Shown here in pieces: positions 1 to 64,000 of a stretch of DNA of 64,000 nucleotides. Numbering within the stretch: the first letter of the stretch is position 1; every line of letters starts with the position of its first letter. The notes under the pieces are model-generated. The model made no database searches, had not been told where the DNA came from, and was given only the letters and a program-made list of their open reading frames with translations. The position numbers and the translations under genes were made by a program. Source of the DNA: Verrucomicrobiota bacterium (GTDB lineage: Bacteria > Verrucomicrobiota > Verrucomicrobiia > Verrucomicrobiales > Verrucomicrobiaceae); NCBI GenBank assembly GCA_017301975.1, contig JAFLEI010000001.1, positions 62,001 to 126,000 on the forward strand, read 5' to 3'.

Positions 1-1230
1 GAGCAGCGTTTCTCCCTCTTTGGACTGATAGATAATCTCGGGGTAGAGCAGGCGATTGTCCTGCCAGCGGGCCACGCCGATGGACTGCTCTCCGGGGCTG
101 AGCAGCACAAGCTCGGCTTTCTTGTCACCATCCACATCAGCGACGGCCAGGGACTCGACACCGCTGAGGATGGGAAACTCGCGCCCCTCCTTGAAGGTTC
201 CGACGGCGCTGCCTTGGAACAGCCAGGCACGTGCGGCTTTGGGCTCAGACATGATGACATCGGGATGTCCGTCTCCGGTGAGATCACCATAGGCCACAGC
301 CCCGCTTTTGGATTCCGTGGGCGGCATGGCGTAGCGGATGGTCGCGGCGCGGTCGGCGTCAGGTTCGGCGGCGCCTTGCGTGAGTCTCGCGACTTCCACC
401 ATATTCGTTTCGTCCTGAATCCAAGCCACGCCGGTTTTGCCGCCACCCAGACGGATGGCATGGAGCCAGTGGCGTGCGGCGGGGATTTCGAGCCGCCATT
501 CCTCGCCAAAGGTGGTGCCTTCGTGCTGCAGGCGGACGAGCAGCGCATCCCCATCCGGGGCGGTGTAAAAAAGGTCGGCACGCCCGTCGCCATTGAGATC
601 GGTGCTGTTCAGTCCCGCGCAGCCGCCTTCGCCCAGGGCGTAGTTCTGCGGCTCCGCCCATTCGCCAGGCCGGGTCTGCAGCAGCACCATCAAACGCGTG
701 CCGGTGAGCAGGGCGATGTCATCGCGGCCGTCTCCGTTCAAATCATGAACCGCCAGCACTTCGGTGTCGTCTGCCGTGGAATCGAGGGTGAATTCACGCT
801 TCGCAGCCCACGCTCCTTTGGCGTCCTGCATGCGCAGCACGAGTTTGTCCTCGTCCGTGATGAAGACGATGTCTTTCTTCTTGTCGCCATTCCAGTCTCC
901 CACCGCCAGGGCAAGCGCGCCATGGCCGATGACGAGTGGCTGTTTGTCAAAGCGGGACACTTCCAGGACCGGATTCCACCGATCTGCGCGGGCGGACTTT
1001 TCGGGAGCCCCGGCCGCCACGCCATCCTTGCGCTGCAGGAGAAACTCGATGCGCGCGCGTGAAGCGTTGATGATGGCGAGGTCCGTCAGACCATCGCCAT
1101 TGAAGTCAGCGGCACGCGGGCTGGCGGTGTTCCAGTCGAGCTTCACGATCTCCGGGCCGTCGAAATACAGTGCGGGCTTGTCGGCAAGGGCGCTGGTTGC
1201 AAGGAGAAACGGCAGGAGGGCGAGACGCAT
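1..1230 (-). CDS. Secreted FG-GAP/VCBS-repeat protein (C-terminus beyond window)
   Basis: The frame opens at an ATG at 1228-1230 on the minus strand and stays open past base 1, so about 410 codons are present and the C-terminus is missing. Residues 1-16 form a signal peptide ending ATSALA. After it come recurring Asp/Asn-Gly-Asp blades typical of FG-GAP/VCBS beta-propellers: FNGDGLTDL (about residue 40), WNGDKKKD (112), LNGDGRDD (163), LNGDGRADL (213), LTGDGHPD (316) and VDGDKKAE (362). Such proteins are exported and bind calcium in the blade loops; the ligand is unknown. The gene follows the 610-residue secreted protein on the same strand with a 23 bp gap, so co-transcription is likely. Confidence 0.8.
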   Translation of the reverse strand, partial: MRLALLPFLLATSALADKPALYFDGPEIVKLDWNTASPRAADFNGDGLTDLAIINASRARIEFLLQRKDGVAAGAPEKSARADRWNPVLEVSRFDKQPLVIGHGALALAVGDWNGDKKKDIVFITDEDKLVLRMQDAKGAWAAKREFTLDSTADDTEVLAVHDLNGDGRDDIALLTGTRLMVLLQTRPGEWAEPQNYALGEGGCAGLNSTDLNGDGRADLFYTAPDGDALLVRLQHEGTTFGEEWRLEIPAARHWLHAIRLGGGKTGVAWIQDETNMVEVARLTQGAAEPDADRAATIRYAMPPTESKSGAVAYGDLTGDGHPDVIMSEPKAARAWLFQGSAVGTFKEGREFPILSGVESLAVADVDGDKKAELVLLSPGEQSIGVARWQDNRLLYPEIIYQSKEGETLL

Positions 1231-1253
1231 GGCGTGCGGTGAAGGTGGGAAGC

Positions 1254-3086
1254 TTACTTGGCCTCGACGGGAGTAGTCAGGTAGTGAACCTGAATGGCGT
1301 CCGGGTGGGAGTAGCTGGCGCTAAGCAGGCTGCCAAAATAGCGCTCAAAGGTCTCATTGGAAGGGCGTGCGCTGGAGTCAAACCAGCTGGTGGCAGCGCC
1401 GGCAGCGGCTTCTTCTGGCGCCAGGGCCTTCTTGCCAGGACCCTTCTTTTTCGCGGCTGTCTTGGCTTTGGCGCTGCCGGCCTTGCTTTCCAGCGTGGCG
1501 GCGGCGGTGGCGATCGTGTTCATCAGACGGCCTGCGTCCGTGACGCCGACGGCGTTGTAGTTTTTAGGAACGAGCGAGAGGAGGTTCTGCACATGCGGAT
1601 TGTCCCAGATGCTGGGGCCGGAGGGGCCCTTCATGCGGCCCAGAATCTTTTTGAGAGTGTCCTGCCCGCCGACGGAGATGAGCAGATACTTGCCCGTGTT
1701 GCAGTAGGCGACTTCGGTGGCGGCGTTGGAAGTCTGCGTGAGCTTGAGCGTGTTGATGGTGAAGCCAAGATAATCAGACTCTTCAAACGCACCAAATCCG
1801 GCGCCGACGAAACGTTTGAGTCCTTCGAGGACGCCGCCGAGCTTGTCGGCATCCTTGATCTTGAATCCCATGACCTGGCTTTCCTTGGTTCCATTGCCAT
1901 CCTGCACCTGGATGACCTCATCAGCCAGGCTGCCGAAAAGATCCTCACGGATCTTGAAGCCCATCTGGCTTTCATACTGGGGAATTTGCATCGTGACGAT
2001 CATCGCCATGGGGCCAAGTTTTCCAATCATTCCAAGGATCGAGTCGTAAACCGTGCCGAAGTCCACGCGTGAAACACTGGCGGTCAGGATGCCGGCAGGG
2101 ATGAAAGCCGGCAGCGTCACTTCATTGCCGCTGCCGCGCATCAGGGAGAGAAGTCCGGTGGGTTTTTCGGGATGCAGGATCGTCAGATCCATGCGTGACT
2201 CCGTGTCCGTCAGCTCTGCCGTGAGCGCGAATGCCTGCAGTTCCTGCGCGCCGAGCATGTCCATAAACATCTTGGGCTGGAAGTTCAAACCTCCGGCGTT
2301 GCCCTTGCCCTCCGCATTCTTTTTGGCTTCTGCTGCGGCAAGCGCCTGCTCGCCGAATTCAAGCAGTTTCACGCCGTTGAAGTAGATCAGCATGTCTCCG
2401 CCGCCGTTGGTCATCTGGCCGATGCGTGTGAGATGCTCGCGTGCGAGTCCGGGTGGATCACCGGCATTGTTCTTCAGGGCGCCGATCATGTATTCCATGA
2501 GGGCGCGGGTGTTTGCTTCGACCATCACATCGCCGACGACCGCCCAGGCCATGACCCAGGGCGCATCCTCAGCCTCCGACAATGCGGCGATCTGCACGCT
2601 CACGCCGCCGATGTCCTCCGTGCGGACCTTCAGGTCGGCGTTTTCTTTTTTCTTGGATTCCACTTCGGCGAGCTTGTGGGCCTCGATCTCCTTCTGCTTG
2701 CCGGCGATCTCACACAGCGAGACGTTGGGTGGGTTTTTGTCGAACTGGGCGAGGTCTCCGATCACCAGGTAGCTCACCAGCGCGCCGGGGTAGTCCTTGA
2801 GCGTGTCGTACATGCCGCTGCCATAGGTGTCCTTGAAAAACTTGTCCCAAGGAGCCTCGCCGTCTTTGCGCATGGGCGCCATCCAGCGCTTGGCCTCGTC
2901 ATCCTGCATGAACTTCGCGTAGCTGCTCTTGTCCCAGTCGGCGAGCAGCTCGGGGGTGTTCTTGATGGCGATGACACCCACGGTGTCCTTCGGCATGAGA
3001 TTGTACCATTGCTCCAACCGGTCGGCGGCGGAGGAGGGGAGGATGCTGGCAAGCAGCAGCGAAAAGAGGAGGGAGGCGCGTTTCAT
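1254..3086 (-). CDS. Secreted protein of unknown function, 610 aa
   Basis: The product begins MKRASLLFSLLLASILPSSA, a clear signal peptide, so it should be exported. The body is soluble and mixed alpha/beta, with no catalytic motif I recognise. A lysine- and alanine-rich low-complexity stretch (GSAKAKTAAKKKGPGKKA) lies near residues 540-560 and may be a linker. The repeated self-evaluating layout (GDVMVEANTRALMEYM, GKYLLISVGGQDTLKKIL) is reminiscent of DUF3352-like proteins of Verrucomicrobia and Planctomycetes, but this is only an impression. It lies upstream of the FG-GAP repeat gene on the same strand and probably shares its transcript. Confidence 0.7.
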   Translation of the reverse strand: MKRASLLFSLLLASILPSSAADRLEQWYNLMPKDTVGVIAIKNTPELLADWDKSSYAKFMQDDEAKRWMAPMRKDGEAPWDKFFKDTYGSGMYDTLKDYPGALVSYLVIGDLAQFDKNPPNVSLCEIAGKQKEIEAHKLAEVESKKKENADLKVRTEDIGGVSVQIAALSEAEDAPWVMAWAVVGDVMVEANTRALMEYMIGALKNNAGDPPGLAREHLTRIGQMTNGGGDMLIYFNGVKLLEFGEQALAAAEAKKNAEGKGNAGGLNFQPKMFMDMLGAQELQAFALTAELTDTESRMDLTILHPEKPTGLLSLMRGSGNEVTLPAFIPAGILTASVSRVDFGTVYDSILGMIGKLGPMAMIVTMQIPQYESQMGFKIREDLFGSLADEVIQVQDGNGTKESQVMGFKIKDADKLGGVLEGLKRFVGAGFGAFEESDYLGFTINTLKLTQTSNAATEVAYCNTGKYLLISVGGQDTLKKILGRMKGPSGPSIWDNPHVQNLLSLVPKNYNAVGVTDAGRLMNTIATAAATLESKAGSAKAKTAAKKKGPGKKALAPEEAAAGAATSWFDSSARPSNETFERYFGSLLSASYSHPDAIQVHYLTTPVEAK

Positions 3087-3129
3087 AGAATGGGGGGTAA
3101 TAAGGCGGGTGATACCAGGTGCAGAAAAA

Positions 3130-4101
3130 TCAGCCGCCTGTGGTTACAGTTTCCGGCTTTATTTTTTCTTCGGGAGGTGCCGGTGGGGAAAGGTAGCGGA
3201 AGCCGCTGTTCGGGTTGCGCGGGTCAAAGGCGAAGGCCTCGCGATTTTTCAAAAAGAGCTTCAGCACGTTGGAGGGAATGGAAAACCCCAGGCCCTCCAC
3301 ACCCACCCCGGCGGCCTTCATGTTGTTCACGCCCACGACCTCGCCGCGTGCGTTGAAGAGCGGCCCGCCGGAGTTGCCGGGGTTGATCTGCGTCGTGCTT
3401 TGAATGTACCAGCGGCCCCCGCTCTCACGCGCACGAATGCTGACGATGCCCTTCGACACCGAACGTTCCAGCCCCAGCGGACTGCCGATGGCAAACACAT
3501 CCTGCCCCTGGGTGAGTGCATCGGAGTCGCCGATGGGGACGAAAGGCAGGTGATTTACGGCTTCGTCGTCGATCTGCAGGATGGCGAGATCGAGGAAGCC
3601 GTTCATGGCGATGATCTTCACCTTCGTAAACTGCTGCTTCTCCAAGCCGTCAGGCTTTTTGCGGTACACCACCACGGTGATCTCACGCTCGCCGGCGATG
3701 ACGTGCTGGTTGGTGATGACATAGCCGAGCTTGTTGATGATGAACCCGGAGCCAAGGCCGGAGGCTGTCTGGATCTGCACCACCGACTCCGCCACGCGCT
3801 GGACGTTCTTTTCCACCGTCATGGCCTCGCGTGAGGGCTCCACGTAATAGATGTCCTCCCCCTGCACGGCGGCGGTTTTGGCGGCTGAGGTGCCGGCTTT
3901 TTCAAAGAGAGAAATCTCCGAGCGCGGCACGGTGAGGACGGCATGTCCGAGATCCAGCACGATGGCGTCCTCGCGGTCCTTGAGCACCTCTCCCCGCAGT
4001 TCGGCTCCATTTTTGAGCACGATCTTGACGTTTTCCGCCGACAATGGCGAGGCTGCAAAGCAGGCCGCCACCAGAATTCCGAAGCTCAGGTTCTTTCGCA
4101 T
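3130..4101 (-). CDS. S1C trypsin-like serine protease with N-terminal Sm/SH3-like domain
   Basis: This is an exported HtrA/DegP-class protease of 323 residues. The start is the ATG at 4101, which gives a signal peptide (MRKNLSFGILVAACFAASPL); the frame is open further upstream but that part overlaps the divergent glycosylase gene. A small beta-barrel-like segment (VKIVLKNGAELRGEVLKD) follows the signal. The catalytic triad is visible as His in TNQHVIAG, Asp in NGFLDLAIL and Ser in NPGNSGGPLF. No PDZ domain follows the protease, unlike DegP, so substrate recognition must differ. It probably acts in periplasmic protein quality control or processing. Confidence 0.85.
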   Translation of the reverse strand: MRKNLSFGILVAACFAASPLSAENVKIVLKNGAELRGEVLKDREDAIVLDLGHAVLTVPRSEISLFEKAGTSAAKTAAVQGEDIYYVEPSREAMTVEKNVQRVAESVVQIQTASGLGSGFIINKLGYVITNQHVIAGEREITVVVYRKKPDGLEKQQFTKVKIIAMNGFLDLAILQIDDEAVNHLPFVPIGDSDALTQGQDVFAIGSPLGLERSVSKGIVSIRARESGGRWYIQSTTQINPGNSGGPLFNARGEVVGVNNMKAAGVGVEGLGFSIPSNVLKLFLKNREAFAFDPRNPNSGFRYLSPPAPPEEKIKPETVTTGG

Positions 4102-4191
4102 CACGGATGGAAACTCTAGCGGACGAGTTTGAGGATACGAGTTCTTTTTGCACATCTTGACTCTGCGAACCTCCACGCATCTCATGCAGCG

Positions 4192-4917
4192 ATGCCCGCC
4201 ACCGCTCTCATTTCCGCCGCCCAGACCCTGCGTGAAAACCTGCGCCCGCTGCGTTTTGCCGCTCCGGTCGAGTACGTCTATCAGCCGCTCGACTACGCCT
4301 GGGCGCCGCATGAGGCCTACCTGCGCCGCTTTGGCAGCACTCGCAAAAAAGTCGTTCTGGTGGGGATGAACCCAGGCCCCTTTGGCATGACGCAGACCGG
4401 CGTTCCCTTCGGTGAAATCGCTGCCGTGCGTGACTGGATGGGCATCCGCGAGCCCGTGGGCAAACCGGAGCGCGAACATCCGAAGCGTCCCGTGGTCGGC
4501 TTTGACTGCACGAATTCCGAAGTCAGCGGCAGACGCTTGTGGGGGCTGTTTGCCCAGCGCTTCGGCAAAGCGGAGGCTTTCTTCAAAGACCACTTCGTCG
4601 CCAATTACTGCCCGCTGGTGTTCGTCGAGGCCAGCGGCCGCAATCACACGCCGGACAAGCTCCCCGCCGCCGAGACCACGGCCATGGAGGCCGCCTGCGA
4701 TCTGCATCTTCAGGCCGTCATTGCTGCCCTGCAGCCTGAATGGGTGATCGGCGTGGGCGCCTTCGCCGAAGAGCGCGCGAATCGTGCGAAGGAAGCCATG
4801 AAGGGCCGTTTCAAAACCGGCCGGGTGCTGCATCCCAGCCCCGCCAGCCCCGCCGCGAATCGTGATTGGGCTGGTGCGGCCACCAAGCAGCTCGTGAAGC
4901 TGGGCGTGTGGGAGTGA
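4192..4917 (+). CDS. SMUG1-like uracil-DNA glycosylase
   Basis: The product (241 residues from the ATG at 4192) resembles single-strand-selective monofunctional uracil-DNA glycosylase, which removes uracil and oxidised pyrimidines from DNA in base-excision repair. The family motifs are present: VGMNPGPFGM (water-activating Asn) with TGVPFG at residues about 57-75, and the DNA-intercalating motif HPSPASP near the C-terminus. The start at 4192 is preferred to the upstream in-frame ATG at 4129 because 4129 lies within 30 bp of the divergent protease start and adds a non-conserved leader. SMUG1 is common in animals and patchy in bacteria, including Verrucomicrobia. Confidence 0.85.
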   Translation: MPATALISAAQTLRENLRPLRFAAPVEYVYQPLDYAWAPHEAYLRRFGSTRKKVVLVGMNPGPFGMTQTGVPFGEIAAVRDWMGIREPVGKPEREHPKRPVVGFDCTNSEVSGRRLWGLFAQRFGKAEAFFKDHFVANYCPLVFVEASGRNHTPDKLPAAETTAMEAACDLHLQAVIAALQPEWVIGVGAFAEERANRAKEAMKGRFKTGRVLHPSPASPAANRDWAGAATKQLVKLGVWE

Positions 4918-5013
4918 GGCTCCTCGTGCCCAGTCCGACCAAGGCGCCTGGCACCATTCGGGTCTCGCTCAACGCTTGCCGCGCGCAAAAACATCGCCTA
5001 TTCCTCAGGCCTT

Positions 5014-5343
5014 ATGTCAGCCATCCCCGCCGAATTTCCTGGAGTCACCGCCGTCACAAAAGCGAACGTCTATTTTGACGGCAAAGTCGTCAGCCACAGC
5101 ATCTTGTTTCCTGATGGCAGCAAGAAAACCCTGGGCCTCATCTATCCAGGCGATTTTCATTTCGGTACCGCAAAGGCCGAGCGCATGGAGATTGTGGCCG
5201 GTGACTGCGTCGTGAAGCTCGACGGCAGCGAAGCCAAAAGCACTTTCACGGGCGGCCAGTTCTTCGATGTTCCCGCAAACAGCGGCTTTGACATCACGGT
5301 CAGCTCCGGCATTTGCGAATATATCTGCTCGTTCCTGGATTGA
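5014..5343 (+). CDS. ppnP: Pyrimidine/purine nucleoside phosphorylase PpnP (DUF1255)
   Basis: This 109-residue cupin-fold protein matches the PpnP family, which phosphorolyses several ribonucleosides to free base and ribose 1-phosphate. Recognisable signatures are ANVYFDGKVVSHSI near the start, the central LIYPGDFHFGTAKAERMEIV block, the VPANSGFDI segment and the terminal CEYICSFL, which parallel the shorter E. coli protein of about 94 residues. It stands alone in orientation with the glycosylase upstream and kup downstream. The nucleoside link to the glycosylase is suggestive only. Confidence 0.85.
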   Translation: MSAIPAEFPGVTAVTKANVYFDGKVVSHSILFPDGSKKTLGLIYPGDFHFGTAKAERMEIVAGDCVVKLDGSEAKSTFTGGQFFDVPANSGFDITVSSGICEYICSFLD

Positions 5344-5368
5344 TCCGGCCACATCGGTCGGGCGGTCT

Positions 5369-5391
5369 CTTCACACATTCTTAACTCCGCC
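5369..5391 (+). promoter_or_regulatory. Putative KdpE-binding box upstream of kup
   Basis: A T-rich run followed by a CC-rich end (CTTCACACATTCTTAACTCC) sits about 55-75 bp before the kup start. It aligns with similar motifs at 7398 and 16491 before the kdp genes. The E. coli kdpFABC KdpE site, as I remember it, has the same T-rich then ACACCCCGCC layout. Binding is inferred. Confidence 0.5.
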
Positions 5392-5443
5392 CTCAGGGGC
5401 GTTCACTGGAGGCTGGAGAGTTTCCACTGATCATCACGCCGTC

Positions 5444-7390
5444 ATGAATGACACAACAGACAAGACCGGCCATCCCAAGCTTTCCACGACGACCCTCGTC
5501 ATTGCGGCGCTGGGGGTGGTCTTCGGCGACATCGGCACCAGCCCGATCTACACCCTCAAGGAATGTTTCAGTCCGCAAAGCCCCCATCACGTCATTGCGA
5601 CGCATGACAATCTGCTGGGGGTCGTGTCGCTGGTGCTGTGGGCGCTGATCGTGCTCATCTGCGTCAAATATCTCGTCTTCATTCTGCGTGCGGACAACAA
5701 AGGGGAGGGCGGCGTGCTCTCGCTGATGGCGCTCGCCTCGCATGGCATGTCGGAGGCATTGAAACGCCGCACGGTGATCGTGCTGTTCGGCCTGTTTGGC
5801 GCGGCGTTGTTGTTCGGAGATGGCATCATCACTCCGGCCATTTCGGTGCTCAGCGCCGTGGAAGGTCTGAAGGATGGCGGGTTGCTTGGCAAGCCGCCGA
5901 CGGAATTGGGTGAGGCATTGCGGTGGGATGTGCACATGGAGTGGCTCATCATGGGCATCACCATCGTGATTCTCATTGTGCTGTTTTCAGTTCAGTTTCT
6001 TGGCACGGCCAAAATGGGACGCTTTTTTGGTCCCATCACCGGCCTTTGGTTTGTGACACTTGCGGTGCTCGGTGTGACGCACTTGATTCAGGAGCCGGGA
6101 ATCCTCGCGGCTTTCAACCCCTGGCACGGCTGGCACTTTTTGACCATCGGCGGCCACAAGTCGTTTGTGATTCTGGGCAGTGTGTTTCTGGCCGTCACCG
6201 GCGGTGAGGCGCTGTATGCGGACATGGGCCATTTTGGCGCCGGGCCCATTCGTCGCGGCTGGTTTTCGCTCGTGCTGCCGGCGCTGGCATTGAACTACCT
6301 CGGGCAGGGGGCGATGCTCATGCAGCACCCGGATCTGGCGCACGCGCCTTTCTTCCAAATGGCCCCCGCGTGGGCCGCACTGCCGCTCGTGCTGCTGGCC
6401 ACGGCTGCGACGGTGATCGCCTCCCAGGCGCTCATCACCGGCACCTACTCGCTCACGCTCAGCGCGGTGCAGTTGGGTTATTTGCCGCGCCTCAGCATCC
6501 GTCACACATCGGAGCATGCCCAGGGCCAGATTTATATTCCGCTGGTGAACTGGGTCCTCATGCTGGCATGCCTCACCCTGGTGCTGGCCTTTCGGAATTC
6601 GACGAATCTCGCAGCCGCGTATGGCGTGGCCGTGACGATGACCATGCTCATCACCACCTTCCTGTTTTATTTTGCCGCGCGTCATCTGTGGCACTGGTCG
6701 CTTTTGAAGACTCTGCCGCTGTGCCTCCTCTTTGCCGCGATCGAGATAGCTTTCCTCAGCGCCAACCTCGTGAAGTTCTTCGACGGCGGCTGGTTCCCGC
6801 TCGTGGTCGGCGTGATCATTTTCACACTCATGACGACATGGGCCACGGGCCGCCGCCTGGTGCGGGCATCGATGGAGAAAAGCGCGCTCAGCCAGGAAAC
6901 GCTCTGCCAGAGCATCAAACGCAGCCCGCCGGTCACCGTGCCCGGCACCGCCATCTTCATGACGAGCACCAGCGGGCGCGCGCCCATCGCCCTGCTGCAC
7001 AGTTTGAAACACTACCGGGCCATCCATGAGCGCGTCATCTTCATGACTTTGATCACCGAGGACGAGCCCTGGGTGCCGCCGGGCCGCCGTGTAGAAGTCG
7101 AAAAAATTGCTGAAGGTTTCTGGCGTGTGACCGGCCGCTTTGGCTTCATGCAGAAGCCCGATGTGCCGCGCCTGCTGCGCCAATGTTCCAATCAAGATCT
7201 GGAAGTCTCGGCGGAGAAAGCGACCTTCTTCCTAGGTCGAGAAATCATCGTTCCAAGTCCGAAGCCGGGCATGGTGAGATGGCGCGAGCACATCTTCGCT
7301 TTCGCCAGCAAGCTGGCGCAGCAGCCCGCCACGTACTTCCAGATTCCCGTGGGCCGGGTGATCGAACTGGGGCAGCAGGTAGAGATTTAA
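5444..7390 (+). CDS. kup: Kup-type low-affinity potassium transporter
   Basis: This is a 648-residue inner-membrane K+/H+ symporter of the KUP/HAK family, close to the usual length of about 620-650. The ATG at 5444 gives the typical start, with LVIAALGVVFGDIGTSPIYT at residues about 17-36, the family hallmark. About twelve membrane segments follow, including GDGIITPAISVLSAVEG and GGEALYADMGHFG, and then a cytoplasmic C-terminal domain from about residue 480. The upstream open frame is not needed. It is directly followed by the kdp operon and preceded by a KdpE-like box, so the constitutive-type and high-affinity potassium systems are physically linked here. Confidence 0.95.
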   Translation: MNDTTDKTGHPKLSTTTLVIAALGVVFGDIGTSPIYTLKECFSPQSPHHVIATHDNLLGVVSLVLWALIVLICVKYLVFILRADNKGEGGVLSLMALASHGMSEALKRRTVIVLFGLFGAALLFGDGIITPAISVLSAVEGLKDGGLLGKPPTELGEALRWDVHMEWLIMGITIVILIVLFSVQFLGTAKMGRFFGPITGLWFVTLAVLGVTHLIQEPGILAAFNPWHGWHFLTIGGHKSFVILGSVFLAVTGGEALYADMGHFGAGPIRRGWFSLVLPALALNYLGQGAMLMQHPDLAHAPFFQMAPAWAALPLVLLATAATVIASQALITGTYSLTLSAVQLGYLPRLSIRHTSEHAQGQIYIPLVNWVLMLACLTLVLAFRNSTNLAAAYGVAVTMTMLITTFLFYFAARHLWHWSLLKTLPLCLLFAAIEIAFLSANLVKFFDGGWFPLVVGVIIFTLMTTWATGRRLVRASMEKSALSQETLCQSIKRSPPVTVPGTAIFMTSTSGRAPIALLHSLKHYRAIHERVIFMTLITEDEPWVPPGRRVEVEKIAEGFWRVTGRFGFMQKPDVPRLLRQCSNQDLEVSAEKATFFLGREIIVPSPKPGMVRWREHIFAFASKLAQQPATYFQIPVGRVIELGQQVEI

Positions 7391-7397
7391 GCCCCGC

Positions 7398-7419
7398 TTT
7401 TACGCCTTTTTGACGCCGC
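7398..7419 (+). promoter_or_regulatory. Putative KdpE-binding box upstream of kdp operon
   Basis: The sequence TTTTACGCCTTTTTGACGCC lies about 70-90 bp before the first small ORF of the kdp operon. It aligns base by base with the motif at 16491 (TTTTACACTTTCTTAACGCC) and with the one before kup. The position and T-rich/GCC layout fit a KdpE operator; this is inferred. Confidence 0.55.
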
Positions 7420-7489
7420 AAGCCCCGCCTTTAACTCGGCAGGATCGGAGGAGCAGGCATCTTGGCGGTGGAACAACATCCTCCACGGC

Positions 7490-7573
7490 ATGAACGATCT
7501 CATCTGCCTCGGCCTCACAGTGGCCTGCTTTATCCTCTGCGGCCTCTACGCCCGCGGCTGCGAAACCCTTTAA
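7490..7573 (+). CDS. 27-residue single-span membrane peptide upstream of kdpF
   Basis: A short frame encodes a peptide starting MNDLICLGLTVACFIL and ending YARGCETL. One hydrophobic helix spans residues 3-19, followed by a short charged tail. It ends 13 bp before kdpF and has the same length. I recall similar unannotated micro-ORFs (xxDLxxLxLTVAFF...RGCExL) before kdpF in other phyla, which supports a real gene. A role as an accessory subunit or stabiliser of the Kdp pump is inferred from position and size. Confidence 0.6.
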   Translation: MNDLICLGLTVACFILCGLYARGCETL

Positions 7574-7586
7574 CCAAACCCGCACC

Positions 7587-7670
7587 ATGGAAACAATCCT
7601 CGTCGGGCTCATCGCCCTCGCCCTGCTCGCCTACCTCATGGTGGCGATGCTGCGTCCGGAAAAATTCTAA
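7587..7670 (+). CDS. kdpF: KdpF, small subunit of the KdpFABC potassium pump
   Basis: This 27-residue peptide has one transmembrane helix (ILVGLIALALLAYLMVAML) and a short tail RPEKF, matching KdpF, which binds KdpA/KdpB and stabilises the complex in the inner membrane. It lies 12 bp before kdpA. There is no Shine-Dalgarno sequence; the start context is CACCATG. Confidence 0.85.
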   Translation: METILVGLIALALLAYLMVAMLRPEKF

Positions 7671-7682
7671 CTCAAACTGACC

Positions 7683-9395
7683 ATGCACTCCACTGACTGG
7701 CTGCAATTTGCCCTATATCTGGGCCTCCTCACGCTCATCACAAAACCGATGGGACTGTATCTCATGCAGGTGCTCGATGCCGAGGGGCGCACCTGGTTTG
7801 ATCCCGTTCTCAAGCCGTTCGAAAAGCTCACTTACAAGCTGCTGGGCGTCGATCCGAAGCGCGAGCAGTCGTGGCTGCAATACACCTTTGCCATGCTGGC
7901 CTTCAGCCTCGTCGGCGTGGTGTTCACGTATGCGATCCTGCGTTTGCAGGATGTGTTGCCGCTCAATCCGCAGGGTTTGCCGGCCTTGAGCCATCACCTG
8001 GCCTTCAACACCGCCGTCAGCTTCACGACGAACACCAACTGGCAGAGCTATGGCGGTGAGTCCACGATGTCCTACTTCTCGCAGATGGTGGGGCTGACGT
8101 TTCATAACTTCGTCTCCGCCGCTGTCGGCATCGGCATCGCTGCGGCGCTGGTGCGTGGCATTGCGCGCAGTTCCGTGAAGACGGTCGGCAGCTTCTGGGT
8201 CGATCTTGTCCGCGTCACTTATTACCTCCTGCTGCCGGTCTGCCTTGTCTTTGCGATCTTTCTGGTCTCACAGGGCATGATCCAAAACTTTGACGGCTAC
8301 ACGAAGGTGAAGACCCTCGAAGGTGCGGAGCAGGTGATCGCCCAGGGGCCGATGGCCTCGCAGGTGGCGATCAAGATGCTGGGCACCAATGGCGGCGGCT
8401 TCATGAATGCGAACGCCGCGCATCCTTTCGAAAACCCGACGCCGCTCTCGAACTTCATCCAGATGCTTTCGATCTTCGCCATTGGCAGCGGGCTGACCTA
8501 CTACCTCGGGCGCATGGTGAAAAATCAGGCGCATGGCTGGGCTGTGTGGGCCGCGATGATGGTGCTCTTTGTCGGCGGTGTGCTCGTCTGCGCACACTCT
8601 GAAGCCGCTGGCAATCCGATCCATCAGCAGCTCGGCATCGCTGCGGAGGATGGCAACATGGAGGGCAAGGAGGTGCGCTTCGGCATCTTCAATTCGGCGC
8701 TCTTTGCCACCATCACCACCGCAGCCTCCTGCGGCGCGGTGAACTCGATGCATGACTCCTTCACCGCCATCGGCGGACTCGTGCCGCTCTTCATGATTGA
8801 GCTGGGCGAAGTCGTCATCGGTGGTGTGGGCGCAGGTTTGTACGGCATGCTCGTGTTTGTCATCCTCGCGGTCTTCATCGCCGGACTCATGGTGGGCCGC
8901 ACGCCGGAGTATCTGGGCAAGAAGATCCAGGCGAAGGAGGTCAAGCTCTGCATGCTCACGCTGCTGGTGCTCACGCTCAGCATTCTAGGCTTCACCGCCT
9001 GGGCCTGCGTGAGCGACTGGGGAGTGGCCGGTCTGAACAACAGCGGCCCGCATGGACTCAGCGAGATGCTGTATGCCTACAGCTCCGCCACTGGAAACAA
9101 CGGCAGCGCCTTTGCAGGCCTCACGGCCAATACACCTTGGTACAACACCACGCTCGGCATCGCCATGCTCATCGGTCGCTTCCTTATGATTGTCCCCATC
9201 ATGGCATTGGCAGGATCTCTCGCGGGCAAGCAAGCCGTGCCGCCGAGCGCGGGCACCTTTCCAGTGAACGGCGCCACGTTCACCGTGCTGCTCATCGGCA
9301 CCGTGCTGCTCATCGGCGCGCTCAATTTCCTTCCTGCGCTCGCACTGGGCCCCATCGTCGAGCATTTCCTCACGACGCAGGGCCGCTTGTTCTAA
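7683..9395 (+). CDS. kdpA: KdpA, potassium-translocating subunit
   Basis: The 570-residue membrane protein is the channel-like subunit of the high-affinity K+-ATPase. The usual length is about 555-600. Selectivity-filter repeats are visible as TNTNWQSYGGE (residues about 117-127), GTNGGGFMNANAAHPFENP (about 235-253) and SATGNNGSAFAGL (about 464-476). Ten or so membrane spans are apparent. It sits between kdpF and the porin gene in the same operon. All filter glycines appear intact, so the protein should work. Confidence 0.97.
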   Translation: MHSTDWLQFALYLGLLTLITKPMGLYLMQVLDAEGRTWFDPVLKPFEKLTYKLLGVDPKREQSWLQYTFAMLAFSLVGVVFTYAILRLQDVLPLNPQGLPALSHHLAFNTAVSFTTNTNWQSYGGESTMSYFSQMVGLTFHNFVSAAVGIGIAAALVRGIARSSVKTVGSFWVDLVRVTYYLLLPVCLVFAIFLVSQGMIQNFDGYTKVKTLEGAEQVIAQGPMASQVAIKMLGTNGGGFMNANAAHPFENPTPLSNFIQMLSIFAIGSGLTYYLGRMVKNQAHGWAVWAAMMVLFVGGVLVCAHSEAAGNPIHQQLGIAAEDGNMEGKEVRFGIFNSALFATITTAASCGAVNSMHDSFTAIGGLVPLFMIELGEVVIGGVGAGLYGMLVFVILAVFIAGLMVGRTPEYLGKKIQAKEVKLCMLTLLVLTLSILGFTAWACVSDWGVAGLNNSGPHGLSEMLYAYSSATGNNGSAFAGLTANTPWYNTTLGIAMLIGRFLMIVPIMALAGSLAGKQAVPPSAGTFPVNGATFTVLLIGTVLLIGALNFLPALALGPIVEHFLTTQGRLF

Positions 9396-9426
9396 ACCAG
9401 GCAAACCAACACGGAGATCCTGCACC

Positions 9427-10485
9427 ATGAAAGCATCCCTTTTCAGTCTGCTTCTGCTGGCACCTGCCATGGTGCTGGCGGAAAACGACACACCGACTGT
9501 GGCTTACAAAGGATTTTTGGACAGCTACTACGGCTACGACTTCAACGAGCCTGCGAACCACCGCAGGCCTGCCTTCCTTTACAACCACACCCGCACCGAC
9601 GCTCCGGCGATCAATCTAGCTCTCATCCAGGCTGAGCTCAACGGCGGCTGGTACCACGGCAGCCTGGGACTCATGGCGGGAACCTATTCACGGGAGAACC
9701 TGGCAGCGGAGCCGAATCTGCTGCAGCATTTCTACGACACCTACGTCGGATTGGCGCTGAACCGCAGCCGCACCCTCTGGCTGGATGTGGGGGAATTCAG
9801 CTCACACATCGGTTTTGAAAGCGCCATCTCGGCGGACAACTACACGCTGAGCCGCAGCCTCATGGCAGAAAACTCGCCCTACTTCCTGACAGGCGGCCGC
9901 CTCACCTGGAAGCCAAACAAGGAGTGGGAGTTCGCGTTCCTCGTCGTGGATGGCTGGCAGCGTGTCCGCCCTCTGGCGGGTAACAGCCTGCCGGGCTTTG
10001 GCACCAAAGTGGCCTGGACGCCCCATGACCGCCTGCTGCTGAACTGGAGCACCTACATTGGCAGCGAATTTCCAGACGACCAGCGTCGTATGCGCTACTT
10101 CAACAACCTGTATGCGCACATGGCGCTGAGCAGCGCGGTGAGCATGTATCTGGGCTTTGACATCGGCTGGCAGCAGCGTGCGACCAGTGGCAACAACATC
10201 TGGTGGTCTCCGAATGCCATCGTGAGATGGAAGCTGGATGAACACTGGGCCACCGCCTTCCGGGTGGAGCACTACAATGACGCCTCGGGTGTCATCATCA
10301 GCCTGCCGGGCAGGACCGCTCTCACCGGCCTGTCCTTCAACGTGGACCGCCAGATCAGCAAAAATCTGCTTTTCAGGGTGGAGATGCGGTACCTGCACAA
10401 CAGCTCGCCCGCCTTTCAGCGCGGCGACTCGCTGCCACGCAGCAGCACGTCCCTCCTCGCATCCTTCAGCATCCGTTTTTCCTGA
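9427..10485 (+). CDS. Outer-membrane beta-barrel porin (OmpL/BBP2-like) inside the kdp operon
   Basis: The 352-residue product has a signal peptide (MKASLFSLLLLAPAMVLA) and alternating aromatic/hydrophobic strands throughout (YKGFLDSYYGYDFNEP, WYHGSLGLMAGTYS, FSIRFS at the end). The C-terminal Phe-rich strand is typical of outer-membrane barrels. This resembles the putative beta-barrel porin-2 family. It is inserted between kdpA and kdpB with 31 and 63 bp gaps, so it probably supplies potassium across the outer membrane when the pump is expressed. The substrate is inferred from context only. Confidence 0.75.
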   Translation: MKASLFSLLLLAPAMVLAENDTPTVAYKGFLDSYYGYDFNEPANHRRPAFLYNHTRTDAPAINLALIQAELNGGWYHGSLGLMAGTYSRENLAAEPNLLQHFYDTYVGLALNRSRTLWLDVGEFSSHIGFESAISADNYTLSRSLMAENSPYFLTGGRLTWKPNKEWEFAFLVVDGWQRVRPLAGNSLPGFGTKVAWTPHDRLLLNWSTYIGSEFPDDQRRMRYFNNLYAHMALSSAVSMYLGFDIGWQQRATSGNNIWWSPNAIVRWKLDEHWATAFRVEHYNDASGVIISLPGRTALTGLSFNVDRQISKNLLFRVEMRYLHNSSPAFQRGDSLPRSSTSLLASFSIRFS

Positions 10486-10548
10486 GCCCCGCCCGTCTCT
10501 TTCCACTCGCTCATTCATTCAATTCAGCAGGCCATCGGCCACACCACC

Positions 10549-12570
10549 ATGTCACACAAACCCACATCTCTCTTTGATGCTTCCATTCTCGTTCCGGCCA
10601 TCGGCGAGTCGTTCAAGAAGCTCGATCCGCGTCTGATGGTGAAGAACCCCGTCATGTTCGTCACGCTTGTCGGCGCGGTGCTCACCACGGTGAGCATCTT
10701 CACCGCCAGGGCGGACCACGGCTTCATCACCCAGCTCAGCATCTGGCTCTGGTTCACCGTGCTCTTCGCCAATTTCGCCGAAGCTGTCGCTGAAGGCCGT
10801 GGCAAAGCCCAGGCCGCCAGCCTGCGTGCGGCTCGCAAGGACACCCTCGCTCGCCGTTTGAAAAATGGCATCGAGTCCAGCGTGCCTGCACCTGCACTGG
10901 AAAAAGGCGACATTGTCGTCTGTGAAACGGGCGATGTGATCCCCGCTGACGGCGAGGTGATCGAAGGCATCGCCAGCGTGGATGAAGCCGCCATCACGGG
11001 TGAATCCGCGCCCGTCATTCGCGAGAGCGGTGGCGACCGCAGCGCCGTCACCGGCGGCACGCGTGTCATCAGCGACCGCATCGTCATCCGCATCACCTCG
11101 GAGAAGGGAAACACCTTCATCGACCGCATGATCTCAATGGTGGAGGGCGCGCAGCGCCAGAAAACGCCGAACGAGATCGCGCTCACGATCCTGCTTTCCG
11201 CCATGACGCTCATTTTCCTGCTGGTGTGCATCACACTGCGCCCCTTTGGCATTTATTCCGGCGTCGAATTCTCCACGCCGGTGCTCATCGCACTGCTCGT
11301 GTGCCTGATTCCTACGACCATTGGGGGCCTGCTCAGCGCCATCGGCATCAGCGGCATCGATCGTCTCATCCGCCGCAATGTCATGGCCACCAGCGGGCGG
11401 GCCGTTGAGGCTGCGGGAGACATTGACGTGCTTCTCTTGGACAAGACCGGCACCATCACCATCGGAAACCGCATGGCGTCAGATTTTCGTCCTGCGCCTG
11501 GAGTGACCGAGCAGCAGATCGCCGATGCCGCGCAGCTCGCCTCCCTTGCGGATGAAACGCCGGAGGGGCGGAGCATCGTCGTGCTGGCCAAGGAGAAGTT
11601 CAACATTCGCGGCCGCGAACTGGCCGAACCTCACGCAACCTTCATTCCTTTTACAGCACAGACCCGCATGAGCGGCGTCGATCTCGATGGCCGCAGCATC
11701 CGCAAAGGCGCGGCGGACTCGATCAAAAATCACGTCGAGTCTCAGGGGGGCGTTTATCCGCCTGAAATCGCCAGGATCGTGGAAGCCGCTGCACGCGCCG
11801 GACGCACGCCACTGGTGGTGTGCGAAGGCGGGAGTGTGCTCGGTGTCGTCGAGCTCAAGGACGTGGTGAAAGGCGGCATCAAGGAGCGCTTTGCCCAGCT
11901 GCGTAAAATGGGCATCCGTACCGTGATGATCACCGGAGACAATCCGATGACCGCCGCCGCCATTGCCGCTGAGGCGGGGGTGGATGACTTCATGGCCCAG
12001 GCCACACCGGAGGATAAACTGAAGCGCATCCGCGCTGAACAGGCTGAGGGCCACCTCGTGGCCATGACCGGTGACGGCACCAACGATGCGCCTGCTCTCG
12101 CCCAGGCCGATGTGGGCGTGGCCATGAACACCGGCACGCAGGCCGCACGCGAGGCCGGCAACATGGTCGATCTGGACAGCAATCCGACGAAGCTCATTGA
12201 AATCGTCGAGATCGGCAAACAACTCCTCATGACGCGTGGCTCTCTCACCACCTTCAGCATCGCCAACGACATCGCCAAGTATTTCGCCATCATACCTGCG
12301 ATGCTCATGGCCACCTTCCCGGCCATCAGCCCGCTGAATGTCATGGGGCTGGCCAGTCCGCAGAGCGCCATCCTGAGCGCTGTCATTTTCAATGCGCTCA
12401 TTATAATCGCGCTCATTCCGCTGGCGCTGAAAGGCGTGCCCTACCGTGCTGCAGGCGCCGCCGCCGTGCTGCAGCGCAATCTGCTCATCTACGGTCTGGG
12501 CGGTGTCATCGTCCCCTTCATCGGCATCAAGGCCATTGATGTCATCGTTGCCACCCTTCACCTCGCTTAA
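10549..12570 (+). CDS. kdpB: KdpB, P-type ATPase subunit
   Basis: This 673-residue protein hydrolyses ATP to drive KdpA-mediated K+ uptake. P-type hallmarks are present: TGES in the actuator domain ([11 protein letters not shown]), the phosphorylation motif DKTGTIT (residues about 300-306), [10 protein letters not shown] and the hinge motif [17 protein letters not shown]. The length matches the family at about 670-690. The start context is CACCATG without a Shine-Dalgarno sequence. It is followed 4 bp later by kdpC. Confidence 0.98.
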
Positions 12571-12574
12571 TCCC

Positions 12575-13159
12575 ATGAAAGCTATTGTATCCGAACTTCG
12601 CCCCGCCATCTCCGCCACGCTCGTTCTTGCTGTGGTCACCTGTGGTGTGTACCCGCTTGTCGTCACCGGCATTTCCCAGGCAGCGTTCGGGGACAAGGCC
12701 CGCGGCAGTCTCATCACGGACAAAGACGGCGTCGTGCGCGGCTCCGCCCTGCTGGGGCAGAACTTCACCGGCGCTCAGTACTTTCACCCGCGCCCCAGCG
12801 CTGCGAGCAGCGGCTATGACGCAGCAAGCTCCGGAGGCAGCAATCTCGGCCCGACGTCGCAGAAGTTGAATGACGTGATCAAAGAACGCATCGCCGTGTA
12901 TCGCTCTGCCAATGGTCTGGCGGAGGATGTCCCAGTGCCAGCGGATGCCGTCACCGCTTCAGGCAGCGGCCTGGACTCGCACATCAGCATCAAGAATGCC
13001 GAACTGCAGGCCGTTCGAGTGGCAAAGGCGCGCGGCATGAGCGTTGAGAGAGTGAAGGAGCTGATCGCCGCCAGCACTCGCTGGCCCGACCTGGGCATCC
13101 TGGGAGATGCAGGCGTGAATGTTTTGAAGTTGAATCTGAGTCTGGATGACTGGAAGTAG
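12575..13159 (+). CDS. kdpC: KdpC, accessory subunit of the potassium pump
   Basis: The protein has 194 residues when started at the ATG at 12575, 4 bp after kdpB. An N-terminal membrane anchor (ISATLVLAVVTCGVYPLVV) is followed by the KdpC pattern GSALLGQNFTGAQYFHPRPS and SGGSNLGPTSQKL, with DSHIS further on. KdpC is thought to assist ATP binding by KdpB. The longer upstream frame overlaps kdpB and is not needed. Confidence 0.95.
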   Translation: MKAIVSELRPAISATLVLAVVTCGVYPLVVTGISQAAFGDKARGSLITDKDGVVRGSALLGQNFTGAQYFHPRPSAASSGYDAASSGGSNLGPTSQKLNDVIKERIAVYRSANGLAEDVPVPADAVTASGSGLDSHISIKNAELQAVRVAKARGMSVERVKELIAASTRWPDLGILGDAGVNVLKLNLSLDDWK

Positions 13160-13171
13160 TCGAGGCAGGCC

Positions 13172-15823
13172 ATGAACCACGAACACAGACCTGACCCCGA
13201 CGCGCTGCTGGCAGAAATGCAGCGTGACGAGGCCCGTGTGAAACACGGCAGGCTGTTCATCTTCCTGGGCATGTGCCCCGGCGTGGGAAAGACTTACGCC
13301 ATGCTTCAGGCGGCTCGGCAGCGCATGAAGGAAGGAACGGACGTGCTGGCCGGCATCATCGAGACTCATGGACGGCATGAAACGGCCGATCTGCTGGAAG
13401 GACTGCGGGTGCTGCCGCGCAAGAAACTGGAGCACCGCGGCTACGTGCTGGAGGAGTTTGACATCGATGCCGTCCTGCAGCAGCGGCCCGAGCTGGTGCT
13501 GGTGGATGAGCTGGCGCATACGAATGTGCCCGGGTCACGGCATGCGAAGCGCTATCAGGACGTGCTGGAGCTGCTTGAAGCGGGTATCGATGTCTGCACC
13601 ACGCTGAATGTTCAGCACATCGAGAGCCAGGTGGACATCGTGCGGCAGATCAGCGGGGTAGTCATCTCCGAGACGGTGCCGGATTCGATCCTCGACATCG
13701 CGCATGAGATCCAGCTCATCGATCTCAGCGTTGAAAAGCTGCTGGAGCGCATGGCGGATGGGAAAGTCTATCTGGGCGAACGCGCGGAGCATGCCGTGAG
13801 CAACTTTTTCAAGGAGGGCAATCTCACAGCCCTGCGCGAACTCGCGCTGCGCTTCACCGCCGAGCATGTGGACCGTGATCTGGAAGACATCCGCCGCCTC
13901 AAACGTGTCAGCAGTCCGTGGAAAACCAATGCGCGCCTCATGGTGGGCGTGGGGCCGAGTCCGTATGCCGAAAGCCTCATCCGCTGGACGCGCCGTGCCG
14001 CCACACGGCTGAGCTGCCCCTGGCTCGTCGTCTGGGTGGAAGGTTCGCGGGTGCTCACGCCCGTCGAGCAGGACCGCCTCACCCGTTCGCTGGGGCTGGC
14101 GCGCAAACTCGGCGGTGAGATCGTCTCAGTGACCGGCGAAAACATCTCCGAGGCGCTGCTGCAGGTGGCCCGCGAACGCAATGTGTCCCAGATCGTGGTC
14201 GGCAAGCCGGAGAAGGCGGGACGATGGAGCCAGTCGCTGGCGGACACGCTCATCATTGGCAGCGGCGATATTGACGTGTGCGTGGTGAGGCCCCTGGCCG
14301 CGGCTGACAAAGCACGCAGCAGAGTTCCGCTGCAGGAGCCGCTGCCGGATTCGATCATCGGCGAATACAGCTGGGCCATGGTCGCCATCTTTGCCATCGC
14401 CAGCGTGTGCTGGGGGCTGGTGGCGCTGACCGGCTACATGTTTGTCGCCCTGGTGTTTCTGCTGGCCATCGTGGTGGCGGCGCTGCGCTTCAGCCGGGGG
14501 CCGGTGCTGGCGATGGCAACGCTGAGCGCCATTTGCTGGAATTACTTTTTCATCCCGCCGATTTTCACCTTTCACATCAGCAAGCCGGAGGACTGGATCA
14601 TGTTTGGCATGTTCTTCATCGTGGCGCTCAGCATGGGCAGCCTGACCTCGCGCTTGCGCATGCGCGAAGTCGCGGAGCGTCGCCGGCTGCGGCAGACGGA
14701 TGCCCTGCTGCGTGTCACTCAAAGCGCCGCGCTCGCCGCCGAGCCAGAGAAGGGGCTGGCGGAAGCGCTGCGCACGATCAACGAACTGCTCAAGGCAAAC
14801 ACCGCCCTCATCGTCCGCGAGCAGGACCGCTCGCTGCCAAAGACTGCGCACAGGGCCAGCACATTTCATCCATCGCCCAAGGAATGGGGCGTGGTGGCCT
14901 GGAGCTACGAGAACAAGCAGTGCGCGGGCCGTTACACCGACACGCTGCCAGAGTCCGCCGCCACCTGGTTCCCGCTGCAAACCGCCACTGCCACCATGGG
15001 GGTGCTGGGCGTGCAGTTTGAAGACAGCGCACGCCTCGACTTCGTGACGCGGCAGATGATCGAGGCGTTTGCGCTGCAGATCGCGCTGGTGTTGGAAAAG
15101 GAGCATTTCATGCAAGCCGTCAGCCATGCGGAGATGCTCTCGCAGTCGGAAAAGCTGCACCGCACCTTGCTGGACAGCGTTTCGCATGAACTGAAGACGC
15201 CCATCGCCGTCATCACCGCCGCGCTGGAAGGGATGGACGGCAAGCAGGCAAGCCCCTACCTCGCCGAGATCACCACTGCCACGCAGCGTCTGCAGCGTGT
15301 GGTGGACGGCCTCCTGCAAATGACAAGGCTGGAGTCAGACGTGCTCAAACCAAGTCCCGACTGGTGCGACGTGCGCGATGTCATCACCGCCGCGAAGCAT
15401 GCCGTCGGTGCGCCGCTGGCGGCCCATGATGTGGTGCTGCATCTGGCGGATGATTTTCCGCTGCTGAAGCTGGACCACGCCCTCCTCACGCAGGCGGTGG
15501 CCAACATTCTGCACAACGCCGCCATCTACACCCCCGCAGGCAGCTCCATCGAGATCAGCGCCACATTGCGTGATGGGACGCTCCGGCTGGTCATTCGTGA
15601 TCATGGTCCCGGCCTGCCCATAGGCGCGGAGCGACGTGTATTTGAAAAATTCTACCGCGTGCAGGGATCGCCTGCGGGCGGCACCGGCCTCGGGCTGGCC
15701 ATTGCACGTGGCTTTGTCCAGGCGCAGGGCGGCGACATCATTGCACGAAATCATCCCGAAGGCGGCGCGGAGTTTGTGATCGAGCTCCATCAAACAGCCA
15801 CTTTCAAAGCCCTGACTCCGTGA
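13172..15823 (+). CDS. kdpD: KdpD, full-length potassium sensor histidine kinase
   Basis: This 883-residue kinase has the complete KdpD plan. The N-terminal KdpD domain carries Walker A (GMCPGVGKTYAM, residues about 34-45) and a Walker B-like VLVDELAHTN (about 110). A universal-stress-like domain follows (about 250-375), then four clustered membrane spans (about 395-500), a GAF-like region, the HisKA box with DSVSHELKTPIAV and an HATPase domain ending GGTGLGLAIARG. It phosphorylates KdpE when potassium is limiting. It starts 12 bp after kdpC and overlaps kdpE by 4 bp. Confidence 0.96.
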   Translation: MNHEHRPDPDALLAEMQRDEARVKHGRLFIFLGMCPGVGKTYAMLQAARQRMKEGTDVLAGIIETHGRHETADLLEGLRVLPRKKLEHRGYVLEEFDIDAVLQQRPELVLVDELAHTNVPGSRHAKRYQDVLELLEAGIDVCTTLNVQHIESQVDIVRQISGVVISETVPDSILDIAHEIQLIDLSVEKLLERMADGKVYLGERAEHAVSNFFKEGNLTALRELALRFTAEHVDRDLEDIRRLKRVSSPWKTNARLMVGVGPSPYAESLIRWTRRAATRLSCPWLVVWVEGSRVLTPVEQDRLTRSLGLARKLGGEIVSVTGENISEALLQVARERNVSQIVVGKPEKAGRWSQSLADTLIIGSGDIDVCVVRPLAAADKARSRVPLQEPLPDSIIGEYSWAMVAIFAIASVCWGLVALTGYMFVALVFLLAIVVAALRFSRGPVLAMATLSAICWNYFFIPPIFTFHISKPEDWIMFGMFFIVALSMGSLTSRLRMREVAERRRLRQTDALLRVTQSAALAAEPEKGLAEALRTINELLKANTALIVREQDRSLPKTAHRASTFHPSPKEWGVVAWSYENKQCAGRYTDTLPESAATWFPLQTATATMGVLGVQFEDSARLDFVTRQMIEAFALQIALVLEKEHFMQAVSHAEMLSQSEKLHRTLLDSVSHELKTPIAVITAALEGMDGKQASPYLAEITTATQRLQRVVDGLLQMTRLESDVLKPSPDWCDVRDVITAAKHAVGAPLAAHDVVLHLADDFPLLKLDHALLTQAVANILHNAAIYTPAGSSIEISATLRDGTLRLVIRDHGPGLPIGAERRVFEKFYRVQGSPAGGTGLGLAIARGFVQAQGGDIIARNHPEGGAEFVIELHQTATFKALTP

Positions 15824-16482
15824 ACGTTCTGATCATTGATGACGAAATCCAGATCCGCCGCCTGCTGCGCATGGCGCTGGAGTCCAAGGGCTGCACCGTG
15901 CGGGATGCGGACAAGGGGCAGACGGGCCTGCAGGACGCCATCTTCCACAAACCGGACGTCATTCTCCTGGATCTCGGCCTGCCTGACATGGACGGAGTCG
16001 AGGTGCTGAAACGACTGCGCGAATGGAGCAGCGTGCCGGTGCTCATCCTCAGCGTGCGCGATCAGGAAGCCGTCAAACTCGCGGCTTTCGAAGCGGGGGC
16101 GGATGATTATGTCACCAAACCTTTCAGCACGGCGGAGCTCATGGCGCGGCTGGCCGCCATTCAGCGTCGCCAGGGCGCCCATGACGCGGCCAGTCTGCAG
16201 TTTGGCCCGCTGGTGCTTGATCCCGTGCATCATGAGGCGGCGCTGGACGAGCGGCCGCTCAAACTCACACCCACCGAGTATGCGCTGCTGGCGCAGCTCG
16301 TGCGCCACGCGGGAAAAGTGGTCACCTTGAAGCAGCTCCTCCGCGCCGTGTGGGGGCCGCAGGCGGAGGAGCAGAGCCATTACCTCCGGGTGTATGCGAA
16401 CCACCTGCGCAAAAAGCTCGAAGGCTCGGCGCTGGAGATCAAGAACGAGCCGGGCATCGGCTACCGGCTGGAGGAGAAGTGA
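15820..16482 (+). CDS. kdpE: KdpE, OmpR-family response regulator
   Basis: The protein (220 residues) starts at a GTG inside the kdpD stop (GTGA overlap). The receiver domain shows IIDDE, the phospho-acceptor Asp in VILLDLGLPDMDG (about residue 51), and the conserved Lys in YVTKPF. The C-terminal winged helix ends VRVYANHLRKKLE-like followed by EPGIGYRLEE. It should activate kdp promoters, probably through the boxes described at 5369, 7398 and 16491. Confidence 0.93.
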   Translation: MNVLIIDDEIQIRRLLRMALESKGCTVRDADKGQTGLQDAIFHKPDVILLDLGLPDMDGVEVLKRLREWSSVPVLILSVRDQEAVKLAAFEAGADDYVTKPFSTAELMARLAAIQRRQGAHDAASLQFGPLVLDPVHHEAALDERPLKLTPTEYALLAQLVRHAGKVVTLKQLLRAVWGPQAEEQSHYLRVYANHLRKKLEGSALEIKNEPGIGYRLEEK

Positions 16483-16490
16483 GTTTCCCC

Positions 16491-16511
16491 TTTTACACTT
16501 TCTTAACGCCC
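16491..16511 (+). promoter_or_regulatory. Putative KdpE-binding box before the second kinase gene
   Basis: The motif TTTTACACTTTCTTAACGCC lies 8 bp after the kdpE stop and about 55 bp before the second kinase start. Of the three copies it most resembles the remembered E. coli KdpE site. It suggests that the second kinase/regulator pair is itself induced by KdpE. Confidence 0.55.
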
Positions 16512-16566
16512 TGGCTGCTGCTGTTTACTGGCGTGGAGACGCTTTGCAGCGAAAGCTTGAACTGCC

Positions 16567-17670
16567 ATGCCAAACACCGTGAGCCCCAAGCCGTCCGCCC
16601 CGCCGGTTCCACTGGCGGAGGTGGGCCAGTATAGCTGGGGCCTCACATTGGTGTTTGTCCTGGCGTCCACCTGCTGGGTGCTGCTGCCTTACACCGGAGA
16701 TATGTTTGCCGCGCTGGTCTTTCTGATGGCCATCGTGCTCGCTGGCACGCGGTGGAACCGCGGGCCCGTGCTGATGATGGCGGTGGTCAGCGCGCTGGTG
16801 TGGAATTATTTCTTCATCCCTCCGCAGTTCACGCTGCACATCGACAAGCCGCAGGACATGGTGATGTTCAGCCTGTTTTTCATTGTGGCGTTGAGCATGG
16901 GGCATCTCATCACTCGGCTGCGTGCACGTGAGGCGGCGCTGGCGCAGCATCATCAGGAGCGTGAGCACCTGCTGGCGGAGAAACATCGCGCCGAACTGCT
17001 GGCGGAGTCCGAGCGACTGCACCGCACGCTGCTGGACAGCGTGGCGCATGAGCTGAAAACACCCATCGCCATCATTCGAACCGCCTTGGATGGCCTGGGG
17101 CAGGAGAACCCCTATGCCCGGGAGATCGACACCGCCAACCGCCGACTGCAGCGCATCGTCGAAAATTTTCTGGAGATGACGCGGGTGGAATCCGAGGCGC
17201 TGGAGCCGCAGCCCGACTGGTGCGAGATTGGCGATGTGCTGCATGCCGCCACCAAGCCGATCCAGAATGAACTGGCCGCCCATGCTCTCCGCATCACCGG
17301 TACGGCGGACATGCCGTTGCTGAAAATCGACAGCCGCCTGCTTGCCCAGGTTCTTGGCAATCTACTGCACAACGCCACGCGGTATGCTCCCGCGGGCACT
17401 GAGATCGAAATCCATGCCGCGCTTGCCGACGGCGCCTTGGAACTCCGCGTGCGTGACCACGGCCCCGGTTTGCGGCTTGGGGCCGAGGACCAGCTCTTTG
17501 AAAAGTTTTATCGCGCTCCCGATTCACCCGCAGGCGGCACCGGTCTGGGGCTCGCCATTGCACGCGGCTTGATGCGGGCGATGAAAGGTGACATTGAAGC
17601 GCATACCCATCCCGAAGGCGGCGCGGAATTCGTGCTGCATCTTCCGGTGAAAACTCGCACTGCCGCATGA
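16567..17670 (+). CDS. Shortened KdpD-like histidine kinase lacking the KdpD and USP domains
   Basis: The 367-residue protein corresponds to the membrane and kinase parts of KdpD only. It has four spans (VFVLASTCWVLL, FLMAIVLAGTRW, WNYFFIPPQFTLHI, FSLFFIVALSMGHLI), then a coiled segment rich in Glu/Arg/His, the HisKA box DSVAHELKTPIAI and an HATPase ending GGTGLGLAIARG. These blocks are very similar to the adjacent KdpD, so a duplication with loss of the N-terminal sensing/ATP-binding region and GAF is likely. It would sense a membrane-level signal. It overlaps the following regulator gene by 4 bp. Confidence 0.9.
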   Translation: MPNTVSPKPSAPPVPLAEVGQYSWGLTLVFVLASTCWVLLPYTGDMFAALVFLMAIVLAGTRWNRGPVLMMAVVSALVWNYFFIPPQFTLHIDKPQDMVMFSLFFIVALSMGHLITRLRAREAALAQHHQEREHLLAEKHRAELLAESERLHRTLLDSVAHELKTPIAIIRTALDGLGQENPYAREIDTANRRLQRIVENFLEMTRVESEALEPQPDWCEIGDVLHAATKPIQNELAAHALRITGTADMPLLKIDSRLLAQVLGNLLHNATRYAPAGTEIEIHAALADGALELRVRDHGPGLRLGAEDQLFEKFYRAPDSPAGGTGLGLAIARGLMRAMKGDIEAHTHPEGGAEFVLHLPVKTRTAA

Positions 17671-18329
17671 GCAAGGCCCTCATCATCGATGACGAACAGC
17701 AGATGCGCCGCCTGCTGCGCATGGTGCTGGAGTCACGCGGCTACGAGGTCTGTGAGGCCGCCGACGGCCAGGTCGGTCTGCAGGAGGCCGCGTTTCACCG
17801 GCCTGATGTGGTGCTTCTGGATCTCGGCCTGCCAGGGATGAACGGCATCGAGGTGCTGAAGAGGCTGCGTGAGTGGAGCGACGTCCCCGTGCTCATCCTC
17901 AGCGTGCGTGATCAGGAGACCATCAAGGTCGAGGCCCTGGAAAACGGAGCGGATGACTATGTGACGAAGCCCTTTGGCACCGCCGAACTCCTCGCCCGCC
18001 TCACGGTCATCCAGCGCCGTCGTTTCACACGGCAGAGCGCCGAAATTGTCGTCGATGCTTTGAAGCTGGATCTTCTGCATCATGAGGCGTCGCTGAACGA
18101 GGCTCCGCTCAAGCTCACGCCCACTGAATTTGCGCTGCTCAAGGTGCTGGCAGAGCACGCGGGTCGCATCGTCACGCAGAACCAGATCATCCGGCAGGTC
18201 TGGGCGGGGCAGGCGAGTGATCCCAGCGAAGGCCTGCGTGTGCACATCAATCATCTGCGCAAAAAGCTGGGCGATACTGGGCCGCGCATCGTGAACGAGC
18301 CCGGCATTGGCTATCGGCTGGAGGAATGA
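17667..18329 (+). CDS. Second KdpE-like response regulator
   Basis: The 220-residue OmpR-family protein is a clear paralogue of the neighbouring KdpE. It has IIDDEQQMRRLLRMVLES, the Asp site in VVLLDLGLPGMNG, YVTKPFGTAELLARL and a winged helix ending NEPGIGYRLEE. It overlaps the short kinase gene by an ATGA junction. The pair may cross-talk with the canonical KdpDE; whether it recognises the same DNA box is unknown. Confidence 0.9.
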   Translation: MSKALIIDDEQQMRRLLRMVLESRGYEVCEAADGQVGLQEAAFHRPDVVLLDLGLPGMNGIEVLKRLREWSDVPVLILSVRDQETIKVEALENGADDYVTKPFGTAELLARLTVIQRRRFTRQSAEIVVDALKLDLLHHEASLNEAPLKLTPTEFALLKVLAEHAGRIVTQNQIIRQVWAGQASDPSEGLRVHINHLRKKLGDTGPRIVNEPGIGYRLEE

Positions 18330-18353
18330 TGCTGTTTCAATCATGCGGGCATC

Positions 18354-18379
18354 AAGCCTGGGCATGAATTCAGGCTTTT
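18354..18379 (+). terminator. Probable intrinsic terminator after the kdp region
   Basis: A 7 bp inverted repeat AAGCCTG/CAGGCTT (18354-18360 and 18371-18377) with a 10-base loop runs into TTTT. It lies 25 bp after the second regulator gene and before the MFS gene, where the potassium operon should end. Confidence 0.55.
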
Positions 18380-18409
18380 CGGCCGGCGTGGCCTGTGGTT
18401 TATGGGGGG

Positions 18410-19669
18410 ATGTCTTCGTCTCCAACCCAAGCTGACACTTCCTCTCCAATCATGCGGCGTGCCTGGCTGATCGTAGGGCTGTTGTTTCCAGTGGCGCTGC
18501 TGAACTACCTGGACCGCCAGATGATCGCCTCGATGAAGGTGTCCGTGATGGGTGACATCAAGGACATTGGCACAGAGGAAAACTGGGGGCACATGCTGGC
18601 GTCATTTAAATGGGTCTATGCCATCTGCAGCCCCATCGGCGGGTATATCGCAGACCGTTTCAGCCGCAAGCTCACGATTTGCGGCAGCCTGTTTGTGTGG
18701 TCGCTCATCACCTGGCTTACGGGCCATGTGGGCAGCTTCAATGAACTCTATTGGGCACGCACGCTGATGGGCGTCAGCGAGGCTTTTTACATTCCTGCGG
18801 CGCTGGCCTTGATCGCTGATTATCACACAGCCGGGACGCGTTCGCGTGCCATCGGCGTGCATCAGATGGGCATTTATTGCGGCGTGATGGTGGGCGGTTT
18901 TGCCGGCTTCGTGGCGGATGCGCCGGATCTCGGATGGCGTTTCATGTTCGACTTCACCGGACTGGCCGGCATTCTCTATGCCATCCCGCTGCTGCTCCTG
19001 CTGCGCGATGTGCCACGGCAGGCGGACACGCAGGAGGCGCTGAGCCCCACCGCACGCGGCGGCGCCCTTGGAGAACTGCTCTGCAATCGCAATTTCATCC
19101 TGCTGGTTTTCTATTTCACGCTGCCAGCGCTCGCGGCCTGGGTGGTGCGTGACTGGATGCCGGCGATTCTGCAAAAGGCCTTCGACATCAGCCAGGGCAA
19201 GGCCGGCGTGTCCGCCGCGCTCTACTGGCAGGGGGCCGCGCTGCTCTCCGCAATCCTCGGCGGCTGGCTGGCAGACCGTTGGATGCGGCGCAGTGACCGT
19301 GGCCGCATCTACGTCAGCGCCATCGGCATGATGCTCATCGTCCCTGCCATGTTTGGCGTGGGCAACGCTCCCGCCTTGAACTCCTTCGGACTCGCCATCG
19401 CCTCGCTGATCCTGTTTGGTGTCGGCTGGGGCTTCTTTGACTGCAACAACATGCCCATCCTCAGCCAGATCGTGCGGCCTCACATGCGCGCCACAGGCTA
19501 CGGTCTCATGAATTTCGTCAGCATGATGTGCGGCGGGCTGGCCGACTGGGGTTTCGGCAGGATGCGCGACATGCAGATCCCGCTCAACGTCATCTTCGGC
19601 GTCTTCGCCATGGTCTGCGTTTTCTCGCTCCTGCTCGTGCTGCTGATCCGTCCGCGTCCCGGAGCGTGA
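18410..19669 (+). CDS. MFS transporter
   Basis: A major facilitator carrier of about 419 residues with twelve predicted spans. LLFPVALLNYLDRQMIASM in the first span region and the loop motif GGYIADRFSRK between spans 2 and 3 are MFS signatures, closest to the anion:cation symporter (hexuronate/sialate-like) branch. The ATG at 18410 is chosen; a GTG 15 bp earlier is possible. It is convergent with the cysteine desulfurase, and no neighbour shows its substrate. Confidence 0.88.
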   Translation: MSSSPTQADTSSPIMRRAWLIVGLLFPVALLNYLDRQMIASMKVSVMGDIKDIGTEENWGHMLASFKWVYAICSPIGGYIADRFSRKLTICGSLFVWSLITWLTGHVGSFNELYWARTLMGVSEAFYIPAALALIADYHTAGTRSRAIGVHQMGIYCGVMVGGFAGFVADAPDLGWRFMFDFTGLAGILYAIPLLLLLRDVPRQADTQEALSPTARGGALGELLCNRNFILLVFYFTLPALAAWVVRDWMPAILQKAFDISQGKAGVSAALYWQGAALLSAILGGWLADRWMRRSDRGRIYVSAIGMMLIVPAMFGVGNAPALNSFGLAIASLILFGVGWGFFDCNNMPILSQIVRPHMRATGYGLMNFVSMMCGGLADWGFGRMRDMQIPLNVIFGVFAMVCVFSLLLVLLIRPRPGA

Positions 19670-19674
19670 ACCTC

Positions 19675-20796
19675 CTATTGCGGCCTGCCGCCACGGTTCA
19701 GTTCGTCAAACACTTCAACGAACGCCTCCGCGAGCGCCTGCCAGTCTTCCGCCGTCGTCTCCCAGCCGCTGCTGATGCGCACGACGCGCTTCAGCTCCGC
19801 CGCACTGGCACCGAGCGCTGTCACCACGACCGACGATCCCTCCTTGCCTGAACTGCAGGCCGAACCCGTCGAGATGCTGAACCCGCGGCGTGAAAGGCGC
19901 GTGAGCCATTTAAGATTGTCATGCTCCGGCATGACCATGAGCACGGTGTTCCAAAGTCGTGGTGCGTATTCGCTGATCACCCGCAGAGAATCAAATCGCG
20001 TCCGCATCTCCGCGATGAAAGCATCGCGCAACGTGCTTTGCGTTTGTTCGATCTCGCTCAAACCGGGTGTGATCCTCTCCAGCGCTGTCACCATGGCTTC
20101 GATAGCCGGGTAATTTTCCGTGCCTGCGCGCCGCCCATGCTCCTGCGGACCCCCACGAATGAAGCCGAGGCGTGAGTCCTCTTTGGGCAGCACCAGAAAT
20201 CCGCAGCCCTTGCTGCCGCCGAATTTGTGCGCACTGCCCGTGATGAAATCGCAGTCGCCTAGGTCACCAGCGTTCAGCTTGCCGAGCCATTGCGCGGCAT
20301 CCGTGTGAAACAGCACGTCATGTTTCCGGCAAAGCGCCGCAAGTTCACGCCAGGGCTGCAAGGCACCGCTTTCGTTGTTCGCCGCCATCACGGAAACCAG
20401 AGCAGGGCGCTTGCAAAGGATCAGGTGCTCCACCGCATCAGATTCTACGACACCGTCCTCATTCACCGGCAGCTCCACCGCATGCCGACCACGCGCAGCC
20501 TCACGCACGCTCGGATGCTCGATGGCTGAGATCACAACGCCGGCATCGGCTGGCAGCGAGGCAAACAAGGCATTGTTCGATTCCGTCGCTCCCGAGGTGA
20601 ACACGATCCTCTCAGCATCCGCGCCGATCAGCGTTCCCAGCCGTTCGCGCGCGGATTCAAGCTGCTGGCTCGTCAGCCCCGCATCGCGATACAGGCTCGA
20701 AGGATTGTGCCAGTGCTTCTCGCTCGCCTGCAGCCATGCATCCCGTGCGGCGGGGTGCAGCGGCGTGGTCGCGTTGTGATCAAAGTAGCCCTTCAT
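19675..20796 (-). CDS. Cysteine desulfurase (NifS/IscS type)
   Basis: This 373-residue PLP enzyme converts cysteine to alanine and passes on the persulfide sulfur. The PLP lysine is in GSAHKFGG and the active-site cysteine loop in STGSACSSGKEG; GATESNNALF and HTDAAQWLGK are also conserved. Its start overlaps the stop of the small membrane-protein gene, which overlaps fdhD upstream. In E. coli a cysteine desulfurase feeds sulfur to FdhD, so this may be a dedicated donor. No ISC scaffold genes are adjacent, which supports a specialised role. Confidence 0.93.
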   Translation of the reverse strand: MKGYFDHNATTPLHPAARDAWLQASEKHWHNPSSLYRDAGLTSQQLESARERLGTLIGADAERIVFTSGATESNNALFASLPADAGVVISAIEHPSVREAARGRHAVELPVNEDGVVESDAVEHLILCKRPALVSVMAANNESGALQPWRELAALCRKHDVLFHTDAAQWLGKLNAGDLGDCDFITGSAHKFGGSKGCGFLVLPKEDSRLGFIRGGPQEHGRRAGTENYPAIEAMVTALERITPGLSEIEQTQSTLRDAFIAEMRTRFDSLRVISEYAPRLWNTVLMVMPEHDNLKWLTRLSRRGFSISTGSACSSGKEGSSVVVTALGASAAELKRVVRISSGWETTAEDWQALAEAFVEVFDELNRGGRPQ

Positions 20797-21215
20797 GCAG
20801 CAGTCTTGAAACGGGAAGGCAGTGGGATGTGCAGCAGCATTAGGATGAAGCCGAGACCCAGATAGGGCAGCCAGGCATCGCCCTTTCCATTCGAGAGGAT
20901 GCCATTGACGAAGCCGAGGACGCCAACGCCTTCGCTCAATGCAAACACCACAACGTTGCCCGCCACAAAACGCCCGCGCTGCGCCGGATCATCCAGATTG
21001 AGCAAGCCGGAAGAAAACCCGCCGAGCAACAGCTTGCGCAGGAAAAAACTCAGGGCCGCCGCGCTGCCCGCCGCCAGCGCAATGATCTGGCCAAGCGACT
21101 TGGCATCCCCCTTGGCCGGAGCAAAAGTCATGGAACTCAGCATGACAGCATAAAGGCAGAGCGAGCCGCAAAGAGCTCCCCAGATGATGAAGACGAGAAC
21201 TTGAACTTGTTTCAT
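20793..21215 (-). CDS. Small four-span membrane protein between fdhD and cysteine desulfurase
   Basis: The 140-residue protein is mostly hydrophobic, with predicted spans at about residues 4-26, 41-60, 85-105 and 115-133. It has no catalytic motif I recognise. It overlaps fdhD upstream and the desulfurase downstream by 4 bp each, so the three are translated from one message. It could help membrane placement of the sulfur-transfer pair or be unrelated to it. Confidence 0.75.
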   Translation of the reverse strand: MKQVQVLVFIIWGALCGSLCLYAVMLSSMTFAPAKGDAKSLGQIIALAAGSAAALSFFLRKLLLGGFSSGLLNLDDPAQRGRFVAGNVVVFALSEGVGVLGFVNGILSNGKGDAWLPYLGLGFILMLLHIPLPSRFKTAA

Positions 21216-22036
21216 GACAACATCTCCACACGTTGCGGATGGGTGTAAACATTCATCGTTTCACCACGCAAAAAGCCGATGAGCGTCTGGCCTGCCTCCT
21301 GCGCGAAATCGACGGCGAGACTGCTGGGCGCTGAAATCGCCGCGACGAGCGGGATGCCTCCCGCCAGCGCCTTCTGAATGATCTCAAACGACACCCGGCC
21401 GCTTACCAGCAGGATGTGCTTGTCCAGCGGAAGCAGGCCCCGCTGCAATGCGTAGCCGAGAATTTTATCGAGCGCGTTGTGCCTGCCCACATCCTCACGT
21501 AGCACGACCAGATTGCCCTCAAGGTCAAACAGCCCGCTCGCATGCAGCCCGCCGGTTTTGGAAAAGGTCTCCTGCGCGGCACGCAGCTTGTCCGGCAGAC
21601 TGGCGATCAGCTTCGGCAAGACCTGCCAGCCTCCCTTCACAGCGGGAAACTGCTGAAACACGCTCTCAATGCTCGTCTTGCCGCAAAGCCCACAACTGGA
21701 AGCACTGAAGACATGGCGGGTGAGCGAGTCCCAGTTCACCACCGCACCACCGAGCAGCACATCCACGATGTTGCCATGCTTGTTGTTGGTGCTGGGGCAT
21801 TGCGAGACTTCCAGAATGTCACGCGGGCGCTGCACCACCCCTTCGCTGACTAAAAATCCGGCGGCAAGCTCTTCATCATGACCCGGCGTCCGCATCACCA
21901 CGGCCACAGAACGGCCTTCGACACGGATTTCCAGCGGCTCCTCACGGGCGGTGACATCACTCACTTCACAGGTGCCTCCGGCGGTGTTCACCTTGTGCAC
22001 CTGCACTGCGGCCATGGCTGGATTCTCCGCGCTCAT
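21212..22036 (-). CDS. fdhD: FdhD, formate dehydrogenase accessory sulfurtransferase
   Basis: The 274-residue protein matches FdhD, which transfers sulfur to the molybdenum cofactor of formate dehydrogenase. The redox-active loop is visible as SSCGLCGKTSIES, and LREDVGRHNALDKILGYAL and LLVSGRVSFEIIQKAL are family hallmarks. It follows lpxK with a one-base junction and precedes the membrane-protein and cysteine desulfurase genes. No formate dehydrogenase subunits lie in this window. Confidence 0.95.
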   Translation of the reverse strand: MSAENPAMAAVQVHKVNTAGGTCEVSDVTAREEPLEIRVEGRSVAVVMRTPGHDEELAAGFLVSEGVVQRPRDILEVSQCPSTNNKHGNIVDVLLGGAVVNWDSLTRHVFSASSCGLCGKTSIESVFQQFPAVKGGWQVLPKLIASLPDKLRAAQETFSKTGGLHASGLFDLEGNLVVLREDVGRHNALDKILGYALQRGLLPLDKHILLVSGRVSFEIIQKALAGGIPLVAAISAPSSLAVDFAQEAGQTLIGFLRGETMNVYTHPQRVEMLS

Positions 22037-23259
22037 TACGATGACTCCATGAAATCAGCGGGAAGCACTCCCGCAGGCACCCGGCGCGGTTCGGCGATGA
22101 GCCGCACCATCTTGTCGAAGACATCTCGTCCGCGAATGATCTCGATCTCCACGCGCATGAAATAGAAAGGGATGTCGGCAACGGGCAGTTTGGGAAACCG
22201 CACATAATCCTTCTCCGTGGTGACCATGCAGTGCACGTCGCGGCGCACGCAGCGTTCGATGAAATTCTTCAGCTCCGGCCCGCGAAAGCGGTGATGATCT
22301 GCGAAGCGGGCGATCACCTCGACCTTGGCGCCGAGTTTGCGCAGGCCATTTTCAAAGCTCTCTGGAACGGCGATGCCGGAAAGGGCGCCCACAAATTTAT
22401 CGCGCAAGCCATCAATTGGCAGGCGCTCGCCGGTGTGGATGTTCTCGTAATGCATGGCGCGATGGCGGCACTCGATGATTTCGGCGGCACGGTTGTAGCG
22501 GCGGATTTGCTTCACCACGTCTTCACTGTCGCCATCCGACTTGGTGATGAAGATGTAGCTGGCGCGGCGCAGGCTGCGCGGAGGCTCGCGCAACGTGCCG
22601 CGTGGCAGCATGTGGCCGTTGACTCCGAACACCGCTGTTTTGTCGATCAGCACGATGTCATGGCGGTGCTTGAGCTTGAGGTATTGCAGGCCGTCATCCA
22701 GCACGAGAACATCGGCTCCAAAGCGCTGGATCGCGTGCGCTCCCGCCTTCACGCGGTTTTTATCCACCACCACCGGGATGCCGGGGCAGTTCTTCGCCAG
22801 CATGAAGGGCTCGTCGCCGGCATTGTGCGAATCGAGCAGCACCTTTTCGCCATCGGAAACGATGCGGGGCAGCGGTTCGGCCGGCTTGGGAATGAAGCCC
22901 AGTCGCGCCGCCAATTTTTTCGAAAACGGCAGCTTTTTCTGCCGCTTGCTCTTGTAGCCCCGGCTCAGGATGCACACGCTGCGCCCATGCTCATGCAGCG
23001 CCTTGGAGAGCATTTCCACCACAGGAGTCTTGCCGGTGCCGCCGGTGGTGAGATTTCCCACGCTGATGACCGGCACCCCCAGATGGTGGTCATGGATGTA
23101 GCGGTGGCGGTAGAGATAGAGCCGGGTCCGCACCACGGCAGAGTAAATGCCCGAAAGCCCGCGGAAGACGACCCGCAGCAGCGAGGCGCGGATGCCGCGG
23201 CGGTTGTTGATCACCACGTCGATGACGAAGTTTTCGATGTCTTCCAGGGTGTCTTTCAC
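22036..23259 (-). CDS. lpxK: LpxK, tetraacyldisaccharide 4'-kinase
   Basis: The 407-residue inner-membrane kinase phosphorylates the lipid A precursor at the 4' position. The Walker A-like loop is VGNLTTGGTGKTPVVEML (about residues 66-83), with RGYKSKR and LVLDDGLQYLKLKHRHDIV further on. The protein is longer than E. coli LpxK (about 330), with extra N-terminal sequence. Its presence shows that the organism makes lipid A and has an outer membrane. It heads the minus-strand group that continues with fdhD. Confidence 0.93.
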   Translation of the reverse strand: MKDTLEDIENFVIDVVINNRRGIRASLLRVVFRGLSGIYSAVVRTRLYLYRHRYIHDHHLGVPVISVGNLTTGGTGKTPVVEMLSKALHEHGRSVCILSRGYKSKRQKKLPFSKKLAARLGFIPKPAEPLPRIVSDGEKVLLDSHNAGDEPFMLAKNCPGIPVVVDKNRVKAGAHAIQRFGADVLVLDDGLQYLKLKHRHDIVLIDKTAVFGVNGHMLPRGTLREPPRSLRRASYIFITKSDGDSEDVVKQIRRYNRAAEIIECRHRAMHYENIHTGERLPIDGLRDKFVGALSGIAVPESFENGLRKLGAKVEVIARFADHHRFRGPELKNFIERCVRRDVHCMVTTEKDYVRFPKLPVADIPFYFMRVEIEIIRGRDVFDKMVRLIAEPRRVPAGVLPADFMESS

Positions 23260-23341
23260 AGGCGGGCATTGGAAGCTGGAAAGCGTGCCACGTCAACGAG
23301 ACGCCTTGCTGTTTGCCATGGAGTTTTGTAGCTTTTCACAT

Positions 23342-24985
23342 ATGAAATTCCTCATCCAAGTGCTTCTGGGGTTGCTTGTCATCACATGTCATGCACAGGC
23401 GCGCACACTGGCCGAGGTGGCTGGCAGGCAGGCAAAACAGCTGGGCGCTGGGTGCATCGTCACTGCTGAGCGCATTGGCGGAGAGGTGCATTTTGCCCTG
23501 GCTGGCAAAGCACCTGAGGCTGGAGAAGCAAGGCCGGAGCAGCTGGGCTTTGAGATCGGCTCGATCACCAAGGTGTTCACGGGACTATTGCTGGCCCAGG
23601 CAGTGGTGGAGAAAAAAGTCACACTGGAGACAACCATTGGCAGCCTGCTGGCAGGCAAGGTGAAGTTTACGGATCCCCGTGTCTCGGCGATCACGCTGAA
23701 GCAGCTGGCCACCCACACCAGCGGCCTGCCCTGCCTGCCGGACAACGCGATCGCCGGCGCGCTGGAGGAGGACCCCTATGCAAATTACGACGGAAACCTG
23801 CTGATGAAGTACCTCGCCTCGGCCAAACTCGATGGGGAGGGGCCTTTCACCTTCAGCTACTCCAATCTCGGCATGGGGTTGCTCGGCTATCTACTGGGAG
23901 AAAAATATCAGATGTCATGGGATCAGGCGGTGGTGGAAAAAATCTGCCGCCCGCTGGGCTTGCAGAACACCGCCGTTCAGCCCCAGTCTGCCCTGTTGCG
24001 GGCCACCCCGCATGATGACGAAGGCGAGACAAAGCCCTGGCATTTCATCTCCCTGGCTGGTTGTGGTGCCCTGCGGAGCACGGCGGCTGACCTGATCATC
24101 TTCGGCGAGGCATGGCTTCATCCTGAAAAGACTCCGTTGAAGGAAGCCTTTGCGCTGTCCCGGCGACCGCAGGCTGACGCGCCCTCCATGGGCGGACGGA
24201 TCGGACTGGGAGTGCTGCTGGGGTCGTTTGATGGTGATCCGACCTTGCAACATGACGGCGGTACCGGAGGGTTTTGCTCCGGACTGCAGGTGATTCCAGC
24301 GAAGGGAATCGTGCGTGTGGTTCTGATCAGCAGCAACGAGCTGTCGGGAAGCCAGGTGATTGCCGGCACATCTGCGATCAAGCCAGTGGACCCGGCGACG
24401 CAAAAGGAGATAACCCTGTCTCCGGAGATGCTGAAGCAGTATCCTGGCGTGTATGAGCTTGACCGCAATGCGCGCTTCACGGTGCTGCTGCGTGACGGAA
24501 GGATGTATGTGAACCTGACGGGGCAGCCCTTTCTGAGCGCCTTTGCCAAGGCGCCGGATCGCTTTTTTTACAAGGCGGTGGCGGCTGAGATCGTCTTCAA
24601 TCGCCATGAGGGAGAGGTTCATTCTCTGACACTGTTTCAAAACGGTCATGAAATCACCGCCAGACGCGGCAGCGCTCCATCACCGGAGTACCGGTTGCCC
24701 CCCGCCAAAGAGCTGCAGATCTATGTCGGTGAGTACGCTTTGGTGGGCGCGAAGCCACTCAAGATCACCGTAAAGGCCGACACTCTTTTTGCCGAGCTCG
24801 AAGGACAGTCGGCGGTGCCCGTTTTTGAAACTACAGCGGACCACTTCGAATACGATGTGGTCAAGGCCGAGCTCGTATTCACACGGGATGACAAGCAGCA
24901 GATCAATGGCCTCACGCTCCTGCAAAATGGCATGACGGTGCCGGCTCCCCGGATCAAGACCCCGACCAGTGCCCCGAAGCCGTGA
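23342..24985 (+). CDS. Class C beta-lactamase-related serine hydrolase with two DUF3471-like repeats
   Basis: The 547-residue exported protein has a signal peptide (MKFLIQVLLGLLVITCHA) when started at 23342. The serine nucleophile motif is SITK in GSITKVFTGLL, followed by the YSN motif in FSYSNLGMG and HDGGTGG in place of the KTG box. From about residue 360 there are two similar beta-rich repeats (ARFTVLLRDGRMYVNL...LFQNGHEITARR and PLKITVKADTLFAELEG...LLQNGMTVPAPR), like DUF3471 domains. Members act as esterases or peptidases more often than true beta-lactamases. Its 3' end overlaps the convergent ArsR-methyltransferase gene by 32 bp. Confidence 0.88.
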   Translation: MKFLIQVLLGLLVITCHAQARTLAEVAGRQAKQLGAGCIVTAERIGGEVHFALAGKAPEAGEARPEQLGFEIGSITKVFTGLLLAQAVVEKKVTLETTIGSLLAGKVKFTDPRVSAITLKQLATHTSGLPCLPDNAIAGALEEDPYANYDGNLLMKYLASAKLDGEGPFTFSYSNLGMGLLGYLLGEKYQMSWDQAVVEKICRPLGLQNTAVQPQSALLRATPHDDEGETKPWHFISLAGCGALRSTAADLIIFGEAWLHPEKTPLKEAFALSRRPQADAPSMGGRIGLGVLLGSFDGDPTLQHDGGTGGFCSGLQVIPAKGIVRVVLISSNELSGSQVIAGTSAIKPVDPATQKEITLSPEMLKQYPGVYELDRNARFTVLLRDGRMYVNLTGQPFLSAFAKAPDRFFYKAVAAEIVFNRHEGEVHSLTLFQNGHEITARRGSAPSPEYRLPPAKELQIYVGEYALVGAKPLKITVKADTLFAELEGQSAVPVFETTADHFEYDVVKAELVFTRDDKQQINGLTLLQNGMTVPAPRIKTPTSAPKP

Positions 24986-25931
24986 GGCGGTTTTCCTTCT
25001 CCGCCAGCGCCAGGATCGTCTGGAAGTGCGGGCTTTTGCTTTCGCGGTGCACCACGCTCGTCTCGATTTTTTTAAATCCTGCGCTGCTGAGCATGTCATG
25101 CAGGTCGCTCTCAGAAAAGCCGAGCCAGACATCGGCATACAAATCACGCGCCTGCTCAAACTGGTGCTTGAGGAGGTCCAGCACCACGATGCGTCCACCG
25201 GGACGCAGGATGCTGAAGGCGGCCTTCAGGGCTTTCTCCGGATTCTGGGCGTGATGCAGCGCCTGGCTGAGAAAGACGAGGTCCACGCTCAGCGGCGGGA
25301 TGGGCGGAGCCTCGATGTCTCCAAGACGAAATTCGAGGTTCGTAAACCCATGCTTCTGCGCCAGCTCCGCGCCATAGGCCACCATCTTCTCGCTGTTATC
25401 GACGGCGATCACTTTCTTCGCCCTCTCCGCCAGCAATTGGGAAAGCGTGCCCTCGCCCGCACCCAGATCGGCAATAACCAGCGGAGGCATGAGCTTGAGC
25501 AAAGTCTCTCCCAATCCCTTCCACGAGCGGCCAGGAATGTAGTGGCGGCCAAACTTGCCCGCCAGCGCGTCAAAGTAGGCCTTCGCTGTTTGCGCCCGCT
25601 TGCGCAGCACGATCTGCAGCGCCTCGGCATCCTTGGTCACTTCGCGCAGCTCACCCCCCGCCGCCTCCAGCAGCGCCAGAAAATGCCCATGGGTTGGCTT
25701 GTCCTTGGCTGCCGGTTCATCGAGCTGGTACAGCCGGTTCTTGCCACTGCGGCGGTCGGTCACCAGTCCTGCCGACTTCAATTTGGAAAGCTGGGCGGAG
25801 ATGTTGGACTGGGGCAGAGACAGCACCTCCTGCAGCTCCGCCACGCTCAGCTCCTCCTGCTTGAGCAGCAAAAGCAGCCGCACCCGGGTAGGGTCGGCAA
25901 TGAGGCTGAGAGATTTAAGTACGGAAGACAA
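24954..25931 (-). CDS. ArsR-type HTH fused to SAM-dependent methyltransferase
   Basis: The 325-residue product joins an N-terminal winged helix (LSLIADPTRVRLLLLL, SLPQSNISAQLSKLKSAG, residues about 8-60) to a C-terminal class I methyltransferase. The latter has SAM motif I VIADLGAGEGTL and LVFLSQALHHAQNP with GGRIVVLDLL. This architecture is common among ArsR/SmtB regulators with a ubiE-like domain. No metal-binding cysteine pair is evident in the helix region. The methyl acceptor is unknown. Confidence 0.9.
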   Translation of the reverse strand: MSSVLKSLSLIADPTRVRLLLLLKQEELSVAELQEVLSLPQSNISAQLSKLKSAGLVTDRRSGKNRLYQLDEPAAKDKPTHGHFLALLEAAGGELREVTKDAEALQIVLRKRAQTAKAYFDALAGKFGRHYIPGRSWKGLGETLLKLMPPLVIADLGAGEGTLSQLLAERAKKVIAVDNSEKMVAYGAELAQKHGFTNLEFRLGDIEAPPIPPLSVDLVFLSQALHHAQNPEKALKAAFSILRPGGRIVVLDLLKHQFEQARDLYADVWLGFSESDLHDMLSSAGFKKIETSVVHRESKSPHFQTILALAEKENRLTASGHWSGS

Positions 25932-25990
25932 GGTGCGGCCATCGTATCAACGCATGATGATTCATCAATGCCAGAATTTTAAGCCCGCAG

Positions 25991-26688
25991 TCAGAGCTTC
26001 GATGCCGCCCAGATGCCCGCCTTGCTCTGCTGCGCCCGCCGCCGCAGCTCCTGGAGTTCCAGCGCGTAGTCATTGATCGACCGCGCGTCTGCCGGCAGGC
26101 TGGACGTCACTCCCGCCACCCGGGCAAAGCCCTGCTGTACCAGCAGATCCGCGAGATACACATGCTTCCCTGGGCTGATTTCCACCAGGATGAAGGCGTA
26201 GTAGCGGCTGAGCCCCGGCACCTCCTCCCAGCGCGTCATCACGGTAAAAGGCTGCTGCTTGAGCAGTTGCGTCACGTACTGCGCCGCCCGCTGACCTTCC
26301 TCAATGACGCGCTGGCTGCTCACGCCAAAGTAACGCGCCTGCTCCTGCACGCGCTGCGGATGGTCAGTGAAATGTCCGCGGCATCCACATAGTAGAGCAC
26401 AAAAATGTGCTCATCCTCGGTGTCGCTCACCTTGATGCGCAGCGTGTCCGCCTCGTTGGCGCGGCTTTCGATCAGCCTGGCCTTGGGGAAGATTTTGAAT
26501 TGCGGCAGCGCCGCACGGCTTGCATCAGACCTCGTCTGCCCGGCCGGCACCTGGGCCACCGCCACGGGCAGCGCCTGCAGCGGCGCGGGCCGGCTCTCCT
26601 TCAGCAGCACGGCCACGAGCACGATGATCAGCACCAGCACGCAGGTGATGGCGAGATTCAGCAATGTGTCACGAAAAGGCATGCTCAT
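25991..26688 (-). pseudogene. Thermonuclease-like (SNase fold) membrane-anchored protein with apparent frameshift
   Basis: Two overlapping frames look like one gene. The upstream frame gives a membrane anchor (NLAITCVLVLIIVLVAVLL) from a start at 26688 and the first half of a nuclease fold ending HIFVLYYVDAADIS. The family pattern then continues in a different frame as TDHPQRVQEQARYFGVSSQ, ending at 25991. The switch lies at about 26365-26378 and would be repaired by adding one base. Related proteins carry VDA-x-E and P-x-RV-x-EQA-x-YFG in one chain. It may be a real broken gene or a sequencing error. The downstream half alone has only a GTG start at 26350. Confidence 0.65.
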
Positions 26689-26821
26689 GCAGTCAGGGAT
26701 GGGCCCGGGCCACTGTCCAGCGTTCAGGCGGGTGCTCAAGCCGCAAAGTGCCGCGGCAGTGAGAATGCAGCCTGCCGCCACCAGGAAAGTCGGACAGAAA
26801 GATTGGTGTCGTGGCTTCGTA

Positions 26822-26843
26822 ATTGGTATGACCTCCTACCAAT
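26822..26843 (+). promoter_or_regulatory. Operator for the GntR/FadR-type regulator
   Basis: A perfect 7 bp inverted repeat ATTGGTA/TACCAAT with an 8-base spacer ends 3 bp before the GntR start codon. GntR/FadR regulators bind T-GGT-N-ACC-A type palindromes, so self-regulation of the downstream operon is likely. A related half-site (ATTGGTGT) lies at about 26801. Confidence 0.65.
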
Positions 26844-26846
26844 CTC

Positions 26847-27548
26847 ATGACCATTTCACCTTTGAAACCCTCCCATTCCCTCGTGGAGCAGGTCTGCTCA
26901 CGTCTGGCGCGTCAGCTGCGCGATGAGGCGGACTCTGGCGACGGCAAGCTGCCGCCAGAGCGCCTGATGGCCGAGCGACTGGGCGTGAGCCGCACGGTGT
27001 TGCGCGAGGCCACCAAGAGGCTCGAACTCCAGGGTCTGCTGGAAATCCGCCACGGCAGCGGCATTCGCGCGGTGAACCGGCTGCACAAACCGCTCAGCGG
27101 TTCCTTGTCGATCCTGCTTCCCGATCTGCCGGAGCGCCTTCGCCAGTTGAGCGAGGCCCGTGCCGCCATCGAACCTGAGATTGCACGGCAGGCCGCCCTG
27201 AAGGCCAAAGCCACCGATGTGAAGCAGCTGCGGAGCATTCACGAGCGCCTGCTGGCAGCTGAAGCGCACGACGAAGCCGTGGAGGCAGACATCGACTTCC
27301 ACCGCACGCTGGCCCGCATCGCCGGCAACGAGATCTTGAAACTCATGCTTGAATCGCTGGCCGATCTTGGGCGTGAAAGCCGCCGTGTCACGATTGGCCA
27401 TGTCGGCAGGCAGCGCGCCATCGACCACCACGCCGCCATCCTGAATGCGGTGGCTGCGCACGATGCCAACGCCGCCGCCAAGGCGATGAAGCATCACATG
27501 GACGAAGCCGCACGCGATCTGGCTGCCAAAGCGAAAACCAAACGATGA
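26847..27548 (+). CDS. GntR-family (FadR subfamily) transcription regulator
   Basis: The 233-residue protein has an N-terminal winged helix (KLPPERLMAERLGVSRTVLREATKRLE, residues about 32-57) and an all-helical FCD ligand domain. The metal-binding His/Asp positions of FCD can be seen in DIDFHRTLARIAGN and in HHAAILNAV. It overlaps the PSCyt1 gene by 4 bp and heads the operon that continues to about 35.5 kb. FadR-type regulators usually respond to organic acids or sugar acids, which fits the beta-helix and dehydrogenase genes downstream. Confidence 0.9.
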   Translation: MTISPLKPSHSLVEQVCSRLARQLRDEADSGDGKLPPERLMAERLGVSRTVLREATKRLELQGLLEIRHGSGIRAVNRLHKPLSGSLSILLPDLPERLRQLSEARAAIEPEIARQAALKAKATDVKQLRSIHERLLAAEAHDEAVEADIDFHRTLARIAGNEILKLMLESLADLGRESRRVTIGHVGRQRAIDHHAAILNAVAAHDANAAAKAMKHHMDEAARDLAAKAKTKR

Positions 27549-30478
27549 AAACCACGTTCTTCATCCTCCTTGCAGCGGCTCCGGCTCTGGCTGTGGATTT
27601 CAACCAGGACATCCGCCCGCTGCTGCAGCAGCACTGCGTCGAGTGCCATGGCGAAAAGAAGCAGAAGGGCGAGCTGCGCCTCGATGCCAAAATCTTCGCG
27701 TTCAAAGGCGGTCACGAGGGGCAGGCCATCGTGGCGGGTGACACAGCCCAAAGCCTGTTGCTGCAAAGAATTAAATCCACCGATGACGACGAGCGCATGC
27801 CGCCGAAAGGCCGGCCTCTTTCACCCGCGCAGATCACCTTGGTGCAGGCGTGGATTCAATCGGGGGCCTTGTGGCCCGAAAACGCCGCTGACAAAGCTGC
27901 CGCCGTGGACAAGCGCCTCCAGCATTGGTCCGTGCAGCCCGTGAGAGCAGTCAAGGGCGCCTCCATTGACTCGCTGATTCATGCGAAGCTTGCCGAGAAA
28001 AATCTCTCGATGTCGCCCGCAGCGGACCGTCGCACCTTGATCCGCCGCTTGAGCTTTGATCTGGTCGGCCTGCCGCCGACACCGGAACGCGTGGAGCAGT
28101 TTGTGAAGGACGAGTCACCCAAGGCCTATGAAAAGCTGGTGGATGAGTTGCTGAGTTCCAGCCAGTACGGCGAGCGCTGGGCACGGCACTGGTTGGACAT
28201 CGCGCATTACGCCGACACCCATGGCTTTGAGCGTGACCAGCTGCGCCCGAATGCATGGCGTTATCGCGACTACGTCATCGCATCGCTAAACGACGACAAG
28301 CCCTACGATCAGTTCATTCGCGACCAGATCGCGGGAGATGTGATTGCGCCCAATGATCCGCAGGCCGTCATCGCCACCGGCTTCCTCTCCGCAGGTCCTT
28401 GGGACTTTGTGGGGCAGGTAGAAACCAAAAGTGACATGCTCAGGCGTGCCGCACGGGCCGGCGACCTGGATGATATGGTCACTCAGGTCATCACCTCGAC
28501 CATGGGCGTCACGGTGAACTGCGCGCGCTGTCATGATCACAAGCTCGATCCCATCAAGCAGGAGGAGTACTACAGACTGTGGGCCGTTTTTGCCGGTGTG
28601 AAGCGTGGAGATCGCGAGGTGGACAGCGCAGAAGCAAAACGCATCTCTGGAGAGAAAGCGCGTCTTGCCCAGGAAATGGCAGCAGCGCGTGCCCAGATCG
28701 CGAAACTAGCCGGCGAGGGTCTCAATCTTGCCGACATGATCGGCGGTGGCGTCAAAGGTCGGGGCATCGACCTGCGCACCGGCAATCTGACGACCGCCAA
28801 AATCGGCTACCATCGCGACATTCAGACGAACCGTCTGCAACGCATCGAGTGGCCTGCTGAAGTGAAGGATGCAGAGCGCTTCGTCGCCTGGGTCTTCGTC
28901 CCGGATGGTCGCAATCCCGTGCCGGTGGCTCCCAAACTGGAAGTCAAAGGGCTGCCCGCCACCAGCGGCCACACCTGGGATGCCATTCGCAACGGGCCGC
29001 TGAACGCGCAGCGCAGCACGAAGATCGGTGGCGTGGATTACGCCGAGAAAGAGCGCTCCATCCTCGGCTTGCACGCCAACAGCGGGATCACCTTTGATCT
29101 CGCAAAGATTCGCCAGAGCAACGGCCTCGGCGTGATGCATTTCACAGCCGCTCTCGGCTTCGGTGCCGACGCGAGTGCCGCAGCCTCACGCGCAGACTTC
29201 ACCGTTTATGTGGATGCCGAGCGCAAGTTTCAGAAGCTTAAAATGCGCAAGGATGAGTTCATCCACTTGGACATAGCCATTCCTGCCACAGCGAAAACCC
29301 TCACACTCATCGCCACCGACGGCGGTGATGGCATCGGCAGTGACCTCTTGTTCCTCGGAGATGCACGGCTGGTGCCCGATGTGGAGCACAGCCGGCTCAC
29401 GGACGTTGAGCAGGAGCAGTTGAAACAGCTGCGGATTCTAGCGGTCAAACTCGACGCCTCCCTCAAAGCTCTGCCCGAACCGGCCAAGGTCTATGCCGTC
29501 ATCAGCGAAGTAAATCCTCCCGTGATCCAGGTGCAGCGGCGTGGCAATCCCGAAGACCCGCAGCAGGAGGTGCAGCCCGGTGCTTTCGCCTGGGCCCATC
29601 ACTCCAGCATGGATTTCGGAACCCATGCGACACCCGAAGGCGAACGCCGCCGAAGGCTTGCCGAATGGATCACCCATCCTGACAATCCTCTCACACGTCG
29701 TGTGATTGCGAACCGCCTCTGGCATCACCACTTTGGCCAGGGCATCGTCACGACACCCAGCGACTTCGGTCTGGGCGGCGACAGGCCTTCGCATTCTGAA
29801 CTGCTCGACTGGCTGGCCGATGAATTTTCGCGGAGCGGCTGGTCGTTAAAGCACCTGCACAAGCTCATCGTCATGAGCGCCGCCTATCAGCAGCAGTCCG
29901 CCTCCCAAAATGAAACAGCAGCTCGTCTGGATGCCCAAAATCGCCTGCTCTGGCGGCAGAACCCGCGCCGCTTGGATGCCGAGTCCGTGCACGACGCCGT
30001 GCTGAGTGTCGCAGGCACCTTGAATCCCGCCATGGGCGGTCCCGGCTACCGTGATTTCAATTTCACCGAAGCCTACGCGCCCATCTACGACTACATCACG
30101 CCTGACAAGCCCGCACTGTTGCGCCGCAGCATTTACCGTTTCGTGGTGCGCACCACGCCGCATCAGTTCATGTCCACGCTCGACTGCCCTGATCCCGCCA
30201 ATCTTACCCCAGCTCGTGCGCAAACCACCACCGCACTGCAGGCGCTCACGCTGAGCAACAACGAATTCATGCTGCAGCAGGCCAGAAGCCTCGCTGCTCG
30301 CATCGAAAACGAAACAGACTCTCGTGAATCGGCCATCCGCCGAGTCTTCGCGCTCTGTTTCCAACGTCCCCCCACGGACGAAGAGCTCACTGCTTCCACT
30401 CGCCTCGTCGCCGAACAAAACCTCTTTGCCCTCTGTCGCATGCTCATCAATGCGAATGAATTCGTCTACCTCGACTGA
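27545..30478 (+). CDS. PSCyt1/DUF1549/DUF1553 cytochrome-domain protein
   Basis: This 977-residue exported protein has the large architecture typical of Planctomycetes and Verrucomicrobia. A short signal is followed by a planctomycete cytochrome C domain with heme motif CVECH (in LLQQHCVECHGEK, residues about 31-43). DUF1549 follows (RRLSFDLVGLPPTPE, then a second CxxCH, CARCHDHKLDP, at about residue 323). The C-terminal DUF1553 begins near RRLAEWITHPDNPLTRRVIANRLWHH. The function of the family is unproven; these proteins are usually paired with DUF1501 proteins, as here, and are linked to polysaccharide use. Confidence 0.92.
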   Translation: MKTTFFILLAAAPALAVDFNQDIRPLLQQHCVECHGEKKQKGELRLDAKIFAFKGGHEGQAIVAGDTAQSLLLQRIKSTDDDERMPPKGRPLSPAQITLVQAWIQSGALWPENAADKAAAVDKRLQHWSVQPVRAVKGASIDSLIHAKLAEKNLSMSPAADRRTLIRRLSFDLVGLPPTPERVEQFVKDESPKAYEKLVDELLSSSQYGERWARHWLDIAHYADTHGFERDQLRPNAWRYRDYVIASLNDDKPYDQFIRDQIAGDVIAPNDPQAVIATGFLSAGPWDFVGQVETKSDMLRRAARAGDLDDMVTQVITSTMGVTVNCARCHDHKLDPIKQEEYYRLWAVFAGVKRGDREVDSAEAKRISGEKARLAQEMAAARAQIAKLAGEGLNLADMIGGGVKGRGIDLRTGNLTTAKIGYHRDIQTNRLQRIEWPAEVKDAERFVAWVFVPDGRNPVPVAPKLEVKGLPATSGHTWDAIRNGPLNAQRSTKIGGVDYAEKERSILGLHANSGITFDLAKIRQSNGLGVMHFTAALGFGADASAAASRADFTVYVDAERKFQKLKMRKDEFIHLDIAIPATAKTLTLIATDGGDGIGSDLLFLGDARLVPDVEHSRLTDVEQEQLKQLRILAVKLDASLKALPEPAKVYAVISEVNPPVIQVQRRGNPEDPQQEVQPGAFAWAHHSSMDFGTHATPEGERRRRLAEWITHPDNPLTRRVIANRLWHHHFGQGIVTTPSDFGLGGDRPSHSELLDWLADEFSRSGWSLKHLHKLIVMSAAYQQQSASQNETAARLDAQNRLLWRQNPRRLDAESVHDAVLSVAGTLNPAMGGPGYRDFNFTEAYAPIYDYITPDKPALLRRSIYRFVVRTTPHQFMSTLDCPDPANLTPARAQTTTALQALTLSNNEFMLQQARSLAARIENETDSRESAIRRVFALCFQRPPTDEELTASTRLVAEQNLFALCRMLINANEFVYLD

Positions 30479-30497
30479 TTCGGTCAGCCCGCTTCCC

Positions 30498-31856
30498 ATG
30501 ATGAAATCAATCATTTCACTTTTATTCGGACTGCTTGCGCCGCTCTCTGCCGTTGAGGTGGATGCATCGCTGACGCATGCTTCCACCTGGACCGAATCCT
30601 GGCCCGACACGGGACCTCTCGAAGTCAAAGGTGCAATTTGGAACGACGCCATTCAGGCCGCCCTCGACAAAGACAACGCCGTCCATCTGCCGAAGCGCGA
30701 TCAGCCCTACTACCTCGATGGCCCGCTCATCCTGAAGTCCGGTCAGAAACTCACGGCAGATGCAGACGCCGAGATCCGGCTGAAACCCGGCAGCAACACC
30801 TGCATGGTGCGCAATGAGCACATGGTCGGTTTTGCGGACCAACCTGTGCCTGAAGACACCAAGCCCGACACCAGCATCACCATCGAAGGCGGCATCTGGA
30901 CGACGCTGGCGAACGGCGTGAAAGACGGTAATGGCAACCAACGTGGCGCATCGTCAAAGAAAGATCCAGTGCCCGGGACGCATGGCGTTATCCTTCTCCA
31001 CAACGTGCGTCATGTGACGGTGCGTAACATCACCGTGCGCCAGAGCCGGGCCTTCGCAGTGCATTTGGCCAACGTCACTGATTTCACCGTCGATGGCGTC
31101 ACGCTGGATCGTCACGGGCGTGACGGAGTGCACGTGAATGCTCCGGCGAGCCATGGACTCATCCGTCGCGTGAGCGGCGTCTCGCATGATGACACCGTCG
31201 CTCTGAACGCCTGGGAATGGAAAAACTACGCTCCCAGCTTTGGGGCCATTCATCACATCGTCATCGAAGAGGTTCACGGCTCGCCTGATGGCGTCCCGTC
31301 GGCAAATTCCATCCGGCTGCTTCCCGGCGTGAAGCGCTTCAGTGATGGCACCACGCTCGACTGCCCCATCCACGACATCACTTTGCGCAACATTGCCGAC
31401 ATCCGTGACTTCAAGCTCTACGATCAGCCGAATCTCGAAATCGGACGCGACAAAGACGCCAGCGCAGGCATCGGCACGCTGCGCGGTATCGTCTTCGAAA
31501 ACCTCACCTTCAAACGTCCCGGCAGCATCCAGGTCCACGCCAACGCTGATGGCCTGATCGTCCGCGGCGTGAAGCTGAACTTCCCGCTCGCAGCAGATTT
31601 TCGCCTCATCGAACTCGGCCCCAAATCGCAGACCTACAAACGTAAGGCGGACGACCCGGCCACCTGGACCGAAATCTTTTCCCCCGACCTCAACTGCACG
31701 GTGCGCAATCTAAGCGTCTCCGGCGTTCGCCAGCAGGAGACAAAAACCGATTTGCCCATCGATCAGGTCGTCAAAGTCATCGAGCTGAAGCCCAATCCTG
31801 ACTATCCCAAGACCACGCCCCAGGGAGGCTCCGGAAAAGGCATTTGGATTCGCTAA
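30498..31856 (+). CDS. Exported parallel beta-helix protein, pectin-lyase/GH28-like fold
   Basis: The 453-residue protein starts with a signal peptide (MKSIISLLFGLLAPLSAV). It then carries repeated short beta segments with inward-facing residues (ITIEGGIWTTL, VTVRNITVRQSRAFAVHL, FTVDGVTLDRHGRDGVHV, GLIRRVSGVSHDDTVAL), the layout of right-handed parallel beta-helix enzymes. The D-D-T-V-A-L turn resembles a catalytic loop of GH28-like proteins, but I cannot confirm catalysis. It sits between the PSCyt1 and DUF1501 genes, so a carbohydrate substrate is likely. Confidence 0.8.
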   Translation: MMKSIISLLFGLLAPLSAVEVDASLTHASTWTESWPDTGPLEVKGAIWNDAIQAALDKDNAVHLPKRDQPYYLDGPLILKSGQKLTADADAEIRLKPGSNTCMVRNEHMVGFADQPVPEDTKPDTSITIEGGIWTTLANGVKDGNGNQRGASSKKDPVPGTHGVILLHNVRHVTVRNITVRQSRAFAVHLANVTDFTVDGVTLDRHGRDGVHVNAPASHGLIRRVSGVSHDDTVALNAWEWKNYAPSFGAIHHIVIEEVHGSPDGVPSANSIRLLPGVKRFSDGTTLDCPIHDITLRNIADIRDFKLYDQPNLEIGRDKDASAGIGTLRGIVFENLTFKRPGSIQVHANADGLIVRGVKLNFPLAADFRLIELGPKSQTYKRKADDPATWTEIFSPDLNCTVRNLSVSGVRQQETKTDLPIDQVVKVIELKPNPDYPKTTPQGGSGKGIWIR

Positions 31857-31863
31857 TTCTCCT

Positions 31864-33303
31864 ATGAGTACTCACTTCACAGGCCCCTCACGCCGCGACT
31901 TCCTCCAAAAAATCGGCGGCGGTTTCGGCAGCATCGCCCTCGCTTCCTTGCTGGATCAGGACGCTCAGGCCGCGACAAATCCGCTTTCCGCCAAGCGACC
32001 TCCCTTGCCTGCAAAGGCTCGTGCGGTGATTCAGATTTTCTGTCCCGGCGGACTCAGTCATGTGGACTCCTGGGATTACAAGCCGGAGCTATCCAAGCGC
32101 AGCGGCAAGCCCTTCGATCCGGATGGCAAGATGCAGTTCTTCGCCTCCAAGCCGGGCAACTGCCAGGGCAGCTACTGGCCCTTCCGCCAGCACGGGCAGT
32201 GCGGTCGCTGGATCAGCAATCTCTTCCCCAAGCTCGCGAGCTGTGTCGATGACATGGCCTTCATTCACTCCATGCAGAGCAAAAGCGCGTTGCATGGCCC
32301 TGCCATGTTCATGGCCAATACCGGCTTCATCCTGCCCGGCTTCCCCAGCATGGGCGCATGGGTCACTTACGGTCTCGGTAGCGAGAGCGAGAACCTGCCC
32401 GCGTTTGTGGTGCTGCCTGATCAACGCGGCCTGCCGCCCGGGGGCGTGATCAACTGGGGCGCTGGCTTTCTTCCCGCCGTGCATCAGGGAACAACCTTGC
32501 AGACCGATGCCGAAAAGCCGCCCATCGCCGATCTGTTTCCGCCCAAAAGCTTCGCGCAACTGCGCGGCGAAACCGAACAAACGAGCCGCGATTTTCTGCA
32601 AACTCTCAATCGCGCGCATGCCGCCGAACGTGCGGGCAACACGGAACTCGAAGCTCGCATCGCTGCGTATGAACTCGCCGCACGCCTGCAGCTTAGCGCG
32701 CCTGAAGTCACCGACCTGCGCGGCGAAACGGACGTCACCAAGCAGCTCTACCAGCTCGATCACGAAGATATCGGCTCCTTTGGCCGCCAGTGTCTTCTCG
32801 CCCGTCGCCTCGTCGAGCGTGGCGTGCGCTTTGTGCAGATCTACTGCGGCGCAGAAAACACCACCGCGAAAAAAATACGCCCCAACTGGGACAGCCACGA
32901 AGATCTGGTGCGTGACCACGGCTACTGGGGGCAGGTGCTCGACACCGGCGCTGCAGCCTTGCTGCGCGATCTCAAATCTCGCGGCATGCTGGACAGCACC
33001 CTCGTTATCTGCACCAGCGAATTCGGCCGCCAGCCTGCCGCGCAAGGCAAGGGGCGCGACCACAATCCCGGCGCCTTCACCGCCTGGATGGCCGGGGGCG
33101 GCATTCAGGGCGGCACGGCCTATGGCAGCACCGACGACCTCGGCTCCAAGGCCGCAGAAAACCCCGCCTACTGCTACGATCTCCACGCCACCGCATTGCA
33201 CCAGCTCGGCATTGACCATGAAAAACTAACCTTCTACAACAACGGCATCAACCGTCGGCTCACCGACGTGCATGGACACGTCATCAAAGATATTCTCGCA
33301 TAG
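31864..33303 (+). CDS. DUF1501 family protein with Tat-type signal
   Basis: The 479-residue protein has a twin-arginine leader (SRRDFLQKIGGGFGSIALASLL) and belongs to DUF1501, related to sulfatase/alkaline-phosphatase folds. Conserved blocks are IQIFCPGGLSHVDSWDYKP, GPAMFMANTGF, GRQCLLARRLVERGVRFV and STLVICTSEFGR with GRDHNPGAFTAW. It is nearly always encoded beside a PSCyt1/DUF1553 protein, as here. The start is 8 bp after the beta-helix gene. Catalytic activity is unproven for the family. Confidence 0.93.
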   Translation: MSTHFTGPSRRDFLQKIGGGFGSIALASLLDQDAQAATNPLSAKRPPLPAKARAVIQIFCPGGLSHVDSWDYKPELSKRSGKPFDPDGKMQFFASKPGNCQGSYWPFRQHGQCGRWISNLFPKLASCVDDMAFIHSMQSKSALHGPAMFMANTGFILPGFPSMGAWVTYGLGSESENLPAFVVLPDQRGLPPGGVINWGAGFLPAVHQGTTLQTDAEKPPIADLFPPKSFAQLRGETEQTSRDFLQTLNRAHAAERAGNTELEARIAAYELAARLQLSAPEVTDLRGETDVTKQLYQLDHEDIGSFGRQCLLARRLVERGVRFVQIYCGAENTTAKKIRPNWDSHEDLVRDHGYWGQVLDTGAAALLRDLKSRGMLDSTLVICTSEFGRQPAAQGKGRDHNPGAFTAWMAGGGIQGGTAYGSTDDLGSKAAENPAYCYDLHATALHQLGIDHEKLTFYNNGINRRLTDVHGHVIKDILA

Positions 33304-33322
33304 GTTCTCACTGCATTTCCAC

Positions 33323-34306
33323 ATGTCCCAACCCCACATCGCCATCATCGACTGGACCACCTCTCCACAAGGTGATCCTGAATCCACCATCGAACGCCAG
33401 ATCATCGGCGGTGCCGCACGCGTCACCCGCACGCTCTGCGAAACCGACGCCGATTTGACCGATGAGGTCTGCGGCGCCAACGCCATCATCATCTGGCACA
33501 ACATGCCGCTCACGGCCCAGGGCATCGCCCGGCTGAAGAACTGCCGCGCCATCATCCGCAACGGTGTCGGCTTCGACAGCGTGGACGTCGCTGCCGCACG
33601 CGAGCGTGGCATCGCCGTGTGCAACGTGCCGGATTATGGCACGGAAGAAGTCGCCGACCATGCCATCGCTCTCGCCATGGCGCTGTGCCGCCAAATCCTG
33701 CCGCTGGATGCCGAAGCCAAAAAGCTCGGCTGGAACATCCGCGTCACGCCGAAACTCCGCCGCCTCAGCACTCTCACCTTCGGCATCGTTGGCCTGGGGC
33801 GCATCGGCACCGCAACGGCCCTCCGCGCCAAAGCCCTCGGCTTTCGCGTCATTTTCCACGATCCCTACCTTCCCAACGGGGCCGACAAAGCCGTCGGCAT
33901 CACCCGAGTGCGCACCCTCGACGAGCTTCTCACGCAAACGGATGTTCTCTCGCTGCACTGCCCTTTGAATGAGGAAACACGGCATCTCATTGCCGAGCGT
34001 GAACTCGCCCTGCTCAAACCTTCCGCTTTTGTCGTGAACACCGCCCGTGGTGGCGTCATCAAGAAAACCGCCATCCTTGCTGCGCTGCGCGAAAATCGCA
34101 TCGCCGGTGCCGGGCTCGATGTCATCGAAGACGAACCACTTCGCACCGCAGACGAAGCCGCCACGCCCAATCTCATCGCCACCTGCCACGCCGCTTTTTG
34201 CAGCGTGGAGAGCAAGATCGAAATGCGCAGCACCTCCGCCCGTATCTCCCTCGCAGCTGTGCGCAATGAGGCGCTAGAAAATGTGGTGAATGGCGTTTGC
34301 TCCTGA
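33323..34306 (+). CDS. D-isomer-specific 2-hydroxyacid dehydrogenase (PGDH/CtBP-like)
   Basis: The 327-residue NAD-dependent dehydrogenase has the Rossmann motif GIVGLGRIGTATALRAKALG (residues about 150-170). The catalytic Arg is in VVNTARGGVI, Glu follows in EDEPL, and the terminal His is in CHAAFCS. The start at 33323 gives the expected MSQPHIAIID opening; the longer frame overlaps the DUF1501 gene. It would interconvert a 2-keto acid and a D-2-hydroxy acid, fitting a sugar-acid pathway in the GntR operon. Confidence 0.9.
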   Translation: MSQPHIAIIDWTTSPQGDPESTIERQIIGGAARVTRTLCETDADLTDEVCGANAIIIWHNMPLTAQGIARLKNCRAIIRNGVGFDSVDVAAARERGIAVCNVPDYGTEEVADHAIALAMALCRQILPLDAEAKKLGWNIRVTPKLRRLSTLTFGIVGLGRIGTATALRAKALGFRVIFHDPYLPNGADKAVGITRVRTLDELLTQTDVLSLHCPLNEETRHLIAERELALLKPSAFVVNTARGGVIKKTAILAALRENRIAGAGLDVIEDEPLRTADEAATPNLIATCHAAFCSVESKIEMRSTSARISLAAVRNEALENVVNGVCS

Positions 34307-34325
34307 ACAGCTCCCCCGACCCCTC

Positions 34326-34931
34326 ATGAATCTCCGCCCCTTTTTCGCCGCTTCCCTCGCACTCACTCTCGCTTCAGCCGCTCTGGCCCAGGAAACCAAA
34401 CCGCTGCTGCACGATCACGTCCTGCCAGTCCTTGCCGCGCCAGATTTCAAGACACCTCTGGACTCCAGTTTCAGCATTGCCAAAGGCAAATGGACACCCG
34501 AAGGCGGCGTGCTGAGCGTGCTGGATCTGCCCGAGCAGAAGCACATTCCCGTGCTTCATCACAAAGTGGGTCTCGCCAGCGCCACCATCGAGGTGGAGTT
34601 CCTGATCGAAGGCACGGGCAGCTTTCTCGTGGGCTGTGATTCCAGCAAACATGTGGGCCGTGTGGTGGTCGGTGCCGCAGGTTTGAGCATCGCGGAAGAC
34701 TCCGTGGCGCCCTCGCACACCATTGCCAAGCTCCCCATGGCGGTGAAGCCAAACGAATGGCACAAGCTGCGCGTCGAATGGCAGGGCGATCAAATGGCTG
34801 CGAATCTCGATGGCCAGGAACTCAAGGCACAGCATCCGTATTTTGCGACATCGAAGGCCCGAAGCTGGCTGGCTGCCGGTAAGTCCGTGAAGGTGCGCAA
34901 TCTCAAAATCAGTGGTGAGTCGAAGCCATGA
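34326..34931 (+). CDS. Secreted LamG/DUF1080-like protein, copy 1
   Basis: The 201-residue protein has a signal peptide (ASLALTLASAALAQ) from the ATG at 34326. It is a single jelly-roll-like domain with FKTPLDSSFSIAKGKWTPEGG near the start, the WHKLRVEWQGDQMAANLDGQEL core and a terminal VKVRNLKISGE strand. This is the pattern of DUF1080/3-keto-disaccharide hydrolase-type domains. It overlaps the next gene, a relative, by 4 bp. The exact substrate is unknown. Confidence 0.75.
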   Translation: MNLRPFFAASLALTLASAALAQETKPLLHDHVLPVLAAPDFKTPLDSSFSIAKGKWTPEGGVLSVLDLPEQKHIPVLHHKVGLASATIEVEFLIEGTGSFLVGCDSSKHVGRVVVGAAGLSIAEDSVAPSHTIAKLPMAVKPNEWHKLRVEWQGDQMAANLDGQELKAQHPYFATSKARSWLAAGKSVKVRNLKISGESKP

Positions 34932-35524
34932 GGCAGCTCGTGTGTTTGATGCTTTTGCTGGGCATTCAGCTCCATGGGGCCGAAGTGAAGACTTTGCTCG
35001 AAGAGAGGTTTGCTGATGGCCTGTCCAAAGAATGGTACTGGGGCCTGGGCACCTGGACGGCCAAGGATGGCATCCTGCGCGGTTTTGAGTCAGGCCCGCG
35101 CCGCCATGGACCTCTGAAGGTGCGCAAATTTCCGCTCAAGGATGGCATCGTCGAGTGCGAGTTCCGCCTGGAGGGAAAAGCCCAGTTTGCCGGCATCATC
35201 TTCAATGGTGCCCAGGACCGTGGGCACATCGTGCACCTGGTCATGAGCATCCGTGAGCTGCGCATCCTGGCGCACCCGAAAAAAGGCGAGAGCACCGAGC
35301 TGCTGAAACAGCCCAATGCTCTGGCTGCTGGCGTGTGGCATCAGGTGAAAATCGTGTTCAAAGGGGAAACCATCACCGCCACGGTCGATGGCAAGACCAT
35401 CACCGCAGCCCATCCCTGCATCGCCGAAGAAAAGCTGACCTTTGGCCTGGGGGGCGAGTCTGGCGGTCCCGAGGGCGAAAAAGCCGGGGCCTTGGAGTTT
35501 CGCGGGCTCAAGATCAGCGGCTGA
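34928..35524 (+). CDS. Secreted LamG/DUF1080-like protein, copy 2
   Basis: The 198-residue exported protein is a distant paralogue of the preceding gene. It has GLGTWTAKDGILRGFESGP, a central IVECEFRLEGKAQFAGIIF, WHQVKIVFKGETITATVDG and a final LEFRGLKISG. The signal peptide is MRQLVCLMLLLGIQLHGA. It ends the GntR-headed run of genes, and its 3' end overlaps the convergent membrane-protein gene by 11 bp. Confidence 0.75.
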   Translation: MRQLVCLMLLLGIQLHGAEVKTLLEERFADGLSKEWYWGLGTWTAKDGILRGFESGPRRHGPLKVRKFPLKDGIVECEFRLEGKAQFAGIIFNGAQDRGHIVHLVMSIRELRILAHPKKGESTELLKQPNALAAGVWHQVKIVFKGETITATVDGKTITAAHPCIAEEKLTFGLGGESGGPEGEKAGALEFRGLKISG

Positions 35525-36137
35525 CTCGGCAGCGGCGGCGGATGATCACCGCCGCGATCGTGGCCCCCACCAAGTTTGAAACAAGGTCCCAGCCTGTGTT
35601 TTCATAGCCGCCGACATTGGTGTTGGGAATCGTCAGCACGGCGATGAACTCGATCACTTCGTTCAGCGCTCCAAACCCCATGCCCGCTGCCGCGCAGAGA
35701 GTGAGGATGCCAAAGGTGGGGCGCACAGCCCCGCCATCTGGCTGCCGCAGCGCATGGCTCAAAATGTGCCAGCAGGACCAGGTGGTGATGCCAAAGCCGT
35801 AGGCGTGCACGATTTGATCGTATTTCAGCAGGTTGGGGATGAGCCACGCGCTGTAGAGCACCTCATTGTTGCCATTGTAGGGCCAGCCGGAGGGCAGGGG
35901 GCACAGGCCCCCGGCCATGTGGGCCAGCCCCCACAGCGAAAAGGCCCACAGCAGGGACGTGGTCAGCCTCACGCTGCGGTGGACGGCACCGATGACGCTG
36001 ATCAGCACAAGCATGACCACGATGTAAAAAATGAACTCGCGGTTGCCTTGAACCACGGCTCCCATAACAGCAGCGAGCATGTAGGCGGCATTGAACAGGA
36101 CGACTGGCAGCAGCTTCGCGGGAGGGTCAGAGGGCAT
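35514..36137 (-). CDS. DUF2238-like integral membrane protein
   Basis: The protein has 207 residues from the ATG at 36137 (the frame is open further upstream but without conserved sequence). About six spans are visible. The block YDQIVHAYGFGITTW and the GFGALNEVIEFIAVL plus YENTGWDLVSNLVGA segments match the DUF2238/YjdF family, whose acidic and histidine residues in the membrane are conserved. Function unknown. Confidence 0.8.
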   Translation of the reverse strand: MPSDPPAKLLPVVLFNAAYMLAAVMGAVVQGNREFIFYIVVMLVLISVIGAVHRSVRLTTSLLWAFSLWGLAHMAGGLCPLPSGWPYNGNNEVLYSAWLIPNLLKYDQIVHAYGFGITTWSCWHILSHALRQPDGGAVRPTFGILTLCAAAGMGFGALNEVIEFIAVLTIPNTNVGGYENTGWDLVSNLVGATIAAVIIRRRCRVSR

Positions 36138-36237
36138 GCGGTGCACATGCAACGCCTGGCCGGGCCTTTGGCAAGAGCTTCCTGCTACACCGGTTGACTG
36201 GCACTCTGTGTGCTGCATCCTAGCGCACCCCTCCCGC

Positions 36238-37755
36238 ATGAAATTCATCCTTCCGTTTGCCGCCTTGGTTCTTTCCGCTTCGCCGAGCCAGGCTCAAACC
36301 ACTCTGGAATCCGTCAAAAGCTTTGCTGACCTCGAAAAAGTGGCCGCACAGCTGGCGCTGCAGCCCTATCAGGCACCCACGCAGCAGCTGGATCCGTTTT
36401 TCGAAGGGCTGAAATACGATGGTCACCGGCAGATCCGGTTCCTGCGTGACAAAGCCTTGTTTGCCGAGCAGGGCGATGCATTCCGTGTCGAGTTCTTCCA
36501 CCCGGGCTGGATGTTCAAAAAGCCGGTCGTCTTTTACAACATCAAGGAACCCCAGACCGTCGGTGTGCCGTTTGATGGCAGCCACTTCGACTATGGCGAC
36601 CTCAAGGTGCCTGCCGGTGCCAAAAATCCCGTCGGCTACGCAGGATTTCGAGTGCTGGCACCCGACTCCCTCGTGAAGCGCCCCTTCGAGTTCATGGTGT
36701 TCATGGGTGCCAGCTACTACCGCGCGGTCACCACGCAGCTCGGCTACGGTATCTCCGCGCGCGGCGTGGCGGTGAACACGATCGGCGGAGAGCCCGAAGA
36801 ATTCCCTGACTTCACCCATTTCTGGTTCAAGGAGCCCAAGGCGGGAGAAAAGTCATTCAAACTGCTCGCCCTGCTCAATGGCCCGAGCATCACCGGCGCT
36901 TATGAATTTGAATCCACGCCCGGCATCAGCACCGAGATGAGGATCAAAGCCTCTCTTCATCTCCGCAAGCCGGTCAAGATGCTGGGCATCGCACCCTTTT
37001 CGAGCATGTTCTGGTTCGGCGAAAACTCGCATCCAAAGCCCTACGACTTCCGTCCCGAGGTGCATGATTCGGACGGTTTGCAGGTCGAGATCAAGGACGG
37101 GCCGTCCATCTGGCGCCCGCTGGATGTCAGCCGTGACATGCGGTTGAGCATTTTTGAAACGGACAACCTCAAGGGCTTTGGCCTCGCTGAGCGGGATCGC
37201 GACTTCAACAATTTCCAGGATCTCGAAGCCAACTACCATCGCCGCCCTGCGGTGTGGGTGGAACCGGTGAGCGGATTTGGCAAAGGCGCTGTGACCCTCG
37301 TCGAACTCTCCAGCGGTGAAGAAACCTGGGACAACATCGTCGCCATGTGGAAGCCGGCGCACCTGCCCGCGACACCCGCCGAGCCGCTCAAAGTCGAGTA
37401 CAAGCTCCATTGGCTCGATCAGCACCTCCCGGGTGGGCTTTGCCGGGTCATCAGTACTCGCCGTGGCTTCGTGATGGATTCTGACGATCACCTTTATGTC
37501 ATCGATTTCGCCAAGGGCACGGAGAACGGCGCCACCAAGCCCAAGGACTGGACGCCCGAAATCGATGTCGTGCTCAGTGCCGGCGAAGCCAAGGTTCTGG
37601 ACAAGCGCGTCATGCGCAACAACGAGACCGGCGGCTGGCGTGCTTTCTTCAAGCTCGATATCCCCGAGACCACCAACCTGCTGGAAATCATGATGGAGTT
37701 GAAGGATGAAAAGCAGGTCATTTCTGAACGCTGGATGTATCAATGGCGTCGCTAA
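36238..37755 (+). CDS. opgG: OpgG/MdoG, periplasmic glucan biosynthesis protein
   Basis: The 505-residue exported protein (signal MKFILPFAALVLSASPSQA) matches the OpgG/MdoG family, needed for osmoregulated periplasmic glucan backbone assembly. Conserved blocks include YDGHRQIRFLRDKALF, FYNIKEPQTVG, FMVFMGASYYRAV, SSMFWFGENS, GFGLAERDRDFNNFQDLEA and RRPAVWVEP. Length is close to E. coli MdoG (about 510). No opgH glycosyltransferase is adjacent, so the partner must lie elsewhere or be absent. It overlaps rsgA by 13 bp. Confidence 0.93.
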   Translation: MKFILPFAALVLSASPSQAQTTLESVKSFADLEKVAAQLALQPYQAPTQQLDPFFEGLKYDGHRQIRFLRDKALFAEQGDAFRVEFFHPGWMFKKPVVFYNIKEPQTVGVPFDGSHFDYGDLKVPAGAKNPVGYAGFRVLAPDSLVKRPFEFMVFMGASYYRAVTTQLGYGISARGVAVNTIGGEPEEFPDFTHFWFKEPKAGEKSFKLLALLNGPSITGAYEFESTPGISTEMRIKASLHLRKPVKMLGIAPFSSMFWFGENSHPKPYDFRPEVHDSDGLQVEIKDGPSIWRPLDVSRDMRLSIFETDNLKGFGLAERDRDFNNFQDLEANYHRRPAVWVEPVSGFGKGAVTLVELSSGEETWDNIVAMWKPAHLPATPAEPLKVEYKLHWLDQHLPGGLCRVISTRRGFVMDSDDHLYVIDFAKGTENGATKPKDWTPEIDVVLSAGEAKVLDKRVMRNNETGGWRAFFKLDIPETTNLLEIMMELKDEKQVISERWMYQWRR

Positions 37756-38867
37756 GTCTCATCGACCTGGGCTGGAACGAGTTCTTCGCGAAACACTTTG
37801 AGCCGTTTCGCGAGCAGGGCTGGAAACCCGCGCGCCTGATCCGCGACAACAAGATCAGCTACGGCGCGCTGCTCGAAGATGGCACGAACGGCTTCGATGA
37901 GTTTGAGGTCATACTTGGCGGCAAAGTTTATCACGATGCCGAAACCGACGCTGAACTGCCTGCCGTAGGCGACTGGGTGGCTCTGGAAGTCGGCGGCGAA
38001 AACGGGGACAACATCATCCGCGCCCGTCTGCCGCGCCAGACCTGCTTCTCACGCAAAGCCTCCGGCTTCAGTGCCGAGGAGCAGGTGATCGCCGCGAATG
38101 TGGATGCCGTGATCGTTGTCACCGATTCCGGGCCTGATTACAGCCTGCGCCGCATGGAGCGCTACTTCACGCTCATCTCCCGCAGTGGCGCGAAAGCGGT
38201 CGTGCTGGTCAACAAAGCCGACCTCTATCCCGACAAGCAGAATCAGGAAGCCGCCGAGGCGATCCGTGCGCTCAATGCAGACGCCGATGTGCATGTGACC
38301 AGCGTCAAGAAGCGCAAGGGCCTCAAGGTGCTGAAGGACTACCTCAAGCGTGGCCAAAGCGTGGCCGTGATCGGCTCCAGCGGTGTCGGCAAATCCGCGC
38401 TCGTCAATCTCCTGCTGGGTGAAGACTGGCAGTGGGTGGATGAAGTGAACGAAGTCACCGGCAAAGGCCGCCACACCACCACCGCGCGTGAGTTGCTCGT
38501 GCTCGACAGGGGCGGCATCCTCATCGACAACCCCGGCATCAAAGAGGTGCAGATGTGGACGAATGAAACCACGCTGCGTGAACGGTTTGCCGACATCGAA
38601 GAACTCGCCCAGCGTTGCAAATACCACGACTGCAAGCACGGCACCGATGCTGGCTGCGCCATCCGCACCGCCGTGGAGTCCGGAACCCTGGACGCCGAGC
38701 GCTACGAAGGCTATTTGAAGCTGGAGGACGAGATCGCCAAACTGCGCAAACAGCGCAAAAAGCGCCAGATGACCGTCGAACGCCGCAACAAACGCGATCA
38801 CAAAATCAAGGCGCGCAATCGAGTCGATCGCGAGGATATCGAGCGCGATTTGAAGCCTCGCAAATAA
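37743..38867 (+). CDS. rsgA: RsgA, ribosome small subunit-dependent GTPase A
   Basis: The 374-residue circularly permuted GTPase assists late 30S subunit maturation. It has an N-terminal OB fold, then G4 NKADLYPD, the P-loop GSSGVGKSALVN, G3-like DNPGIKEVQMW and a C-terminal zinc motif CKYHDCKHGTDAGC. A Lys/Arg-rich tail (about 40 residues) follows, longer than in E. coli and probably RNA-binding. It is followed 9 bp later by a pseudouridine synthase gene, a coherent ribosome-maturation pair. Confidence 0.95.
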   Translation: MASLSLIDLGWNEFFAKHFEPFREQGWKPARLIRDNKISYGALLEDGTNGFDEFEVILGGKVYHDAETDAELPAVGDWVALEVGGENGDNIIRARLPRQTCFSRKASGFSAEEQVIAANVDAVIVVTDSGPDYSLRRMERYFTLISRSGAKAVVLVNKADLYPDKQNQEAAEAIRALNADADVHVTSVKKRKGLKVLKDYLKRGQSVAVIGSSGVGKSALVNLLLGEDWQWVDEVNEVTGKGRHTTTARELLVLDRGGILIDNPGIKEVQMWTNETTLRERFADIEELAQRCKYHDCKHGTDAGCAIRTAVESGTLDAERYEGYLKLEDEIAKLRKQRKKRQMTVERRNKRDHKIKARNRVDREDIERDLKPRK

Positions 38868-38876
38868 TCTGCCCCC

Positions 38877-39629
38877 ATGCCTCCCCAGCCCCCTCCCACC
38901 CGCACCGGACTCGCACGCGCCATGTCCAAGCTCGGCTTCTGCTCCCGCAGCCGCGCCACCGAACTGATTCGCATGGGCAAGGTGAAGGTGAACCTCGTCG
39001 TGCGGAAGAATCCCGAGTTCCCTGTGATCCTCAAAAAGGACGTCATCATCATGGACGACGTCAGCATCAATCAGGCGCCTCGCCTCTACGTCATGCTCAA
39101 CAAGCCGCGTGGCCTTGTCACCAGCGCCTCGGACGAGCTCGGCCGTGAGACGGTCTTCTCCTGCTTTGAAAATTCCAAGCTCCCCCATCTCTCCCCCGTG
39201 GGCCGGCTCGACAAGGCCAGCGAAGGCATGCTGCTCTTCACCAATGACAACGTCTGGGCGGACACCATCACCAATCCCGACACCCACCTCGACAAAACCT
39301 ACCACGTCCAAATCAGCGGCACCATCGATGAAAAACGTCTCGCGCAGATCAGGGAAGGCGTCGTAGACGAAGAGCAAGGCGATCACCTCTCCGCCAAGGT
39401 CATCAAAATCCTCCGCAGTGGCGAAAAGAACATGTGGCTGGAAGTCGTCCTCGATGAAGGCCGCAACCGCCACATCCGCCGCCTTCTCGAAGCCTTCAAC
39501 ATCGAAGTCCTGCGTCTGGTGCGTGTGAAAATAGGCATGCTCGTTCTCGGAAATCTGCCCAAAGGCCAGTGGCGTGAGCTCACGAAGTACGAAGTCCTGA
39601 AATCACGCGAGCCACAGGAGCTGCGGTAA
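38877..39629 (+). CDS. RsuA/RluB-family rRNA pseudouridine synthase
   Basis: The 250-residue enzyme isomerises a uridine in rRNA. It has an N-terminal S4 RNA-binding domain (MSKLGFCSRSRATELIRMG, residues about 14-32) and a catalytic domain with the active Asp in GRLDKASEGMLLFTND (about residue 115). HVQISGTI and the final LDEGRNRHIRRLLEAF block are also typical. It converges on rtcR with a 9 bp gap. The exact target position in rRNA cannot be read from sequence. Confidence 0.92.
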   Translation: MPPQPPPTRTGLARAMSKLGFCSRSRATELIRMGKVKVNLVVRKNPEFPVILKKDVIIMDDVSINQAPRLYVMLNKPRGLVTSASDELGRETVFSCFENSKLPHLSPVGRLDKASEGMLLFTNDNVWADTITNPDTHLDKTYHVQISGTIDEKRLAQIREGVVDEEQGDHLSAKVIKILRSGEKNMWLEVVLDEGRNRHIRRLLEAFNIEVLRLVRVKIGMLVLGNLPKGQWRELTKYEVLKSREPQELR

Positions 39630-39638
39630 GTCGAGCCA

Positions 39639-41243
39639 TCACTGCATCAGCAGATCCCAGCTCAGTTTAAAGCGTGCCAGATATTTTTTGAGACGGTCGG
39701 CATCGTTCATTTTGCTGCGCTTCGTGCGTGAGACAGCGAAGAGCTTCCGCCCCGCATCAGAGAGCGTCTTGCTTTCCTGGCACACCTGCAAAACAAACTC
39801 CAGCTGCGCCAGATCAAAGGGATCGATTTCCTCCCTCTGCGCCTTGCTGAGCACGGAGCCCCCCTGGCGGCATGCTGGGTCACCAGCATCCTTCCATCCT
39901 TCACGCAGTCGCGCCGCCTCCGTCTCCACGCACGCTACGGTGATTCTGCCTCTGGGCGCCAGCGTGGCCATGCGCGTCACCGCCGCATTCAGGTCGCGGA
40001 AATTGGCGCTCCATTTCGCCTCCGGACTCCGGGCAAATTTGAGGAAAGCCTCGCGCGCTTCCTTGTTCATCCGCACCTGGCGCCGGTGCGACTTCGCGAA
40101 ACGTTCCAGCTCGAAATCAAGATTCGCGGCGATGTCCTCCCGCCGCTCCGCCAGACTCGGCAGCGTGAAGGTCCACAAATTGATGCGCGCCAGCAGATCA
40201 TCGCGAAACTTGCCCGCCGCGACCTGTGTTCGCAGATCGCGATTCGTTCCTGCCACAAGTTGGAAATCGCTCTGGACCGCCTTGTCAGCCCCGAGCGGCA
40301 GGAAGGTCTTGTCTTCGAGCGCCCGCAGCAGCATCGCCTGCTCGTCGAGCCCAAGCTCGCCGATCTCATCCAGAAAGATAAGCCCCTTGTCCGCCTCCTT
40401 CAGCAATCCTGGTCTGTCCGACTGCGCACCGGTGAAGGATCCACGTTTGTGCCCAAAGAGTGCCGACATCGCATGATCACCGCGCAGCGTCGCGCAGTTC
40501 ACTTCCACAAACCTGCCGCCAAGCCCCGCGCGCGAACGCCGCAGATCATAGATGCGGCTCGCTAGCATCGACTTTCCCGCCCCCGTCGGCCCCATGATCA
40601 GGATGGGTGCCTTCGAGTTCACGGCCACCAGTTCAATCTGCTCGATGAGTTTGTTGAAGCCCTTGCTCTTCGTCGCGATGCCGCTCTTCAGAAAGTCCAG
40701 CGTGCGCTCCTGCTCCTGCGCAAAGCGCGTGGAAAGCCGGTCATACTTCGAGAGATCAATATCGATGATCTCATATCTACCCGAGGCCGTCGCATCGCGC
40801 CCGCCTTCGCGTGAGGGCGAGGTTTGCAGCAGCCGCGCCGGGATGAAGTTCGCCTCGTTCAGCAGGAACCAGCAGATCTGCGCCACATGCGTTCCAGTCG
40901 TGAGATGAATCAAGTAGTCCGCCTTCTCGGGGTCGAATGCGTATCCGCGCACGAAGTCATAGAGCCTCTCATACACTTCCTGGAAATCCCACGGATCAAG
41001 CAGCGCAAACTCATGCACCACCACCGTTGTCTCCGGCGATACCTTCTCGATGTCCGCCTTCACCTGCCGCGCCAGTTCCGCAAACTTCGGCTCCACCAGC
41101 AGTTCCAGCCGAGCAATCAGCAAGTCCTCCTGCTGGCACATCGCCACCGTAGGTCGCCATTTGGACCATCTTTCCGGCCCTGAAGCACGGTCCAAGTTCG
41201 AACCGAGGAATCCGAAAGTGATAATTGGCTTGGTGGCTGGCAT
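39639..41243 (-). CDS. rtcR: RtcR, sigma-54 activator of the RNA-repair operon
   Basis: The 534-residue protein is the regulator of rtcBA. The N-terminal CARF-like sensor domain contains TFGFLGSNLD, ERWSKWRPTVAMCQQEDLL and TTGTHVAQICWFLLNEA. The AAA+ domain has Walker A GPTGAGKSMLA, the sigma-54 contact loop KRGSFTGAQ, Walker B GLIFLDEIGEL and DDLLARINLWTFTLPSL. A C-terminal helix-turn-helix region contains SDAGRKLFAVSRTKRSKMND. The start at 41243 (MPATKPIITFGFLG) gives nearly the E. coli length of 532; an upstream ATG at 41276 is less likely. CARF domains bind RNA-end-derived nucleotides, and in RtcR they are thought to sense cleaved RNA. Confidence 0.95.
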   Translation of the reverse strand: MPATKPIITFGFLGSNLDRASGPERWSKWRPTVAMCQQEDLLIARLELLVEPKFAELARQVKADIEKVSPETTVVVHEFALLDPWDFQEVYERLYDFVRGYAFDPEKADYLIHLTTGTHVAQICWFLLNEANFIPARLLQTSPSREGGRDATASGRYEIIDIDLSKYDRLSTRFAQEQERTLDFLKSGIATKSKGFNKLIEQIELVAVNSKAPILIMGPTGAGKSMLASRIYDLRRSRAGLGGRFVEVNCATLRGDHAMSALFGHKRGSFTGAQSDRPGLLKEADKGLIFLDEIGELGLDEQAMLLRALEDKTFLPLGADKAVQSDFQLVAGTNRDLRTQVAAGKFRDDLLARINLWTFTLPSLAERREDIAANLDFELERFAKSHRRQVRMNKEAREAFLKFARSPEAKWSANFRDLNAAVTRMATLAPRGRITVACVETEAARLREGWKDAGDPACRQGGSVLSKAQREEIDPFDLAQLEFVLQVCQESKTLSDAGRKLFAVSRTKRSKMNDADRLKKYLARFKLSWDLLMQ

Positions 41244-41382
41244 TAGGGATAAAAAGCTATCCAAAAAGATAAACAAATAGAATTTAAAGATTGAGCCAAA
41301 TCGAGGACGAAAAATACGGAAAAACTTTCTTCGCCTGATTCTACAAGGCCTCCAGCCTCATCAGAACCTGCCATGCCAGATC

Positions 41383-41399
41383 TTGGCACGATGCTAGCA
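41383..41399 (+). promoter_or_regulatory. Sigma-54 promoter for the RNA-repair operon
   Basis: TTGGCACGATGCTAGCA has the -24 GG at 41385-41386 and the -12 GC at 41397-41398 with exactly 10 bases between them. It matches the TGGCACG-N4-TTGCA consensus except for one T-to-A change. It lies between divergent rtcR and rsr and would start transcription near 41410, so rsr must begin downstream of this point. Confidence 0.9.
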
Positions 41400-41441
41400 A
41401 TAGGTATTGGCACACACAAACGACCAACCCAAACCAACACC

Positions 41442-43010
41442 ATGGCTAGCAAATCTCTCTTTTCGACCCTCCGCGGCGCTCTGGCTCCCAAGGCTGACAG
41501 CTTCAATGAAGCCGGTGGCCAGGCCTATCAGCTCACGCCACGTCATGCGCTGGCTCAGTATGCGGCCACGGGTTGCCTGAACCGCACCTATTACGCCACG
41601 GCGGAAGATCAGGTCCAGCAGGTACTGAAGCTCTGCGAGAAAGTCCCGACCGACTTCATCGCCCGCACCGCACTTCACTGCCGCCAGAAGGGTTTCATGA
41701 AGGACGTGCCGGCGCTGCTCTGCGCCGTGCTGGCCGCCCGCGATGCCGAACGTCTGGAACTCATCTTTGACCGCGTGATCGATGACGCCAAGATGCTGCG
41801 CAACTTCGTGCAGATCCTCCGCTCCGGCGTGACCGGCCGCAAATCGCTCGGCTCTCTGCCAAAGCGCCTCGTGCGCCGCTGGTTCGAGACTCGATCGGAT
41901 GAGGCCGTCTTCCGTGCAGACGTGGGTCAGTCGCCTTCGCTGGCGGACATCGTGAAAATGGTGCACCCACGTCCGGCGAACAAGATCCGCGAGGCGCTGT
42001 ATGGCTACCTCATCGGTCGCCAGCATGATGCCTCGGCTCTGCCACGCATCGTGCGTGAGTTCGAAGCGTGGAAGGCCGATCCTCAGGGAACTCCTCCCGA
42101 CGTACCGTTCCAGATGCTCACCGCATTGCCTTTGACGGCGGAGCAGTGGCAGGCCATCGCCCGTCGTGCCCCATGGCAGATGACGCGCATGAACCTGAAC
42201 ACCTTCGCCCGTCACGGCGTGTTCTCCATCAAGGAGATCACTCGTCTGGTGGCCAGCCGTCTGCGCCATGAGGATCAGGTGCGCCGTGCCAAGGTGTTCC
42301 CCTATCAGCTTCTGGCTGCCTATCTCAACGTCGGCGCGGAAGTCCCGCACGAAGTGAAGGAGGCCCTGCAGGATGCCATGGAGATTTCGATCTCCAATGT
42401 GCCTGTGGTATCTGGAAAGGTCATCGTGGCTCCGGACGTGTCCGGGTCGATGCACTCCGCTGTGACCGGTGTCCGCAAGGGTGCCACCAGCAAAGTGCGC
42501 TGCATTGATGTCGCCGCCCTGGTGGCCGCCGCCTTCCTGCGTCAGAACCGCGATGCCGAAGTGCTGCCGTTTGAGACCAACGTGGTTCGTGTATCGCTCA
42601 ATCCTCGTGATTCCGTGATGACGAACGCGCAGAAGCTCATGGCCCTGCCTTGCGGTGGCACAAACTGCAGCGCTGTGCTCATCGACCTCAATGCCCGCAA
42701 GGTGCAGGCAGATCTGGTGATCTACGTCTCCGACAACGAATCGTGGATCGACACTCCCTATCACGGCCACTTCGGTGGTTCGTCCACCCGCACGATGAGC
42801 GAGTGGACGATCTTCAAACAGCGTAATCCGAAAGCCCGTCTCGTGTGCCTGGACATCCAGCCCTACGCGACGACTCAGGCCAAAGAGCGCGAGGACATCC
42901 TCAACATCGGTGGTTTCTCTGATTCAGTGTTCAATGTCATTGCCGCCTTTGCCCGTGGCGAACTCACCAGCGCCCACTGGCTCGGCGAGATTGAAAAAAC
43001 ACCTCTATAA
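41442..43010 (+). CDS. rsr: Rsr, bacterial Ro60 orthologue (TROVE domain)
   Basis: The 522-residue ring-shaped protein binds Y RNAs and the ends of misfolded RNAs. The TROVE HEAT-repeat region runs to about residue 330 (ARTALHCRQKGFMKDVPALL, MLRNFVQILRSG, VKMVHPRPAN). A C-terminal von Willebrand A domain has the MIDAS motif PDVSGSMHS, then CGGTNCS and YVSDNESW. The start is set at 41442, because the earlier in-frame ATG at 41373 lies upstream of the sigma-54 promoter. Immediately downstream are four Y RNAs, then rtcB. The arrangement is like the rsr-yrlBA-rtcBA locus known from Salmonella. Confidence 0.96.
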   Translation: MASKSLFSTLRGALAPKADSFNEAGGQAYQLTPRHALAQYAATGCLNRTYYATAEDQVQQVLKLCEKVPTDFIARTALHCRQKGFMKDVPALLCAVLAARDAERLELIFDRVIDDAKMLRNFVQILRSGVTGRKSLGSLPKRLVRRWFETRSDEAVFRADVGQSPSLADIVKMVHPRPANKIREALYGYLIGRQHDASALPRIVREFEAWKADPQGTPPDVPFQMLTALPLTAEQWQAIARRAPWQMTRMNLNTFARHGVFSIKEITRLVASRLRHEDQVRRAKVFPYQLLAAYLNVGAEVPHEVKEALQDAMEISISNVPVVSGKVIVAPDVSGSMHSAVTGVRKGATSKVRCIDVAALVAAAFLRQNRDAEVLPFETNVVRVSLNPRDSVMTNAQKLMALPCGGTNCSAVLIDLNARKVQADLVIYVSDNESWIDTPYHGHFGGSSTRTMSEWTIFKQRNPKARLVCLDIQPYATTQAKEREDILNIGGFSDSVFNVIAAFARGELTSAHWLGEIEKTPL

Positions 43011-43024
43011 ACAACCCACACTTT

Positions 43025-43097
43025 GGAGCCTGGTGAATGCTGGAGCGGACTACATTTCCAACTGTCACGTCTCTCCGACTTCTTGTCACCAGGCTCC
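43025..43097 (+). ncRNA. Y RNA 1: short Y RNA without a tRNA-like module
   Basis: A perfect 12 bp stem GGAGCCTGGTGA (43025-43036) pairs with TCACCAGGCTCC (43086-43097). Above it an internal loop holds AATGCT on the 5' side and CTTG on the 3' side, the Ro-binding signature. The upper stem GGAG-C-GGAC (43042-43050) pairs with GTCTCTCC (43069-43076), with one bulged C. The 18-base loop has no T- or D-arm. It starts 15 bp after the rsr stop. It is comparable in position to YrlB. Confidence 0.85.
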
Positions 43098-43117
43098 ATC
43101 CCCAACCCTTTCTCAAA

Positions 43118-43253
43118 TGATGGCGAATGCCCTGAGGAACTACATTGAATCAATCGGTCGCAGGTTCGATCCCTGCCTGTCATGCGCGAGCGTGGCAGTA
43201 GCTCAGTCTCGGTAGAGCAATTGAAATGTTTCTCGATCACCTTGTCGCCGTCA
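43118..43253 (+). ncRNA. Y RNA 2: Y RNA with complete circularly permuted tRNA-like module
   Basis: Lower stem TGATGGCGA/TCGCCGTCA (43118-43126 and 43245-43253), internal loop GAATGCC and CCTTG, and upper stem GAGGAAC/GTTTCTC (43134-43140 and 43228-43234) form the Ro site. The insert reads like a tRNA cut at the anticodon and joined at the acceptor. In order it has: anticodon-stem strand TCAAT, 5-base variable loop, T-arm GCAGG-TTCGATC-CCTGC, and a 9 bp acceptor stem closed by a GCGA tetraloop (43177-43198). Then come TA (positions 8-9), D-arm GCTC-AGTCTCGGTA-GAGC and ATTGA closing the 5 bp stem. G18G19 and T54T55C56 equivalents are present. Confidence 0.92.
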
Positions 43254-43279
43254 CCCTTTTAACCCTTCATCTCAAATCC

Positions 43280-43369
43280 TGGCGAATGCCGGAGCGGACT
43301 ACATCGAAACCAGCGGGTTCAAATCCCGCCCCGCAGCAATGCGGAGAAGTCTCTCCAACCTTGTCGCCA
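43280..43369 (+). ncRNA. Y RNA 3: Y RNA with T-arm/acceptor minihelix only
   Basis: Lower stem TGGCGA/TCGCCA (43280-43285 and 43364-43369), internal loop AATGCC/ACCTTG, and upper stem GGAG-C-GGACT/AGTCTCTCC (43291-43300 and 43348-43356). The insert has a canonical T-arm GCGGG-TTCAAAT-CCCGC (43313-43329) followed by CCGCA-GCAA-TGCGG, a 5 bp stem with a GNRA tetraloop (43331-43344). No D-arm follows. The result is a tRNA minihelix on a Y RNA stem. Confidence 0.88.
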
Positions 43370-43398
43370 CTCTCTTTTAACAAACCAATAACCTCAAA

Positions 43399-43543
43399 TG
43401 GTGACGAATGCCGATGGAACTACATGGCTATTCACCCTCCTGTCGTGGGTTCGAATCCCACCGGTTCCACCTTTCCAATTTCACGGGACCGTAGCTCAGT
43501 CTGGTAGAGCAGAGAACGTTTCATCACACCCTTGTCGTCACCA
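43399..43543 (+). ncRNA. Y RNA 4: second permuted tRNA-like Y RNA
   Basis: Lower stem TGGTGACGA/TCGTCACCA (43399-43407 and 43535-43543) and upper stem GATGGAAC/GTTTCATC (43413-43420 and 43518-43525) flank GAATGCC and CACACCCTTG loops. The insert has T-arm GTGGG-TTCGAAT-CCCAC (43445-43461). A 7 bp acceptor stem CGGTTCC/GGGACCG follows (43462-43468 and 43485-43491), closed by a 16-base loop rather than a tetraloop. Then come TA and D-arm GCTC-AGTCTGGTA-GAGC (43494-43510). Only about 3 bp of anticodon-type stem (GAG/CTC) can form. It ends 20 bp before rtcB. Confidence 0.92.
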
Positions 43544-43562
43544 CCATTTTATAAACACAACC

Positions 43563-45050
43563 ATGACATCCCCATTCCACATCACCAACGAAGCCGAAGC
43601 CATCCTGCCTGCCCGCAACAATGCCGGTAAACCGATCACCGTGATCGGTACGGAAGCTATCCGCTCCGGCTTCGACCAGACCTGCATCGACCAGGCTCTC
43701 AACTCGCGCTCCGCTCCAGGCGTGACTGATCTCGTGCTCAATCCTGATGCGCATGCCGGTTACGGCGCTCCGGTCGGCTGCGTGATGGTTTCGCCAACCC
43801 ACATCTATCCAGGTCCTGTTGGCGTGGACATCAAGTGCTCCATGTCCCTCCTGCAGATGAACGTCCCTGCGGATGCGATCATGGACAAAACAATCCGTCG
43901 CCGTCTCATCGACGCCATCTTGCTCCGTACCCCAACCGGCGCAGGCCGTGGTCAGCGCGAGGCGAAAAAATCCCGTCGCGTGTCCGAGGCTCTCGGTGTG
44001 CAGGTGTGCACCGAAGGCGCCAGCAAAAGCGTGTGCGAAGCACTTGGCATCCCGCCCGAGTGGGCGTTCCGCTGCGAAGACAGCGCGCACCTCGGCCATG
44101 ACGGAAACGTCTCCACCCTGCACGAGCGCCTCGACAAGATGCGCTCGTTCAACGGTTTCGCCGGTTTCGAAAACAAGATGATGCAGCTCGGCTCCTACGG
44201 TGGTGGAAACCACTTCGGTGAGTGCGAGGTCGTGCAGCTTGCCGATGACGCTGCGATGCGCTCCACCGCCGAAGTCTTCGGTCTGCGCGACAACCACGTC
44301 GCCTTCCTCAGCCACTGCGGCTCTCGCGGGTTCGGCAACATCCTGGCCCAGCGTCAGTTCAAGGCGCTGGAAGGCTTCTTCCGCACCTGGGGCCTGTCCT
44401 TTCCTGCCGAAGACAAACAGCTCGTCTATGCCCCGCTCGGTACTCCCGAAGCGGACGCCTATCTCGATGACATGGCTCTCGGGGCAAACTTCGCCACCGT
44501 GAATCACATGCTCATCAACGCCCTCGTGCTCGAAGCCTTCCAGGAGGTGCTGCCAGGAACGACAGGCCAGCTCGTGTACTTCATCAGCCACAACATCGCC
44601 CGTCAGGAGGTCGTGGACAACCAGCTCGCCTGGGTCCACCGCAAAGGCGCCACTCGCGCCTTCCCCGGCGGCCACCACGCGCTCAAGGACACCCCTTTCG
44701 CCGCCACCGGCCACCCAATCCTGCTGCCCGGAAATCCACGCGACGGTTCCGTGGTGATGGTGGCAAAACCCGATGCCGTGAAAAGCTGCTACAGCGTGAA
44801 CCACGGCGCCGGCCGCTGCATGGGCCGCAAAGCCGCCGCTCGAACGCTCGATCAAAAGAGCGTCGATGCCGACTTCGAAACCCACGACATCCTCTACAAC
44901 GCCCGCCAGTACCCAATCGACGAAGCCCCCAACGCCTACAAGGATTTCAAAGAAGTCCTCCGCAGCGTCGAGTCCGCCGGTCTCGCCCAGCAGGTTTGCA
45001 AACTCAAAGCCCGCTTCGTCATCAAAGACGCCGCGGAGGCGGATGATTGA
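43563..45050 (+). CDS. rtcB: RtcB, RNA 3'-phosphate/5'-OH ligase
   Basis: The 495-residue GTP- and Mn-dependent ligase seals RNA ends bearing 2',3'-cyclic phosphate or 3'-phosphate to 5'-OH ends. Metal and nucleotide sites are visible: PDAHAGYGAPVG, GVDIKCSM, GGGNHFGE, SHCGSRGFGN, SHNIARQE and the guanylated His in NHGAGRCMGRK. The ATG at 43563 is chosen because the earlier in-frame ATG at 43398 lies inside Y RNA 4. It is longer than E. coli RtcB (408) and belongs to a longer subgroup. The start context is AACCATG. Confidence 0.96.
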   Translation: MTSPFHITNEAEAILPARNNAGKPITVIGTEAIRSGFDQTCIDQALNSRSAPGVTDLVLNPDAHAGYGAPVGCVMVSPTHIYPGPVGVDIKCSMSLLQMNVPADAIMDKTIRRRLIDAILLRTPTGAGRGQREAKKSRRVSEALGVQVCTEGASKSVCEALGIPPEWAFRCEDSAHLGHDGNVSTLHERLDKMRSFNGFAGFENKMMQLGSYGGGNHFGECEVVQLADDAAMRSTAEVFGLRDNHVAFLSHCGSRGFGNILAQRQFKALEGFFRTWGLSFPAEDKQLVYAPLGTPEADAYLDDMALGANFATVNHMLINALVLEAFQEVLPGTTGQLVYFISHNIARQEVVDNQLAWVHRKGATRAFPGGHHALKDTPFAATGHPILLPGNPRDGSVVMVAKPDAVKSCYSVNHGAGRCMGRKAAARTLDQKSVDADFETHDILYNARQYPIDEAPNAYKDFKEVLRSVESAGLAQQVCKLKARFVIKDAAEADD

Positions 45051-45077
45051 GCAAATGGGGATTCAAACAAAAAAAAT

Positions 45078-45467
45078 GTGAGCAGTCAAAAAACAGAACC
45101 CATTTCGACATGGGTGGAAGTCGATGAAGATCACGATTCTGGAACGATGTTGCTGTTGGGTGATCAGAGCGGCCTGATGGCCCTCCGCGATGCCATTGAT
45201 ATCGCTATTATGGAGGCCGAAGCTCCCATTTGCGCCGAGTGCATCGAATTCAGCGGAGTGCGTCGTGTCGATGTGCTTCGCAAGCCCGAGCCCGCGTCTT
45301 TTCAATCGAGATTGGCGGGGGCTGGTTGTCTGATTTTCATCGTCATCTGTTTCCTGATCTTTTTGCTCGGGCTCTGGCAGATGAAGAATCTTATTCTGCG
45401 GTTCGCCTCCGATCCGACCAAAGCCACGTGCATGTTACGCGCATCGAAATTCGCCACACAAACATGA
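45078..45467 (+). CDS. Small protein with one membrane span between rtcB and rtcA
   Basis: The 129-residue product starts at a GTG (45078) and ends in an ATGA overlap with rtcA. The N-terminal half is acidic (WVEVDEDHDSGTMLLLGDQS, MALRDAIDIAIMEAEAPI), then has a CAEC pair. A hydrophobic helix (GCLIFIVICFLIFLLGLW) lies at about residues 83-100, with a short basic tail. I do not recognise the family. The overlap with rtcA and the operon position support a real gene; a role in anchoring or sensing is speculation. Confidence 0.7.
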   Translation: MSSQKTEPISTWVEVDEDHDSGTMLLLGDQSGLMALRDAIDIAIMEAEAPICAECIEFSGVRRVDVLRKPEPASFQSRLAGAGCLIFIVICFLIFLLGLWQMKNLILRFASDPTKATCMLRASKFATQT

Positions 45468-46489
45468 AATCCTCCCCCATTCTGCAAATCTCCGGCGACT
45501 CCGGCGGCGGCCAGATCCTGCGCTCCTCCCTCTCCCTGTCGCTCGCTACCGGCCAGCCTTTTCGCATGACCAACATCCGCGGCAAGCGCCCCAAGCCCGG
45601 CCTCATGCGCCAGCACCTCACCTGCGTGAAAGCAGCGGCGGCAGTCTGCGACGCCAGCGTCGATGGCGCAGAACTTGGCTCAGTGGAGCTTGTCTTCCGC
45701 CCCGGCAAAGTCATGGCCGGCGACTACTCCTTCGCCATCGGCTCCGGTGGCAGCACCACCCTCGTCTTGCAGACCCTGCTTCCCGCACTTTTGCACGCAG
45801 AAAAGCCCAGCACCCTGCGCATCGAAGGAGGCACGCACAATCCCATGGCCCCACCCTTCGAGTTCATCGAGCAGTGCTACCTGCCCGTGATTCAAAGCAT
45901 GGGCGTGAAAGCCGCCGCGACGCTGGAGCGCCCTGGTTTCATGCAGGCAGGCGGCGGCGTGATCACCGCCGAGATTCATCCCATCAAGAAATGGAAAAAG
46001 CTCAAACTCACTGAGCGCGGCGATGCCATGGAAACCTTTGGCCGCGTCCTCCACGCCCACCTGCATCGAGACATCGCGGAGCGTGAAATCGCCGCCGCCA
46101 CCCAGCTCCTGGAATGGCCGGCAAATCACATTGAACTGCGCTACGCCAATGACAGCACAGGCCCCGGCAATGCGATCCTGCTCGGCGCTCGTTTTGCCAA
46201 CGTCTGCGAAATCACCAGCGGCATCGCGCAACAAGGCAAATCGTCTGAATCCGTGGCTACAGGTGCCGCGAAAAGCCTGCGCTCCTACCTTGCCTCGCCC
46301 GCACCCGTCGGCGCTCATCTCGCAGATCAGCTCCTTCTCCCCATGGCTCTGGCCGGCGGCGGCCTCTTCCACACCCTCACCATCACCGACCACACCCTCA
46401 CAAACATCGCCCTCATCGAGCAGTTCCTGCCCGTGAAGTTTACCATCGAAGACCTGAAGCCCGGTGTGAAGAAAATCCGCTGCAGCTAA
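45464..46489 (+). CDS. rtcA: RtcA, RNA 3'-terminal phosphate cyclase
   Basis: The 341-residue enzyme uses ATP to convert RNA 3'-phosphate to 2',3'-cyclic phosphate through an adenylated His. Family blocks are SGDSGGGQILRSSLSLS at the start, RGKRPKPGLMRQHLTCV, SGGSTTLVLQTLLPAL, GGTHNPMAPPFEF and the final HLADQLLLPMALAGGG. The adenylation His is in this last segment, HLADQL. The E. coli length is 338. It is translated from the ATG at 45464 overlapping the small membrane-protein stop. Confidence 0.96.
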   Translation: MKSSPILQISGDSGGGQILRSSLSLSLATGQPFRMTNIRGKRPKPGLMRQHLTCVKAAAAVCDASVDGAELGSVELVFRPGKVMAGDYSFAIGSGGSTTLVLQTLLPALLHAEKPSTLRIEGGTHNPMAPPFEFIEQCYLPVIQSMGVKAAATLERPGFMQAGGGVITAEIHPIKKWKKLKLTERGDAMETFGRVLHAHLHRDIAEREIAAATQLLEWPANHIELRYANDSTGPGNAILLGARFANVCEITSGIAQQGKSSESVATGAAKSLRSYLASPAPVGAHLADQLLLPMALAGGGLFHTLTITDHTLTNIALIEQFLPVKFTIEDLKPGVKKIRCS

Positions 46490-46504
46490 GTCAGCCGCGC
46501 CGAA

Positions 46505-47596
46505 TCACTCCGCCCACGCCTCACGCAGCAGGCGCAGGTAGTTGCCATGCATGATGTTGGCAATGTCCTCAGGCTTGTAGCCACGCTTTTCGAGCATGGC
46601 GGGAATACGGGAAAGATCCGCAATGGTGTCCAGATCCTCCGGCGTTTGCTCCGTGCCGTAGCCACCATCCAGATCCGTGCCGATGCCGCTGTGCAAAGCA
46701 TTCCCGGCAATCTGACACACATGATCGATGTGATCACAGATCACCTCCAGCTTCAGCCCCATTTCCTGCGGCGTGGTTTTGCCACGCACCCACCCCGGAA
46801 CCATCATCCACGCATCCAGCGCCGCACCCATCACGCCTCCGCGCTCAATGAGCACCTTGATCTGATCATCGGAAAACTGGCGCGGATCAGGCACAAGAGC
46901 GCGGCAATTGCTATGGCTCGCCCACACGGTGCCCTGATGAATCTCCAGCGCCTGCCAGAAGCACTCATCGCTCAGATGCGTCACATCGAGAATCATGCCC
47001 AGCCGGTCCATCTCCTGAATCAGCTCTTTGCCACCCGCAGGCAGGGGACCCACCTTGTCATGACCGAGCGCATAACGACACACGCCATAGTGCGCCGGAC
47101 CCATCGCCCGCAGTCCCTGCTCCCATGCCTTTTCGAGATGCCCCACACTGCGGATCGAGTCCGCACCTTCGAGACTCAAAATGTAGCCAATGGCCTTTTT
47201 CTCGTCGGGAATGGAAGAGTCGTTCCAGAGCGCGATCATCTCATCCAGCTCGCGTACATTCGTGATCTGCCGCATCTCACCCGCCTCCTCCATGGCACGG
47301 TACCAGGAAAGCTGCCCCTGCGTCTCCGCCCAGGCCTGCTCCGCAGACATCCACCCTGCGATGGGGGACGGCCCCGGCATGCAACCCGCAAGCTGCGTGG
47401 CCACGCAGAGCCCCACCTTGCCACGCCGCATGTCCGGAAAGGCCGTAGTCCCTCGGGCGCGTCCTTTCCCTGTCATCCCCGCTTCTCGGCGGCGGATCTC
47501 ATGCGCAGAGAGGCGCAGGTCGCGATTGAATCCGCCGAGGGCGTTGAGACTGAGGTCAAGGTGGGCGTCGAAGGTGAGCATGGGAGGGAATGACAA
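46505..47596 (-). CDS. Membrane dipeptidase family protein (peptidase M19)
   Basis: The 363-residue zinc peptidase has the HxD metal motif in TFDAHLDLSLNALGG near the N-terminus, the bridging Glu in LSLEGADSI, the His pair in LDVTHLSD and ASHSNCRAL, and IGTDLDGG near the end. M19 enzymes hydrolyse dipeptides, including D-amino-acid-containing ones. No export signal is clear, so a cytoplasmic role is likely. The start may be the ATG at 47581. Confidence 0.9.
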   Translation of the reverse strand: MSFPPMLTFDAHLDLSLNALGGFNRDLRLSAHEIRRREAGMTGKGRARGTTAFPDMRRGKVGLCVATQLAGCMPGPSPIAGWMSAEQAWAETQGQLSWYRAMEEAGEMRQITNVRELDEMIALWNDSSIPDEKKAIGYILSLEGADSIRSVGHLEKAWEQGLRAMGPAHYGVCRYALGHDKVGPLPAGGKELIQEMDRLGMILDVTHLSDECFWQALEIHQGTVWASHSNCRALVPDPRQFSDDQIKVLIERGGVMGAALDAWMMVPGWVRGKTTPQEMGLKLEVICDHIDHVCQIAGNALHSGIGTDLDGGYGTEQTPEDLDTIADLSRIPAMLEKRGYKPEDIANIMHGNYLRLLREAWAE

Positions 47597-47631
47597 ACGT
47601 GAGCGTCATTCTACGCAGACGCAATCACATG

Positions 47632-48315
47632 TCATTCAAAGCGATAGCCTGCACCGTGCACAGTGCGAATAATTCTCGGCTGAGCCGGGTCTTTTTCGAT
47701 GCGCTTGCGCAGTTGAGAGATGTGCTGGTCCAGCGCACGGCTTTCCGGGAAGTAATCCACGCCCCACACTTCATCTGCCAGAGTATTCCGGTCGATGACC
47801 TTGCCCCGGCGGTCATAGAGCAGTCGCAGCACTTTCACATCACGCGGGCTGAGCGCCAGTTCCACCTTGTCACGGTAGGCGCGCAGCTCCGTCGGGACGA
47901 TGCGCAGGTCATCCATCGTGAAGTCATCATCGATTCTGCCGCCGCCACGAGACGCCGTCCGGCGCAGAATGGCGCGGATGCGGGCGATGATCTCCTTCAC
48001 TCCAAAGGGCTTCGTCATGTAGTCATCAGCGCCCAGTTCAAGCCCCAGCACCGTGTCAATTTCCTCCGCTTTCGCGGTCAGGAACAAAATGGGCACCTTT
48101 TCGTCCTGACGCCGGATCTGCTTGCACACCTCATAGCCGTTGAGGCCGGGCATCATCACATCCAGGCATACAAAGTCGGGATTCTCTGCGCGGAAGAAAT
48201 CCACCGCCTGCAGTCCATCGCTGGCGGGGATCACTTCGTAGCCTTCCATGGTGAGCACTTCACGCAGCGCATCTCGCGTGTGGTCGTCGTCTTCGGCGAT
48301 GAGTATTTTGGTCAT
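47632..48315 (-). CDS. OmpR-family response regulator
   Basis: The 227-residue regulator has a receiver domain with AEDDDHTRDALREVL, the Asp site in FVCLDVMMPGLNGYEV, the Lys in YMTKPFGV and a winged-helix domain ending RTVHGAGYRFE. It overlaps the kinase gene by 4 bp, giving a two-component system. Its targets are not shown by the neighbours. Confidence 0.93.
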   Translation of the reverse strand: MTKILIAEDDDHTRDALREVLTMEGYEVIPASDGLQAVDFFRAENPDFVCLDVMMPGLNGYEVCKQIRRQDEKVPILFLTAKAEEIDTVLGLELGADDYMTKPFGVKEIIARIRAILRRTASRGGGRIDDDFTMDDLRIVPTELRAYRDKVELALSPRDVKVLRLLYDRRGKVIDRNTLADEVWGVDYFPESRALDQHISQLRKRIEKDPAQPRIIRTVHGAGYRFE

Positions 48316-49991
48316 GACTGGTTGGGGAGGGTGAGAATGAATCGTGCGCCGTCGCGGTAATTAGGACACACCGTAAGAGAACCGCCATGCAATTGTGCCA
48401 GTTCGCGCGAGATGGTCAATCCGATGCCCGTGCCGCTGACTCCTTCCGCCAGGTCGGAGCGCAGACGTTCAAACGGCTCGAAAACCGTGCGCCGCTTGCC
48501 TGACGGGATGCCTGGGCCGTGATCCTCCACAATGATGCGGGCATTGCGTTCATCATGTTCCGTGTGGATGCCGATCCACTTTCCTCCATTGGCGTATTTA
48601 TCCACATTGGAAATGAGATTGCCGAGAATCTGTTCGATGGCATCAGGATCGGCCCTCACGGTTTCCGGCCCGTTCAGGGAGGTCACAATTTCAAAGCCCT
48701 TGGTCTCCAGCAGCGGCTTCCAGAATTCCACAATGCGGGAGACGGTTTGATCCAGCGCCAGCTCCTTGGGCTGGATGGTCAGCTTGTCACGCTGCTGCCG
48801 CGCGTAGTTCAGCACGTTCTGGATCAGCCGGTCCAGGCGGCAGGTTTCTGCCTCCACCACCCCGAGCTGTCGTTTCGCGATCGTATCCCCCTGCTGCTCC
48901 GCACGATGCACCGCCATCTCCGCATACAGGCGGATGTTCGTCAGCGGCGTCTTCAGCTCATGAGAGATCTGATTGACGAACGTCACACGCTGCTGCGCCA
49001 CGCGGATCTCACTCGCGCTTTCGTGGAAATACAGCCACCCGACCACAAAGACGAGCACAATGCCGGAACTCACGCCCAGCAAAATTGGAAAAAGATAGGG
49101 CTTGGGAAACTCCTCATTCGCGGGCGTGTACGCCATCTCCCACTGGGAGAGCGGTTCCGAACAGGCGCGGTGGGCGGCAGGCGGGCGTTCAGAGCCAGCA
49201 AGCCTTTTGCCCCATTCATGCAGCGGGATGCCTTTGACCGTCGTCAGCATCATACGCCCGGGCGGGATGGCCAGGCCCGGCTGTGGCAGGCGTTGAAACA
49301 GGGAGTTCATCAGCTTCTGCGGGTTCACCAGTGCGCAGCTCAGGCTGCCATCGGCAAACCGGTGCCAGTACACGAAAACAGAATCTCCCACATGCCACCC
49401 GCTCCAGGACATCGGTGTTTCAGACTGCACCGGCCGGTCATCAATGTGGTACCCAAACATCTTGATATAGGTCATCCACTGGGAGGTGCGCTGTTGAATG
49501 GCTGAAAGCTTCCCCGGACGATACACACGCTGAAACGGCGGCCCGCCATCCTCCAAAACAGACACAAACTGCGGCATGCTGTCCGGATTCTGCGTGGATT
49601 CCATGATGGCCTGGATGCGCTCCTTGGCCTCGAAAATCTTTCCCGGCTCGTAACCCGCCGGACCTTCAAAAGACTCCATGGGCACAGGTTCCCCTTCTCC
49701 GCTCACAGACCACGTCTGGGCGATCCACGGATGCGTGGCCAGCCGCTGGGACATCAGGCGGGCGGATCCAATGCTTTGCGCCCCCCACGCATCAAAGCGG
49801 TCGGTAAGCTGACGCATGTCGTGCAGGAGGTGCTGGTCTGCCGAGCTAAGTCTTTCAGCCAGAATGGCCTGCATGGAGGCGTCGGTTCGTTTTTCCGCAT
49901 CACGAATGAGGTAGGTCCCCAGCCACGCCAGCAGGGCCAGGGGCAGGACCACCAGAATGATGAACAGAATTGTGGAGCGACGTTGGAGCAT
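48312..49991 (-). CDS. Membrane sensor histidine kinase
   Basis: The 559-residue kinase has a first span (ILFIILVVLPLALLAWLG), a large extracytoplasmic sensor of about 290 residues, and a second span (LLGVSSGIVLVFVVGWLYF). The HisKA box NQISHELKTPLTNIRLY follows, then an HATPase with NLISNVDKYANGG, EDHGPGIPSGKR and GTGIGLTISREL. It is encoded just upstream of its regulator. The sensor domain is not one I recognise, so the stimulus is unknown. Confidence 0.92.
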   Translation of the reverse strand: MLQRRSTILFIILVVLPLALLAWLGTYLIRDAEKRTDASMQAILAERLSSADQHLLHDMRQLTDRFDAWGAQSIGSARLMSQRLATHPWIAQTWSVSGEGEPVPMESFEGPAGYEPGKIFEAKERIQAIMESTQNPDSMPQFVSVLEDGGPPFQRVYRPGKLSAIQQRTSQWMTYIKMFGYHIDDRPVQSETPMSWSGWHVGDSVFVYWHRFADGSLSCALVNPQKLMNSLFQRLPQPGLAIPPGRMMLTTVKGIPLHEWGKRLAGSERPPAAHRACSEPLSQWEMAYTPANEEFPKPYLFPILLGVSSGIVLVFVVGWLYFHESASEIRVAQQRVTFVNQISHELKTPLTNIRLYAEMAVHRAEQQGDTIAKRQLGVVEAETCRLDRLIQNVLNYARQQRDKLTIQPKELALDQTVSRIVEFWKPLLETKGFEIVTSLNGPETVRADPDAIEQILGNLISNVDKYANGGKWIGIHTEHDERNARIIVEDHGPGIPSGKRRTVFEPFERLRSDLAEGVSGTGIGLTISRELAQLHGGSLTVCPNYRDGARFILTLPNQS

Positions 49992-50061
49992 GCGCGAGAG
50001 CAGATAATTTAGCCTCGCGATTTATTTGGTCATCTAAAAATTATAAAAACCATAAAAAGAA

Positions 50062-50090
50062 CCGAGGCGGACTTTTTGAGTCCGCCCCGG
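50062..50090 (-). terminator. Strong intrinsic terminator upstream of the kinase gene
   Basis: CCG-A-GGCGGACT and AGTCCGCC-C-CGG (50062-50073 and 50079-50090) form an 11 bp stem with one mismatch and a 5-base loop. Read on the minus strand, it is followed by TTCTTTTTATGGTTTTT. It lies 70 bp before the kinase start and is separate from the asd terminator. It therefore either ends a small unit (50095-50320) or acts as an attenuator for the two-component genes. Confidence 0.8.
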
Positions 50091-50094
50091 CTAC

Positions 50095-50202
50095 TTACAG
50101 GTATCTCCAACAGCCAGAAGGATAACCACACATCAAGAAAGGGATGATCGCGAGATCTTGGCCGAGGCCGCGTTCCGTTGATCTGAGGCTACGGTCACAC
50201 AC
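50095..50202 (-). CDS. Candidate 35-codon ORF in a terminator-bounded unit
   Basis: A GTG-initiated frame (50202 down to stop 50095-50097) would give a peptide ending MCGYPSGCWRYL, with the terminator stem 4 bp after its stop. An internal ATG gives only this 12-residue end. There is no clear ribosome site and I know no homologue. It lies in the 388 bp gap between asd and the kinase gene. That gap otherwise holds two terminators and an AT-rich stretch (50225-50310) that may contain a promoter. It may be a leader peptide, a micropeptide, or chance inside a small RNA. Confidence 0.3.
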   Translation of the reverse strand: MCDRSLRSTERGLGQDLAIIPFLMCGYPSGCWRYL

Positions 50203-50322
50203 CTCGAAAGGAATGAGTCAGCAGCTTGTGAGCAAGTTATAAAAAAGTTGTAAGCCCCTCTAATCCTCGATCCAAATTAGAAAAATTAATTAAAACTCGG
50301 TCGGGCACCCAAACGCAAAAAA

Positions 50323-50345
50323 GGCGGAACCACTGCGGTCCCGCC
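50323..50345 (-). terminator. Intrinsic terminator of asd
   Basis: GGCGG-A-ACC and GGT-C-CCGCC (50323-50331 and 50337-50345) pair around a 5-base loop. On the minus strand the stem is followed by TTTTTTG. It lies 34 bp after the asd stop. Confidence 0.85.
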
Positions 50346-50378
50346 CCTTCTTGAATTTAACGATTTCGCCCGGTGTAT

Positions 50379-51404
50379 TTACAGCAGGCACTCGGCGATC
50401 TGCACTGCATTGAGAGCCGCGCCCTTCAGAAGCTGGTCACCCACCACCCAAAAGCACAGTCCGTTGTCCAGCGCACAGTCCATCCGCAGGCGGCCCACCG
50501 CACAGTTGTCACGCCCCGCGATGTCCAGCGCCAGCGGGTACTGCTTGCTCGCCGGATCATCCAGCACATCCAGTCCCGGCGCCTTGCTCAGCACTTCACG
50601 TGCGGCTTCCACCGTCACCGGCTTCTCAAACTCCGCGCTGATCGCGATGCTGTGCGCGCGGAAGACCGGGATGCGCACGCAGGTCACAGAAGCACGGAAC
50701 TTGTCGTGGTGCATGATCTTGCGCCCCTCGTTCTCCATCTTCATCTCTTCCTTCGTGTAGCCGGAATCGAGGAAGGAATCCACATGCGGGATCGCATTGA
50801 AGGCGATCTGGTGCGGGTACACATGCGGCTTGCTGTCCAGCTTCGCCGCATCCCATTCACGGTTCTGGCTCGCCCACTCACGCGACTGGTTCGCCAGTTC
50901 CTCGATCGCCTGCGCGCCCGTGCCAGACACCGCCTGGTAGCTGGAGGCAAAGATCCGCTTCACACCAAACGCCTGATGCAGCGGATACAGCGCCATCAGG
51001 GAGATGGCCGTCGTGCAGTTCGGATTCGCAATGATGCCCTTGTGGCTCTTCACATCCGCCGCGTTGATCTCCGGCACCACCAGCGGAACGCTCGGGTCCT
51101 GACGGAAGAAGGAGGAATTGTCCACCACCACCGCACCAGCCTTCACCGCATGCGGCGCAAAGTCGCGCGAGATCCCGCCACCCGCGCTGAACAGCGCGAT
51201 GTCGATCCCCTTGAAGGAATCCGGCGTCAGCTCCTGAATGGTGATGTCCTCACCCTTGAACTTCAGCTTCTTCCCGGCGCTGCGTGCGGAGGCCAGGAGG
51301 GTAAGCTGGCCCACGGGAAACTTGCGCTCTTCCAGGCAGCGGATCATCTCCGCGCCCACAGCGCCTGTGGCTCCGACGATGGCGACATTCTTCAGGGTGC
51401 TCAT
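50379..51404 (-). CDS. asd: Aspartate-semialdehyde dehydrogenase
   Basis: The 341-residue NADPH-dependent enzyme makes aspartate semialdehyde for lysine, threonine, methionine and diaminopimelate synthesis. The nucleotide-binding motif is VAIVGATGAVGAEMIRCLEE at the N-terminus, the active-site Cys is in IANPNCTTAI (about residue 128), SYQAVSGTGAQA follows, and the catalytic His is in RIPVFRAHSI. Length is normal for the family (330-370). It is monocistronic, with its own terminator. Confidence 0.96.
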   Translation of the reverse strand: MSTLKNVAIVGATGAVGAEMIRCLEERKFPVGQLTLLASARSAGKKLKFKGEDITIQELTPDSFKGIDIALFSAGGGISRDFAPHAVKAGAVVVDNSSFFRQDPSVPLVVPEINAADVKSHKGIIANPNCTTAISLMALYPLHQAFGVKRIFASSYQAVSGTGAQAIEELANQSREWASQNREWDAAKLDSKPHVYPHQIAFNAIPHVDSFLDSGYTKEEMKMENEGRKIMHHDKFRASVTCVRIPVFRAHSIAISAEFEKPVTVEAAREVLSKAPGLDVLDDPASKQYPLALDIAGRDNCAVGRLRMDCALDNGLCFWVVGDQLLKGAALNAVQIAECLL

Positions 51405-51524
51405 GATATTCTGACGGTTCTAACGAGGGGGTTGGTTCAAAAGGGGCAGCGATAGTAAAGCCTAGCCCGCCGTATGCAAGGCCCGGTAAAGGGTCAGACG
51501 GCGCCCCTCGTGCCTCCCTTAAAA

Positions 51525-51567
51525 TCGTCCTCGTCCTCGTCCTCCTACTCGAACTCGTCCTCGATCC
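51525..51567. repeat. Low-complexity TCGTCC pyrimidine-rich repeat
   Basis: The asd-nrtR gap contains a degenerate tandem of TCGTCC/TCGAAC/TCGATCC units on the plus strand. It is strongly strand-biased (pyrimidine on plus, purine on minus). No promoter or gene is evident in the rest of the gap (51405-51672). It may be a simple-sequence spacer common in the lineage; function unknown. Confidence 0.6.
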
Positions 51568-51672
51568 TTCCGCCTCATTCTCCCACGGACTCCGCCTCGT
51601 CATAAGTGGCCTCCACACGCGCAGCCCCCCCATGCCTCGCTCCACCACCTCAAAAACTCCCGCCTTGACTTC

Positions 51673-51710
51673 GTGTAAAAATCACACATTACTTCGTGTG
51701 TGAAACACAC
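51673..51710 (+). promoter_or_regulatory. Two inverted repeats, probable NrtR operators
   Basis: GTGT-N7-ACAC at 51673-51687 and GTGTG-N5-CACAC at 51696-51710 are spaced 23 bp centre to centre, about two helical turns. The second covers the GTG start of nrtR. NrtR repressors bind near the NAD-operon promoter, so repression of the downstream genes is likely. Confidence 0.6.
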
Positions 51711-52395
51711 TTATGAATACCCGCGAGCCGCCCTCACCGTGGACTGTGTCGTCTTCGGCTTCGACAGCGCGCAGGCCGCCCTCCAGGTCCTCTTGATCCG
51801 CCGTGGCCTCGCCCCCTTCAAAGACCACTGGGCCCTCCCCGGCGGATTCGTCCGCGTCGAAGAAACCCTCGATGACGCCGCTCGCCGCGAGCTGGAGGAG
51901 GAGACCAACCTCAGCACCGTCTTCCTCGAGCAGCTCTACACCTTCGGCACCGTGGACCGCGATCCGCGCGAGCGCGTTGTCAGCGTCGCCTACTACGCAT
52001 TGACCAAACCCACCGACCACACCGCCGCCGCCTCCACAGACGCTGCCGAGGCCCGCTGGTTCCCCGTCACCGAAATCCCCCCGCTCGCCTTCGACCACGC
52101 CACCATCCTCGACACCGCCCTCGTCCGCCTGCGCGGAAAGCTCCGCTACGAGCCCATCGGCTTCGAGCTCCTGCCGCCCAAGTTCACCCTCACCCAGCTC
52201 CAGCGCCTCTACGAGAGCGTCCTGGGTACCCCGCTCGACAAGCGCAACTTCCGCAAAAAAGTCCTCAGCCACAACCTCCTCGTCCCCCTCAAAGAAACCC
52301 ACCGCGAAGGCACCCACCGCCCCGCCCAGCTCTTCCGCTTCGATCCCGTGCGGTACGAGAAGCTCAGAAAAAAGGGATTTTTGTTCGAGATATGA
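51700..52395 (+). CDS. nrtR: NrtR-like regulator (Nudix domain plus winged helix)
   Basis: The 231-residue protein has a Nudix-like domain (residues about 5-140) with [26 protein letters not shown] in place of the standard box, followed by a winged helix ([26 protein letters not shown]). NrtR senses ADP-ribose-type ligands and represses NAD biosynthesis genes. The Nudix box keeps the REL-x-EE core, so hydrolase activity is possible. The GTG start lies in an inverted repeat. The stop overlaps the next gene by 4 bp. Confidence 0.88.
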
Positions 52396-53348
52396 AAACG
52401 AACCACATTACAACGCAGCATCGTATCCTCGGCGGCCTTTACGGCTCGCTTGTCGGAGACGCACTCGGCGTGCCCGTGGAGTTTGCTCCGCGTGAGGCGC
52501 GGCAGAAAGACCCTGTTATCGGCATGCGCGGCGGCGGTGCCCATGGCCAACTGCCTGGAACCTGGAGCGATGACGGTTCCCTGCTGCTCTGCTCGGCTGA
52601 AAGTCTCGTGGAAAAAGACAGCTTTGATCCGCAGGACATGGGCGAGCGTTTCCTTCAGTGGTTCGAGCTCGGCCACTGGGCTGCACATGGTCTTGTCTTT
52701 GACATCGGCATCGCCACCCGGCAGTCACTGCTCCGCATCCGCCACGGCATACCGGCGGCTGAAGCCGGAGGCTGCGGCCTGTATGATAACGGCAACGGCT
52801 CACTCATGCGCATCCTGCCAGTGGTGCTGGCCAGTCTGCGGCATGCTGACAGAGTTTTTGCCTCTCGGATCGAGCAAGCATCAGCCATCACCCACGGCCA
52901 TGCTCGTTCCAAGATGGCCTGTGTCTTTTACGGACTCGTCATCCGCACACTGGTAAAAGGAGAATGTGCCGAAAAAGCAGTCAGTCTGGCACAAGACACC
53001 TTCAAACATCTCTACACAGACACCGAGGAACTCGGTGCCTTTAGCACTCTTTTGCAGAGCGACTTGTCTCTTCAGTCTGAAATTCACATTCACTCGGGTG
53101 GCTATGTCATGGAGACGCTCACCGCCTCCCTTTGGTGCCTGCTCAACACCGACAATTTTTCCGACTGCGTACTCAAAGCCGTAAACCTTGGCGATGACAC
53201 CGACACCACCGGCTGCGTGGCCGGTGGCTTGGCCGGCATCGCCTATGGCTTCGACGCCATCCCGCCCGAATGGCGTCTGGCTCTGCCCCGCCAGAACGAA
53301 CTGCGCGAGCTGTTTGCCAAATTTGAGCAAAAATTTTCTTCTTACTGA
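52392..53348 (+). CDS. ADP-ribosylglycohydrolase family protein (DraG-like)
   Basis: The 318-residue enzyme should remove ADP-ribose from proteins or nucleic acids. Metal-site motifs are TWSDDGS (residues about 56-62), [20 protein letters not shown] and [18 protein letters not shown] (about 267-284). These are the family's four acidic/His clusters and all are intact. It overlaps nrtR by 4 bp and is followed 3 bp later by kptA. Confidence 0.92.
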
Positions 53349-53351
53349 TTT

Positions 53352-53903
53352 ATGTCCCCCGACCAAACCACCCGCACCAGCAAGTTTCTCAGCTTGGTGC
53401 TGCGCCATCAGCCTGAGACGGCTCACATCACCCTCGACTCCGCCGGATGGACGGGCGTGGAGGAACTGCTGCGTGGCTGTGCCCAAGCTCGGCGCTCCAT
53501 CACACGCGAGCAATTGGAGTACATTGTGGAAACCAATGCGAAAAAACGCTTTGAGTTCAGTCCCGACGGTGCGCGAATTCGTGCCAGCCAGGGACACTCC
53601 ATTCAGGTGGATCTGGCTTATGAACCTCAAGAGCCGCCTGAGTTGCTGTATCATGGCACTGCCACACGATTTCTGGATTCCATCCGCGCAAAAGGGCTCC
53701 TCAAGATGGAGCGACACCATGTTCACCTCTCTGCAGAAACCAAAGTCACCATGCAAGTTGGAGCACGGCACGGAAAGCCCGTGCTCCTCACCATCCGAGC
53801 TATCGCCATGACCGCCGCAGGACACGCATTTTACCGCAGCACCAACGGTGTCTGGCTCGTGGAACATGTGCCGCTGGAGTTTATCCAGTTTCCTGAATTA
53901 TGA
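53352..53903 (+). CDS. kptA: KptA/Tpt1, RNA 2'-phosphotransferase
   Basis: The 183-residue enzyme transfers a 2'-phosphate from RNA to NAD+, releasing nicotinamide and ADP-ribose 1'',2''-cyclic phosphate. The catalytic Arg-His pair is in LSLVLRHQPE, then RIRASQGHS, LYHGTATRF and GHAFYRSTNGVWL. Length matches the family (about 180). Bacterial substrates are not established. Being in an NAD operon next to a macrodomain gene, which can bind such cyclic products, is meaningful. Confidence 0.93.
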   Translation: MSPDQTTRTSKFLSLVLRHQPETAHITLDSAGWTGVEELLRGCAQARRSITREQLEYIVETNAKKRFEFSPDGARIRASQGHSIQVDLAYEPQEPPELLYHGTATRFLDSIRAKGLLKMERHHVHLSAETKVTMQVGARHGKPVLLTIRAIAMTAAGHAFYRSTNGVWLVEHVPLEFIQFPEL

Positions 53904-54406
53904 AAGCCACCCTTCAAGCCCTCCATGCCGACATCACCACCCTCGATGTGGATGCCATCGTCAATGCCGCCAATACCTCGCTGCTTGGCGGCGGTGGAGT
54001 GGATGGCGCTATCCATCGTGCGGCGGGCGAGGAACTGACCCGTGAATGCATGGGCCTCGATGGCTGCGAAACCGGGCAGGCCAAGATGACCCAGGGCTAT
54101 CGCTTGAAAGCCCGGCACGTCATTCACACCGTTGGCCCCGTCTGGCATGGTGGCACCCATGGAGAGCCGGAGCTGCTGCGGGCATGCTATGAAAACTCGC
54201 TGAGACTCGCTGCGAAGAATGGCCTGAAAAGCATCGCCTTCCCCTGCATTTCCACCGGTGTGTATCGCTTCCCACCAGATCAGGCCGCGCAGATCGCTGT
54301 GCAGACGGTGCGGGAATTCCTCGCCGTGCCTTCCTTGATTGAGCGCGTGATCTTCTGCTGCTTTGGCCGGGACGATCTGACACGTTATCAAACCCTGCTC
54401 GCATGA
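53900..54406 (+). CDS. Macrodomain protein (O-acetyl-ADP-ribose deacetylase-like)
   Basis: The 168-residue protein has the macrodomain signatures DAIVNAANTSLLGGGGVDGAIHRA (residues about 18-41), HVIHTVGPVW and AFPCISTGVYRFP. It binds ADP-ribose and may hydrolyse O-acetyl-ADP-ribose, mono-ADP-ribose or ADP-ribose cyclic phosphate made by KptA. It overlaps kptA and the following gene by 4 bp each. Confidence 0.94.
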   Translation: MKATLQALHADITTLDVDAIVNAANTSLLGGGGVDGAIHRAAGEELTRECMGLDGCETGQAKMTQGYRLKARHVIHTVGPVWHGGTHGEPELLRACYENSLRLAAKNGLKSIAFPCISTGVYRFPPDQAAQIAVQTVREFLAVPSLIERVIFCCFGRDDLTRYQTLLA

Positions 54407-54798
54407 AACAAGCGCTCCGCACAGCTCGACGCCACGGCTTCCGGCTCTCATTCGTTGACGCCCTGGTGTTGGTGACTGGCGCGGTCTTGAGCGGGTGGCT
54501 GGCGAAAATGGATTTTCCTCTCTGGTGGATCGTCCCTGCTGCAGTTGGTCACTTCTTCCTCTTCTGCAATGTCTTCCTCGTCTGGCGACGCTGGGAACTA
54601 ATCTGGGCCGCTGCGTTTATCTTCAATGTGGCGGGGCATTTCGCTTTGGAGACATACACTGCCACTCCGGTGCTTCTCTGGCAGGCTCCTGCGACAATCT
54701 TGGTGATTGTGTTTCAGATGCGCTCGCCGTGGTATCACGGAATTTTCGCACGCCAGATCAACCCCCGCCTTGCCGACTACCTCAACGACACTCTTTAA
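54403..54798 (+). CDS. Membrane protein of unknown function in the NAD operon
   Basis: The 131-residue protein has three or four hydrophobic segments (ALVLVTGAVLSGWL, IVPAAVGHFFLFCNVFLVW, LIWAAAFIFNVAGHFAL, LLWQAPATILVIVFQM). A charged C-terminal tail (RQINPRLADYLNDTL) follows. No motif is recognised. It overlaps the macrodomain gene, so it is co-translated. It could carry a vitamer such as nicotinate, but this is a guess. Confidence 0.65.
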   Translation: MKQALRTARRHGFRLSFVDALVLVTGAVLSGWLAKMDFPLWWIVPAAVGHFFLFCNVFLVWRRWELIWAAAFIFNVAGHFALETYTATPVLLWQAPATILVIVFQMRSPWYHGIFARQINPRLADYLNDTL

Positions 54799-54807
54799 TC
54801 ATTTCCC

Positions 54808-56247
54808 ATGACCACCAGCCCCCTCCTCACCGATCTCTATCAGCTTACCATGGCCGCCGGATACTGGAAATGCGGCAAGGCGGAGCAGGAGGCGGTGTTT
54901 CATCTGTTTTTCCGCAAACTGCCGTTTTCAGGCGGCTACGCCATCGCGGCGGGGCTGGGGGATGTGGTCAAGTGGCTGCAAGGTTTCTATTTCAGCACCG
55001 CAGAGCTGGACTATCTCGCCACGCTCCCAGGGCGGGATGGAAAGCCGCTCTTCGATCGCGGTTTTCTCGACTACCTCGCCACTCTCGAATGGCGCTGCGA
55101 TGTCGATGCCATGCCGGAGGGCACGGTGGTGTTTCCGCACGAGCCGCTTCTGCGCATTCGCGGCCCCCTCATTCAGGCCCAGCTCGTGGAAACGGCCTTG
55201 CTGAACATGATCAATTTCCAAACGCTCATCGCCACCAAGTCAGCACGTGTGTGTCTGGCAGCCCAAGGCGAGCCCGTGCTGGAGTTCGGCCTGCGTCGGG
55301 CCCAGGGCCCCGATGGCGCAGTCATGGCCAGCCGCGCCGCCTTTATCGGCGGTTGCGCCTCCACCTCGAATGTCCTCGCAGGCATGACCCACGGCATCCC
55401 CGTGCGCGGCACGCATGCCCACTCATGGGTCATGTCCTTCGACACCGAACTCGAAGCTTTTGAGGCCTACGCCGAAGCATTGCCCAACAACTGCGTCTTC
55501 CTCGTGGACACCTACGACACCCTCGAAGGCGTGCGCCATGCCGTGGCAGTCGGCAAGCGTCTTCGCGAGCGCGGCCATGAACTCGCTGGCATCCGCCTCG
55601 ATTCCGGCGATCTCGCCTGGCTCAGCGTCGAGGCGCGTCGCATTCTGGACGAAGGCGGATTCCCAGACGCCTTCATTGTCGCCAGCAACGACCTCGACGA
55701 GCACCTCATTGAAAGCCTCAAGCATCAGGGCGCAAAGATCGGCGTGTGGGGTGTCGGCACGCAAATGGTCACCGGCGGCGCACAGCCGGCGCTGGGCGGC
55801 GTGTACAAGCTCGGTGCCATCCGCAACGAGCACGGTGAATGGGAGCCCAAGATCAAGCTCAGCGAGAATGCGGTGAAGGTGAGCAATCCCGGCATCCAGC
55901 AGGTGCGACGCTTTACCCTGAATGGCGAATTTCGTGGCGATGCCATCTATGATGAGGAGCACGGCTGCCCATCCCAGGTGGAGATCGTGCATCCCTGCGA
56001 TGCCTCGCGCAGCAAGCACCCGCCGCAGGGGGCCACGTACGAAGACCTGCTGCAGCCCGTCTTCCGCGCCGGGGCGCTCGTGGCATCTCTCCCCACGCTG
56101 CCGCAGATCCAAAACCGCTGCCGTGAGCAGCTCGCTCATCTGCACGCGACTGTGAAACGTCTTCAGCATCCGCATGAGTACCCCGCCGGTGTGGAAAGAA
56201 CACTGCATGACCGGAAAGTGCAGCTCATTCAAAAAGCGAAATCGTGA
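54808..56247 (+). CDS. pncB: Nicotinate phosphoribosyltransferase
   Basis: The 479-residue enzyme makes nicotinate mononucleotide from nicotinate and PRPP, using ATP. Family motifs include [15 protein letters not shown] at the start, [24 protein letters not shown] with the phospho-His site, [23 protein letters not shown] and [21 protein letters not shown]. Length fits the long bacterial type. It overlaps the endonuclease V-like gene by 4 bp and provides the second step of the PncA-PncB salvage route. Confidence 0.95.
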
Positions 56248-56783
56248 ATGCTTCCACCGCATTGATCGCCGCCGTGGACGTGTGCTACCACGACCATGGG
56301 GCGACCGCCGCCGCCATCCTGTTTGCGGACTGGGCGGACGATCATGCCTTGGCGCAGCATCTCTGCCACATCCCACAAGTGGCCGAGTATCAGCCCGGGC
56401 AGTTTTACCGCAGGGAGCTGCGATGCGTGCTGGCGATTTTGAAGCAGTTACCGCAGCAGCCTTCGCTGATTGTCATCGACGGCCATGTCTGGCTCCGGCC
56501 TAGCGAGCCAGGTCTGGGGTGGCATCTTCATGAAGCCACAGGAATCCCGGTGATCGGCGTCGCAAAGACCTCCTTCGACCAGTCCCCGCATGCGGCGCAT
56601 GTGTTTCGTGGCGAGAGCATGAAGCCCCTCTTTGTCACCGCCATCGGCATCGATCAGCAGGATTCCGCACGTCACATCGAATCCATGCACGGCGCGTTTC
56701 GTCTGCCCACCTTGATGAAGGTGGTCGATCACCTCTGCCGCAGCGGCGCACCAGCCGTACCCCCTGACAATCCTCCCACATGA
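56244..56783 (+). CDS. Endonuclease V-like protein in the NAD operon
   Basis: The 179-residue product resembles endonuclease V, which cleaves near inosine in DNA and in RNA. Acidic metal ligands are matched by Asp in [12 protein letters not shown] (about residue 12), Glu in [11 protein letters not shown] (about 55) and Asp in LIVIDGH (about 77), with [12 protein letters not shown] later. The usual DGHGxAHPRxxG motif is altered ([14 protein letters not shown]). The protein is shorter than E. coli Nfi (about 223). Its GTG start overlaps pncB and its stop overlaps pncA. Confidence 0.75.
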
Positions 56784-57379
56784 AATCTCTTCTGCTCATC
56801 GACATCCAAAACGACTTCATGCCCGGCGGTGCGCTGGCCGTCTCAGGCGGGAATGAAATCATTCCCATCGTCAATGCCCTCATTCCTCAGTTTGAGCTGG
56901 TCGTCGCCACACAGGATTGGCACCCCGCAGATCATGGCAGCTTCGCCGCGAATCACGCAGGCAAGAGCATCTTTGAACCAATCGACCTCGACGGCTTGCC
57001 GCAGACACTGTGGCCCGTGCACTGCGTGCAAAACACAGGCGGCGCACTTTTTGCACCCGGCCTCGACACCCGGCGCATCGATCGTGTGTTCACCAAGGGC
57101 ATGAATCCGTGCATCGACAGCTACAGCGGCTTTTACGACAACGGCCATCGCGCCTCCACCGGCATGGGAGAGTGGCTGAAAGTCCAGGGCGTTATTGAAC
57201 TCAGCATCGCCGGAGTGGCAACGGACTACTGCGTGAAGTTCACCGTTTTGGATGCGCTCAAAGAAGGCTTCCGGGTGAATCTGATCGCATCTGCTTGTCG
57301 TGGCGTGAATCTCCAGCCAGGAGATGCCGAGCGTGCCATCGAGGAGATGCAGGCGGCGGGCGCAGTCATTCAGTCCTGA
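56780..57379 (+). CDS. pncA: Nicotinamidase PncA
   Basis: The 199-residue hydrolase converts nicotinamide to nicotinate. The catalytic Asp is in LLIDIQNDFMPGGAL (residue 8), metal ligands in TQDWHPADHGSFA, a Lys in VFTKGMNP and the nucleophile Cys in GVATDYCVKFTVLDAL. It ends the NAD operon. Nicotinamide released by KptA would be recycled by PncA and PncB. Confidence 0.96.
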   Translation: MKSLLLIDIQNDFMPGGALAVSGGNEIIPIVNALIPQFELVVATQDWHPADHGSFAANHAGKSIFEPIDLDGLPQTLWPVHCVQNTGGALFAPGLDTRRIDRVFTKGMNPCIDSYSGFYDNGHRASTGMGEWLKVQGVIELSIAGVATDYCVKFTVLDALKEGFRVNLIASACRGVNLQPGDAERAIEEMQAAGAVIQS

Positions 57380-57382
57380 AGA

Positions 57383-57772
57383 CTACGCAGACAGCGCCTC
57401 CCACATCGGGTGGGTGTCCGCAAACATGCGGAAGCGGCAGATTTTGTCCTCCCTCAGATCATACACATGGGCCACAGCGGCGCGCATGGCCTTGCCCGTG
57501 GCGGGGGAGGTGCCGCTGTAGTGGCCCAGCACGACCACTCGGCTGCTGGTGCCAAAGATTTCCTCCTCGGTAAAACTGAAGCCGGTCCAGCGCTTGGCAT
57601 TGGCACGAAAGACATTCTCAATCACCGCGGCGGCCCCGTGCCAGGTGGAGCCGCCGGGAAACCCCGTGCTCTGCTGCCAGACGAGATCGTCGGTGCAGAG
57701 CGCGGTGAAGCCTGCATCATCTCCCGCGCGCATGGCGCGATACACTTCGCGGACGGTTTCGAGCGGGGTCAT
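57383..57772 (-). CDS. NTF2/SnoaL-like domain protein
   Basis: The 129-residue protein has the NTF2-like pattern TVREVYRAMRAGDDAGFTAL, then DDLVWQQ, VLGHYSGTSPATGKAM and VAHVYDLREDKICRFRMFAD. It is a single-domain protein; members act as isomerases, dehydratases or ligand binders. It ends 4 bp from pncA (convergent) and starts 10 bp downstream of the SDR gene, so it probably belongs to that minus-strand unit. Confidence 0.85.
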   Translation of the reverse strand: MTPLETVREVYRAMRAGDDAGFTALCTDDLVWQQSTGFPGGSTWHGAAAVIENVFRANAKRWTGFSFTEEEIFGTSSRVVVLGHYSGTSPATGKAMRAAVAHVYDLREDKICRFRMFADTHPMWEALSA

Positions 57773-57781
57773 GAAAGCCTA

Positions 57782-58543
57782 TTACTGAGCCAGCAGGCCG
57801 CCGTCAATGTTCAGCGAGGCACCGGTAATGAAGGACGCTGCATCGCTGGCAAGGAAGAGCACCGGATTTGCGATTTCCTCCGCACGTCCCAAACGACCCA
57901 CGGGATGCAGTGAGCGCATGTAGTTCAGCGCCTCCTCATTGCCGCCGCCGGTGAATCGGTTCATCATGTCCGTCTCGATGGCCGCAGGCGCCACCGCGTT
58001 CACACGGATGCCTTGTTTGGCATACTCCAGCGCAGCGGCTTTCGTGAGACCTTCGACGGCATGCTTGCTGGCCACATAGACTCCGGCTCCAGCCATGCCC
58101 ACATGTCCTGCCACGCTGCTCGTGTTGATGATCACCCCGCCGCCCTGCTTGAGCATCACTGGAATCTCATGTTTCATGGAGGCCAGCACGCCCCAGACAT
58201 TGATGTCAAAGACGCGCCGGTAATCAGCCTCGTTGGCGTCCACGATGGCCCCGGTCAGTTCGACACCGGCGTTATTAAAAGCGACATCGAGTCGGCCATA
58301 CGTTGCCACGGTTTTGGCCACCAGCGCCGCTACGTCAGCCTCCACGGCCACGTCTGCTTTCACAAAAGCGGCCTCGCCGCCGCCGGCTTTAATTTCAGCC
58401 ACCACGGCCTGGCCTTCGGCTTCACGCCGGCCGCTGACGATGACTTTGGCTCCGGCTTTGGCGAAGGCGAGGGCGCTAACTTTGCCGATGCCGCTGGTGG
58501 CTCCGGTGATGAGTACGACTTTGTTTTCGAATGAGGTTTGCAT
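57782..58543 (-). CDS. SDR-family oxidoreductase
   Basis: The 253-residue NAD(P)-dependent classical short-chain dehydrogenase has the cofactor motif TGATSGIGKVSALAFA (residues about 13-28), NNAGV, catalytic Ser in NTSSVAGHVG and Tyr-Lys in YVASKHAVEG. The C-terminal ITGASLNIDGG is typical. The substrate is unknown. It lies in a TetR-controlled group with trxA, DUF5069 and the NTF2-like gene. Confidence 0.93.
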   Translation of the reverse strand: MQTSFENKVVLITGATSGIGKVSALAFAKAGAKVIVSGRREAEGQAVVAEIKAGGGEAAFVKADVAVEADVAALVAKTVATYGRLDVAFNNAGVELTGAIVDANEADYRRVFDINVWGVLASMKHEIPVMLKQGGGVIINTSSVAGHVGMAGAGVYVASKHAVEGLTKAAALEYAKQGIRVNAVAPAAIETDMMNRFTGGGNEEALNYMRSLHPVGRLGRAEEIANPVLFLASDAASFITGASLNIDGGLLAQ

Positions 58544-58588
58544 AGGGATTGGGTCTTGAGGGATGGAGTGTGGGAGAGAGAGTTGGGG

Positions 58589-59032
58589 TTAAGCTTTGCC
58601 GCCGAAGGAGACGTGGTCGTCGAAATCGAGGAAATCGAACCAGGTGCCGATGTCCTCACGTGCAGACCCGCCCGCCTTGGCAATCTGCGCGCTGATGTAC
58701 TCGCGGCTTTCATTGTCAGCAGGCACGGCGGCTTCGCGGTACTCGCTCCAGTGGGCGATTTCGTAATCGCTGCGTTTGTGCAGCGCGCTCTTTTCTATCC
58801 AGGCAAACATGTCGGCGTCGCCCAGTCCCTTGGAGGCTTCGGCTTTCAGGGCTTCGTGATCGATGCCCGTGAAGCTGAGGAAGCGCTGATCCAGCGGGCA
58901 GTTGTAGTGGTACTCGCCGTTCTTGCCGGCGATCTCGGCGCGGCATTTGTCGAGCAGACGAGGCAGCAGCACATAACCGCCAAGGCGGACTCGGGGGCTG
59001 CGCGGGGGGCGTTGAGTGAGGTCGATGGACAT
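58589..59032 (-). CDS. DUF5069 domain protein
   Basis: The 147-residue protein begins with MSIDLTQRPPRSPRVRLGGY and contains LPRLLDKCRAEIAGKNGEYHYNC, DQRFLSFTGID and DMFAWIEKSA. The first block is the recognisable signature of DUF5069, a small cytoplasmic family common in Verrucomicrobia. No catalytic role is known. It lies between trxA and the SDR gene. Confidence 0.8.
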   Translation of the reverse strand: MSIDLTQRPPRSPRVRLGGYVLLPRLLDKCRAEIAGKNGEYHYNCPLDQRFLSFTGIDHEALKAEASKGLGDADMFAWIEKSALHKRSDYEIAHWSEYREAAVPADNESREYISAQIAKAGGSAREDIGTWFDFLDFDDHVSFGGKA

Positions 59033-59065
59033 GGGGTGGGGTCTTTGTTTTGTTTTGGGGAAAAA

Positions 59066-59380
59066 TCAGGCTGCCAGAGCGGCTTCGAGAAAGCCCTTGC
59101 TCTTCACGCCGGTGATCGTGTTCATGGGCTGGCCGTTTTTGAACACGATGAGCGTAGGGATGGCGCGGATGCCAAAGCGCGCCTGGAGGTCAGGGAAGGC
59201 ATCCACGTTCACCTTGGCGATCGTTGCACGTCCTTCTTGTTCGGTGGCCAGTTGATCGAGGATGGGCGACATCATTTTGCACGGGCCGCACCACTCCGCC
59301 CAGAAGTCCACGAGGACGGGCTGGTCGGTGCCGGAGAGCGTGGCATCAAAAGTTTCAGAAGTGAGGGCGATGGGTTTCAT
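59066..59380 (-). CDS. trxA: Thioredoxin
   Basis: The 104-residue protein has the thioredoxin active site FWAEWCGPCKMMSP (residues about 27-40), the buried Asp near VLVDFW and the cis-Pro loop IRAIPTLIVF. Length is normal (about 105). Its start is preceded by a TetR-type palindrome at 59402-59417. It is probably one of several thioredoxins, specific for the redox-linked group it heads. Confidence 0.96.
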   Translation of the reverse strand: MKPIALTSETFDATLSGTDQPVLVDFWAEWCGPCKMMSPILDQLATEQEGRATIAKVNVDAFPDLQARFGIRAIPTLIVFKNGQPMNTITGVKSKGFLEAALAA

Positions 59381-59401
59381 AGGGGGTGGTTAGATGAAGA
59401 G

Positions 59402-59417
59402 TAGACCGGTCGGTTTA
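59402..59417 (-). promoter_or_regulatory. TetR operator upstream of trxA
   Basis: TAGACC-GGTC-GGTTTA matches the operator at 60040-60055 (TAGACC-AATC-GGTCTA) in 13 of 16 positions. It lies about 22 bp before the trxA start on the minus strand, so the TetR protein should repress the trxA-DUF5069-SDR group. Confidence 0.75.
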
Positions 59418-59436
59418 TTTGCGATCAAAAAGAAAA

Positions 59437-60024
59437 TCAGGGTTCAAGAAGTGCGCGGATAAATTCCAGCGCCTCGCGCGGCGGGGTGACGTCACGACAC
59501 ACGATTGAGCGCTGCATGGCCCCATTCCACAGGTCGTGGATGATCCGGGCCGTTTCGGCAGGGCGGACGGACTTGGAGATCTTGTTTTTCTCGATCCCCT
59601 CCTGCAGCACCTGCTCCAGAATGGCGATGGCTTCGCGATTTCCTTCCGCCAGCACCTCGCGCATTGGCTCGCTCATGTCAGAGACCTCAGCCGCCAGCTT
59701 GAGCACCAGGCAGGGGCATTTTCCCTTGGTTTCCAGCACGCGGCAGATCGTTCCCTCGCACATGCTCAGAAGCCTGCGCAGCGGATCCGGCTCGGGCGTG
59801 GGGGAGAGCAGCATCTGCCTCTTGTAGGCCGTGGCATCGGCCACGTAATGCTTCAGCATCTCGACGCCAAATTGTTCCTTGGATTTGAAGTGATGATAAA
59901 AAGACCCCTTGGGCACCTTCACGGCCTCCAGGATCTCGTTGAGCCCGACCGAATGAAAGCTCTTCTCAAGCATCAGCCCTTCGGCTGCGTCGAGAATGCG
60001 TTCTTTGGTCGTTCGGTCGCTCAT
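59437..60024 (-). CDS. TetR/AcrR-family repressor
   Basis: The 195-residue regulator has an N-terminal HTH (TKERILDAAEGLMLEKSFHS, then VGLNEILEAVKVPKGSFYHHFKSKEQF). The C-terminal ligand domain is of the YxaF/AcuR type and contains several cysteines (MCEGTICRVLETKGKCPC), which could sense electrophiles, although that is only inferred. A perfect 6 bp palindrome lies 16 bp upstream. Confidence 0.92.
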   Translation of the reverse strand: MSDRTTKERILDAAEGLMLEKSFHSVGLNEILEAVKVPKGSFYHHFKSKEQFGVEMLKHYVADATAYKRQMLLSPTPEPDPLRRLLSMCEGTICRVLETKGKCPCLVLKLAAEVSDMSEPMREVLAEGNREAIAILEQVLQEGIEKNKISKSVRPAETARIIHDLWNGAMQRSIVCRDVTPPREALEFIRALLEP

Positions 60025-60039
60025 GATGTTGCATTAACA

Positions 60040-60055
60040 TAGACCAATCGGTCTA
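60040..60055 (-). promoter_or_regulatory. TetR operator upstream of the tetR gene
   Basis: TAGACC-AATC-GGTCTA is a perfect 6 bp inverted repeat with a 4-base centre, between the tetR start (60024) and the divergent YkuD gene (60144). It is near-identical to the site before trxA, implying autoregulation. Confidence 0.8.
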
Positions 60056-60143
60056 ATGAGTCAAATGTATTTTTGACTCATGCATTTCCGTTCGCAGCTG
60101 TTAAGAAACGTAGTCCTCACGTACCGTCGATCATTCCATCCCC

Positions 60144-60608
60144 ATGAATCTCACCCACCCCCATCTCGAAGTCAGCATTGGCAGCCAGCGGCTGCGCTTG
60201 TTTGACGACAGGCGCTTGATTCGCGAGTGGGCGTGCAGCACGTCAAAATTTGGCATCGGCTTCACCGAAGGCAGCAACAAGACACCGCTGGGCCGTTTTG
60301 TGGTGAAGGAAAAGCACGGCGACGGCGCGGCCAGTGGCACCATTTTCAAGTCACGTCAGCCCGTGGGGCATTGGCAGCCTGGCATGGAGACAACGTCCGA
60401 TCTCGTGCTCACACGCATTCTCTGGCTGCATGGCGCCGAGCCACGCAATGAGAACACCTTCCAGCGCTACATCTACATCCACGGCACCAACGACGAAAAA
60501 TCCATCGGCCGCCCCGCCAGCCACGGTTGCGTGCGCCTGCGCAATCAGGAGATGATCGAGCTCTTTGATCTCGTCTCTGAGGGAACACCTGTGTGGATCG
60601 AGGAGTGA
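60144..60608 (+). CDS. YkuD-domain (L,D-transpeptidase-like) protein without visible signal
   Basis: The 154-residue protein is almost only a YkuD domain. The active-site motif is HGTNDEKSIGRPASHGCVRL, with the catalytic Cys in SHGCVRL. GEGSNKTPLGRFVVKEK-like sequence earlier (TEGSNKTPLGRF) is typical. These enzymes crosslink or modify peptidoglycan outside the cytoplasm, but no signal peptide or membrane helix is visible from the ATG at 60144. It may be exported by another route, or an alternative start may be missed. Confidence 0.85.
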   Translation: MNLTHPHLEVSIGSQRLRLFDDRRLIREWACSTSKFGIGFTEGSNKTPLGRFVVKEKHGDGAASGTIFKSRQPVGHWQPGMETTSDLVLTRILWLHGAEPRNENTFQRYIYIHGTNDEKSIGRPASHGCVRLRNQEMIELFDLVSEGTPVWIEE

Positions 60609-60631
60609 GCCCGCAGCTCTGATTCGCTCCC

Positions 60632-61501
60632 TCACTGAAGCAGCCCGAGCGACTTCAGAAACACATCCGTCTTCTGCATCGTGTCGTCAAAGAGAGGCTT
60701 GCTGCGCATGAGGTAGCCATGGGCGCCGCCTTCGTTGATGTCGAGTTCGCAGCGGTTGCCCGCCTTCAGCATGGCGTCATGAAAGGCCTTGGCCCCTGCA
60801 AACGGCGTGACGGTGTCTCCGGTGCCATGGAAGATGATCGTGGGTGGCAGGCCGGGGCGGACATGGTGTACGGGAGACAGTTCCTCCCAGTGCTCGCCGA
60901 TCTTCGCATTCCCATAACCCTCCTTGGAGGTGTCGATCACAGGAAACAGCAGTACCAGCGCGTTCGGGGCAGGTGAGATTTTGAGGTCGTCGCTGTCTTC
61001 GTTCACGTTGTCAAAAAGAGCCGTGGCCGCGGCGAGGTGGCCGCCTGCCGAGCCGCCGCTGACGATGATCTTCTGCGGATCAATGCCCAGCTCCGCCGCA
61101 TGGCTTCGGACGTAGCGCATCGCTGAGCGCGCATCCTTCACGCAGTCAAAGACGCTCACGCCCGTTTTAGCACTGTGCAGCCGGTACTGCATGCTGATGC
61201 TCACGAGGCCGAGCTTGGCGTAATGCGCTGCAAAAGGGTACATGCGCTGCGGTGTGCCGCCCGTCCAGCCACCGCCGTGGATGATCAGGTAGCAGGCGCG
61301 CTGATCACCGTCTTTGAGACCTTCCGGCTCAAACACGTGCATCTCCAGTTCACGGCCTGCGATCTTTTTGTAAACGAGGGTGCGCGAGGGTTTGAGGTTC
61401 GCTCCGAGCTTGTCCACCGCATCAGGCGCTTTCGTTTGAGCGGGAGTCTGCGCGTGAAGAGTCGCTGCAAGGAGCAGGGAAAGGAGGGCGAGGCATTTCA
61501 T
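60632..61501 (-). CDS. Exported alpha/beta-hydrolase esterase (BD-FAE-like)
   Basis: The 289-residue protein has a signal peptide (MKCLALLSLLLAATLHAQ) from the ATG at 61501. The oxyanion motif is IHGGGWTGG, the nucleophile Ser is in VSGGSAGGHLAAA (about residue 150), the Asp is near FHGTGDTVTPF and the His in NEGGAHGYLM. This layout fits carbohydrate esterases of the BD-FAE/lipase type. It follows the beta-propeller gene with a 30 bp gap. Confidence 0.9.
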   Translation of the reverse strand: MKCLALLSLLLAATLHAQTPAQTKAPDAVDKLGANLKPSRTLVYKKIAGRELEMHVFEPEGLKDGDQRACYLIIHGGGWTGGTPQRMYPFAAHYAKLGLVSISMQYRLHSAKTGVSVFDCVKDARSAMRYVRSHAAELGIDPQKIIVSGGSAGGHLAAATALFDNVNEDSDDLKISPAPNALVLLFPVIDTSKEGYGNAKIGEHWEELSPVHHVRPGLPPTIIFHGTGDTVTPFAGAKAFHDAMLKAGNRCELDINEGGAHGYLMRSKPLFDDTMQKTDVFLKSLGLLQ

Positions 61502-61530
61502 GAGAGGAAGGAAACAGGAGACCTTGAATT

Positions 61531-62793
61531 TTACCGTCTCCCAAAGCAATAGGCGTATTGATTTGAGCGCAGGAAAATCTGACCGTCGCTGACTCCGGGG
61601 CTGGCGTTGGTGATGCTGGTGTCGTCTGCGATAACGTTGGTGGCGAGAAGTTCGAATTGGGGCTTCGCGGCGAGGACGTAGGTGCCGGTTTCGCGGCCCA
61701 CGCAGTACAGCCGGTCTCCCGCGAGCAATGGGGTGGAATACCAGCGGTCACGTTTCTGGCGCGAGGCGAGCGGCTGCTCATAAACTATGGCACCGGTCTT
61801 CGCGTCGAGGCAGGTGGCGACGCCGCGTGAGTCGTTGATGAAGTAGAGGTGACCGTCTTTATAAACGGGCGAGCCGACGTTGCTGCCCTTCTGCGCCTGC
61901 CATAGCAGGTGAGTGGCGCTGACATCGCCCGAGCCGCCGGCGCGCACGGCCTGGCTTTGACCTCCGGGATGGCCAAGGACAAAGATGATGCCGTCATGCG
62001 CGACGATGCTGGGGCAAAGCTCGGCTGCCTTGATGCTGCTGCAGAACCAGAGTTCCCGGCCGTCCGCAGGATCAAAGCCGCGGAGCTTGCCGTTCGAGTT
62101 CACGACGAGTTCGTCATGCCCATTGACCTTGACGAGGGCCGGCGTGTTCCAGGACGCGGGAAAGCCGCTGACGCTCCACACGGTCTTTCCGGTTTTGCGA
62201 TCAAGCGCGAGAAGCTGGTTGCTTTCGTGTGCCGCATTCACAATGAGCAGATCTCCATAAAGAATGGGCGAAGAGCCGACACCCCAATCGTGCGCCTTTT
62301 CACCGACGCTGACATTCCAGACGGGTTTGCCATCGACGGTGTAGGCAAACACGCCGGCGTTTCCCATGAAAAAGAACACGCTTTTGCCGTCCGTGACAGC
62401 CGAGCTCGATGCGTAGCCGTGCGTGGTGATGTAGGTGCCGGTGAAGGGTTTGTTCGGCAAATCCGTCGTTATCTCATGATTCCAAAGAATCTTGCCGGAC
62501 TGTCTGTCCAGGCACAATGCGTGGCGTTTCAGGTTCTTCATGTCGCCAGGATTCTTCACGTCGATCCCGTAGCCGCTGTAACAGGTGAGGAAGACCTTGC
62601 CGCTGCTGATGACCGGGCTCGATGAACCTGGCCCCGGCAGTTTCGTGCGCCAGACGAGATTCTCCTTCTCACTCCACGTCAGCGGCAGATGGGTGTCCGT
62701 GGTGACGCCGTCGGCGGTGACACCTCGAAACTGCGGCCAGTCAGAGGCGTGAATGGAAACAATAGCTGCGGCGAGGAAAATGAGCGGCTTCAT
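61531..62793 (-). CDS. Exported PQQ-binding-like beta-propeller protein
   Basis: The 420-residue protein has a signal peptide (MKPLIFLAAAIVSIHA) and opens SDWPQFRGVTADG, the usual start of the verrucomicrobial/planctomycete PQQ-like propellers. Repeated blades are seen as LCLDRQSGKILWNHEI, LALDRKTGKTVWSVSG, RGFDPADGRELWFCSS and TCLDAKTGAIVYEQPL. Lack of dehydrogenase signatures suggests a BamB-like structural propeller. It is flanked by an esterase and a sulfatase. Confidence 0.9.
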   Translation of the reverse strand: MKPLIFLAAAIVSIHASDWPQFRGVTADGVTTDTHLPLTWSEKENLVWRTKLPGPGSSSPVISSGKVFLTCYSGYGIDVKNPGDMKNLKRHALCLDRQSGKILWNHEITTDLPNKPFTGTYITTHGYASSSAVTDGKSVFFFMGNAGVFAYTVDGKPVWNVSVGEKAHDWGVGSSPILYGDLLIVNAAHESNQLLALDRKTGKTVWSVSGFPASWNTPALVKVNGHDELVVNSNGKLRGFDPADGRELWFCSSIKAAELCPSIVAHDGIIFVLGHPGGQSQAVRAGGSGDVSATHLLWQAQKGSNVGSPVYKDGHLYFINDSRGVATCLDAKTGAIVYEQPLASRQKRDRWYSTPLLAGDRLYCVGRETGTYVLAAKPQFELLATNVIADDTSITNASPGVSDGQIFLRSNQYAYCFGRR

Positions 62794-62932
62794 GGATGAC
62801 AGCAAACGCCACCAGACAGCACCTCATTGCATGTAGGCAGGTATCGAGCGCATTGAAGGCGGTCATCTGGCCTTGTCGTAAACACAACAGAAGCGGGCAA
62901 GAATCCAGCCGCACGGGGGGGATGATGCCGGA

Positions 62933-64000
62933 TCATAAATCCGGATCACCCTGCTCTCGCCGCCAGGTCTCCAGCCGGGCTTTCAAGTCGTTCCTTGTCG
63001 TCTTGTGAGCAGGATCTCCGCTAAGGTCGTGCATCTCGCCGGGGTCAGACTGAAGATCGAAGAGCTGTTCGCGGCCAGCCTTGGGGTAGAGCACGTATTT
63101 CCAGCGCTCATCGCAGATCATGCGCTGGGTATCCGTGAAAGCACCGGTGACAAAATCATGCACCCGCCCGGTTTGATGCCGCAGCAGCGGCGCAAGACTC
63201 TTTGACTGCACAGTGGCAGGGACCGCAATGCCCCCGAGATCACAAAGCGTGGGGAAAAGGTCGCTCAGGTTCACCAGTGCGGCGCAGCGCTCGTTTTTCG
63301 GCAGGCCAGGCCCGCAGATGATCAGCGGGCTGCGGATGCTGTGCTCATACTCGTTCTGTTTGCCTAGCAGGCCATGGCTGCCGAGTGCGAGTCCTTGATC
63401 GCTGGTGAAGATGATGATCGTCTCATCAGACGCTGGCAGCGCATCTAGGATGCGTCCGAGCTGCGCATCGAGATCCGTGATCATGGCGTAGTAAATGGCC
63501 AGCTCCTCACGCACCTCGCTTGCAATGCGCGGCGTCGGCAGCAACAGCTCATCGCGCCCGCTGAGGTTGCCATGATCAAAGGGATGCTGCGGCGCAAAGT
63601 TGGCTGGCAGCGGCATTTTCGCCGCTTCATAGCGGTCCTTCATGCCCGCCGGCCACTGACGCGGATCATGCGGGAAGGCGAAGTTTACATGCAGAAACAG
63701 CGGTTTTCCTTTCGGTGCCGTTTGAATGGCACGAATGGCTCCATCAACGATGTTCCGGCTGTTGTCCGGCTGAAGGCCGACGCCTTTGCCAGGTTCTGCC
63801 TGGTTGTTTTCATCCTTGAAGGTCCAGCCGCGATACCCCGTGAGCGGGCGGCCCCGGTCATCAATGTCCGGTTGTGCCACGCCCTTGCCGCCGCCGCTGG
63901 AGTAGAGCCCGCTCGTGGTCGTGTAGCCGCGCTGTTTAGGGTGGCCGTCGTTGTGCCATTTGCCGGTGTAGCAGGTGTGGTAGCCAGCCTTCTGCAGCGT
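62933..64000 (-). CDS. Sulfatase, N-terminus beyond window
   Basis: The minus-strand frame runs from a stop at 62933-62935 to the right edge with no start required. An in-frame GTG at 63880 is not the true start because sulfatase sequence continues upstream (AGYHTCYTGKWHNDG). Other hallmarks are FLHVNFAFPHDP, RILDALPASDETIIIFTSDQGLALGSHGLLGKQ-type sequence and IRSPLIICGPGL. The Cys/Ser formylglycine site CxPSR is off-window. This is probably an alkyl or carbohydrate sulfatase, as expected beside the esterase and propeller. Confidence 0.93.
   Translation of the reverse strand, partial: TLQKAGYHTCYTGKWHNDGHPKQRGYTTTSGLYSSGGGKGVAQPDIDDRGRPLTGYRGWTFKDENNQAEPGKGVGLQPDNSRNIVDGAIRAIQTAPKGKPLFLHVNFAFPHDPRQWPAGMKDRYEAAKMPLPANFAPQHPFDHGNLSGRDELLLPTPRIASEVREELAIYYAMITDLDAQLGRILDALPASDETIIIFTSDQGLALGSHGLLGKQNEYEHSIRSPLIICGPGLPKNERCAALVNLSDLFPTLCDLGGIAVPATVQSKSLAPLLRHQTGRVHDFVTGAFTDTQRMICDERWKYVLYPKAGREQLFDLQSDPGEMHDLSGDPAHKTTRNDLKARLETWRREQGDPDL

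Follow-up and report, generated by a model that had tools for sequence, protein, structure and literature searches.

Four predicted Y RNAs with one Ro-type stem and different tRNA-like modules between rsr and rtcB of a verrucomicrobial RNA repair operon

Why should one Ro ring protein be accompanied by four Y RNAs of different structure? The question is raised by a locus of a Verrucomicrobiota bacterium, at which four Y RNA units follow each other head-to-tail on the plus strand between rsr and rtcB. The window, by which the whole analysed stretch of 64 kb is meant, carries the divergent rtcR, then rsr, the four Y RNAs, rtcB, a small ORF, and rtcA, which by Pfam is the gene order of an RNA repair operon. 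The protein genes and the promoter site are as follows:

39639..41276, minus strand: rtcR, divergent sigma-54 activator (Pfam RtcR, E 2e-78; Sigma54_activat, E 6e-49); the coordinates are ORF limits with an uncertain true start
41384..41399, plus strand: sigma-54 type promoter TGGCACG-N4-TAGCA, a sequence match that begins 58 nt before the rsr start codon
41442..43010, plus strand: rsr, Ro60 orthologue with TROVE and vWA domains (Pfam vWA_Ro60 and TROVE; Deinococcus Rsr 2nvo, E 1.3e-21, residues 21-508)
43563..45050, plus strand: rtcB, RNA ligase (Pfam RtcB, E 2.7e-99)
45464..46489, plus strand: rtcA, RNA 3'-phosphate cyclase (Pfam RTC, E 3.7e-77)

With the divergent rtcR followed by rtcB and rtcA, the operon is of the RtcR-controlled RNA repair type, and the combination of TROVE and vWA domains, together with the match to 2nvo, identifies the first gene product as a Ro60/Rsr protein. 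The DxSxS metal site is invariant in nine aligned sequences, that of the window included. One Rsr was detected in this genome (a single match listed for G000), and the closest named relatives by Rsr belong to the Verrucomicrobiaceae, such as Prosthecobacter and Brevifollis. The small ORF between rtcB and rtcA (45078-45467) has no Pfam family. The longest ORF of rtcB begins at an ATG at 43398, just before the fourth Y RNA, and reads through that RNA (43398-43562); rtcB gene calls may gain a false N-terminal extension from Y RNA sequence. Elsewhere in the genome (C24:106000-109400, L100) there is a cluster of weak or odd tRNA genes, including Leu tRNAs without a long variable arm, which has the look of a mobile element.

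The sigma-54 type site upstream of the operon is the only match in the 64 kb, where 0.04 would be expected. A site of this type lies 49-58 nt upstream of rsr in seven of the nine loci of the clade (L116-L124) and in none of the 67 other bacterial loci, i.e. in 7 of 76 in total, and a coding control gave 0 of 76. Between 41250 and 43700, neither a sigma-70 promoter nor a terminator was found, which fits a single transcript, although it is not a proof of one. The RtcR type of the operon and the sigma-54 type site in front of it make it probable that RNA damage induces the four RNAs jointly with Rsr, RtcB and RtcA. In some bacteria the rtcBA operon holds Y RNAs and Rsr (PMC7790460), and the RNA repair operon of Salmonella is switched on by tRNA fragments (PMC7790460, PMC8394870).

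The four units are listed below with their scores for R1, a covariance model trained on 25 plain Y RNAs, all from loci that do not belong to the window's clade, and for the Rfam family YrlA, the cut-off of which is 69 bits:

43024..43098, plus strand: Y1, plain Y RNA with a 13-bp basal stem and without a tRNA module (R1 52.1 bits, E 2.8e-14; fold z -5.7)
43118..43253, plus strand: Y2, full permuted tRNA mimic with a GNRA-capped acceptor (R1 E 1.1e-10; YrlA 55.7 bits, below cut-off)
43160-43176, 43177-43185/43190-43198 and 43201-43218, plus strand: T arm, acceptor and D arm of Y2
43280..43369, plus strand: Y3, minihelix Y RNA without a D arm (R1 E 1.9e-6; YrlA 30.4 bits, below cut-off)
43313-43329 and 43331-43344, plus strand: T arm of Y3 and its hairpin with a GCAA loop
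43399..43543, plus strand: Y4, full permuted tRNA mimic (R1 E 1.6e-12; YrlA 75.1 bits, over cut-off)
43445-43461, 43462-43468/43485-43491, 43469-43471 and 43494-43510, plus strand: T arm, 7-bp acceptor, open ACC tip and D arm of Y4

The basal stem of Y1 is perfect over its 13 bp. In the head of Y2, the T arm leads into an acceptor helix with a GCGA cap and then into the D arm, so that this head is a circularly permuted tRNA without the anticodon arm. In Y3 the T arm is followed by the GCAA-loop hairpin. The head of Y4 runs from the T arm through a 7-bp acceptor strand, the ACC tail, a short loop and the second acceptor strand to the D arm. The first-pass annotation had described precisely these four structurally different Y RNAs, with no module, a full mimic, a T-arm/acceptor minihelix and a second full mimic, and this description is confirmed. 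Its further idea of a graded series is borne out with respect to the four differing heads but not with respect to a strict grading, as the actual order is plain, full, minihelix, full. When folded alone, each unit is more stable than its own shuffles, with z values of -5.7, -2.6, -3.0 and -1.8 for Y1 to Y4, of which the last is weak alone.

That the four units are variants of one RNA is best seen with R1, which up to E = 1 has exactly four matches in the window, namely Y1 to Y4. There is thus one Ro-type chassis common to all of them, as the earlier description had it, and the units differ in the module of the apical loop; where the plain RNA has its apical loop, the R1 alignment shows the tRNA parts as inserted sequence. 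The basal stem has the AAUGC and CUUG elements of Ro-type stems and varies by compensatory change, and the units lie on the same strand as the adjoining rsr, as is expected for bacterial Y RNAs. R1 was also run on 54 sources that were not used in training, where all of its 106 matches at E <= 0.01 are on the rsr strand and at least one match is found in 41 of 45 bacterial rsr loci (none in L140, L148, L175 and L188). Beyond the array, R1 and YrlA had no match in the window genome, in a whole-genome run in which R1 listed Y1 and Y3 alone of the four units, its first pass presumably losing the longer ones.

The YrlA search that had been suggested for this locus was less uniform, as it recognizes Y4 above the cut-off, leaves Y2 and Y3 below it, and does not match Y1. 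Since YrlA gives sub-cut-off matches in 7 of 14 control genomes, scores at the level of Y3 are no evidence alone. A phylum-wide count with YrlA (92 of 387 genomes at E <= 0.001, just 7 of them over the cut-off, with 6 of the 14 controls matching below it) was left unused, because many of the weak matches seem to be pairs of ordinary tRNA genes. A locus of bacterial Y RNAs is expected to have a tRNA-like domain in at least one of its RNAs, and here Y2 and Y4 carry a full one and Y3 a partial one. Chen and colleagues reportedly found in 2014 Y RNAs in more than 250 species, each with at least one that carries a tRNA-like domain.

Several other identities were rejected. ARAGORN finds no tRNA gene in the window, and a cloverleaf with an anticodon arm is absent from the units. 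The tmRNA models, one-piece or permuted, stay below the Rfam cut-off of 47, the Y4 mimic reaching 28.3 bits (permuted) and 18.6 bits, and the T arm of Y3 15.5 bits. Nor do the heads of the window appear to be copied from particular host tRNAs, as the Y4 acceptor GGGACCG occurs in none of 51 distinct host tRNAs; the T and D arms of Y4 are, by reading, closest to tRNA-Pro.

The stems might still have turned out not to be conserved among relatives, which the first-pass annotation had named as the outcome that would speak against it, but compensatory changes are found in the sets of all four units. In the Y4 set of 17 sequences, 19 of 32 pairs are compensatory and 99.1% of the cells are paired, which none of 500 shuffles reached, and controls with a slid structure had at most 48.9% paired; the D arm is invariant in this set and thus uninformative either way. 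In the 13 sequences of the Y3 set, the corresponding values are 14 of 26 pairs and 95.2%, again with 0 of 500 shuffles as high and with at most 56.1% in the slid controls. For Y2 (12 sequences, 7 of 30 pairs) and Y1 (11 sequences, 8 of 26 pairs) there are the counts alone, without shuffles. All these values are biased in favour of the structures, which were predicted from the same alignments, and the sets are hand-chosen relatives, that of Y4 consisting of Y4 and similar full mimics that are in part not orthologous. Even so read, the Y3 and Y4 sets support that the modules keep their folds through compensatory change.

Arrays of this kind are by no means restricted to the window. When bacterial and archaeal genomes were scanned with an Rsr alignment, 375 relatives came up, and the analysis continued with the best 80. 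Among these bacterial loci, at least one unit was found anywhere in the fetched stretch in 77 of 80 and at least two in 75 of 80; within 2.5 kb downstream of rsr, 70 of the 80 have at least two units, with 5 of the 80 loci ending within 600 nt of rsr. Arrays are thus the rule among these relatives, the copy number within the 2.5 kb ranges from 0 to 6, and 68 of the best 80 contain more than one kind of unit. The array of the window is ordinary in size, and the contrast that had been drawn to the two Y RNAs of Salmonella was overstated: uniqueness of a four-unit array is ruled out by the frequency of arrays in relatives, and an enteric-type contig that is treated below has three units. The counts come from a scored finder of the Ro chassis, which in 26 loci gave array units scores of at least 13.97, others at most 13.1 (as judged by position) and the opposite strand at most 12.8. 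At a threshold of 14 on 119 fetched loci, the opposite strand yields one unit in each of 10 loci, and the finder misses some units, such as the plain unit of L072, which the first parser had seen, and two plain units of L177, which R1 finds. The unit parsers that preceded it were less reliable, as units were fused or overlooked and a few entries were false. Among viral contigs, of which several are near-duplicates and in which units are mostly plain, the finder has a unit in 25 of 39 and R1 in 29 of 39, with 63 matches that are all on the rsr strand. Around distant Rsr paralogues of about 30% identity or less, 11 regions in 10 genomes, of which four had flanks of at most 1.5 kb, were devoid of units scoring 14 or more, and R1 had no match in the seven longer regions. 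Such paralogues without nearby units occur in several relatives (L060-L063, L089-L095).

Some relatives show peculiarities that may be recorded here. In some Acidobacteria (L134, L142, L157, L160, L179), units are found just upstream of rsr as well as downstream. In L083 (G074), two of the four Y RNAs (618-837 and 993-1211) have their T loop interrupted by nearly identical inserts of about 93 nt, which are 94% alike. No Rfam family was found for the insert, and 51 nt of it are present again in the same genome at three further places, where ARAGORN finds no tRNA. L072, L074 and L120, the last being the same locus as L069, have units in which, by reading, a hairpin with a GATAA-containing loop and a second hairpin replace the canonical T arm and acceptor; these minihelix-like units were scored as plain or T-only. 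The third units of L081 and L084 have a hairpin after the D arm at the place of the anticodon arm and, by reading, are the only such mimics that were noticed.

How constant is the composition of the arrays? Nine of the 13 loci whose Rsr is at least 81% identical, a count that includes the window, keep the order plain, full, minihelix, full; of the other four, L120 differs by an additional unit, and the arrays of L072-L074 are made up differently, from four or five units. For the wider comparison, 80 non-redundant loci were clustered at 70% Rsr identity into 34 clusters, 32 of which offer an array of at least two units; each cluster was represented by one locus, and units were placed on a scale of completeness from plain over minihelix to full, the few T-arm-only units being counted as plain. 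Going away from rsr, the later unit is the more complete one in 80 pairs and the less complete one in 23, a value that none of 20,000 within-array permutations reached, and with clustering at 80% the numbers are 104 and 32 pairs in 48 arrays, again with 0 of 20,000 permutations as high. Because shared ancestry persists below 70% identity, these figures are not clean probabilities. Of the 32 arrays, 26 are mixed and 11 have all three kinds, and the plain unit comes first in 17 of the 26 mixed ones. The window departs from the trend once, where the minihelix follows a full mimic. As far as could be checked, it is new that the three kinds recur across distant groups in an order that tends to rise in completeness, and this recurrence of kinds and order suggests that the variety has been selected and is not accidental.

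The tRNA mimicry of the full heads goes into detail. U8 is present in 141 of the 142 full mimics whose D stem has 4 bp, G18G19 in 133 and C48 in 113; since A14, a G-rich D loop and most of the T loop were preconditions for the parser to accept a mimic, only U8 (for which T or A was allowed) and position 48 (which was free) are independent evidence. When the D arms of 151 full mimics were compared with the tRNAs of the window genome, four were of the initiator type (scores 11-15, against 5-7.5 for any class I elongator), two matched tRNA-Leu (15-17 against 7.5-8), and two were closest to tRNA-Gln, one of them weakly. The acceptor end was examined in those 56 of 65 full mimics from 56 cluster representatives that have no GNRA cap; a row was counted if at least 6 of 7 acceptor pairs were present and the tip had 3 nt or more. 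At the place of C74C75, CC is found in 16 of the 56, where tip shuffles gave an expectation of 3.5 and in 5,000 cases never reached this value, and A at position 73 is found in 26, where 15.7 were expected and 4 of 5,000 shuffles were as high. A minority of full mimics thus appears to carry an internal NCC(A)-like acceptor end, which is new as far as checked. A junction of tandem tRNA genes would give a T arm, an acceptor strand, NCCA, a spacer, an acceptor strand and a D arm in this order, and the heads may have originated in this way. A design by tip was considered and rejected, as arrays that combine capped and open tips (25 of 40, with 21.6 expected) are no commoner than chance.

The window array has parts in common with several known systems. 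Like YrlA (RF02553), the units have a Ro-type basal stem, carry the permuted series of T arm, acceptor and D arm in the loop, and adjoin rsr and rtcB, and Y4 passes the cut-off of that family; they differ in that Y2 and Y3 remain below it, Y1 is unmatched, Y3 lacks the D arm, and there are four units instead of one YrlA. Y1 resembles YrlB (RF02565), the short enteric Y RNA, in being a plain Ro stem without a tRNA head that comes first in the array, but the Rfam model of YrlB does not match Y1 up to E = 1, and Y1 has the perfect 13-bp basal stem. The gene content and the divergent RtcR are those of the Salmonella operon rsr-yrlBA-rtcBA, for which PMC7790460 names two Y RNAs, whereas there are four here and in another phylum. 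In Deinococcus, whose Rsr 2nvo is orthologous, Rsr, Y RNA and PNPase form the RYPER complex, where the Y RNA is the gate and tethers Rsr to PNPase (PMC8394870 and PMC4726728, for RYPER also PMC8058203), while for the window a role of PNPase is only proposed and there are several types of heads. The literature further describes that YrlA is modified by DusA and TruB (PMC8394870), that a TROVE protein is encoded by a small subset of jumbo phages (PMC7824862), and that in a Listeria phage an Rsr-like gene lies close to three regions of high transcription, for which Y RNAs were suggested (PMC12282133). The latter comes nearest to what is reported here, and in the passages searched, no description of arrays or of permuted mimics in bacteria was found.

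A particularly useful comparison is offered by L235, an enteric-type contig without annotation that is labelled as Salmonella phage, a label that is unverified. It carries the end of an Rsr gene (58% identical to that of the window), followed by YrlB (719-796, 105.5 bits), YrlA (70.9 bits) and a third unit (925-1033) that has 31.7 bits to YrlA and thus is below the cut-off, after which, by reading, rtcB starts. In the third unit, also by reading, a T arm and an acceptor helix can be recognized while a D arm is missing, which makes it minihelix-like, so that the plain, full and minihelix kinds occur there, too. R1 has two matches in L235 and none in L236, and the L235 array had no match in complete E. 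coli genomes at the sensitivity of megablast. As both Y3 and this third unit score far below 69 bits, Rfam YrlA annotation misses the minihelix kind.

What the array is for can be explained in more than one way. That it is the remnant of a tRNA gene cluster, or consists of pseudogenes and not of Y RNAs, is hardly credible: the T and D arms are indeed tRNA-like and some tips have NCC(A)-like ends, but besides the lack of ARAGORN tRNAs, the Ro stem model matches all four units at E 1.9e-6 or better, the stems covary, and the Ro stem in particular has been conserved by compensatory change. The four RNAs could also be redundant copies that all do the same job as ring gate and PNPase tether, the array being a matter of dosage, with heads that drift with little consequence. 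The range of 0 to 6 copies would agree with this, as would the differences in unit sets between groups and in 4 of the 13 closest loci, and since L072-L074 differ in their sets even at 81-85% Rsr identity, arrays could reflect dosage with drift of the heads. Redundancy is nevertheless quite improbable, as compensatory changes preserve a separate structure in each of the four types, the order is the same in 9 of the 13 closest loci, and the kinds are not randomly placed across groups.

Somewhat less improbable, though still unlikely, is a function as decoys, in which the heads would, under RNA damage, tie up or inhibit anticodon nucleases, tRNA-fragment sensors or tRNA-processing enzymes, and Rsr would do no more than stabilise the RNAs. 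It would suit such decoys that tRNA fragments switch the operon on, and Hughes et al. suggest either tRNA decay or a tRNA-like domain of YrlA that competes for an anticodon nuclease (PMC7790460). The heads have no anticodon arm that could be cut. Also the resemblance of some relatives' heads to particular tRNAs, with 4 initiator-type and 2 Leu-type D arms among the 151 full mimics, would fit. However, the plain Y RNAs have no tRNA head and yet come first in 17 of 26 mixed arrays, and an anticodon nuclease would probably need just the missing arm for binding.

The reading that we prefer, and to which we assign a probability of about two in three, is that the four Y RNAs, with one Ro-type stem and differing apical modules, are interchangeable adapters that likely compete for the single Rsr ring and choose the enzyme or RNA that it meets. 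The sequence itself shows the operon, the stem that the units share, and the modules with their conservation, and a common stem with differing heads is what one ring that serves several partners would look like. The first-pass annotation had arrived at a similar idea of one ring with different clients; the four heads on one stem beside the sole detected Rsr speak for it, and only the notion that the type of locus is unusual had to be given up. In the adapter reading, the Y RNAs would be cut from a common transcript, the whole operon being made as a single unit after induction by RNA damage, and all four would bind the single Rsr through the common stem, which, as there is one stem for this binding, would make them compete for it. 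For the plain RNA, gating of the ring or tethering of a nuclease such as PNPase by its stem would be the main role, the minihelix would offer what readers of the T arm and acceptor need, and the full mimics would add the D arm and the elbow, so that partners would differ from module to module. The bound RNA would then steer the ring among its partners during the RNA damage that is sensed by RtcR.

A more far-reaching and tentative proposal is that one Ro-binding stem carries graded impersonators of tRNA, namely plain, minihelix and full, which in some relatives have different identities (initiator-, Leu- and Gln-type D arms) and are ordered by completeness away from rsr, and that full heads arose where tandem tRNA genes adjoin, some still with an internal NCCA-like end, and that each head might dock another tRNA enzyme on the one ring.

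The point of chief interest is that three kinds of heads occur in ordered arrays across distant groups, with internal acceptor ends in a minority. Arrays of nested tRNA pieces on one stem, from none over T arm and acceptor to the addition of the D arm, are a natural truncation series, and such a series could tell which part of the mimic recruits which partner. The arrays thereby bear on the question of what roles bacterial Y RNAs may have beyond the PNPase example of Deinococcus.
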